Shown piece after piece: positions 1 to 35,447 of a stretch of DNA of 35,447 nucleotides (the stretch's first letter is position 1; each line of letters starts with the position of its first letter). Location of the stretch: contig CAIWDB010000308.1 in NCBI GenBank assembly GCA_903911305.1, positions 1 to 35,447 of the forward strand. Reading direction: 5' to 3'. A program made the position numbers and the translations under genes. The notes below the pieces were generated by a model. That model had not been told where the DNA came from, ran no database searches, and saw nothing but the letters and a program-made list of their open reading frames with translations. This DNA is from an uncultured Methylococcaceae bacterium (lineage in GTDB: Bacteria > Pseudomonadota > Gammaproteobacteria > Methylococcales > Methylococcaceae).

Positions 1-160
1 CGTGCAGAATAGTTTTGTAGATAGTTGTAGGCTTATTTCGGCCTGATTTTACTGCTTATTCAACAAGATTGCCCCTATGCGGCTAAATCGAGCTTAAATT
101 TGTTGACCATTCTCTGCGATTTTCACACAATTATCTTTGAGACGGGGAATTCCATTTGAT

Positions 161-192
161 AACCCGCATTCAAGTTCGCTCAAAGCGGGTTA
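161..192. repeat. Inverted repeat upstream of the first gene
   Basis: Near-palindromic arms of 8 bases (160-167 and 185-192) can pair around a 17-base loop. The element sits 40 bases before the start of the secreted-protein gene, in an otherwise featureless leader (1-232). It resembles a dispersed intergenic palindrome more than a terminator, since no T-tract follows. No promoter could be named with confidence. Confidence 0.4.
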
Positions 193-232
193 CCCATACA
201 ACAATAAAACATCACATGGGAAAAAAAAAGAT

Positions 233-721
233 ATGAAAATAAATGCTTTTACGCTGAGTTTTTTGTTATTCATTCCACAAGTTTCTTCGGCTTTGGATGC
301 CACTTGTGCGCCCATTATTGCAGCCAGCGAAGCGCGCATGAAGCAGCCGTTTTGGCAAAGTGTCAGTGATATCAATGGCAGTCTCAGGCTAGAAACCATT
401 AAAACTGACGGCAAATATTACACCCGTTTGGGCAAGGAGGCTTGGAAACCCGCGCCAGTCAATATTGATGAAACCGAGCAAAGATTGCTGGCGCGAGTCC
501 AAAATGGGGAAATCAATCTGACGCAGTGCAAGGAAGAAGCAAGCGAAATGCTTGAAGGCAGGGAAACCCGCGTAATCAGTTATCACATTGAGATAAATGG
601 TTGGCCGGCTGTCAATGCCAAACTCAAAATTGGCAAGGCCGATGGGCTACCCTATTCCTCCACCTCCAAAAGCACCAATACCCGTTATAACTATGCTGGC
701 GTGCAGATGAGTAAACCCTAA
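233..721 (+). CDS. Small secreted (periplasmic) protein of unknown function
   Basis: A 162-residue protein. The ATG at 233 is chosen because it begins directly with a signal peptide: positive MK, hydrophobic core TLSFLLFIP, and a small-residue site around VSSA (residues 18-21). An in-frame TTG at 137 would add 32 unlikely residues ahead of the signal. A nine-base A run lies just before the start, and no good ribosome binding site is visible. The mature part has two cysteines, in DATCAP near residue 25 and LTQCKEEA in the middle, that could form a disulphide. It contains no motif I recognise. The C-terminal third (HIEINGWPAVNAKLKIG) looks like beta structure. It stands alone and converges on yhbY, with the inverted repeat at 777-828 between them. 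Function unknown; export is inferred from the signal peptide. Confidence 0.6.
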   Translation: MKINAFTLSFLLFIPQVSSALDATCAPIIAASEARMKQPFWQSVSDINGSLRLETIKTDGKYYTRLGKEAWKPAPVNIDETEQRLLARVQNGEINLTQCKEEASEMLEGRETRVISYHIEINGWPAVNAKLKIGKADGLPYSSTSKSTNTRYNYAGVQMSKP

Positions 722-776
722 ATTACTATTTGTTGTTACGCACGAGTGTAGTGGATGATTAATTTCTGGTATGGCA

Positions 777-828
777 GGAGCGTCAAAGCCTGCCCTGAGC
801 GAAGTCGAAGGGCTTGCTTTGACGCTCC
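777..828. repeat. Hairpin repeat between convergent genes (REP-like)
   Basis: Two perfect 13-base arms (GGAGCGTCAAAGC at 777-789, its reverse complement at 816-828) enclose a core containing CCCTGAGCGAAGTCGAAGGG (793-812), itself partly palindromic. As I remember it, this core is a widespread intergenic motif in proteobacterial and other genomes. Lying between convergent stop codons, it could act as a bidirectional terminator, although T-tracts are absent. Confidence 0.65.
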
Positions 829-856
829 AATCCTTGGTCGCCGCGTAACATCAGTA

Positions 857-1126
857 CTATTTATCTGAATTTTCCCGGTATATCGTAATGACATGCCCTA
901 TTAATTGTATCAATTCGGCTTGGGTCTCGGTGCAAATCAGTTCAGACATTTCCTTGCGTTGTTCCCTGTCTTCCGCATTGACGCGCACTTTGATTAATTC
1001 GTGGTGATCGAGTGCGGCGTTGATTTCTAATAATACAGAGGGGCTAATCCCGGCTTGTCCGGTTATAATCACAGGTTTGAGTGCATGGGCCTTGGCGCGG
1101 AGTTGTTTTTTGAGTTCGGGTTTCAA
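857..1126 (-). CDS. yhbY: YhbY-family ribosome-associated RNA-binding protein (CRM domain)
   Basis: An 89-residue protein consisting of one CRM/YhbY domain. KQLRAKAHALKPVIITGQAG at residues 7-26 includes the G-x-x-G-like loop typical of the family, and ELIKVRVN near residue 43 matches the central strand. Family members bind pre-50S ribosomal particles and help assembly. The start is a TTG (1126-1124) preceded by AGGA about 8 bases away on the minus strand. It is divergent from rlmE with only 41 bases between the start codons, so the promoters must be close or overlapping. The yhbY/rlmE/ftsH neighbourhood is the same as in E. coli, which strengthens the call. Confidence 0.93.
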   Translation of the reverse strand: MKPELKKQLRAKAHALKPVIITGQAGISPSVLLEINAALDHHELIKVRVNAEDREQRKEMSELICTETQAELIQLIGHVITIYRENSDK

Positions 1127-1167
1127 ACGATTGTCCTGTTAATTTTAGTGTTTAAAGGCATAAATTT

Positions 1168-1788
1168 ATGGCGAGAAGCGGAAGTAGCCAACGTTGGTTA
1201 AGCGAGCATTTCTCCGACGAATACGTGAAAATGGCGCAAAAGCGGGGCTACCGTTCGCGTGCCGTGTTCAAATTGGAAGAAATTGATTCACGCGACCGGC
1301 TGCTCAAGCCAAACATCTTTGTGGTGGACTTGGGCGCGGCACCCGGAGGTTGGTCGCAGTACGTGGCGGAAAAAATCGGCAAGCATGGGAAAATTATAGC
1401 CTTGGACATACTGCCAGTGGAAGCGATTCCGGGTGTAGACATTATTCAAGGCGATTTTCAGGATGAACGGGTGCTTAATCAACTGCTGGATGCTTTGGAA
1501 GGGAAGCTTGTCGATCTGGTGCTTTCCGACATAGCGCCCAACATGAGCGGGACTCGGATTGTTGACCAATCACGGGCCATGTATTTGGCGGAATTGGCTC
1601 TGGATATGGCGCGAAAGGTGTTGGTTCCGGGTGGGTCTTTTGTGACCAAATTGTTCATGGGGGCTGGTTTCGATGAATATCAAAAGGATGTGCGAAAATC
1701 TTTTGCCAGCGTCGCAAATCGCAAACCCAAAGCTTCAAGAGACCGCAGTCGTGAGGTTTATTTGGTCGGAAAGGGCTTCAAGGCTTAA
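1168..1788 (+). CDS. rlmE: 23S rRNA 2'-O-ribose U2552 methyltransferase RlmE (FtsJ/RrmJ)
   Basis: A 206-residue protein of standard family length. It methylates the 2'-hydroxyl of U2552 in the A loop of 23S rRNA using S-adenosylmethionine, a late step of 50S assembly. The SAM-binding motif [11 protein letters not shown] is at 54-64, and the catalytic K-D-K-E tetrad is readable as K35, D121, K161 and E196. [10 protein letters not shown] at 119-128 is the family's motif around the catalytic Asp. It is divergent from yhbY and followed 169 bases later by ftsH in the same direction, the classic heat-shock-associated pairing in enterobacteria. I did not identify a sigma-32 promoter. Confidence 0.97.
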
Positions 1789-1861
1789 GCCTTACTAGGA
1801 ACCAACAGCCGAGTACGCTGGTCTATTGAGGTATGCATCTACTGTAAAAATAACGAATTTG

Positions 1862-1891
1862 AACCGGCCTATAAGGAAAACAATGCCGGTT
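1862..1891 (+). other. Inverted repeat in the rlmE-ftsH gap
   Basis: Seven-base arms AACCGGC (1862-1868) and GCCGGTT (1885-1891) with a 16-base loop, lying 73 bases after the rlmE stop. No T-run follows, so it is a weak terminator candidate or part of the ftsH leader. Confidence 0.3.
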
Positions 1892-1957
1892 TGAATTTAT
1901 CCTGATAAGATTACTAAAAGTATTGACTCGGATACTCATCCGTTAAGGGAGTGATAA

Positions 1958-3880
1958 GTGAACGATATGCTAAGAAACATTATTTTGTGGGTGGTTATAG
2001 CCGTGGTGGCGATAACCGTATTCAACAATTTCGGCTCAAGAAAATCGGTCGAAGCGAACAATATGCCTTACTCTCAGTTCATCGCCACGGTGAATGACGG
2101 GCAAGTCAAGCAGGTTACCATTGAGGGCCAGACCATACGTGGGATTTTGAATACGGGTGACAAGTTTACAAGCTTCTCGCCTGATGATCCGCATCTGGTC
2201 GATGATCTGCTGAAGAATCATGTAGAGTTGAAGGCTATGCCCCCAGAGCAACCTTCGTTGTTGATGCAGATTTTAATTTCATGGTTTCCCATGCTGTTAT
2301 TCATAGGCGTTTGGGTTTTCTTTATCCGACAGATGCAAGGCGGCGGTGCTGGCGGACGAGGGGCCATGTCTTTTGGCAAGAGCAAAGCCAGATTGTTGGA
2401 GGAAGATCAAGTTAAAGTCACCTTCGCCGATGTGGCGGGTTGTGACGAAGCCAAGGAAGATGTGACAGAAATGGTGGACTTCTTGAAAGACCCGAGCAAG
2501 TTTCAAAAGTTGGGGGGGAAAATCCCTAGCGGGGCGCTGATGGTCGGGCCTCCCGGCACTGGCAAGACATTATTGGCTCGCGCCATCGCTGGTGAAGCCA
2601 AAGTGCCGTTTTTCACCATTTCAGGTTCTGATTTCGTGGAAATGTTCGTTGGCGTGGGCGCATCGCGCGTTCGTGATATGTTCGAGCAAGCCAAAAAACA
2701 CGCGCCTTGCATCATTTTCATTGACGAAATTGACGCGGTTGGGCGTCATCGCGGTGCGGGTCTGGGCGGTGGGCATGATGAACGCGAACAGACCTTGAAC
2801 CAACTGCTGGTGGAGATGGATGGCTTTGAAGGCAATGAGGGTGTCATTGTCATTGCCGCGACCAACCGGCCTGATGTACTGGACCCCGCGCTGTTACGCC
2901 CCGGTCGTTTCGACCGCCAGATTGTGGTTGGGCTTCCTGATGTGCGCGGTCGTGAGCAAATACTCAAAGTTCACATTAAACGAGTTCCTTGTGCCGAAAA
3001 TGTGGAAGTCAAATACTTGGCTCGTGGAACACCTGGGTTTTCCGGGGCTGACCTTGCCAACTTGATAAATGAAGCCGCTTTGTTTGCCGCCCGCAAAAAC
3101 AAGCGGGAAGTGCATATGGATGATTTTGAAAAAGCCAAAGATAAAATCCTGATGGGTGCCGAGCGCACGTCTATGGTGATGAGCGTCGAGGAAAAGAAGC
3201 TCACGGCCTTCCACGAAGCCGGCCATGCGATTGTCGGGCGGCTGGTTCCCGAACATGACCCGGTTTACAAGGTCAGTATCATGCCGCGTGGACGCGCCTT
3301 GGGCATTACAATGTTCTTGCCGGAAAAGGATCACTACAGTGCCAGCAAGCAGAAGTTAGAAAGCCAAATTTCGAGTTTGTTTGGCGGTCGCATAGCCGAG
3401 AAGATTATTTTCGGCAAAGATAAAGTAACCACGGGTGCATCGAATGACATTGAGCGGGCCACTGGCCTTGCACGAAATATGGTGACACGTTGGGGTTTGT
3501 CCGAACGACTCGGCCCACTCGCGTATAGTGAAGAGGAAGGTGAGGTGTTTTTAGGGCGGTCAGTGACTAAGCACAAGTCTGTATCCGAGGAGACTTCTCA
3601 CGTCATTGACGAGGAAATTCGCTCATTCATTGACCGAAATTACGAAAGGGCAGAGCGCATATTGCAGGAAAATATCGACAAGCTGAACGTCATGGCCGAC
3701 GCTTTGATGAAATATGAAACCATTGACCGCCTTCAAATTGACGATATTATGGAGGGTAGAACCCCACGTCCCCCTGAAAACTGGGAAGACAATAATACCC
3801 CGTCTGGCAAGGGAAGGGATGGTAGGGTGTCTGAAGATGATGAGGGTTTTGATATTGGCAAACCGGCAGAACTTCATTAA
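1958..3880 (+). CDS. ftsH: ATP-dependent zinc metalloprotease FtsH
   Basis: A 640-residue inner-membrane AAA+ protease that degrades misfolded membrane proteins and regulators such as LpxC and sigma-32 in model species. A transmembrane helix at 5-22 and another at about 108-124 flank a short periplasmic domain. The AAA module has Walker A GPPGTGKT (197-204), Walker [10 protein letters not shown] (252-260) and the second region of homology, with [20 protein letters not shown] at 301-320. The zinc-binding HEAGH is at 419-423. The GTG at 1958 is preferred because AAGGGAG ends 6 bases upstream; an ATG four codons in (1967) is the alternative. A strong terminator follows at 3914. folP and glmM, which often follow ftsH, are not here. 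Confidence 0.98.
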
Positions 3881-3913
3881 TTAATTAAGTAAAGCCTTTA
3901 CCTAGGCACAGCA

Positions 3914-3950
3914 AAAACCCCCGCTTCCAATCCAGACTCGGGGGTTTTAA
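3914..3950 (+). terminator. Rho-independent terminator after ftsH
   Basis: A perfect 10-bp stem, AAAACCCCCG (3914-3923) with CGGGGGTTTT (3939-3948), closes a 15-base loop. The distal arm supplies the U-tract for plus-strand transcripts. It is 34 bases after the ftsH stop. The A-rich proximal arm would allow some activity on the other strand. Confidence 0.85.
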
Positions 3951-4033
3951 TTGGCTAAAGTGTTGAGCAAGTCGACGGCTATCAGACCATAGGCGTTTTT
4001 TTTAGAATCAGATCCGAATCTTTAATTCAAACC

Positions 4034-4537
4034 ATGAAAAAAGTACTTCTCTCAATCCTTGCAATTACTGTGTTGTTGGAAGAGTGGCTTTGGGATGTGC
4101 TCACAGATTTTGAGCACTGCCTCACCGCTTGGTACCATCTGGAAAACATAGAACGCTGGCTGGCCAATTCCCATCCATGGGTAGCCATCACTGCTTTTTT
4201 CATTCCCAGCTTGCTGTTTTTGCCCGTCGAGTATACGGCACTGTCCTTATCTGCCAGCGGACAAGTGGTAGAAGGCATATCCTTACATATTGTTAGCCAG
4301 ATATTTTCCACCATGATACTTTCATGGATATTCGACATAACCCGTGATCAACTCATGACTATTAGTTGGTTCGCTGCGCTATATCAAACCATTACCCGCT
4401 GGCTGAACTGGGCACATGGGCTTTTACGTGAGACAGCCGCATACCAACATGCGCTAAAGCTGAAGCTGGCTACCCACGACAAACTGGTCGAATGGTTGCA
4501 CAAAGAAGACCCGCTTAATCCAGCCGGTTCTCGATGA
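4034..4537 (+). CDS. Small inner-membrane protein of unknown function
   Basis: A 167-residue protein with about three predicted membrane helices: residues 3-22 (interrupted by an EEW motif), about 48-72 (AFFIPSLLFLPVEYTAL) and about 83-103. After these comes a cytoplasmic-looking C-terminal amphipathic region rich in Leu, His and Lys. No catalytic motif is visible. Similar small membrane proteins are annotated only as hypothetical, so no function is offered. It begins 83 bases after the ftsH terminator, so it probably has its own promoter, and its last 23 bases overlap the end of the convergent DUF2272 gene. Confidence 0.7.
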   Translation: MKKVLLSILAITVLLEEWLWDVLTDFEHCLTAWYHLENIERWLANSHPWVAITAFFIPSLLFLPVEYTALSLSASGQVVEGISLHIVSQIFSTMILSWIFDITRDQLMTISWFAALYQTITRWLNWAHGLLRETAAYQHALKLKLATHDKLVEWLHKEDPLNPAGSR

Positions 4538-5273
4538 TCAGGAACCAGGGGCGATGCTGGGTTAATTGCAAATAGCCGTCTTGGGAGAGTGTCAATATAC
4601 TTTTTGAAACAGAATTGCGCACATTGCCGCCAATTGCATGCAGGGTTTTTCCCTCTACCTCCACAACAATGTCGCAATGCAGTTTCGCATTGAGGGACAT
4701 GGGCAGTTCTTCCACCACCTCGCCGAAATAGCCAGCCCCTCGATTCGCGCAGATTAAATCCCCAGGTTTAGGCTTGTACTCCTGTATGGTATGGGGTATG
4801 AAAGCGGCTTCGGGATTGTCGCGTCCAACGGTCATAATATGGGACAGGTAATCCCGGTGGGATGGGGCCGATGGAAACAGATAGTTGGACACCCCCGCTT
4901 CTCGCATCACCCAACTGATAAAGGCGGCGGACCAAGGTTCTTTGCAATCCTTGCCTGATAGCCTGGACATGCCGACAGATCGCCAATAACGGTTGACCTG
5001 TTCGCTATGCGCAAAATCATCATCCTCCCAACTTCCCACATGGGGTATGCTCTCCTCGTTTTCTTCGATGACCACTTTCTGCTGACCGAAAAACACCCAT
5101 TCGTCTTTCAAGATTTCAATTATTTTATATTTCAACGAATCAACCGGAATTTGATATGGGTTACTCTTCGGCACGACAGTTTCTACCGTATTGGCAGGTT
5201 GCTGTTTCTTGGCAGAGCTTCCACATCCTGCCAATATCAAAGTTAAAGCGATAAGAAACAATTTACTAATCAT
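4515..5273 (-). CDS. DUF2272-domain lipoprotein
   Basis: A 252-residue lipoprotein. The lipobox LAGC puts the lipidated cysteine at residue 17, after a short hydrophobic signal. A low-complexity linker (18-40) precedes the domain. PWSAAFISWVMREAG at 113-127 and LHCDIVVEV at 198-206 match my memory of DUF2272, a family related in fold to NlpC/P60 or CHAP papain-like proteins. At the position where those enzymes carry the nucleophile this protein has Ser115 rather than Cys, with Cys110 nearby; His199 and Asp201 are present. Whether it is an active hydrolase is therefore open. It lies 95 bases downstream of the 598-residue secreted protein on the same strand, and the two may be co-transcribed. 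It overlaps the convergent membrane-protein gene by 23 bases. Confidence 0.8.
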   Translation of the reverse strand: MISKLFLIALTLILAGCGSSAKKQQPANTVETVVPKSNPYQIPVDSLKYKIIEILKDEWVFFGQQKVVIEENEESIPHVGSWEDDDFAHSEQVNRYWRSVGMSRLSGKDCKEPWSAAFISWVMREAGVSNYLFPSAPSHRDYLSHIMTVGRDNPEAAFIPHTIQEYKPKPGDLICANRGAGYFGEVVEELPMSLNAKLHCDIVVEVEGKTLHAIGGNVRNSVSKSILTLSQDGYLQLTQHRPWFLIIENRLD

Positions 5274-5368
5274 AAGCTAAGTTTTGTCATGGGGTTCGGT
5301 TCTGTGGCTACGACAATCTGCCTAAATTGTGTCAAGCCGATAGTCGGACGGAGTCAATCTTCGTAATG

Positions 5369-7165
5369 TCATCGTGTTGGACGACGGGCGTCGCGAAACC
5401 AAGGCCGGTATTGTTCCATCTTGGCATGTTGAGCCTCGGGGGCATGGCGGCGGCAAGTCGAATATTCTTCAGTGCCGGGCTTTGCCCCCCAGCGCATTTC
5501 TGCACAATCATTTGGATTGTAGGCAATTTCGAAGGCATGTTTCCTCGCGAGTATATCTGCCAAGGAGAGTTCCCACGAACTACCGTCACTGCGGATATAG
5601 CGAATTTTTCGCTCTTGGATACGCTGTTCATGATATTGTTCGATTTCAGCCTTCAAGGACTGCGGCGTGTCTCCGTTTAACACAAACAATTCGGGGTGGC
5701 GGACAATTTTATTCGGTAGTCCGTTTAATACGTTGATCGCGATGATCAGGCGCATGTCGCGGGACGGGGTGGAAAAATCCTCCCAAGGCCCGATGGTTTC
5801 AAAAATCCCTGCGCCGCTAGGCATGGGGATGACGCCGCCAGCACCTTTCCTAAAATAAGACTCCCCATTTTCCACTGAAGTCACCCGTGTCTCCACTTGT
5901 TCCACTAAGGCATCCAAGGTGCTGTCATACGCCTGTCTAGGCTTTAGCCCTTTGGGATTAATCAGCTTGTCCATGCGAGCATAGAATTCTTCAGGTGTCA
6001 ATCTATCTTGTTCCAATGAGAAAGGTGCATAACTTGGGTTATCTACCAACTCGCCATTTGAAAATGTCCGCAATCCACCAGAGCCGGAGCGAGCCAACGG
6101 GCGAAAAGCTTTAAAACCCGGACCTGCACTCGCTACGTCAGCAAACAGAAAAGTGCCTTCCCAAAAACGCTTGCGGGTCACCGAATTGTCAGGCTGTGCA
6201 TCAACGGCCAGCAATATCCCCGGCCTAGTTGCGGTTTGTGGAACCCATTGGGCGAGTACCAAAACATGGCCGTAAGGGTCGGCAAATACGGTTCCCGGCC
6301 ATAAGGATTGGCGATCCAGAGGAACCGGGTACAAATCGGTGGCATCGTCGTCCAAGCCCGTGCGGGCCGAACCGGAATGGACAGCGTTGGTTAATTGACC
6401 GTAGACGTTTCTATAACTCCCTTGAGATGATGCCCCGTGGGTAAATTCAGTTTTTACGTTGGCGGGCCCACAGCGCGGAGGCGAGTTGGCTGAGCCACGG
6501 CTACAGGTTCTGAAACCGATTGGCAAGCCGACTTTCCAAGCGAAATAAGTGCGCAATGTATAGGGTAAATCGGCGCAATCAGGTTCGGAAGGCAAGTTTC
6601 GGTCTTCGTTCTGGCCCAAATGGTTGTAAAGGAAATTACGCTCCGAGTTGCGCAACACTGGCTCAAGCGAGGGAAAATTTAAGTTTTCTTCGACCGGGGC
6701 GCCAAACAGTTCTTCTATCCAAGCCGCATAGAACGCCTCCGTGGCAAGGTTCCAACCCATAGTGGGGCCTTCTTGTTCATTGCGACTGCCAACCGCCAGT
6801 GGGTGGCAGGCGAGGACAGTGCCGCCGCGACGGGCTTCAATTCGATAATCACCACTGGCTAGGTTATCCAAAACGGTGGACAAACTCCAAGGTGGCCCGC
6901 CTCGCGCACTTGATGGTAGCGGCATTCGCTTGCCGTCGCTGTCAATAATCGACATATCCGAAATGGACCCGTCCGTCGCTACGGCCATGACCTTCATGGC
7001 AGCATAAGGCTTAGGGTTGAGCGGTGAAACCCAGATGTGAGTATCGCCATTTTCTTCGCAAGTTGCGCTGTAGTCCGTTGACTCGGCATAAGCCAAGGGT
7101 GTCAATGCAATGGTGGATAAGTGACAAAAAAAAGCGCATACAATTAATTTGGGAAAAGTTTTCAT
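5369..7165 (-). CDS. Large secreted protein with transglutaminase/papain-like Cys-His-Asp arrangement
   Basis: A 598-residue protein with a signal peptide (residues 1-27, cleavage likely after AYA). Residues 40-125 look like a beta-rich Ig-type domain. The middle contains PDCADLPYTLRTYFAWKVGLP (from 195) with Cys197 at a helix start, then DPYGHVLVLAQW with His300, then VDAQPDN with Asp322. That order and spacing is what transglutaminase- or papain-like enzymes show, so a periplasmic or outer-surface hydrolase or cross-linking enzyme is possible. The C-terminus (Cys554 and Cys571, ending in many Arg, Trp and Phe residues) is distinctive and probably disulphide-bonded. I do not recognise a named family. 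It is divergent from thiD, with 147 bases between the starts, and upstream of the DUF2272 lipoprotein. Confidence 0.7.
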   Translation of the reverse strand: MKTFPKLIVCAFFCHLSTIALTPLAYAESTDYSATCEENGDTHIWVSPLNPKPYAAMKVMAVATDGSISDMSIIDSDGKRMPLPSSARGGPPWSLSTVLDNLASGDYRIEARRGGTVLACHPLAVGSRNEQEGPTMGWNLATEAFYAAWIEELFGAPVEENLNFPSLEPVLRNSERNFLYNHLGQNEDRNLPSEPDCADLPYTLRTYFAWKVGLPIGFRTCSRGSANSPPRCGPANVKTEFTHGASSQGSYRNVYGQLTNAVHSGSARTGLDDDATDLYPVPLDRQSLWPGTVFADPYGHVLVLAQWVPQTATRPGILLAVDAQPDNSVTRKRFWEGTFLFADVASAGPGFKAFRPLARSGSGGLRTFSNGELVDNPSYAPFSLEQDRLTPEEFYARMDKLINPKGLKPRQAYDSTLDALVEQVETRVTSVENGESYFRKGAGGVIPMPSGAGIFETIGPWEDFSTPSRDMRLIIAINVLNGLPNKIVRHPELFVLNGDTPQSLKAEIEQYHEQRIQERKIRYIRSDGSSWELSLADILARKHAFEIAYNPNDCAEMRWGAKPGTEEYSTCRRHAPEAQHAKMEQYRPWFRDARRPTR

Positions 7166-7312
7166 AAGCTATAGACGTAGTTTGCCCCGTGTTTGCAAAT
7201 GCCGTTAAGATGAAGTAACCATCTTACCAGCAAATCGTGATTATCATTTTTCATTTATTGCCAGGTACTCGGTATACTGTATGGCATTAATATTCAAACT
7301 GCCAATAGTTAA

Positions 7313-8092
7313 ATGATGTCCAATTCGCTTCCTATAGTGCTTTGTCTTTCCGGTCACGATCCTACTGGCGGAGCAGGGTTGCAGGCTGACATCGAAACGA
7401 TCTCCGCGCTGGGTTGCCGCCCCTGCACTGTGGTGACGGCCTTGACTGCTCAAGACACGACTAATGTGTTGACGATCATACCGCAAAAGAAATCTGATTT
7501 TCTGCAACAGGCGCGTTTATTGACTGTTGATTTGCCAATTAGTCTCGTCAAGATCGGCTTATTGGGATCGGCTGACATTGCGACGGCCGTTGTTGAACTA
7601 TTGTCCACAGATTTGCAGGGTGTTCCAGTCGTGTTTGACCCCGTATTGGCTGCAGGCGGGGGCAAGCCGCTGGCGAGGGACGATTTGCTAGACGTTATTT
7701 GCCACCAATTACTGGCATTGACCTTGGTTTCGACCCCCAACATACCCGAGGCACGGCAATTGGCCGGTGGTTTGGTATCCCCAGACGATTGCGCCTACGC
7801 AATCATGGGGTTTGGTTGCAAGCAAGTGTTGATCACTGGAACACATTCCGACAGTGAAGAAGTGGTCAATCGACTATATGGTGGGCAAGGCATGAAGTCA
7901 TGGCGGTGGACCCGTTTGACTAATGAATACCATGGATCAGGCTGTACCTTGGCATCGGCTCTTGCGGCTGGTTTGGCCAGTGGCATGGCGATGGAAGATG
8001 CCTGTCTCAACGCCCAACAATTCACATGGAATGCCTTGGCGGCAGGTTTTCCATTAGGCAGGGGGCAGTGGCTACCGAACCGGACTGGATAA
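7313..8092 (+). CDS. thiD: Hydroxymethylpyrimidine/phosphomethylpyrimidine kinase ThiD
   Basis: A 259-residue ribokinase-fold enzyme that phosphorylates HMP and HMP-P in thiamine synthesis. The N-terminal LSGHDPTGGAGLQADIETIS, with its GxDPTGGAG loop, binds the pyrimidine. VVFDPVLAAGGGKPL near residues 104-118 and GSGCTLASALAAGLASG near 208-224 form the phosphate-binding and anion-hole region, with the catalytic Cys in GSGCT. Two consecutive ATG codons (7313 and 7316) are both possible starts. A TATACT box at 7273-7278 could be a -10 element, but no convincing -35 matches it. Other thi genes are absent here. It runs 4 bases short of the hybrid kinase start, so the two are probably co-transcribed and translationally coupled. 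Confidence 0.95.
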   Translation: MMSNSLPIVLCLSGHDPTGGAGLQADIETISALGCRPCTVVTALTAQDTTNVLTIIPQKKSDFLQQARLLTVDLPISLVKIGLLGSADIATAVVELLSTDLQGVPVVFDPVLAAGGGKPLARDDLLDVICHQLLALTLVSTPNIPEARQLAGGLVSPDDCAYAIMGFGCKQVLITGTHSDSEEVVNRLYGGQGMKSWRWTRLTNEYHGSGCTLASALAAGLASGMAMEDACLNAQQFTWNALAAGFPLGRGQWLPNRTG

Positions 8093-8096
8093 TACA

Positions 8097-11000
8097 GTGA
8101 CTGAAATCATAGTCGTCTCAATTCTGTTGACATTGCTGGCCGGTTATAAGATATGGCAGCGATCAGTCGAACGTGCGGTGTCATTACGCACGGCTGAATT
8201 ATCTAATACCATGGATTGCATGATGAGCGTGCGCAAGGCGATGGAAAGCGACTGCAAGCGTGCTGAGGAAGCATTATATTTGAGCGATGACGAATTGGTG
8301 CATTATTTTGAACAGCCCTTCATTGGAATGTTGACAGCCAAACATACCAAGGGGACGATCCATGTCAATCAACGTTTTTGCGATATGGTCGGATACACCA
8401 AAGAGGACATGCAATCAATGGATTGGGGTAGGCTGACCCATCCGGATGATTTGGCTCCCAATCAAGCATTGCTCGATCAAGCGATTCGTGGCGAGATAGA
8501 CTCCTACCAAATGGAGAAGCGCTACCTACATAAAGACGGTCATATCGTCTATGTCCATCTAGCGGTAAAGTGTGTACGGGATTCTCAGGGACAACCTGAC
8601 TATTTTATCGGCATGATGTTAGACATTAGCGAGCGCAAACATGCCGAAGAAGTTTTGTTGTTGGAAAGCAAGAAAAATGAAATCCTGTTGCGCATGGCAG
8701 GCGATGGGATTCATGTGCTGGATATGGATGGAAATGTCGTTCAAGTGAATGAGTCTTTCTGTCGAATGCTAGGGTACAGCATGCAAGACTTGCAAGCCAT
8801 GAACGTGGCGCAGTGGGATGCGCAATGGTATCCGGTTGAGTTGAAGAAGATACTCGCCAAAATGTTCGATGGCAGTACAACCTTGGAAACCGTTCACCGC
8901 CGAAGTGACGGCAGTTTGATTGATGTTGAAATTAATGCCGTTGGTGTGACTATTGGAGGGCAGCAATTGGTTTATTGCTCAGGGCGGGATATTACCGCCA
9001 GGAAACAGGCGGATAGAGCGTTGCGCCACAAGGAAGCCATGTTGGCACGGACCGAGGCCCTTGCAAAAATTGGAAGTTGGGAATGGCAAGTAAAAAGTGA
9101 CACTCTAACTTGGTCAGATGAATTGTTCCACATATTTCAGCGCGACCCGACTAAAGGCGCACCTTTGTTTGCGGAGCAACCTGATCTGTTTCCTGAAGAA
9201 GACATGGAACGATTTAGAATCTCGATTGAAAATACCATAGAAAAGGGACAGCCCTATGAAATTGAACTTCGTGCAATTCATGCTAATGGCGACATCCGTC
9301 ATTGCATTGCACGTGGTCAGGCGGAAAGGGCAGGGGACGGGGTGGTTGAGTGGCTGGCAGGTTCGTTTCAAGACATCACCGAACGCAAGAAAATGGAAGC
9401 ACGCCTCGCTTACGATGTTAGGGTTAACGCCGCATTGGCCGAATTGTCGCAATCCATGATCAAGCCCGCGCCTAACATGCAGGAAATCTTAGATACTATT
9501 TTAGAGGTGGCACTTTCACTCACCCTTAGCCAGAGCGGTTATGTTTCAATTTTAGGTTCCGAGACTGTTTATGGGATGAGTCACGCGAAAGTGGATGCGC
9601 ACGGCATCAATATTGGGGTTTCCTTGGATGGGGATGGTCAATCCGTTGCCATTCGACATACTCCTGATGAGTTATTCCCAAGGCTTTGGGTTCTCACCAA
9701 AAACACCCATAAGGGTTTCTTCAGCAATCAAGCCGAAAATCTTGCCTGTGTTGATGGGTTGCCTGAAAGTCCCGTGCCTATTCGTGGGGTATTGTCTGCC
9801 CCGTCAATGATTGAAGACCAATTGGTGGGTCGAATCGTACTGGCAAACCCGACATACGATTACGCCGACCACGATCAGGCGGTAGTCGGGCAAATTGCTG
9901 TCATCTATGCTTCGGCCATTCAACGCAAGCGCATGGAACAGGAATTGATAGCAGCACGGGACGCTGCCAATGCTTCCGCCAAGGCTAAATCAGACTTCCT
10001 TGCCAATATGAGCCATGAAATACGCACGCCGATGAATGGAATCTTGGGCCTTACGCGATTGGCTTTGGATCAGCCCTTGTCGCCCACGGTGAGGAGTTAT
10101 TTGGAAAAGGTGCATAGTTCATCAGATAGTTTGCTCGGAATTCTCAATGACATTCTCGATTACACGAAAATTGAAGCCGGATTACTGGCGATTGACGAAA
10201 TCTCCTTCGATTTAGGAGAAATGCTGGAGACACTTCACAATTCGTTTTCCTTCCTTGCTGAAGAAAAATCCCTTGCCCTCAATTTTGAAATTGCCGATGA
10301 CGTACCGCGTGATTTGCATGGGGATGGTCAACGTTTGCAACAGGTGCTGACCAATTTGCTTGGCAATGCCCTCAAATTTACCGAAACTGGGAGTGTGACG
10401 CTTGCCATTGTGTTCATCGGAATGGAACAAGATATCGTCAGGCTGTCATTCCGAGTTGCGGACACAGGGATCGGCATGAGTGAAGAAACTGTCGTCAATC
10501 TGTTTCGACCTTTCACCCAAGCGGACGCATCCATTACCCGTCGCTTCGGCGGCACAGGCTTAGGCTTGGCGATCAGTAGCGAATTGCTGGCATTGTTGGG
10601 TAGTGAGTTTAAGGTGGAAAGTACCTTGGGGAGGGGGACAGTTTTTAAATTCGATCTTGCGTTTAAACAGGCTGAAGTTAATCAACAGGTCCATCTTCTG
10701 CGTCAGACCAAGAAATCACGAAAAACTGGCCACGTAAAGAATAAAGATGACAGCAATGATGAATTGACCGGAATCCGTGTGCTGGTGGCGGAAGACAATC
10801 CAATCAATCGACAGGTTGCTTGCGAGTTTTTACAAAGAGTCGGCATCCAAGTGGGTACTGCCGGAAATGGTTATGAAGTACTAGCCTTGCTTCGGCGCGA
10901 GCATTTCGATGCTGTGCTGATGGATGTCCACATGCCGGAACTTAACGGCTTGGAAACTACGCGATTGTTGCGTGAGGAGGCCCGCTACAATGATTTGCCA

Positions 11001-11756
11001 ATCATTGCCCTTACGGCGGGCGTGACTGAGACTGAACGAGAAAGGGCGCTTGCTAGTGGCATGAATGGATTCATAGCCAAGCCTATTGATCCTGACGATT
11101 TGCTTGATACGCTGATGCTATGGATCAGGCCCAGACAGATGAAACCCCCAAGCGGAAACTTGGAGCAACAACACGTAAGGGTAGGTAATACGCTACAATT
11201 ACCGGAATTCGATTTGGAGGATCTGGAAAATGGATTGGGGAGCCAGGAGGATGTCGTCAATCTTTTGTTGCAATTCCGCTTAGATGCGATGGCAAACATG
11301 GAAAAGTTTGAGGCGGCTATTGCGGCGAATGAGCTTGAAAGTGCAGAATGGCACATGCACAGCCTCAAAGGCGCTTCAGGAAATGTGGGGGCGATGAATC
11401 TATTTCGGGCCGCACAAGCTTTGGATGCGGATTTGAAACAAGGTTTCTCCAGTGCCGATAAGTTGGAGTCCCTACGCAGCGCCTATCGAGCCGCCTTGGT
11501 GGTGATGGACGATCTACAGAAGAGCGGACTCAACAGTGTCACCCAAGATAATTGTATGGAAGAATTCAAGTTGGAGGTAGCCAATATGGATAGGCTTCTG
11601 ACACAAAAATATCTGGTCACCGATGAGTTGATGTTGCAGCTTGAGGCATTGACCCCCTTTGACCGTCTTGATCTTTACCGTTTGTTCAAGCGCCATGTTA
11701 ACAAAATTGATTATAAGAAAGCCCGCGAGGTACTTTTTCGGCTTGCGGAGGGTTAA
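8097..11756 (+). CDS. Hybrid sensor histidine kinase: PAS x3, GAF, HisKA, HATPase, REC, HPt
   Basis: A 1219-residue multidomain sensor. A single N-terminal membrane helix (about 3-20) has no periplasmic domain, so sensing is probably cytoplasmic. Domains in order: PAS about 60-180, PAS about 190-303, PAS about 320-432, GAF-like about 440-615, HisKA with FLANMSHEIRTPMNG (His640), and HATPase with N757, DTGIG at 789-793 and GGTGLGL. REC (about 893-1010) has E899/D900, phospho-acceptor D943 and K995. A C-terminal HPt domain has HSLKG (His1088). The layout gives an internal His-Asp-His relay that can hand phosphate to a separate receiver. The start is a GTG four bases after the thiD stop with no clear ribosome binding site, consistent with coupling. 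The REC-GGDEF gene 20 bases downstream is the likely partner. The signal is unknown. Confidence 0.93.
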   Translation: MTEIIVVSILLTLLAGYKIWQRSVERAVSLRTAELSNTMDCMMSVRKAMESDCKRAEEALYLSDDELVHYFEQPFIGMLTAKHTKGTIHVNQRFCDMVGYTKEDMQSMDWGRLTHPDDLAPNQALLDQAIRGEIDSYQMEKRYLHKDGHIVYVHLAVKCVRDSQGQPDYFIGMMLDISERKHAEEVLLLESKKNEILLRMAGDGIHVLDMDGNVVQVNESFCRMLGYSMQDLQAMNVAQWDAQWYPVELKKILAKMFDGSTTLETVHRRSDGSLIDVEINAVGVTIGGQQLVYCSGRDITARKQADRALRHKEAMLARTEALAKIGSWEWQVKSDTLTWSDELFHIFQRDPTKGAPLFAEQPDLFPEEDMERFRISIENTIEKGQPYEIELRAIHANGDIRHCIARGQAERAGDGVVEWLAGSFQDITERKKMEARLAYDVRVNAALAELSQSMIKPAPNMQEILDTILEVALSLTLSQSGYVSILGSETVYGMSHAKVDAHGINIGVSLDGDGQSVAIRHTPDELFPRLWVLTKNTHKGFFSNQAENLACVDGLPESPVPIRGVLSAPSMIEDQLVGRIVLANPTYDYADHDQAVVGQIAVIYASAIQRKRMEQELIAARDAANASAKAKSDFLANMSHEIRTPMNGILGLTRLALDQPLSPTVRSYLEKVHSSSDSLLGILNDILDYTKIEAGLLAIDEISFDLGEMLETLHNSFSFLAEEKSLALNFEIADDVPRDLHGDGQRLQQVLTNLLGNALKFTETGSVTLAIVFIGMEQDIVRLSFRVADTGIGMSEETVVNLFRPFTQADASITRRFGGTGLGLAISSELLALLGSEFKVESTLGRGTVFKFDLAFKQAEVNQQVHLLRQTKKSRKTGHVKNKDDSNDELTGIRVLVAEDNPINRQVACEFLQRVGIQVGTAGNGYEVLALLRREHFDAVLMDVHMPELNGLETTRLLREEARYNDLPIIALTAGVTETERERALASGMNGFIAKPIDPDDLLDTLMLWIRPRQMKPPSGNLEQQHVRVGNTLQLPEFDLEDLENGLGSQEDVVNLLLQFRLDAMANMEKFEAAIAANELESAEWHMHSLKGASGNVGAMNLFRAAQALDADLKQGFSSADKLESLRSAYRAALVVMDDLQKSGLNSVTQDNCMEEFKLEVANMDRLLTQKYLVTDELMLQLEALTPFDRLDLYRLFKRHVNKIDYKKAREVLFRLAEG

Positions 11757-11776
11757 AACCAACTTTTTCGTCGGTA

Positions 11777-12694
11777 ATGGAAGAAAAATCAACCAATAAG
11801 CCTGTTGTTCTCGTGGTCGACGATATTCCGTCCAACGTCAAAATACTCGCTGAAGCCTTGCGTTACGAATACCTTATTAAGGTCGCAATCAGCGGATCCG
11901 AGGCGCTGGTGGCTGCCCAGACCCAGCCGCAGCCCGATTTGATCTTGCTTGACGTAATGATGCCTGAGATGGATGGATACGAGGTGTTACGATGTCTGAA
12001 GGAAAATCCTGCAACCAGCAGAATCCCAGTGATATTCGTCACCGCGAAAGCGACTGAATCGGATGAAGAAGTCGGGTTTAATTTAGGTGTGGTCGATTAC
12101 ATCACCAAGCCGATTTCCATAGCCATCACCAAAGCGCGCGTTCGCAGCCATATTGCATTGAAGTTGCAGGCGGATTCTTTGCAAGAGTTATCCCTGATTG
12201 ACCCGTTGACCAAAATTCCCAATCGCCGATGTTTGGATGAAAACTTGCAAAAAGAATGGAAGAGAGCGCATCGTGATGGCATGGCATTGTCCTTATTGAT
12301 GATAGACATCGACCACTTCAAGGACTACAACGATCATTATGGGCACCGTGCCGGGGACGAGTGCCTGTGCCGGGTGGCCGAGGCTCTGAAGAAAGGCGTG
12401 TCCCGGCCTGGGGATCTGGTGGCGCGTTACGGTGGTGAGGAGTTTGCCGTGATCCTTCCTGCCACCGACAGCCTCCCGGCCGTACAAATCGCCGATCATT
12501 TACGGAGGCTGATCCTTGACCTTAATCTGCCACATGCGGTGTCAAGCACTTGTTCCAGAGTGAGTGTCAGCATCGGATGCGCGACCTCGCATTGCAAACT
12601 GAAAAAGGCTTCTCCTATGGATCTGCTTCAACAGGCAGACACTATGTTATATCAATCCAAGAGTCTAGGCAGGAATTGTGTTTCGTCAATTTGA
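11777..12694 (+). CDS. Response regulator with GGDEF domain (PleD/WspR-type diguanylate cyclase)
   Basis: A 305-residue protein. Receiver domain 8-122: VLVVDDIPSN with D15/D16, phospho-acceptor D59 in LILLDVMMPEMDGYE, and K111 in KPIS. GGDEF domain about 135-305: DPLTKIPNRRCLDENL, then RYGGEEF with the catalytic GGEEF at 219-223. RPGD at 210-213, five residues before GGEEF, is an RxxD inhibitory site, so product feedback by c-di-GMP is expected. It should make c-di-GMP from two GTP when phosphorylated. It immediately follows the HPt-terminated hybrid kinase, the expected donor, and precedes the QseB-like regulator by only a few bases. Confidence 0.95.
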   Translation: MEEKSTNKPVVLVVDDIPSNVKILAEALRYEYLIKVAISGSEALVAAQTQPQPDLILLDVMMPEMDGYEVLRCLKENPATSRIPVIFVTAKATESDEEVGFNLGVVDYITKPISIAITKARVRSHIALKLQADSLQELSLIDPLTKIPNRRCLDENLQKEWKRAHRDGMALSLLMIDIDHFKDYNDHYGHRAGDECLCRVAEALKKGVSRPGDLVARYGGEEFAVILPATDSLPAVQIADHLRRLILDLNLPHAVSSTCSRVSVSIGCATSHCKLKKASPMDLLQQADTMLYQSKSLGRNCVSSI

Positions 12695-12712
12695 AGGCAG
12701 GGTGTGTCAAGT

Positions 12713-13375
12713 ATGCGGGTGTTGTTAGTTGAAGACGATACGATGATTGGTAAAAGTGTTCAAATTGGCCTTAAGAGGGAGGGTTACGCCGTCGATTGGG
12801 TGCGCGACGGGGTGGCGGCTGATCTCTCACTTGCCAATGGGACCTATGATCTGCTTTTACTGGACTTGGGGCTTCCTCGCAAATCAGGTTTGGAGGTTTT
12901 GGCGGGTGTGCGGGCCAAGAAAAATCCCATCCCGGTGTTGATCCTGACGGCTAGGGATGCGGTGGCCGACCGTGTCAAAGGACTGGATGCGGGGGCTGAC
13001 GACTATTTGGTCAAACCCTTTGACTTGGATGAGTTGAGTGCCCGCATTCGTGCCTTGATTCGTCGGCAGGGTGGGCGATCAGCGCCTTTGATCGAACATG
13101 GGGAGTTGACTGTCAATCCAGTGACGCATGAAGTCCGCTTGCGCGGAGTGTCGGTTACATTATCCTCTCGTGAATATGCTTTGCTGGATGCGTTGTTGGA
13201 ACGGCCTGGAATCCCATTATCACGTAGCCAATTGGAGGAAAGCATTTACGGTTGGGGTGAAGAGGTGGAAAGCAACACAGTAGAGGTCTACATCCATTCC
13301 TTGCGCCGCAAACTTGGGCAAGGTTGGATCGTCAATGTGCGGGGCGTGGGCTACCTAATCCCTAAACCGACGTGA
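12713..13375 (+). CDS. OmpR-family response regulator, QseB/PmrA/TctD-like
   Basis: A 220-residue DNA-binding response regulator. Receiver 1-115: acidic pair E7/D8-D9, phospho-acceptor D51 in LLLLDLGLP, and K101 in LVKPF. Winged-helix domain about 125-218: LSSREYALLDALLERPG and the recognition region SNTVEVYIHSLRRKLG. The ATG at 12713 gives the family's usual MRVLLVEDD start. An in-frame GTG at 12704 has GAAGG six bases upstream and is a real alternative, adding three residues. The stop overlaps the start of the kinase gene by 4 bases (GTGA), so the two form one translational unit. Target genes cannot be told from the sequence. Confidence 0.93.
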   Translation: MRVLLVEDDTMIGKSVQIGLKREGYAVDWVRDGVAADLSLANGTYDLLLLDLGLPRKSGLEVLAGVRAKKNPIPVLILTARDAVADRVKGLDAGADDYLVKPFDLDELSARIRALIRRQGGRSAPLIEHGELTVNPVTHEVRLRGVSVTLSSREYALLDALLERPGIPLSRSQLEESIYGWGEEVESNTVEVYIHSLRRKLGQGWIVNVRGVGYLIPKPT

Positions 13376-14718
13376 AATCCATCCGCCGCCAACTGCTGGT
13401 CGCGCTGCTAGGAACCATTTCGCTTGCGTTGCTGCTAGGCGCGTTTGCCATTTATAAATCCACTCTTGCTGAAGTTGACGATTTGTTTGATTACCAGTTG
13501 CGGCAATTGGCGCTTTCTTTACGCGATCAGGCTTTCCATAATGCCTTTGCCCCGGCGACGGAAGACGTGGCGGAAGATTTCGATTTTGTCATCCAGGTGT
13601 GGAGTCCTGAAGGTGTGCGAGTGTATTACTCTCATCCACATAAGACCCTACCCGGTTTGGTCCAGATAGGCTACAACACTATCACCACACCGGAAGGGAA
13701 CTGGCGGGTTTTCGCTTCGCAACTCAATTCGCTGGTCATTCAAGTTGCCCAGCCGTTGAAAGTGCGTAACCAAATGGCACTCAGGACGGCAGTGCATTTA
13801 TTAATGCCGCTAGGGGCGTTGCTACCCGTGCTGACCTTGATGATATGGATTCTGGTTAGCCGTGGGCTTGCCCCTTTGGATCGCCTTGCCAAGGCCGTCG
13901 CCACTCGCAGCCCCAAGGTACTGGAACCGTTGCCCGAACAAAAGGCACCGGAAGAAGTGCTGCCCTTGGTGCGTTCCCTCAATGACCTGCTTGCCAGACT
14001 CGCCGAGGCACTGGCCGCTCAAAGGGCTTTTATTGCCGATGCCGCCCATGAATTGCGAACCCCCATTGCGGCAATGCAATTGCAAGCGCAACTGGTGGAG
14101 CGCGCCGGCTCAAAAGAGGAAGCCCATGCGGCTATTGAAGACCTTAAAGCAGGCATTCATCGCGCCAGCCATGCCGTCAGGCAATTGTTGACCTTGGCGA
14201 GGCAAGACCCAGATATGTCCGCCAAACCGTTTGCTTCGGTTTCGCTGGTCGAATTGACCCGAAGCGTGATAGGCGACCAAATCGCCTTGGCTGGCGCCAA
14301 AGACATCGACCTAGGCATAGAGGAGGCTGATGAAAAAGCCTTGGTGTTAGGAGATACCGAAGGATTGCGGATACTGCTTTCCAATTTAGTGGAAAACGCC
14401 GTCCGCTATACGCCTAGTGGTGGCCAAGTGGATGTTTTTATACGTCGGCAAGAGGACAGCAGCGCTTTCATTGAAGTGGCCGATACTGGGCCAGGCATTG
14501 CCATTAAGGATCAAGCCCGGGTTTTTGATCGGTTTTATCGGGGAGAAGGCACTACTGATCCGGGGACTGGATTAGGCTTGGCAATCGTCAAAACGGTAGC
14601 CGACCGGCATGGTGCCAAGATTGAATTGAACAACGCTGAACCGCATGGGTTGAAAGTTAAGGTGTTATTTCCCAAGTTCGACGGGGCAATTATTCAAAAG
14701 GCAAAGTTAAAGTCTTAA
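13372..14718 (+). CDS. Sensor histidine kinase, QseC/TctE-like, partner of the upstream regulator
   Basis: A 448-residue membrane kinase. A transmembrane helix at 8-27 and a second at about 144-163 flank a periplasmic domain of some 115 residues; the stretch after the first helix (LAEVDDLFDYQLRQLALSLRD) fits the 2CSK-type sensor N-terminal domain. The phospho-acceptor is His226 in FIADAAHELRTPIAAMQ. The ATPase has the N-box NLVENAVRYTP, DTGPGIA and GTGLGLAIVK. The GTG start overlaps the regulator stop. It most likely phosphorylates the adjacent QseB-like protein; the ligand is unknown. A 56-base gap separates it from tex. Confidence 0.93.
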   Translation: MKSIRRQLLVALLGTISLALLLGAFAIYKSTLAEVDDLFDYQLRQLALSLRDQAFHNAFAPATEDVAEDFDFVIQVWSPEGVRVYYSHPHKTLPGLVQIGYNTITTPEGNWRVFASQLNSLVIQVAQPLKVRNQMALRTAVHLLMPLGALLPVLTLMIWILVSRGLAPLDRLAKAVATRSPKVLEPLPEQKAPEEVLPLVRSLNDLLARLAEALAAQRAFIADAAHELRTPIAAMQLQAQLVERAGSKEEAHAAIEDLKAGIHRASHAVRQLLTLARQDPDMSAKPFASVSLVELTRSVIGDQIALAGAKDIDLGIEEADEKALVLGDTEGLRILLSNLVENAVRYTPSGGQVDVFIRRQEDSSAFIEVADTGPGIAIKDQARVFDRFYRGEGTTDPGTGLGLAIVKTVADRHGAKIELNNAEPHGLKVKVLFPKFDGAIIQKAKLKS

Positions 14719-14774
14719 CCAATTTGGTAAACTATCTGCTTTTTTAACCAAGCGAATCTACGGGTATTTGACTG

Positions 14775-17090
14775 ATGGATGTAATTGCAAAAATTGCGGA
14801 AGAATTGGGTGTTCGTGAGCGGCAAGTTCAAGCCGCCGTGGATTTGTTGGATGAAGGTGCGACTGTGCCTTTCATCTCTCGCTACCGTAAAGAGGCTACC
14901 GAAGGGTTGGACGACACCCAATTACGTGAATTGGAATTGCGTCTATCCTATCTTCGCGAACTCAACGAACGCCGTGAAACCATACTTGCCAGCATACGCG
15001 AACAAGGCAAACTGACCCCGGAATTAGAACAAGACATTCTCGCCGCCGACAGTAAAACCTTGCTGGAAGACCTTTACCTACCTTATAAACCCAAACGCCG
15101 CACCAAGGCGCAAATCGCCCGTGAAGCCGGTTTGGAACCTTTGGCCGACAGCCTACTTGCCAATCCCAAGTTAAACCCGCAAACCGAAGCTTTGGCGTTT
15201 GTCAGTGAGGAAAGAGGCGTTGCCGATGTGGCGGCGGCACTAGAAGGCGCCAAGCAGATTTTGATGGAACGCTTCGCCGAAAATGCCGCCGTGCTGGCCG
15301 AATTGCGTGAGCGCATCTGGAACGAGGGCATCCTGGCTTCCTGCATGGTTGAAGGCAAGGAAAACGAAGGCGCAAAGTTCCGCGATTATTTCGATTTTGC
15401 CGAACCCATTGCAAAAATTCCCTCCCACCGTGCCTTGGCCTTGCTGCGGGGCCGCAATGAAGATGTGTTGAACATCAATCTGCAAATCGGCAAGGACGAA
15501 GAAGCCAGCCATTCGGTTTGTGAGTCTATTATCGCCCGTGCATTTGGCGTTCAAGACAAAGCCCGTCCGGCAGACCGCTGGCTGTTGGACGCAGTGCATT
15601 TTTCATGGAAAGTGAAAACCCTCACCCGCATCGACTTGGACTTGAAGCAACGCCTGCGCGAAGCCTCAGAGGAAGAAGCCATCCGCGTGTTCGCCAAGAA
15701 TCTTCAAGACTTGCTGCTGGCCGCCCCCGCTGGACCCAAGGCTACCATGGGCTTGGACCCCGGCATCCGCACCGGCGTGAAAGCTGCCATCGTGGATGCC
15801 ACCGGCAAAGTTTTGGACACTGCGACGGTCTATCCGCATCAGCCAAAAAATCAATGGGACCAATCCATTGCCATCCTCGCCCACTTCATCAAGCTGCATG
15901 GGGTTCAGTTGGTCAGCATTGGCAATGGCACGGCCTCACGGGAAACCGACCAGTTGGTGGCCGACTTGATGAAGCGCCATCCAGACTTAGACATCACCAA
16001 AATCACCGTGTCGGAAGCTGGTGCGTCGGTTTATTCGGCCTCGGAACTGGCGGCAAAGGAATTCCCGGATTTGGACGTGTCGTTGCGTGGGGCGGTATCC
16101 ATTGCCCGTCGTCTGCAAGACCCATTGGCGGAATTGGTGAAGATCGACCCGAAATCCATTGGTGTGGGTCAATACCAGCATGATGTCAACCAGACTCACT
16201 TGGCTCGCAGCTTGGATGCCGTGGTGGAAGATTGCGTCAATGCGGTGGGCGTGGATGTCAACATGGCTTCCGTTGCGCTGCTGAAATACATCTCTGGCCT
16301 AACGCAAACCATTGCCAACAACATCGTCGAATTCCGCAACCAAAATGGACCGTTCAAAAACCGCGAGCAATTGAAAAAAGTCTCCCGTTTAGGCGAAAAA
16401 ACTTTTGAGCAAGCGGCGGGTTTCTTGCGCATCATGGACGGCGACAACCCGCTGGATGCTTCCGCCGTCCACCCGGAAGCCTATCCAGTTGTGCGTAACA
16501 TCGTCGGCACGACGGGCAAAGACATCCGCGAGTTAGTTGGCAATGCGAATTTTTTGCGCGGCATCAATGCCGAGAATTTTGTCGATGAGCGTTTCGGTTT
16601 GCCCACCGTGACCGACATCTTGAAAGAACTGGAAAAACCGGGCCGCGACCCGCGACCGGAGTTCAAGTCGGTCAAATTCATGGAAGGCGTGGAGAAAATC
16701 ACCGATCTGAAACCCGGCATGATGTTGGAAGGCGTGGTCACCAATGTCGCCAACTTCGGTGCATTTGTAGACATCGGCGTACATCAAGACGGACTAGTGC
16801 ATATATCCCACCTCGCCGACAAATTCATCAAAGACCCCCGCGAAGTGGTCAAAACCGGCGATATGGTGAAAGTCAAAGTGTTGGAAATCGATGTTCAACG
16901 TCAGCGTATAGCCTTGAGCATGAAGAAAGATGCGGAAGTGCCACGGGAAAATGCTTCTTCGAATCCCCCCGCTGCCGCGTCCATGCCCAACCAAAAGGCT
17001 GGCGGCGGCAAGCGAGACAAAAAACCGGCAGAACCACCTAAACCTCAAGGCGCGTTTGCCGATGCGTTTGCGAAGGCGTTGAAGAAATAA
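14775..17090 (+). CDS. tex: Tex-family S1 RNA-binding transcription accessory protein
   Basis: A 771-residue, near-canonical Tex protein. The N-terminal helical region (1-190) opens with an HTH-like segment. The YqgF/RNase H-like domain starts near 325 with [16 protein letters not shown]. Helix-hairpin-helix motifs at about 505-550 include [15 protein letters not shown]. The S1 domain at about 645-715 contains [19 protein letters not shown]. The basic Pro- and Ala-rich tail is typical. Tex binds nucleic acid and is linked to transcription and toxin expression in several pathogens, but its exact job is not settled. The ATG at 14775 has only a poor ribosome binding site. Codon use is like that of the neighbours. 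The accessory islet begins right after its stop. Confidence 0.96.
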
Positions 17091-17102
17091 TTGCTTTGTC
17101 TG

Positions 17103-17122
17103 CTGGCTCCCAGAACCCAGTT
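17103..17122 (+). repeat. Short repeat, copy 1 (left of antitoxin-like pair)
   Basis: A 20-base stretch, CTGGCTCCCAGAACCCAGTT, matching 16 of 20 positions with the copy at 17591-17610. It lies in the 82 bases between tex and the antitoxin-like gene. It looks like a decayed member of an intergenic palindrome family with core CCCAAACTCCAGTTTGGG (remembered, not searched). Confidence 0.45.
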
Positions 17123-17172
17123 AGCGAATCTTTCATTTGAATCCTACTCGTAAAGATAAGGAGTTGTTAGCC

Positions 17173-17478
17173 GTGAGCGTCATTGAAACAAAAGTACACA
17201 TGCTTGAATCCGTTGCCCCTGACCTTAATCTTGTTTCCAAAACGCTGGACAAGCTGATAGCCACCATTGCCGACGATTACCGGCGCAAGCTGGCCGATTA
17301 TGAAAGGGTTCTGGCAGAATATGAAAAGCGACATGGCATGACCACCGCCGAATTTCAGCATGGTTTCGATTCCGGCGAACTCGGTGATGCGCCGGAATGG
17401 TTTGACTGGGACGGCTATGCGGCCTTGGCGCAGGAGGCACGTAAAAAGTTGGCAGAAGTCGAACTTGGCCGCTCATGA
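17173..17478 (+). CDS. Small antitoxin-like protein
   Basis: A 101-residue protein. The GTG at 17173 is chosen because AAGGAG (17158-17163) lies 9 bases upstream; a TTG at 17137 would add 12 residues without support. The protein is mostly helical and charged. EYEKRHGMTTAEFQHGFDSGELGDAPEWFDW near residues 47-77 matches, in my memory, small proteins encoded just upstream of toxin genes such as the TumE/DUF6516 group: a YGM..F..RF..GELGD...FFEW pattern. On that basis it is an antitoxin-like protein. The stop codon overlaps the ATG of a 33-codon reading frame, the ATGA coupling typical of toxin-antitoxin pairs, but no full toxin follows. It is the first gene of the accessory islet. Confidence 0.6.
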   Translation: MSVIETKVHMLESVAPDLNLVSKTLDKLIATIADDYRRKLADYERVLAEYEKRHGMTTAEFQHGFDSGELGDAPEWFDWDGYAALAQEARKKLAEVELGRS

Positions 17479-17576
17479 ACCAGGATGCTGAACGGTTGAC
17501 GAATGTTCGGATTGCCTTAAAATTTGCTTATCGAAAAGCAGCCAAAGCATTTCCATTAAGTAGGATTATTGCGTAA
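17475..17576 (+). CDS. 33-residue reading frame coupled to the antitoxin-like gene
   Basis: A reading frame from ATG 17475 to TAA 17576, beginning MNQDAERLTNVRIALKFAYR. Its ATG overlaps the preceding stop (ATGA). The composition is basic and amphipathic. It does not match a toxin family I know, and it is far shorter than TumE-type toxins, so it may be a truncated remnant, a small toxin, or chance. Its end lies directly before repeat copy 2. Confidence 0.35.
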   Translation: MNQDAERLTNVRIALKFAYRKAAKAFPLSRIIA

Positions 17577-17590
17577 TTTGGGTGTGCTGG

Positions 17591-17610
17591 CTGGTTCCCA
17601 AACTCCAGTT
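17591..17610 (+). repeat. Short repeat, copy 2 (right of antitoxin-like pair)
   Basis: CTGGTTCCCAAACTCCAGTT, 16/20 identical to the copy at 17103-17122. It contains the left half of a palindrome (CCCAAACTCCAGTTT), whose right half diverges. It sits 30 bases before the start of the broken DUF4365 gene. Confidence 0.45.
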
Positions 17611-17640
17611 TTTCTAAGGCCAAACAAAAAGTTAGATATT

Positions 17641-18170
17641 ATGAAGCAAGGTTATCCAACATACAGCAAGGCCGCCCAAAAAGGAGAAGCGGGAATTGAC
17701 CTTGTCTCGCGGATCGTCCACATGGAGCTTGGTTGGTTGTTCAAGAGAAACCATCAGGAACATGATTTTGGTATTGATGCTCAGGTGGATATTATTCTTG
17801 ATGACGGGTCGGTTACGGGCCAAATCGTTGCCATGCAGATAAAAATGGTAAATCTTTCTTTCAAGAAAAGAATCAATGGGGCTATGTTTACCGGGGCGAG
17901 CAGAAGCACTTTAACTATTTAGCTAACTATCCAACACCAGTTCTCATCGTCATATGCCATCCATCATCTCATGATTGTTATTGGGTAGAATTTGATCCAT
18001 CAGTGACATCAAGAGCCGGTGAAAATTGGAAAATAACAATTCCATTCAATAATATCCTATCACAATCAAAAGAGAATATTTTGGATCTATTACCCCTTCC
18101 TGCTGATTATCTTTCTGAAATAGAAAGCTACTGGGCAATAAATGATTTAATTATAAGCCATCAGCATTAA
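17641..18170 (+). pseudogene. DUF4365 portion of a frameshifted gene
   Basis: The ATG at 17641 opens a DUF4365 domain (nuclease-like family, often near mobile or defence genes): GEAGIDLVSRIVHMELGWLF, then DFGIDAQVDIILDD. The frame stays open to 17922 but loses family similarity after QIK. A different frame (-1) takes over: SFFQEKNQWGYVYRGEQKHF, then YPTPVLIVICHPSS and YWVEFDPS, ending at TAA 18168-18170. Adding one A to the five-A run at 17841-17845 restores the consensus-like QIKNGKSFF, so a single-base loss in the A run is the simplest cause. Restored length of this part is about 176 residues. It precedes the DUF1817 portion, to which it was probably fused. Confidence 0.75.
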
Positions 18171-18205
18171 TTCATTTTATAATTGACAGGAAGGATGTCA
18201 AGGCG

Positions 18206-18661
18206 TTGTATGTTGATGAGCCACGTCAGTTCTTTGATAGGATTCGGAGCACAAGAGAGCTTGCTTCTCACTGTCAAGGAAAGGTAGAACTCAGCTTCCA
18301 TGGTTACAACGATGACTCACGTGAGTTGTATGAGATCAATGAGGTGCGACGTTATGTACCCATACTCGTCTCTGTACTACCCGAATTGTTTTTCTTCATT
18401 TACACAGGAGAGGATTCTCATTCACTTAAAATTCTTGCCCTGTGCCTCACAGAGGTTAATATACTGTCCAAGTTACCTAAAACGCATTGTCAGATTCATG
18501 TTAATTTCTCTACGGACAAGATTGCAGAGTTTCTGGAAACTCATTTCTTGGGCCTCAATGAAATGACCGAGTGGCTTTCAATGCCTCTAGAGGAGAACAA
18601 AAGGATTTCTTATGAGGTCGCGAATGCTTTGGGGCTGGAGATGCAACCAAATGATACCTAA
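18206..18661 (+). pseudogene. DUF1817-like portion of the same broken gene
   Basis: Open from TTG 18206 (AGGAAGGA about 11 bases upstream) to TAA 18661, 151 residues. YVDEPRQFFDRIRSTREL, VELSFHGYNDDSRELYEI and YVPILVSVLPELFFFIY resemble DUF1817, named for a chloroplast-reduction factor family but also present in bacterial proteins. In-frame codons just upstream read ALIHFIIDRKDVKALYVDEP, continuous with the domain though they lack a normal start. This suggests the segment was once joined to DUF4365: one extra base near 18163-18165 would give ISHQALIHFIID. I recall DUF4365-DUF1817 fusions as an annotated protein type. Whether this piece is translated alone from TTG is unknown. Confidence 0.6.
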
Positions 18662-18970
18662 CAATGCGGTTGGGCGGGAGGGGCGGGGGTCTATGCTTTT
18701 GAATGAACCGGGCGGGCAAACGGCTTTATCGTTTGCCCATGTGGAACGTGGCACGAACTGGCTACGATAAGAAAATATAGAGGTTTGATAATATGGTTTA
18801 CGCCAATTAAGCCCTAACAGAGATTGAATTATTGTTACCAGTATATATTCACGACAATTATAATATGAAACCGCAGAGAAGAACTCCAAACCCGAAACGA
18901 TGCCTCCATAGCTCTTCACAAAACAGCGAGTTCTTAGATCGCATAAAGAATCTTGCTGAACAATTAAGCT
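18662..18970. other. 309-base gap: one hairpin, no convincing gene
   Basis: The left third is GC-rich, including runs such as GGGCGGGAGGGGCGGGGG and the hairpin listed at 18714-18738; the rest is AT-rich. The only small frame noticed is ATG 18865 to TGA 18990 (41 codons), which runs over the start of the next gene by 20 bases. It has no family resemblance and no clear ribosome binding site, so I do not call it. The AT-rich part (about 18780-18870) may carry the promoter of the next gene. Confidence 0.6.
18714..18738. repeat. Perfect 9-bp hairpin in the islet
   Basis: GGGCAAACG (18714-18722) and its exact reverse complement (18730-18738) around a 7-base loop, GCTTTAT. No T-tract follows on either strand. 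Similar GGGCAAA...TTTGCCC hairpins are common dispersed intergenic elements in several gammaproteobacteria (remembered, not searched). Confidence 0.6.
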
Positions 18971-20047
18971 ATGACCTATTTTTCCATTGATTGCGGCGAC
19001 TGGGAATCCGCTTTGCATGAAACACCAGAAATCCGTGAAACCTCGACAAAGCTAAAAATGCATTTGGGTAATGCTGTAATTACAAGGTACGAGGATATTT
19101 GGTCGGACAAAGTGCGTGATAAAGTACGCCTATCCGCTTATCCCTTGGCATTATGGTTTGCATCCTCGTGGTGGCGACTACGTTGGGAATCGCTCCCAAA
19201 AAGTATACCAAGCCATTCTTGGCGCATGTCACACGAATTGGCTGCTGCTGGACATGGCTATTTATGGCCAAAAATGTTATTCGCATCTGATGGCGAAAAC
19301 ATCCAAATTTGGGCTGTTCAATCATCACCTAATCCCAATATGGCTGTCCGTTATCTTTGTGACGCAAGTGATTTAATTACTGGATTGCAGTTTGAACATA
19401 GCATAGATCACTTCATGGATTGTGTAATTGCTAGACTAGATTCGGTTGGGCTTGGAAGGACAAGCCTGTTAGATCTATGGACAGAAATCTGCGCCGAACG
19501 AGAAAATGCTGATATTTCGGACTACCGGCGTTTGGAAGCCATGCTTGGATTTGACCCGGATGAATGCCCAGAAGAATTGCATTTACAGTTTTCCGATCTG
19601 ATTCCAAAAGCTGGTGCAGATGCAGTGGCTGAAATTGCGCCGGTATGTGCTTCTCCTAATCCCCAAAAAATACTAAAAGAAATTACTGAGTTTGCCGCTT
19701 CGCGAGGTTATGAAGGACAGATTGATATTCCCATCAATGTCGAGACCGACAATTCAGCAGCACCTTGGCAGCGCGGCAAAAATTTGGCCCAGCAAATACG
19801 TTCTCAAGCCGGATTGAACGGTGATGCAGTGGATGACAAGGTTCTTTGCAACCTACTTGGCCTGACTAAAGATGCGATAACCGACCAACTTTATTCGAAT
19901 CATCCGCTCGGCATGGCTGTCCGAATTGGAGACCGGGCACGTTCGAAATTCCTCCTTAGCAAACGTCACAGGACAGGAAGACGCTTTGAATTGGCCCGTT
20001 TGCTATGCGAGCATTTGGTAGATAAACAAAACAATTATGCATGCTGA
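18971..20047 (+). CDS. Probable ImmA/IrrE-type protein, C-terminally truncated
   Basis: A 358-residue protein. The N-terminal half has Trp-rich LALWFASSWWRLRWESLP, HSWRMSHELAAAGHGYLWP and MAVRYLCDASDLITGLQFEHSIDHF. The C-terminal part has PWQRGKNLAQQIRSQAGL (about 264-281) and ends KFLLSKRHRTGRRFELARLLCEHLVDKQNNYAC. These resemble large proteins annotated as ImmA/IrrE-family metallo-endopeptidases, in which the GRRF-x-LAR-LL segment lies where others have the HExxH helix. Here the protein stops about 15 residues after that segment, with no HExxH and none of the expected remainder. Its last 11 bases overlap the cinA start. I infer a deletion that removed its C-terminus, so it may be non-functional. 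The family call is from memory. Confidence 0.55.
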   Translation: MTYFSIDCGDWESALHETPEIRETSTKLKMHLGNAVITRYEDIWSDKVRDKVRLSAYPLALWFASSWWRLRWESLPKSIPSHSWRMSHELAAAGHGYLWPKMLFASDGENIQIWAVQSSPNPNMAVRYLCDASDLITGLQFEHSIDHFMDCVIARLDSVGLGRTSLLDLWTEICAERENADISDYRRLEAMLGFDPDECPEELHLQFSDLIPKAGADAVAEIAPVCASPNPQKILKEITEFAASRGYEGQIDIPINVETDNSAAPWQRGKNLAQQIRSQAGLNGDAVDDKVLCNLLGLTKDAITDQLYSNHPLGMAVRIGDRARSKFLLSKRHRTGRRFELARLLCEHLVDKQNNYAC

Positions 20048-21203
20048 AATCATCACTATAGGCAGTGAAATTCTGCTCGGCGAAATCATTGATACCAACT
20101 CCAAGACGATTGCAAAAAAATTGCAAACCATCGGGATGCCGCTGTATTACACCTCTACAGTGGGGGATAGTTTGGGCCGGATGGTGAATGTCATCCAGCA
20201 GGGCTTGGCCCGCTCGGATGTCGTCATTACTACCGGAGGCCTAGGCCCAACGGTGGATGATATGACTCGCGATGCCATGGCCTTGGCGACGGGTCATCCA
20301 TTAAAATTCGACGAGAGCTTGCTGTCACAAATTGAAGAGAGGTTTCGGCGTTGGGGTCGGACGATGAGCGACAACAATCGAAAGCAAGCCTATAGGCCAG
20401 AGGGTTCGACGGTAATTGAAAATCCGGTAGGAACAGCCCCTTGCTTCATCGTGGAACTAAACGGGCGAGTGGCGATTTGCCTCCCAGGCGTTCCACGCGA
20501 GATGGAGTATTTGATGGATCATGCCGTGTTGCCATATCTGCGGCAACGTTTCAATCTGTCCGGTATCATCAAAAGCCGGTCATTGAAGGTGTCTGGGGCT
20601 GGGGAAAGCCAGATTGATAGTCGAGTGGGAGATTTGGAGTCGTTGCACAATCCCTCTGTTGGCTTGAATGCCCAATCCGGTGTGGTTGTCATTCGTATTA
20701 CTGCGACAGCAAGCAGTGAAGAGGAAGCGAACGGGCTGATTGAGCCTGTCGAGCACACAGTAAGGGAACGCTTGGGTCATTTGGTTTTCGGTGCTGATTA
20801 CGATACTTTGGAAGGCGTGGTGCTGGCGGAAATTAGCCGAAGGGGGGAAACCTTATCGGTGGTGGAAGTTGGCAGCGGCGGGCGTTTGTCTGGCAAACTA
20901 GCCATGTGTGAACACGGTAAAACCGCTTTCGTGGGTGGTAGTATTGGTTGTGCCCAGCCTTCAATTGATTTAATCGAACTGGCAAGCTTGACCGCAAACC
21001 AAGCCCGGGCCGATTGGGGCTTGGCTTGCGTGGTCATGGAAGAGGGTGGCCAAATTATACTCAATGTCGCTTTATGGCATGAGCATTATCGTGAAAAATG
21101 GCAGCGTGGGTTTGGTGGACACCCATCCCTTGCCCCCGAATGGTCGTCCAACTTGGCCTTGGATGCCTTGAGAATGACGCTAGCGGCAACAGCAGAGAAA
21201 TGA
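20037..21203 (+). CDS. cinA: CinA-like protein (MoaB/Mog-fold domain, degenerate amidase domain)
   Basis: A 388-residue protein. Residues 1-170 form a MoCF/MoaB-type domain: EIITIGSEILLGEIIDTNS at the start, then VVITTGGLGPTVDDMTRDA, and AICLPGVPREMEYLM near 145-159. Related CinA proteins hydrolyse ADP-ribose or related compounds through this domain. A middle region follows. The C-terminal part (about 270-388) lies where CinA has a nicotinamide-mononucleotide amidase, but AESCTGG is replaced by VEVGSGG and the later GxAGP motif is not visible. The deamidase half is therefore probably dead. The start ATG overlaps the tail of the truncated upstream gene by 11 bases, and the last 24 bases overlap the convergent desaturase gene. 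Confidence 0.85.
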   Translation: MHAEIITIGSEILLGEIIDTNSKTIAKKLQTIGMPLYYTSTVGDSLGRMVNVIQQGLARSDVVITTGGLGPTVDDMTRDAMALATGHPLKFDESLLSQIEERFRRWGRTMSDNNRKQAYRPEGSTVIENPVGTAPCFIVELNGRVAICLPGVPREMEYLMDHAVLPYLRQRFNLSGIIKSRSLKVSGAGESQIDSRVGDLESLHNPSVGLNAQSGVVVIRITATASSEEEANGLIEPVEHTVRERLGHLVFGADYDTLEGVVLAEISRRGETLSVVEVGSGGRLSGKLAMCEHGKTAFVGGSIGCAQPSIDLIELASLTANQARADWGLACVVMEEGGQIILNVALWHEHYREKWQRGFGGHPSLAPEWSSNLALDALRMTLAATAEK

Positions 21204-22193
21204 TGGGTAAGCCTTGCTTTTTTTGGCTTTGTTCATACGGTTAGTAATTTCCTTTTCCGCCTCCAGCCAATCAATGTAATCATACCCGGGAGCGAAGCCA
21301 CGAGCCTTAGCCCGGTAATAGGCTGCTTCGGCGATCATTTTCTCAGTCAAAATTGAACTGGTGACGTCAGCCTTTGGTGTTGGCAGCCAACTAGCGCTCA
21401 AACCATACCTAAGCAATTCAATGACCCCAAGTCCTGGGACGGATTCAACACCGATTTTCTCAGGTTCCTTTTCGGTAAAGCTGTCGAACAACCTGTCCCA
21501 TATGGAAAACACGGCCCCATAGTTATTGTCGTGCTCTTTCCGCAACGTCGAGTGGTGGGCTCGGTGCAGATACGGGACCACGAGCAGCTTTGCTAACCAA
21601 CGTTCACCTGAGAATCGAATGTTGGCATGGTGGAACATCACCATTAGGGTGATGAATGCTTCGTTGGCTAACACAGCTGACGATTCCACCCCCATGGCCA
21701 TGATGAAAATGGCTTTGACCATCGCGGTCAAAACCACTTCGACAAAATGTAAGCGGAAAGCCGTACTCACATTCATCGTAGGGTCACTATGATGGACTTT
21801 ATGGAACATCCACAAGCTATCGTGACTGTGGTTAAGCCTGTGCCAAAGGTATAAGGTGAAGTCAAACGACAAAAATGTTAGCACTCCCTTAAGCACAGGG
21901 TCTTTCATCCCGTGCAGTAGGCCCCAGTGCCCAAAATTCTCAGCCACCAGAAACAAGGCCGAAACCGACATCAGCGACATCAACGTGTCGTTCATTAAAA
22001 AGGTGCCAAGGTTGGTCAGATAGGATTGACGGGTTTGTTTGTGTGGGTTGTTTCGATAGCCGCCCAGAGCCTCTAATGCAAACAATAAGGCGAAAACCAA
22101 CAAAATGGCTAAACTGCGAAAATCAGAGGCGTTTAGCCCCTGCCAAGCCGTGTCTACGATGGATGCAAGCGTTGTAAGTGTCAAGTTCAACAT
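21180..22193 (-). CDS. Sterol desaturase / fatty acid hydroxylase family membrane protein
   Basis: A 337-residue integral membrane di-iron enzyme of the fatty-acid-hydroxylase superfamily. Histidine boxes: HRLNH at 118-122, HKVHH at 131-135, HHANI from 188 and HRAHH at 210-214. Hydrophobic helices lie at about 28-44, 62-85 and 104-116. It should insert oxygen or a double bond into a lipid, but the substrate cannot be told. The ribosome binding site AGGAGG is 8 bases before the ATG on the minus strand, the strongest in the window. The 217 bases between this gene and recD (22194-22410) are very AT-rich and hold no gene; the desaturase promoter should lie there. It is convergent with and overlaps cinA by 24 bases. 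Confidence 0.9.
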   Translation of the reverse strand: MLNLTLTTLASIVDTAWQGLNASDFRSLAILLVFALLFALEALGGYRNNPHKQTRQSYLTNLGTFLMNDTLMSLMSVSALFLVAENFGHWGLLHGMKDPVLKGVLTFLSFDFTLYLWHRLNHSHDSLWMFHKVHHSDPTMNVSTAFRLHFVEVVLTAMVKAIFIMAMGVESSAVLANEAFITLMVMFHHANIRFSGERWLAKLLVVPYLHRAHHSTLRKEHDNNYGAVFSIWDRLFDSFTEKEPEKIGVESVPGLGVIELLRYGLSASWLPTPKADVTSSILTEKMIAEAAYYRAKARGFAPGYDYIDWLEAEKEITNRMNKAKKSKAYPSFLCCCR

Positions 22194-22410
22194 GGATATA
22201 TCCTCCTATTCGAGCAATAACTTCCGTCTTTCGGTGTTTACCTTTCAATATATATAGCTATGACCCTAGGTTTCAACGAAAATTCTTTAGTTGATATGTT
22301 TCATAATAATAAACAATAAAACATAAATATAGATATTGTGACAATAAATGATACATATAAAATCGGTCAGTTGAATGGGACAAGCCTCATTCATCAATGG
22401 TTTTGTGATT

Positions 22411-24246
22411 CTAAGTCGCACCCCACAGTCTTCCTCTCAAGCCTGATATATGCTCTGGTTCCTTGTTGATGGCGGCGGTTAAAACCTCTTGCCCACCCCA
22501 AATTTCTATCCGATGTCTTGCTCGGGTGACAGCGGTGTACACCAATGGGCGGTTCATGACGGGAGAGACGGTTTCGGGCAGTAAAAATAAAGCCTGATCG
22601 AACTCAGAGCCTTGGCTTTTATGGACGGTCATGGCGTAAGCAAGCGCATAGTCGGGTAGACGGGCAGGGGCGATAGTACGCAATTTTCCTTCTGAGTCCT
22701 CGAAGCATATGCGCAACTCCCCATTCAATCTCAAGCAGATGCCAATATCTCCGTTGAACAATCTCATGCCATAATCATTACGAGTCACCATCACGGGCCT
22801 GCCTGGGAACCAACGCTCGTATCTTGGGGTGCGCAGTCGCTCCCGCAGCAAGGTTTCGAACATCTGATTGATTGATGATGCGCCCTTTGAACCTTCATGG
22901 TGCGCGACTAGCACGCGAAAGCGGTTGAATGCCGCTAGCACATCCACTCCATTTGACCCATCGACAACCCTATCCAAAAACTCTCGGTAGCCCTGCTCCA
23001 TCCTCCCCAACAAATCTATTTCGTCAAATTGAGAACGCCAGCCGATGTCATTGAAGCTCTCATTCGTCAATAATCCGATTACTGACTGAGTTCCATTAGG
23101 CTGGTTGATTCGCCTTGACAATTCACCAATTCCACTGTCATTGATAAAGCGGTGGCTATGGTGAAGAAGGGCGATGCAATCGCGCAGAGGGGGGGGGGAG
23201 GCATCGTTTGTTTCCATCTCCACATCGGTGACTTGGTTCAATAAAGCACTGAATGAATGAGAATATCCTTTATCGATGCAGATGTCTCCAAAGACTGAAC
23301 CCGCCTCGACGGCGGCAAGCTGATCCTTGTCGCCCAATAGGATCAACCTTGACTTGGCCGGTAGTGCATCCACCAATTTAGCCATAAGCGCTAAATCTAT
23401 CATTGACGCCTCATCCACTACCACAACATCTACTGAAAGTGGGTTGTCGCGGTTATGTTTGAAATTTACTGAATCGGGCTTGCTGCCCAATAATCTATGC
23501 AAAGTGGAGGTGGCTTCCGGTATTGACCTGATAATTTCAGCAGGCATATCCAACTGTAGCTTTTGTTTGCGAATGGCATCCTGCATTCTGGCGGCGGCCT
23601 TGCCGGTGGGAGCCGCCAATGCAATGTGTAACGAACCTTGGGACTGGGATTGTAAAGCGGCAAGGATGCGAACAACCGTGGAGGTCTTGCCCGTCCCCGG
23701 ACCGCCTGAGATGACACAGAACCGGCGCAATACGGCAATCGCAGCAGCAATCTTCTGCCAGTCAGCTTGTTTCAGAGTGACATTATGGGCGAACAAACGA
23801 TTCAAATCGGCTGTTAAGCGTTCCAAGTCAATTTTCGGGCAAACTTGATCAGCCCTATGCGACAGATGGTCTGCCAAATGTTTCTCATAGCGCCAATAAC
23901 GCGCAAGATAAAGATGTGTCCCTTCAATTATCAGCGGTTTGAATTCGTTAGGGCCGCCTACGATCGCACTGGAGAATAGCGCTCCCTTCCATGCAGAAAC
24001 AGTCGGCAGGCGTAAACCAGGTTCTATTTCCCTTTCTGCCCATCGTTGCAAATCGAGGCAGACATGGCCTTCACCTAATGCATGACTTACCAAGTATGCA
24101 GCCCATTCCACAGAGACATCCATGGTAGGGTCGAAGCGGCGCAAACAGGCGGCAAACTGACGGTCGAGAGGGGTGTCGGAAATCAACATGCGATAAACCC
24201 ATTGATGAAAATGATGTGCTATGGTAGAAATGCTGGATAATGACAA
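22411..24246 (-). CDS. recD: Exodeoxyribonuclease V subunit alpha RecD
   Basis: A 611-residue SF1B helicase subunit of RecBCD, moving 5'-3' on DNA during double-strand-break processing. Motif I is FCVISGGPGTGKTST (Walker A 181-189), followed by VVVDEASMIDLALM, LILLGDKDQLAAVEAGSVFGD, and late YAMTVHKSQGSEFDQALF with VYTAVTRARHRIEIWG near the C-terminus. The helix ISTIAHHFHQWVYRMLISDTPLDRQFA matches the N-terminal region of E. coli RecD, so the TTG at 24246 is favoured; the next ATG (24189) would cut this helix and has no ribosome binding site. recB and recC, usually next to recD, are not in the window. The C10 tract at 23189-23198 encodes part of SPPPL (about residues 350-354). Confidence 0.92.
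   Translation of the reverse strand: MSLSSISTIAHHFHQWVYRMLISDTPLDRQFAACLRRFDPTMDVSVEWAAYLVSHALGEGHVCLDLQRWAEREIEPGLRLPTVSAWKGALFSSAIVGGPNEFKPLIIEGTHLYLARYWRYEKHLADHLSHRADQVCPKIDLERLTADLNRLFAHNVTLKQADWQKIAAAIAVLRRFCVISGGPGTGKTSTVVRILAALQSQSQGSLHIALAAPTGKAAARMQDAIRKQKLQLDMPAEIIRSIPEATSTLHRLLGSKPDSVNFKHNRDNPLSVDVVVVDEASMIDLALMAKLVDALPAKSRLILLGDKDQLAAVEAGSVFGDICIDKGYSHSFSALLNQVTDVEMETNDASPPPLRDCIALLHHSHRFINDSGIGELSRRINQPNGTQSVIGLLTNESFNDIGWRSQFDEIDLLGRMEQGYREFLDRVVDGSNGVDVLAAFNRFRVLVAHHEGSKGASSINQMFETLLRERLRTPRYERWFPGRPVMVTRNDYGMRLFNGDIGICLRLNGELRICFEDSEGKLRTIAPARLPDYALAYAMTVHKSQGSEFDQALFLLPETVSPVMNRPLVYTAVTRARHRIEIWGGQEVLTAAINKEPEHISGLRGRLWGAT
23189..23198 (-). repeat. Ten-base homopolymer tract (C10 in recD coding strand)
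   Basis: A run of ten G on the plus strand, i.e. C10 in the recD reading strand, in codons TCC-CCC-CCC-CCT. It is the longest mononucleotide run I noticed in any coding region here; runs of seven G occur in ftsH, tyrA and near 25306. Gain or loss of one base would frameshift recD. Confidence 0.9.
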
Positions 24247-24272
24247 GCTTTATCAAGCCAGTACATACTATT

Positions 24273-24758
24273 ATGAGCGCAGATATTTATTCTTTCAAAA
24301 CTAGAACATTGGACGGTAAGGAATTGGATTTCTCTCAATTCGAAGGCAAGCTTCTGCTAATTGTCAATACTGCAAGCCAATGCGGGTTCACCTCGCAATA
24401 TGCAGGGCTGGAGCGGCTTTATCGCGATTATCGGGAAAAAGGGCTGGTTGTGGTGGGTTTCCCCTGTAACCAGTTTGGCGCACAAGAACCGGGAGATGCA
24501 AGCCAAATTGGCGCATTTTGCCAACAAAATTACGGAGTGAGCTTCCCCATGTCGGAAAAGGTGGAAGTGAATGGGGCTGGCGCACATCCTCTGTTTGCCT
24601 ATTTGACTAAGACTTTGCCCGGTTTCCTTGGAACCCAAGCCATTAAGTGGAATTTCACCAAATTTCTGATCAACCAAGAGGGGATGCCCGTTCGTCGATT
24701 TGGCTCCACCGATAAGCCCGAAACAATTGAAAAGGTGATAAAAAGTCTACTTGGCTGA
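24273..24758 (+). CDS. Glutathione peroxidase family protein (thioredoxin/glutathione-dependent)
   Basis: A 161-residue thioredoxin-fold peroxidase. The ATG at 24273 gives the usual start MSADIYSFKTRTLDG; an upstream in-frame ATG (24240) would add 11 residues overlapping the recD start. Catalytic motif NTASQCGFTSQYAGLE at 32-47 has Cys37, not selenocysteine. GFPCNQFGAQEPG at 62-74 supplies Gln and a resolving-type Cys, and WNFTKFL further on completes the site. It reduces hydrogen peroxide or organic peroxides; bacterial Cys types often use thioredoxin. It diverges from recD and converges on a small lipoprotein gene with 12 bases of overlap. Confidence 0.94.
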   Translation: MSADIYSFKTRTLDGKELDFSQFEGKLLLIVNTASQCGFTSQYAGLERLYRDYREKGLVVVGFPCNQFGAQEPGDASQIGAFCQQNYGVSFPMSEKVEVNGAGAHPLFAYLTKTLPGFLGTQAIKWNFTKFLINQEGMPVRRFGSTDKPETIEKVIKSLLG

Positions 24759-25082
24759 TCTGCCGTGATCTGCGGCGGGTGCCCATGTTTTGATGCTAGT
24801 GGAAACGGGCCAAAGTATCGTTTCAAATGCGGCAGTGAATGGTAGCACTGCACCTGCCACGATGCGTTCGGTCATGGATGGCGGCAATCTCATATCGAAG
24901 TCCTTGGCTAGGGTTTGATCCTCGCCCGTCACCAACGCATACTGGAGGCGTGTGTCATGAAAAGCAAGCGGACGCTCATTTGCGTTAGCCGAAGGTACAT
25001 TGTAAGAAGACATTTCTGCGCAACCAATCAGCAAAATGGCGGGTGCAAGCATAGCAACAATAGTATTTTTCGAGGTTTTCAT
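24747..25082 (-). CDS. Small lipoprotein of unknown function
   Basis: A 111-residue protein. The ATG at 25082 starts a signal MKTSKNTIVAMLAPAILLIGC with lipobox LIGC (Cys21). A longer frame to 25142 would add 20 unsupported residues. The mature part contains RLPPSMTERIVAGAVLPFTAAFETILWPVSTSIK, hydrophobic enough for a membrane-associated helix. No motif I recognise. It is convergent with the peroxidase gene (12 bases overlap) and 70 bases downstream of the 149-residue gene on the same strand, so it could be read through from that operon. Confidence 0.65.
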   Translation of the reverse strand: MKTSKNTIVAMLAPAILLIGCAEMSSYNVPSANANERPLAFHDTRLQYALVTGEDQTLAKDFDMRLPPSMTERIVAGAVLPFTAAFETILWPVSTSIKTWAPAADHGRSAK

Positions 25083-25152
25083 GCCTATTATTCTTCGAGT
25101 CTTGGAAGGTGCGAACTTCCACCGGGCTATTAAACAAGGCAAGGATTGGCGA

Positions 25153-25602
25153 TTATATTAAACCAAGCGTTAAACCAATGACTAACAAAATGACCGAAAC
25201 CAACAAAAATTTGAGGGTGTAATCCGCAATAGTCTTTAAAAGGTTGTCACGTAGGGCAACAAATCGGGCAAGTGTGTCAAAATCTTTACTTTCCAATTCT
25301 ATGAGGGGGGGTGTTCCATCAGGAGCATGGAATGCTATATTGGATGCGAGCCGACCATGTATGAAGTTTTCAAGTCGCTCGTGGGCTTGCCCACATCGAA
25401 AAGCATACTCCATCTGTTCTTGTATGTCCGTATGTATTCTAGCTGGTTCCTTGACAAGTTTTTGCAACATATCCTTTAAATCATCCGGTAAATCGCCGTT
25501 GCCAAGAAAGTTTAGCTTTTCCTCCAAAGTGTCACCTTTAACGGGCATGCCTTCCCCTAGAAGTGTTTCTAATTTCTCTATCAATCGGCTAGTGTCTGTC
25601 AT
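25153..25602 (-). CDS. 149-residue protein with C-terminal membrane helix
   Basis: The ATG at 25602 overlaps the lapB stop (ATGA), so it is translationally coupled to lapB. A longer frame upstream would only be a shadow of lapB. The protein is helical and charged up to about residue 128, followed by a strongly hydrophobic tail, FLLVSVILLVIGLTLGLI, predicted as a single C-terminal transmembrane anchor. No signal peptide, so the bulk would face the cytoplasm. I do not know the family. The position after lapB makes an envelope role possible, but that is inference only. Confidence 0.7.
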   Translation of the reverse strand: MTDTSRLIEKLETLLGEGMPVKGDTLEEKLNFLGNGDLPDDLKDMLQKLVKEPARIHTDIQEQMEYAFRCGQAHERLENFIHGRLASNIAFHAPDGTPPLIELESKDFDTLARFVALRDNLLKTIADYTLKFLLVSVILLVIGLTLGLI

Positions 25603-26756
25603 GATGGTTTGGTTGATTCCCAATGGCGGCATGATGGGCAGCGCCAGTGCAATTCGCTGCCGCTGAATCCGCAGTGGGCGCAAGTATAGCGAGGTGCGTT
25701 GGAATACATTCGGTCTAAAGCCCGGTCCAAACGAATTAATGCCTCTCTCTGAGTATCCGCGCCTTCTTCAAGCAAAAAGCCGGTCAAGGTGTTAAGCGAT
25801 TTGGGCGTGGGCTGGTTTTCTAAAACCCGCAACATATGTTCAATCGCCTTACTGGAACCCTGTTCGGAACGGATTCGTTCGGCCAAGGCCAATGCAGCAG
25901 ATTCTATCCCATAGGTTTCATAAAGATAGCCAAGATAACCGATCAACTCACCCGGTGGATTTTCCAGGCGGTCATGACAGATTCGCAATGGTTCAATGAT
26001 TTCTTGGATCAAATCGGCGTTTTGCGACTCGACACGTTTAAGGGATTGCAGTGCCTCCTCAAACCGGCCTTCACGCATTTCCAGTTTAGCCATCAATAAA
26101 CTCGCCCTCGCACAATGAGGGTCGTCCCGCAACGCCTCTTCCAACCAATGCCGGGCAGTCATATCATCGTCATTGCAAAGCGTTGCCTCGGCCAATTCAC
26201 AGAGGAAATGGGCGGCGGTTTCACCCCTTTTTGGGGGCTTGCCTAAATTCTGCAATTTCCTTGTGCATACCATAGCCTTGGCCCACTCTTGTTCATGCTG
26301 GTAGATATCCAGCAACTGTTGCAATGCACCAACGCGGGAGTTTTCATGATCGACCAAATTTTGGAATATGCTTTCCGCCCGGTCAAAAAGCCCTGCCCGC
26401 AGATAGTCAGAACCCAATTCAAACTGCGCACTTTCCTGTTGTTGAAGGTTTAAATCATCCCTGGAAATTAAGTTTTCATGGATTTCAATCGCTTTCTCAA
26501 TTTCGCCACGACGCCGAAACAAATTGCCTAGGGCAATATGGGTTTCTACGGTTTCAAAATCATTGGTAAGCAAATCGACAAAAGCCTCAATCGCCTTGTC
26601 GGTTTTTTCGCTGAGCAGATAATTCAAACCCCGGCAGTATGCCTTCCTAAGCGAATGGGTATGTTCTATTAGATATTTACGGGCATAATGCCTTCTCGCG
26701 GCGAACCATCCGGACGCTGCGGCAACGGGTAGAAGCAAGAATAACCATTCTTCCAT
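25599..26756 (-). CDS. lapB: Lipopolysaccharide assembly protein LapB (YciM)
   Basis: A 385-residue protein. An N-terminal helix at 3-20 anchors it in the inner membrane; tandem TPR-like helical repeats fill about 35-330; a rubredoxin-like zinc site closes the C-terminus with C359-x2-C362 and C373-x2-C376. In E. coli, LapB works with FtsH and YejM to control LpxC degradation and hence LPS levels; ftsH is also in this window but far away. The ATG shares its A with the ihfB stop (TGATG), so the genes are coupled. lapA, often between ihfB and lapB, is absent. Confidence 0.95.
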   Translation of the reverse strand: MEEWLFLLLPVAAASGWFAARRHYARKYLIEHTHSLRKAYCRGLNYLLSEKTDKAIEAFVDLLTNDFETVETHIALGNLFRRRGEIEKAIEIHENLISRDDLNLQQQESAQFELGSDYLRAGLFDRAESIFQNLVDHENSRVGALQQLLDIYQHEQEWAKAMVCTRKLQNLGKPPKRGETAAHFLCELAEATLCNDDDMTARHWLEEALRDDPHCARASLLMAKLEMREGRFEEALQSLKRVESQNADLIQEIIEPLRICHDRLENPPGELIGYLGYLYETYGIESAALALAERIRSEQGSSKAIEHMLRVLENQPTPKSLNTLTGFLLEEGADTQREALIRLDRALDRMYSNAPRYTCAHCGFSGSELHWRCPSCRHWESTKPS

Positions 26757-27058
26757 CAGTCGTCGGAAGCGTTTTCGCCAGTAGGGTTGACCCTGTCTCT
26801 AAGTTCCTTGCCCGGCTTGAAATGCGGTACGTATTTCGAAGTGAGTTCCACCGCATCGCCCGTTTTGGGGTTTCGCCCAACCCTCGGCGGTCGATAATGC
26901 AGGGAAAAACTTCCAAACCCACGTATTTCAATTCTCTCGCCGACAGAAAGCGCATTGCTCATCTGCTCAAGTACAGATTTGACTGCCGCCTCCACTTCGA
27001 ATGGGGGAAGATAGAGGAACCTTTTTGATAGTATTTCAATTAATTCAGACTTAGTCAC
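26756..27058 (-). CDS. ihfB: Integration host factor subunit beta
   Basis: A 100-residue HU/IHF-family DNA-bending protein; it pairs with Ihf[26 protein letters not shown] at about 44-68 is the classic beta-arm region, and [15 protein letters not shown] at about 77-91 matches the C-terminal. The GTG at 27058 gives the E. coli-like MTKSELIE start; an in-frame stop lies just upstream. The only purine-rich stretch (AAAAG) abuts the GTG, too close to act as a normal ribosome binding site, and a strong terminator ends 16 bases upstream. It is coupled to lapB downstream. Confidence 0.97.
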
Positions 27059-27074
27059 CTTTTACATCCATCTT

Positions 27075-27106
27075 AAAAAAAAGCCGGAGGGCGGCAACGC
27101 CCTCCG
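27075..27106 (-). terminator. Rho-independent terminator after rpsA
   Basis: On the minus strand, a perfect 9-bp GC-rich stem (arms 27098-27106 and 27085-27093, loop of 4) followed by GC and a run of 8 T (27082-27075). Very strong by eye. It separates rpsA from ihfB, so ihfB needs read-through or its own promoter inside the rpsA end. Confidence 0.9.
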
Positions 27107-27128
27107 TCTTAGGTCACACACAAGTTTG

Positions 27129-28793
27129 TTACTTCTCCATCTGCTCTTTGAACAGATCTCCCAATGTTGGGGTGCTCGGTTGCTGATGGGCGTAGTTATT
27201 TATCGCCGCATGCTCTTCTTCTTGGTCTTTCGCCTTGATTGAAAGCGAAATAGATTTGCTCTTCTTGTCCACACCAATGAATTTGGCTTCCACTTCGTCG
27301 CCTACGCTCAATTGGGTTCTGGCATCTTCCAGGCGATCCCGGGAGATTTCAGAAGCACGCAAATAACCTTCCACACTGTCGGCGAGTGTAATGATAGCAC
27401 CTTTGGCATCCACTTCCTTAACCACACCCCTGATGATGGCACCTTTTTCATGTCCAGCCAACCAGTTCTGGAATGGGTCTTGTTCAAGCTGTTTGACCCC
27501 CAAGGAAATGCGCTCACGCTCAGGATCAATTGCCAAAATGACAGTTTCAACTTCATCGCCTTTTTTATAATGGCGAATTGAATCTTCACCCGTGGTCGTC
27601 CACGAAATGTCGGATAGATGCACTAAACCATCAATGCCTCCCTCCAAGCCGATGAAAATGCCAAAGTCGGTGATGGATTTGATGTTGCCGGAGATTTTAT
27701 CCCCTTTCTTATGTGCTGTCGCAAACTCTTCCCAAGGGTTAGGCTTGCATTGCTTCATGCCTAGCGAGATTCGACGACGGTCTTCGTCTATGTCAAGAAC
27801 CATCACTTCAACTTCCTCGCCTAGTTGTACAACTTTTGCAGGGTTGACGTTCTTGTTGGTCCAATCCATTTCAGATACATGCACCAAGCCTTCCACGCCT
27901 TCTTCCAATTCAACAAAACAACCGTAGTCGGTCAGGTTGCTGACTTTGCCAAACAAGCGTGTATTGGCGGGGTAGCGGCGGGCAATGTTCAACCATGGAT
28001 CTTCTCCCAATTGCTTCAGGCCCAATGATACGCGGTTCTTTTCTTGGTCGTACTTAAGCACTTTGACGCTGATGGAGTCGCCAATAGTCACCGTCTCAGA
28101 CGGATGGCGTACACGCTTCCAAGCCATGTCAGTGATATGCAGCAGGCCATCGATACCGCCCAAATCAATGAATGCGCCATAATCGGTCAGGTTCTTGACC
28201 ACGCCTGTCACAATCGCACCCTCTTGCAAACTTTCCAACAAGGCTTCTTTTTCAGCGCTGTATTCGGATTCCACGACGGCACGGCGGGACAGGACGACAT
28301 TATTCCGCTTTTGGTCGATCTTGATGACCTTGAATTCAAGATCTCTATTTTCCAGGAAGGCAGTATCCCGTACTGGGCGGACATCAACCAAGGAACCTGG
28401 TAGGAACGCACGCAGAGCGCCGATTGAAACGGTAAAGCCGCCGCGCACCTTGCCGGTGATACGTCCAACGACGGTCTCGTTGATCTCGTTGGCTTTTTCC
28501 AAATCACCCCAAGCTTTTTGCTTCTTGGCCTTGTCACGGTTGAGCAGGGTGTTGCCCATGCCGTCTTCCAGCATGTCGAGGGTAACTTCGACTTCGTCGC
28601 CAATTTGGACTTCCAACTCGCCTTCAGGGCTTAGGAACTGCCATTTCGGAACTACGCCTTCGGATTTAAGCCCGGCGTTGACTACGACATATTCTTGGGT
28701 AATTTCCAGTACCGTGGCCGACAATACGCTGCCAGGACGCATTTCGGACTTGGCAAAACTTTCATTTAATAAATCTTCAAAGCTTTCGCTCAT
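27129..28793 (-). CDS. rpsA: 30S ribosomal protein S1
   Basis: A 554-residue protein, close to the 557 of E. coli, made of six S1 OB-fold domains starting at roughly residues 20, 105, 190, 275, 360 and 447. Typical signatures are [26 protein letters not shown] (third domain), [20 protein letters not shown] (fourth) and [20 protein letters not shown] (fifth). It binds mRNA and helps initiation. The ATG at 28793 gives [13 protein letters not shown], the standard start; an upstream in-frame start would add 12 residues. There is only a weak ribosome binding site, as is common for the autoregulated rpsA gene. Confidence 0.98.
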
Positions 28794-28859
28794 GACTATC
28801 TTCTTTAACTCCACACGGAAGGGATCCATCCGTAAGGATTTGGGTTAGGTTAAACAGTT

Positions 28860-28877
28860 CGCCGTTTAATAACGGCG
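28860..28877 (-). promoter_or_regulatory. Hairpin in rpsA leader
   Basis: Seven-base arms CGCCGTT and AACGGCG around a 4-base loop, in the 106 bases between cmk and rpsA. In E. coli the rpsA leader folds into hairpins needed for S1 autoregulation and efficient initiation without a good ribosome binding site. A similar role is inferred here; there is no following T-tract. Confidence 0.4.
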
Positions 28878-28899
28878 GCCAAACTGACTTTCAGTCGAT

Positions 28900-29565
28900 T
28901 CAGGAATCAAGCAAGGCCAGACAGCGATTAATGACTTCCTCGATACTCATATCGGACGAATCCACCAGAACCGCATCATCGGCCATTTTCATTGGCGCCA
29001 CGCTACGTTCGATGTCACGCCGGTCCCTTTCCTCAATCTCTTTTGCCAGACCAGTAAGGCTAACATCTATCCCTTTCTCTTTCAACTGCTTATGCCGACG
29101 ACTTGCACGTTCTTGTGCTGAGGCGGTCAAAAAAACCTTAAATTGGGCATTTGCGAACACCACAGTACCCATATCACGCCCGTCAGCGACCAGTCCAGGT
29201 GCTTTGCGAAACTCACGCTGTTTTTGCAGCAAAGTCTGCCGTACAGGCCCATAAACTGCTATTTTAGAAGTGATATTGCCGCAAACTTCTGTTGTGATGC
29301 GGTCAGAGATGTTATGCCCATCCAATATAACGGCTGGCACATCTCCCGATTCGAAGCTCAGATTCATTCGTTTGGCTAATTCGACGATGCCGTCAATATC
29401 CTCCAAGGAAACCCCGGCATCTTGAACGGAAACGGCAAGCGCCCGATAAATTGCCCCGCTGTCGAGATAATGCCAACCCAAGGCTTTGGCAATCGCGCGA
29501 CTGACTGTCCCTTTGCCCGCACCGGCCGGGCCGTCCAAGGTCATAACCGGAATGTTATCGCCCAT
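28900..29565 (-). CDS. cmk: Cytidylate kinase
   Basis: A 221-residue (d)CMP kinase that makes CDP or dCDP with ATP. MTLDGPAGAGKGTVSRAIAK at 8-27 is the P-loop; YLDSGAIYRAL follows; VADGRDMGTVVFANAQFKVFLTAS is the NMP-binding and adjoining region; ASRRHKQL and RRDIERSVAPMK are the lid and C-terminal motifs. It lies 6 bases after aroA and before rpsA, the standard gammaproteobacterial order. Confidence 0.97.
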   Translation of the reverse strand: MGDNIPVMTLDGPAGAGKGTVSRAIAKALGWHYLDSGAIYRALAVSVQDAGVSLEDIDGIVELAKRMNLSFESGDVPAVILDGHNISDRITTEVCGNITSKIAVYGPVRQTLLQKQREFRKAPGLVADGRDMGTVVFANAQFKVFLTASAQERASRRHKQLKEKGIDVSLTGLAKEIEERDRRDIERSVAPMKMADDAVLVDSSDMSIEEVINRCLALLDS

Positions 29566-29571
29566 TTTTCA

Positions 29572-30891
29572 TTATTCCTCACAAACATTAATTTTCAATC
29601 CCAAGGCATTTGAAATGTTCACGAAACTTGGGAATGACGTGTTTACATTGGTGCAATCGCCGATATAAATCGGCCCACTGGCACGTAAAGCTGCAATTGA
29701 AAAGGCCATGGCAATCCGGTGATCGCCGTGTGAATCCACTTTCCCGCCTTTGATTTGCCTTGGCTGGATAACCATGCCGTCAGGCGTGGCGATGGCGTGA
29801 ACGCCCAAGGACTGTAAGCCATCAGCCATGACTTGAATACGGTCACTTTCCTTGACCCTCAATTCTGCCGCGCCACTGAGCCGTGTCTCGCCAACGGCGC
29901 ATGCGGCAGCAATGAACAAAACTGGGAATTCATCAATGGCTAAAGGAACCAGCTTTTCGGGAATTTGCACACCTCTCAGCCTACTGGAGCGAATCCGTAT
30001 GTCAGCAACTGGCTCGCCACCCACCATACGCTCATTTCGTATTTCTATATTGGCTCCCATCAGCCGAAGAATGTCGATGACACCCGTGCGGGTTGGGTTC
30101 AGGCCGACATGCTTCAAGGTCACGTCAGAATCTGGTGCAATCGCAGCACCTACTATGAAGAATGCAGCCGACGAAATATCGCTGGGAACGTCAATGTCCA
30201 TGGCGGCCAGCCTACCGCCCGGACGTATGGAGACACAATTGCCATCACGGCAAACGGGGTAGCCGAAACCTTCCAACATGCGTTCAGTGTGGTCGCGGGT
30301 CGGTGCAGGTTCGGTGACGCTCGTTTCACCATCCGCATACAGTCCGGCAAGCAGCAGACAGGATTTAACCTGCGCACTGGCAATGGGCATATCGTAATGG
30401 ATGGCTTCCAAAGGGCCGCTGCCCCTGATTTTGATGGGTGCGGTGCCAGTTGGGGATGTTTTGATAACCGCTCCCATTTGTCGCAATGGGTCGGTTACAC
30501 GTTTCATCGGACGGCGGCTAAGCGAAGGATCGCCAGTCAAAACCGAATCGAAGGACTGACCAGCCAGCAGTCCACTGAGCAATCGCATTGAAGTGCCAGA
30601 ATTGCCAAGATACAAAGATTCCTGTGGCCCTTTCAAACCATGCATCCCAACGCCGTGAACAGTGACGGCTCCTTGTTCCGGCCCTTCGATATGAACGCCC
30701 ATGGCACGAAATGCATTCATGGTGGCCAGACAATCCTCCGCATCCAAAAAACCCGTGATATGGGTCACTCCCTCGGCAATCGAACCCAATATGATTGAGC
30801 GATGGGAAATTGATTTATCGCCGGGAACTCGGGCCACACCACGCAAGGTTCCGCCGGGGAAGACACGGAAATTCACAGTTTGTCTGCTCAT
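29572..30891 (-). CDS. aroA: 3-phosphoshikimate 1-carboxyvinyltransferase (EPSP synthase)
   Basis: A 439-residue enzyme joining shikimate 3-phosphate to phosphoenolpyruvate, the sixth shikimate step. GDKSISHR near residues 24-31, LGNSGTSMRLLSG near 97-109, PMKRV, SAQVKS, TRDHTERM and NPTRTG are all visible. GDKS, SAQxK, RDHTE and NPTR are together the motifs I remember as marking class II EPSP synthases, while the GNSGT loop keeps a Gly where the CP4 enzyme has Ala. The ATG overlaps the tyrA stop by 4 bases, so it is coupled. Confidence 0.97.
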   Translation of the reverse strand: MSRQTVNFRVFPGGTLRGVARVPGDKSISHRSIILGSIAEGVTHITGFLDAEDCLATMNAFRAMGVHIEGPEQGAVTVHGVGMHGLKGPQESLYLGNSGTSMRLLSGLLAGQSFDSVLTGDPSLSRRPMKRVTDPLRQMGAVIKTSPTGTAPIKIRGSGPLEAIHYDMPIASAQVKSCLLLAGLYADGETSVTEPAPTRDHTERMLEGFGYPVCRDGNCVSIRPGGRLAAMDIDVPSDISSAAFFIVGAAIAPDSDVTLKHVGLNPTRTGVIDILRLMGANIEIRNERMVGGEPVADIRIRSSRLRGVQIPEKLVPLAIDEFPVLFIAAACAVGETRLSGAAELRVKESDRIQVMADGLQSLGVHAIATPDGMVIQPRQIKGGKVDSHGDHRIAMAFSIAALRASGPIYIGDCTNVNTSFPSFVNISNALGLKINVCEE

Positions 30892-31787
30892 CGATTATTT
30901 TCCAACTGGTTCAGAAAGCGTTGCCGGGCGTTACGGGCCTCGGCGAAGTAGAGAAGTAAATTATTGGCGGATTCAGTGCTATTATTTTTTATCAAATCAG
31001 ACATGTTTTTTAACTCGTCGCCCATGCCGCTCAATAACGGGATGATCTGTTCGCCGTTCAATAGGCAGATATCCCTCCACATTTCAGGGTTGCTGGATGC
31101 AATCCGTGTAAAATCACGAAAACCAGCCCCGGCATATTGAAAAAATTCTTCCTGCTCGTCCTTTCTGCCTAGCATATGGACTAATGCGTAAGCCAACACA
31201 TGAGGCAAGTGGCTAGTTGCAGCGAAAACCTGGTCATGATGCAGGGGTTCCATCAAAGAAACCACTGCGCCCAAGGATGTCCAGAATTCATCAACCGCTT
31301 GAACAGCCTTGATTGAGGTGGAAGCAACAGGTGTCAAAATGACCCTTTTTTGTTGAAAAAGGTCTTTAGATGCCGCCTCAACCCCACTTCGTTCGGCACC
31401 GGCAATTGGGTGGCCTGGAACAAAATTGGCAGGAACTTCCCCGAATACTCTCTCAACAGCATCGACAACTTTTTGTTTGATGCTGCCAACATCGGTGTAA
31501 ATCGTATCCTGTGACCATCTTTTTCGCAAATCGAGAAAAGTCTGTAAGGATGCGGCAGGGGGGGCTGCGATAATCACCCAATCCGCACCCTCTGTCGATT
31601 GACTATAATTGGCAGGGCTTGTCGAATCAAATCCTTCATTGATGACACCTAACTCCAACGCCCTAGTCAAATTTTGAGGGTCGGAATCAACACCGACGAT
31701 TTCCCGGCAGAGTCCACGACTGCGGGCGGCCTTTGCTATTGATCCACCGATAAGGCCAACACCTATCACGCAAAGCCGTTGTATCAT
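30888..31787 (-). CDS. tyrA: Prephenate dehydrogenase
   Basis: A 299-residue NAD-dependent enzyme making 4-hydroxyphenylpyruvate from prephenate for tyrosine. The Rossmann motif is VIGVGLIGGSIAKAA (7-21). FVPGHPIAGAERSGVEAA near 122-139 contains the catalytic His region, and ATSHLPHVLAYALV follows at about 190-203. It is monofunctional, with no chorismate mutase domain and no ACT domain. It has 4-base overlaps with hisC upstream and aroA downstream, so the three are coupled. The shorter TyrA_c type is typical beside hisC and aroA. Confidence 0.96.
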   Translation of the reverse strand: MIQRLCVIGVGLIGGSIAKAARSRGLCREIVGVDSDPQNLTRALELGVINEGFDSTSPANYSQSTEGADWVIIAAPPAASLQTFLDLRKRWSQDTIYTDVGSIKQKVVDAVERVFGEVPANFVPGHPIAGAERSGVEAASKDLFQQKRVILTPVASTSIKAVQAVDEFWTSLGAVVSLMEPLHHDQVFAATSHLPHVLAYALVHMLGRKDEQEEFFQYAGAGFRDFTRIASSNPEMWRDICLLNGEQIIPLLSGMGDELKNMSDLIKNNSTESANNLLLYFAEARNARQRFLNQLENNR

Positions 31788-32899
31788 GAACTCAAAACTC
31801 TATCTAAAGCGGCAAGGAATTGTTGGTTTTGGTGTTCTGTCCCGACCGTAACGCGCAAATGCTTGGGAAGGCCATAATTGGCAATTGGACGAACAATGAC
31901 GCCTTCTCGTAGTAATGCCTCGTATACGGGCGCTGCACTGCGATCAACATCAATTGTAATGAAATTGCCTGCCGAAGGAATAAAGTTTAATCCTCGCTTT
32001 GTCATGGCGTTTCCAAGCCATTCGAGTCCATTACGATTCAGTTCCACAGTGCGTTTTAGGTGTCCGTCATCGGACAATGCCTCTGAGGCGGCGACTAGAG
32101 CCAGTGAATTGACATTAAAAGGTTGTCGGACCCGATTCAGCAAATCGGCTATGCCGGCACTGCTGACCGCGTAACCCACTCGCAAACCGGCTAAGCCATA
32201 GGCTTTCGAAAACGTTCGTGTCACGATGAGATTGGGATATTCGTCTAGCCATTCCAGTGCGTTTGGATAATCAGGTTCACTGACATATTCAAAATAGGCT
32301 TCATCAATGACGACCAATACATTTTCAGGCACTTTAATAAGAAAGCCACCCAATTCCTCCTGATTTAGATAAGTACCCGTAGGATTGTTAGGGTTGGCGA
32401 TAAAAATAACCCGGGTATTGTCACTAATCAAACGGGCCATCGCATCTAAATCATGTCCGTAGCATGTTCCTCGCGAGCCGTCATGAGCTTTTGCCACACA
32501 CGCAATCGCACCAATTGCTTGCGTGACAATTGGATAAACCGCAAAGGCGTGTTGGGAGAAGATGGCAGAGGTTTCTGGCGATAAAAATGCACGGGCTATT
32601 AATTCCAACACATCGTTGGAACCGTTTCCTAAAGTGATTTGAGCGAGTCCAACATTCAGTTTTCCTGCCAGTTTGGTCTTCAAATCGAAGCCGCTACCGT
32701 CGGGGTAAAGATGCAATTCGCTGAGTGCCGATTGGATGGCAGCCAAGGCTTTCGGGCTTGGACCCAACGGATTTTCGTTGGATGCCAATTTAATTATGCC
32801 GGAAATACCCAGCTCCCGTTCCAATTCTCCTATTGGCTTTCCGGGCACGTATGGTGTGAGTTTGCGAACGCCTTGAGTGGCGAGTTGTTCAGGATTCAT
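31784..32899 (-). CDS. hisC: Histidinol-phosphate aminotransferase (hisC-type)
   Basis: A 371-residue PLP-dependent class II aminotransferase. LASNENPLGPSPKA at 38-51, IANPNNPTGTYL at 167-178, VIDEAYFEYV near 197-206 and TFSKAYGLAGLRVGYA at 229-244 with the PLP lysine at Lys232. In this position, between pheA and tyrA, such enzymes often act also or mainly on aromatic keto acids or prephenate; the sequence alone does not decide. It has a weak ribosome binding site and a 20-base gap from pheA. Confidence 0.94.
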   Translation of the reverse strand: MNPEQLATQGVRKLTPYVPGKPIGELERELGISGIIKLASNENPLGPSPKALAAIQSALSELHLYPDGSGFDLKTKLAGKLNVGLAQITLGNGSNDVLELIARAFLSPETSAIFSQHAFAVYPIVTQAIGAIACVAKAHDGSRGTCYGHDLDAMARLISDNTRVIFIANPNNPTGTYLNQEELGGFLIKVPENVLVVIDEAYFEYVSEPDYPNALEWLDEYPNLIVTRTFSKAYGLAGLRVGYAVSSAGIADLLNRVRQPFNVNSLALVAASEALSDDGHLKRTVELNRNGLEWLGNAMTKRGLNFIPSAGNFITIDVDRSAAPVYEALLREGVIVRPIANYGLPKHLRVTVGTEHQNQQFLAALDRVLSS

Positions 32900-32919
32900 G
32901 AATATTCTTATTTTAAATA

Positions 32920-34023
32920 TTAACCAATGCCCTTCGGATATGAACCGAGTAGCTTCATCATCAAAACACTTTTCTCCAAGGCATCAAGTGCTTTTGCCAA
33001 CGGTTCGTCCTGTTGATGCCCTTCGACATCAATGAAAAAAACATAATCCCAAGCACCACGGCGGGATGGGCGCGATTCGATTTTACTCATGCTGATCGAA
33101 TAGCGGGCAAACGGTTCCAGCGTATTGTACAAAGCTCCGGGGCAATTGTGGGTGGAAATTAACAACGAGGTTTTATCCAATCCAGTTGGGCCGACTGATT
33201 GCCTGCCTATTACCAAGAAGCGAGTGGTGTTGTCTGGCTCATCCTCGATATTTCGCTCCAATATGTTTAACCCGTATAACTCAGCGGCCATATCACCTGC
33301 TATGGCAGCACAGCCCTGTGAGTCAGCCAACCGGGCGGCCTCGGCATTGCTGCTGACACTAATTCGCTTGGCATTCGGCAATGAGGTGTTCAACCATTGG
33401 CGACACTGTGCCAATGATTGTTGATGCGAATATACTTTGTGTATGTCTTCAATGCGTTCTTCCTTGCTCATTAAATTATGGTGTATGCGCAAGGCAACCT
33501 CGCCGGCGATGAGAACAGGGGAACGCAGAAAACTATCGAGGGTATGGGTGATGACACCCTCAGTGGAATTCTCCACTGGCACCACGCCAAACTGGCAAGC
33601 CCCGCTCTCCACTGCACGGAAAATTTCGTCAATCGCAGGCAAGGGGTGCGTCGTTATGGAGTGGCCGAAATGCTTGTATGCAGCCTCTTGGGTAAACGTC
33701 CCTTCGGGCCCAAGAAAAGCCACTGTCAGTGGTTTTTCCAAGGCTAGGCAGGCTGACATCACTTCGCGGAAAAAACGCACCACATTCTCACTGTCGAAAG
33801 GGCCTGTATTGTTCGCCGCCATGCGACGCAAAACCTCGGCTTCCCGCTCGGGACGGTAGAATGTCTCGTTTTCTCCACGGGCTTGCTTGGTCTCGGCAAC
33901 TTTCTGTGCGCACGCAGCACGGTCGTTTAGAAGTTTGAGAATCTGATCGTCTATGGTATCGATTTGCTTGCGGATTTCCGCAAGTGCTGGATCGACTTGG
34001 TGACTGTGATTGTTTTGCTCCAC
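32920..34023 (-). CDS. pheA: Bifunctional chorismate mutase / prephenate dehydratase
   Basis: A 367-residue P-protein. Chorismate mutase domain about 10-95 (EIRKQIDTIDDQILKLLNDRA, later FYRPEREAEVLRRM). Prephenate dehydratase about 99-275, starting VAFLGPEGTFTQEAAYKHFG, with the TTRFLVIG motif. C-terminal ACT domain with ESRPSRRGAWDY, the phenylalanine-binding ESRP site for feedback inhibition. The GTG start at 34023 is taken because no internal Met lies early in the domain; the ribosome binding site is weak. It is 25 bases after serA and likely in the same operon. Confidence 0.96.
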   Translation of the reverse strand: MEQNNHSHQVDPALAEIRKQIDTIDDQILKLLNDRAACAQKVAETKQARGENETFYRPEREAEVLRRMAANNTGPFDSENVVRFFREVMSACLALEKPLTVAFLGPEGTFTQEAAYKHFGHSITTHPLPAIDEIFRAVESGACQFGVVPVENSTEGVITHTLDSFLRSPVLIAGEVALRIHHNLMSKEERIEDIHKVYSHQQSLAQCRQWLNTSLPNAKRISVSSNAEAARLADSQGCAAIAGDMAAELYGLNILERNIEDEPDNTTRFLVIGRQSVGPTGLDKTSLLISTHNCPGALYNTLEPFARYSISMSKIESRPSRRGAWDYVFFIDVEGHQQDEPLAKALDALEKSVLMMKLLGSYPKGIG

Positions 34024-34048
34024 AATTAAACCCGAGTTTTTGTTGGTA

Positions 34049-35221
34049 TTAGATTACCCGAGCGGCAAGCACGCCATTGATGGCGCGGATTTTGTCTAAA
34101 GTCTCCGCTGGAACCTGATTGCTCAGATCAACCATAGTATAAGCGTAATCTCCGCGCGATTTGTTGAGCAAATCGACAATATTCAAATTTGCCTCTCCCA
34201 AAGCACTTGAAATCTGGCTGACCATGTTTGGCACATTCTTGTTGGCAACACAAAGCCTGCATACCGCTTCTTCAGCGCGGGTAGAAACGACCTCTGGAAA
34301 ATTGACGGCATTGCGGATGTTGCCGTTTTCCAGAAAGTCACGTATTTGCTCGGCGACCATCACTGCACAATTGTCTTCTGCCTCTTCGGTGGATGCTCCA
34401 AGATGCGGCAACAGGATGACACCTTTACGGCCCAAAAGAGCCGCCGAGGGGAAATCACAGACATAATTGCGAAGTTTTCCAGCGTCCAAAGCAGCCAATA
34501 CAGCCAACTCATCGACTATGCCGGCCCGCGAAAAATTCAATAAAACTGCGGTGCTTTTCAGTAGGTCGATGCGTGATGGATTAATCAAATTGCGAGTATG
34601 GTCGTTTAGCGGGACATGCAAGCTGATAAAATCTGATTTTCCCACCAAATCATCGACACCCAAAGCCTTCTCCACTGTGGAGGACAACTGCCAAGCGCTA
34701 TCCACTGTCATTGACGGATCAAAACCGATCACCTTCATCCCCAAAGCAAGCGCGGAGTTGGCAACTTTGACACCAATGGCACCCAAGCCAATTACACCCA
34801 AGGTCTTGCCTGCCAGTTCGATGCCGGCAAAGTTTTTCTTGCCTTTTTCCACAGTCTGATTGATAACCTCGTCATCCGTACCTTGCAGTTTATTGGCGAA
34901 ATCCCACGCTTCGCAAATATGCCGACTCGCCAACAACATGCCGGCAATAGCCAATTCTTTGACGGCATTGGAGTTCGCACCGGGCGCATTGAATACTGGA
35001 ATGCCGCGCTGAGAGTAATCAGCCACTGGGATGTTGTTCACCCCAGCACCTGCCCGACCCACGCACTTGACGGTTTCAGGTATGGCGATGCCGTGCAATT
35101 TGAAGGAACGTAGCATGATCGCATCGGGATGTTGGATTTCCGAGGCAACCTCGTATTTGTCACGCGGAAGCTGGTTTAGGCCGACAGGCGAAATGTTATT
35201 GTAGGTTAAAATTTTATACAT
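34049..35221 (-). CDS. serA: D-3-phosphoglycerate dehydrogenase (short ACT type)
   Basis: A 390-residue NAD-dependent enzyme making 3-phosphohydroxypyruvate, the first step of serine synthesis. VGRAGAGVNNIPVADYSQRG at 54-73 and the Rossmann motif TLGVIGLGAIGVKVANSA at 140-157. The catalytic Arg is R232 in NFSRAGIVDE and the His is H273 in LPHLGAS. The usual DVFxxEP stretch is replaced by CDFPSAAL, so the catalytic acid is not obvious; short SerA proteins of this kind share DFP, in my memory. C-terminal ACT domain about 315-390. The ATG has AGGA about 11 bases upstream, next to a hairpin at 35237. Confidence 0.95.
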   Translation of the reverse strand: MYKILTYNNISPVGLNQLPRDKYEVASEIQHPDAIMLRSFKLHGIAIPETVKCVGRAGAGVNNIPVADYSQRGIPVFNAPGANSNAVKELAIAGMLLASRHICEAWDFANKLQGTDDEVINQTVEKGKKNFAGIELAGKTLGVIGLGAIGVKVANSALALGMKVIGFDPSMTVDSAWQLSSTVEKALGVDDLVGKSDFISLHVPLNDHTRNLINPSRIDLLKSTAVLLNFSRAGIVDELAVLAALDAGKLRNYVCDFPSAALLGRKGVILLPHLGASTEEAEDNCAVMVAEQIRDFLENGNIRNAVNFPEVVSTRAEEAVCRLCVANKNVPNMVSQISSALGEANLNIVDLLNKSRGDYAYTMVDLSNQVPAETLDKIRAINGVLAARVI

Positions 35222-35236
35222 ATTCGTTGAATTCCT

Positions 35237-35253
35237 TTGCGCGTCTTGCGCAA
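35237..35253 (-). promoter_or_regulatory. Small hairpin beside serA ribosome binding site
   Basis: Six-base arms TTGCGC and GCGCAA with a 5-base loop, directly next to the AGGA of serA (35233-35236 on the plus strand). Could influence translation; inference only. Confidence 0.3.
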
Positions 35254-35287
35254 TATGATTTTTTAATTATCGAGTGATTGACATTAT

Positions 35288-35347
35288 TTCGTCCTGAAAC
35301 CGTTTTCGGGCGGGCAAATCAGCTTTTACCCGCCCTATAAGGACGAA
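35288..35347. repeat. Nested inverted repeat between serC and serA
   Basis: An outer 8-bp stem (TTCGTCCT 35288-35295 with AGGACGAA 35340-35347) encloses an inner 7-bp stem (GGGCGGG 35308-35314 with CCCGCCC 35329-35335). The outer arm begins one base from the serC stop. A T-run after the inner stem is short and broken, so termination is uncertain. Confidence 0.6.
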
Positions 35348-35348
35348 C

Positions 35349-35447
35349 TTATCCGTTTTTGCGTTCAAATTCAGCCATGAACGCGATCAACGCATCCACA
35401 CCCGCCATAGGCATGGCATTGTAAATGCTTGCGCGCATTCCGCCAAC
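35349..35447 (-). CDS. serC: Phosphoserine aminotransferase, C-terminal end only
   Basis: The last 32 codons plus the stop of serC, cut by the window edge. [20 protein letters not shown] followed by [12 protein letters not shown] matches the C-terminus of SerC. It is on the minus strand and immediately upstream of serA, so both phosphorylated serine-pathway enzymes lie together. The remaining N-terminal part lies beyond the window. Confidence 0.95.

Follow-up and report, generated by a model that had tools for sequence, protein, structure and literature searches.

Two neighbouring genes in the window (the whole 35,447-nucleotide stretch of DNA analysed, from an uncultured Methylococcaceae bacterium) encode an exported protein of 598 residues, here called A, and a DUF2272 lipoprotein, here called B. 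The chances are about even that A represents an unrecognised exported family of papain-like thiol hydrolases of the envelope, with B as an optional partner whose place beside A is taken in some Desulfobacterota by an SH3/NlpC-P60 lipoprotein. The best reading is a cell-wall-linked role; an envelope role for A is hinted at by its neighbours, which in two bacterial groups are papain-like wall lipoproteins, either DUF2272 or SH3/NlpC-P60. Overall, the interpretation in the preliminary description, that A carries a Cys-His-Asp triad and may form one functional unit with B, is partly supported. Both genes lie where it had placed them, with C, H and D at residues 197, 300 and 322 of A, and according to the gene coordinates B follows A on the same strand. 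The features of the locus are as follows.

5369..7165, minus strand: gene for protein A, 598 aa, exported, without known family
7085..7165, minus strand: signal peptide of A, residues 1-27, Sec-type, ending in LAYA and followed by ES, read by eye
6779..7051, minus strand: Ig-like beta-sandwich of A, about residues 39-129 (AlphaFold2 model m0eeef50ef271 and VIA-align)
6098..6607, minus strand: predicted papain-like part of A, residues 187-356 (DSSP order and invariant residues; borders chosen by hand)
6575..6577, minus strand: Cys197 of A, presumed nucleophile, in the motif PDCAD (102/102 main-branch rows, 29/29 divergent-branch rows)
6266..6268, minus strand: His300 of A, presumed base, in the motif YGHV (102/102 main, 30/30 divergent)
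6200..6202, minus strand: Asp322 of A (102/102 main; in the divergent branch Ala 27, Ser 3)
6194..6196, minus strand: Gln324 of A, candidate third residue (Q in 102/102 main, H in 30/30 divergent)
5372..6013, minus strand: C-terminal part of A, mostly helical, from about residue 385 to 598 (DSSP; invariant WE..TPSRD.R and C.E.RWGA)
5274..5368, no strand: gap of 95 nt between A and B, from gene coordinates
4515..5273, minus strand: gene for protein B, a 252-aa DUF2272 lipoprotein (Pfam PF10030, CHAP/NlpC-like fold)
5223..5225, minus strand: lipobox Cys17 of B (LAGC), read by eye (C17 in 52/52 rows)
4929..4931, minus strand: Ser115 of B, in PWSAAF, replacing the usual Cys (52/52 rows)
4677..4679, minus strand: His199 of B (52/52 rows)
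4623..4625, minus strand: Asn217 of B, presumed third residue (51/51 rows)

The sole terminator-like site on the strand of A and B sits within A, outside the 95-nt gap, in a promoter and terminator scan whose site counts are no higher than in shuffles.

Protein A has no family match in Pfam, NCBIfam, PHROGs or PADLOC, and none among plasmids. There is also no sequence match in the PDB: the search with set A1 (65 rows, thinned at 88% identity) returned nothing, and that with set A3 gave three matches only, at E ~1. With a signal peptide evident by eye, this bears out the earlier description of the protein as an unrecognised exported family. Relatives at 50% identity or more, approximately, are found in methanotrophs, Nitrosomonas, Chromatiaceae, Desulfobacterota and Myxococcota. 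Among the aligned rows, Cys197 is present in 105/105, and His300 and Asp322 in 104/104 each (the 105-row set comprises 96 distinct rows); all three are invariant in set A1. Judged from these alignments, chance would not be expected to preserve three residues in several phyla whose overall identity is about 50%.

A divergent branch was aligned jointly with the main one, giving 102 main rows (94 distinct) and 30 divergent rows after exclusion of rows of 500 aa or less; one divergent row is truncated at Cys197, hence the 29 rows at that position. Residues invariant in both branches are D196-C197, P290-G291, G299-H300 and R355. From its gene content the divergent branch is guessed to be alphaproteobacterial, its matches being placed at phylum level only. 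Locus L158, labelled as a member of it, groups beside Myxococcota rows on a long branch of the A tree. The group labels of loci were assigned by hand from titles and similarity, and are vague for L071, L076, L077, L088, L097 and L101; in the tree tool, L076 and L077 are listed with Myxococcota. A further candidate relative from the phylum search (G630) is spurious, its matching frame being receiver/kinase-like by eye.

Protein B is a member of DUF2272 with, on the evidence of its model, a CHAP/NlpC-like fold. It scores 98.3 bits against the Pfam profile PF10030 (cut-off 27), and the model aligns with the endolysin Lys2972 (Z 10.5, 135 residues at 3.3 Å) and with Ly7917 (Z 10.3); Foldseek alone reaches only E 1.4e-3. 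S115, H199 and N217 are invariant among the rows of B (52 rows, about 42 of them distinct), as is Ser115 in the 29-row set A2. The serine at the nucleophile site, which had been pointed out for B, is equally present in 15/15 separately fetched DUF2272 copies, and is already published: PMC10318531 describes the replacement of Cys by Ser as a trait of the DUF2272 family, and treats the activity of such proteins as an open question. While B shares this replacement and the CHAP-like fold with DUF2272 (PF10030) in general, its subfamily differs in having Cys110, five residues ahead of the serine, where eleven lower-scoring DUF2272 copies have Glu (8), Arg (2) or His (1), and Cys in none.

The two genes are frequently, but not generally, adjacent. 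Three of 80 loci, with less than 600 nt downstream, were excluded from the count, and in 30 of the 77 testable ones B adjoins A; these belong to methanotrophs and Chromatiaceae. In the search of the order, a close B occurs in 33/53 A-bearing genomes against 1/198 others (a comparison uncorrected for kinship). Three genomes of one genus (G020, G070 and G077) contain A and a close B that are unlinked, and in family f8 the close B is absent from 18/19 A-bearing genomes. Since A lacks an adjoining B in 47/77 loci, and a close B is missing from 20/53 A-bearing genomes, the pair is not an obligatory unit. Of the proposal of one functional unit, adjacency is borne out in many Methylococcaceae and Chromatiaceae; the data do not support a unit in which A and B must go together.

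A second type of neighbour is an SH3/NlpC-P60 lipoprotein, located by or near A in 6/10 Desulfobacterota loci and adjoining it in 5. The arrangement is seen in two distinct clades of the tree of A, and with the two genes in either of two orientations. All six keep an intact DCS motif, and the one that was scanned (L081) matches PF12912, PF12913, PF12914 and PF00877; profile tests found no homology of these SH3b NlpC/P60 lipoproteins to A. Neither B nor the SH3/NlpC protein occurs near A in the Nitrosomonas loci (0/8) or the testable Myxococcota loci (0/11), and apart from these two no neighbour of A recurs beyond groups of close relatives. Minor-pilin-like frames beside A in Myxococcota, and an EtfB-like frame in 14/15 divergent-branch loci, both recognised by eye, were judged to be local gene order. 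A DUF1287 gene lies near the A gene of G626, and is absent from the families common to most other loci.

It could be argued that A and B are neighbours merely through inheritance of gene order, with A acting alone and B unrelated. The many loci of A without an adjoining B agree with this, as does the finding that only the SH3/NlpC protein otherwise recurs beyond close relatives, and one genome (G088) carries a close B without A. On the other hand, the concentration of close B in A-bearing genomes speaks against it (subject to the kinship noted above), as does locus L079, where an A of a distant, Desulfobulbus-like clade adjoins a close B, convergently. Inherited order alone is considered unlikely.

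The AlphaFold2 model of A is confident (pLDDT 89.6, pTM 0.91), and consists of three parts: the N-terminal domain is Ig-like, the middle part follows papain-like order, and the C-terminus is helical. Ig-type domains align to model residues ~12-102 with Z 8-9 (VIA-align), and in the papain-like part the DSSP order is helix-strand-strand-strand. Cys197 (model residue 170) is three residues ahead of helix 173-185 (block pLDDT 84 and 94), while His300 (model residue 273) directly precedes strand 274-281, which by our reading of the model would be core strand 2 of the papain-like fold. Asp322 is on the following strand (model 290-296), and residue 324 comes directly after that strand. In papain-like order, as outlined in PMC10318531, the Cys is at the helix, the His at a strand and the third residue on the next strand. 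Accordingly, of the triad originally proposed, the cysteine and histidine hold in both branches and in this order, whereas Asp322 is not universal, being Ala or Ser in 30/30 divergent rows. Due to this loss, and with Gln in the main branch and His in the divergent one, residue 324 appears from the alignment to be the better candidate for the third residue.

Fold searches with A returned mostly Ig-type or similar beta-sandwich domains, both among the best 50 of 1717 PDB matches and among the best 50 of 999 VIA-align chains and of 924 viral fold matches. No papain-like chain is among the fold matches listed, which says little, as these are taken up by the Ig-like domain and the middle part is hardly compared.

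The known families most similar to the middle part of A are NlpC/P60 and CHAP (PF00877, PF05257). In common with A they have a helix with the Cys, followed by one strand with the His and another with the (in A, candidate) third residue; an Asp before the Cys, and a conserved PG and Arg-Pro, are likewise shared. In A these last two may lie on what are strands 1 and 5 of NlpC/CHAP, R355 being invariant in 132 rows and the strand-5 numbering resting on the DSSP reading. In contrast to these families, A has 102 residues between Cys and His, adds the Ig-like and helical parts, gives no profile score above cut-off, and is missing the GD motif of strand 1: G291 is kept, but is followed by T in 86/102 main and V in 19/30 divergent rows, with D outside the three commonest letters at position 292 in either branch. 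No Pfam model other than CHAP matches over three of the 30 members of the divergent branch at E 0.5; CHAP matches 26/30, with a best E of 0.0064, and in L159 the match (14.9 bits, below the cut-off of 26) spans the His strand. Of the main-branch set A1, 0/65 members match CHAP at E 0.1. DUF2272 and DUF1287, counted as CHAP relatives in PMC10318531, give comparably weak CHAP matches (E 0.055 and 0.084).

When parts of A were compared, profile against profile, with sets of NlpC (10 rows), transglutaminase (27), DUF1175-like (2, assigned by eye), DUF2272 (52 rows, ~42 distinct), SH3/NlpC (6) and DUF1287 (1), the probabilities were below 2%. The test is weak, recovering three known kin pairs (NlpC with SH3/NlpC 97%, with DUF2272 70%, with DUF1287 72%) but missing three more. 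Among five unrelated controls, all proteins of the window, ThiD scored 9.5% with the divergent-branch profile of A. The probability for A against B is 1.1%, so that a common origin is not supported beyond a possible shared superfamily.

Transglutaminases carry an N-terminal beta-sandwich ahead of the catalytic part, and A resembles them in this arrangement. With the C-H-D order of transglutaminase-like proteins (PF01841) in all main-branch rows, and without the GD motif that marks NlpC and CHAP proteins, A might be seen as a papain-like enzyme for the joining or processing of proteins, peptidoglycan not being its target. This is improbable, given that the D conserved in transglutaminases is lost throughout the divergent branch, that profile similarity is lacking (below 2% against the 27 transglutaminase domains, in the weak test), and that the neighbours are wall-type lipoproteins. 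Quite improbable is a non-catalytic envelope protein with Cys197 structural or redox-active among seven conserved cysteines, for although the main branch conserves six others (C36, C120, C221, C232, C554 and C571) and the middle part has no fold match among those listed, the divergent branch drops four of them and retains Cys197 and His300, which the model puts before a helix and at the start of a strand, respectively.

If A is a thiol hydrolase of the envelope, Cys197 would attack an amide bond of a peptidoglycan stem peptide, or of a protein joined to peptidoglycan, with His300 serving as base and oriented by residue 324, a Gln that the divergent branch replaces by His. Holding the substrate or a partner may be the task of the Ig-like domain and of the helical C-terminus, which is conserved. 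As an optional partner, B, with its Ser-containing CHAP-like fold, might act on or hold the substrate of A; in some Desulfobacterota the neighbour place would be occupied by the SH3/NlpC-P60 lipoprotein, with its intact Cys motif. A more far-reaching proposal, offered tentatively and with rather more doubt than belief, is that A founds a new papain-like family that is built of three parts (Ig-like, catalytic, helical), has a switchable third active-site residue (Gln or His at 324), spreads between bacterial groups and forms a two-part envelope-remodelling module with a swappable lipoprotein partner. If true, a Ser-based DUF2272 partner in Gammaproteobacteria would stand against a Cys-based SH3/NlpC-P60 partner in Desulfobacterota.

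Between phyla, this protein of about 600 residues retains an identity of roughly 50% or higher. It occurs in methanotrophs, ammonia oxidisers, purple sulfur bacteria and Desulfobulbus-type bacteria, and is missing from the family libraries searched. Should A prove to be an envelope hydrolase, it would add one more papain-like family, and its two types of neighbour provide a way to ask whether Ser-based DUF2272 and NlpC/P60 proteins share a substrate.

Genes A and B are 95 nt apart on the minus strand, and their reading frames are those of the preliminary description:

4515-5273, minus strand, B, a DUF2272 lipoprotein of 252 residues with a lipobox read by eye
5369-7165, minus strand, A, an exported protein of 598 residues with a signal peptide read by eye
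4034-4537, plus strand, a 167-residue frame, membrane-type by eye, convergent to B with a 23-nt overlap at its 3' end, without a match in Pfam or NCBIfam

The window comes from a draft genome that totals 5.8 Mb in 661 contigs, and the rows closest to window A in the A tree carry the titles uncultured Methylococcaceae and Candidatus Methylumidiphilus alinenensis. The A family had been called unrecognised, and is so in the libraries searched, since window A has no match in Pfam, NCBIfam, PHROGs or PADLOC, a Pfam search of 65 relatives gave just four weak unrelated matches (one or two members each), and PDB sequences gave a single chance match to A alone (E 1.2) and none to its profile. A scan of 84,980 species (one genome each) with short peptide patterns found 91 relatives, 80 of them retained, with 49-85% identity and titles from Methylococcaceae, Nitrosomonas, Chromatiaceae, Desulfobulbus, Desulfuromonas and Myxococcota. 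The distribution is patchy, not universal, since the A profile matches only 53 of 251 genomes of the order (G148, G238 and G247 counted on short pieces only) and 4 of 398 sampled phylum genomes, one being the window's own and one (G630) a false match, rejected as a carrier.

The proposed catalytic residues of A are invariant in a 105-row alignment of 96 distinct rows (Cys197 105/105, His300 104/104, Asp322 104/104 aligned rows), and throughout a thinned 65-row alignment. The predicted model, with the signal peptide removed, is confident (pLDDT 89.6, pTM 0.91). Its residues from about 12 to 102 match Ig-type domains (Z 8-9), and its C-terminus is helical, with the invariant motifs WE..TPSRD.R and C.E.RWGA. 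In the middle part a helix begins three residues after Cys197, a strand begins just after His300, and Asp322 is on the next strand, in agreement with the papain-like order of catalytic residues described in excerpts of PMC10318531. No papain-like chain is among the fold matches listed for A, because the Ig-like domain filled these.

The phylum search also found a distant relative of A in another class of the same phylum (genome G626). This alpha branch, which we guess to be alphaproteobacterial, is carried by 34 of 200 genomes of the order of G626, all of one family; on sequence comparison it is securely homologous to A (probability 99.96% across 401 columns), but the Ig-like domain and four cysteines of A are missing from it. 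In a joint alignment of 102 main-branch rows, of which 94 are distinct, with 30 from the alpha branch, His300 is present in all, and Cys197 in every main row and 29 alpha rows, the remaining one being truncated. Two members of the proposed Cys-His-Asp triad are retained in both branches, but Asp322 is replaced in the alpha branch by Ala (27) or Ser (3). Residue 324 is Gln in 102/102 main and His in 30/30 alpha rows, and according to excerpts of PMC10318531 the third residue of papain-like proteins can be either. Because alpha rows have lost Asp322, and position 324 holds one of these two usable residues throughout, we infer residue 324 to be the preferred candidate; Asp326, kept in both branches, could be a further one. 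In G626, a DUF1287 gene (L159, 3741-4343, minus strand, 224 bits) lies about 1.5 kb from the alpha-branch A, and is not among the neighbours common to most other loci.

Pfam CHAP matches 26 of the 30 alpha-branch members at E <=0.5 (best E 0.0064), these being related sequences and not independent results; the single range shown, that of L159, spans the His strand, with a score short of the cut-off. CHAP match E values are 0.055 for DUF2272 and 0.084 for DUF1287, and none of 65 main-branch members matches at E 0.1. Profile comparisons of A with wall hydrolases are at noise level, a ThiD control scoring above every one of them. L124 and L126 show weak NLPC_P60 matches and look by eye like what we take to be the DUF1175 type. 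The GD motif, a feature of the NlpC/CHAP cluster in excerpts of PMC10318531, is not found in A. For these reasons (weak CHAP matches, profiles at noise, no GD motif), A plausibly works like an NlpC/CHAP-type hydrolase, and is no more than a candidate member of the cluster.

B matches DUF2272 at 98 bits, and the nearest solved relatives of its predicted model (pLDDT 82.9) are CHAP-type endolysins (Z 10.5 with 135 residues aligned; Foldseek E just 1.4e-3). Ser115, His199 and Asn217 are invariant, confirming the serine reported at the nucleophile site. Judging by 15 separately fetched DUF2272 copies (from 65 order matches; one, L221, is the same locus as L079), all with Ser, this is a family trait, as excerpts of PMC10318531 also state; there, whether Ser-based proteins cut anything is an open question. 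Cys110, five residues ahead of Ser115, occurs in the four high-scoring copies and not in the eleven lower-scoring ones (Glu 8, Arg 2, His 1), and by this pattern is a mark of the B subfamily. A second DUF2272 type (L205-L213, about 143-161 bits against the alignment of B relatives) keeps the Ser and is missing Cys110.

As to the suggestion that A and B may be one functional unit, their pairing varies between lineages. In the loci that extend 600 nt or more downstream, B is a neighbour of A (about 0.7 kb away at most) in 12/26 from methanotrophs and 18/20 from Chromatiaceae, but in 0/8 from Nitrosomonas, 0/10 from Desulfobacterota, 0/11 from Myxococcota and 0/2 others. In 29 of these 30 A-B loci B follows A in the same orientation; in the other, L079, the two genes are convergent. 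Within the order, a B that scores at least 285 bits, here called close, occurs in 33/53 A-bearing genomes vs 1/198 others (Fisher p 3e-26, kinship uncorrected). One family (f1), as listed, has 32 genomes with both, 2 with A only, 1 with B only and 3 with neither (p 0.005); in another (f8), 18/19 A-bearing genomes have no close B. G020, G070 and G077 hold both genes unlinked. At L079 (DFWO01000019.1, 5914-8606), an A that belongs to the Desulfobulbus-like clade is placed tail to tail with a close B of methanotroph type (63% identity to window B), as would be seen if a foreign A had taken the place of the original one next to an unchanged partner.

An SH3b NlpC/P60 lipoprotein is encoded next to A or near it in 6/10 Desulfobacterota loci, all six keeping the DCS motif:

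L076, L081, downstream of A
L071, L080, L091, divergent from A
L089, about 2.5 kb downstream of A

The L081 protein, the sole one scanned, matches N_NLPC_P60, SH3_6, SH3_7 and NLPC_P60. In the A tree the Desulfuromonas-type clade lies among Chromatiaceae and the Desulfobulbus-type clade beside some methanotrophs. Since the SH3b-neighbour loci fall in two separate clades, the association either has more than one origin or goes far back. Eight Nitrosomonas proteins (L040, L042, L044, L045, L047-L049, L051) are nested within methanotrophs in the unrooted tree (forks 99 and 98% SH-aLRT), which suggests transfer of A between methane and ammonia oxidisers, in either direction.

Our leading reading, to which we give an even chance, is that A would act as an exported papain-like thiol hydrolase in the cell envelope, and wall-type lipoproteins would be its optional, replaceable companions. 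That A and such a lipoprotein make up a two-part module with a swappable partner seems less likely than not.
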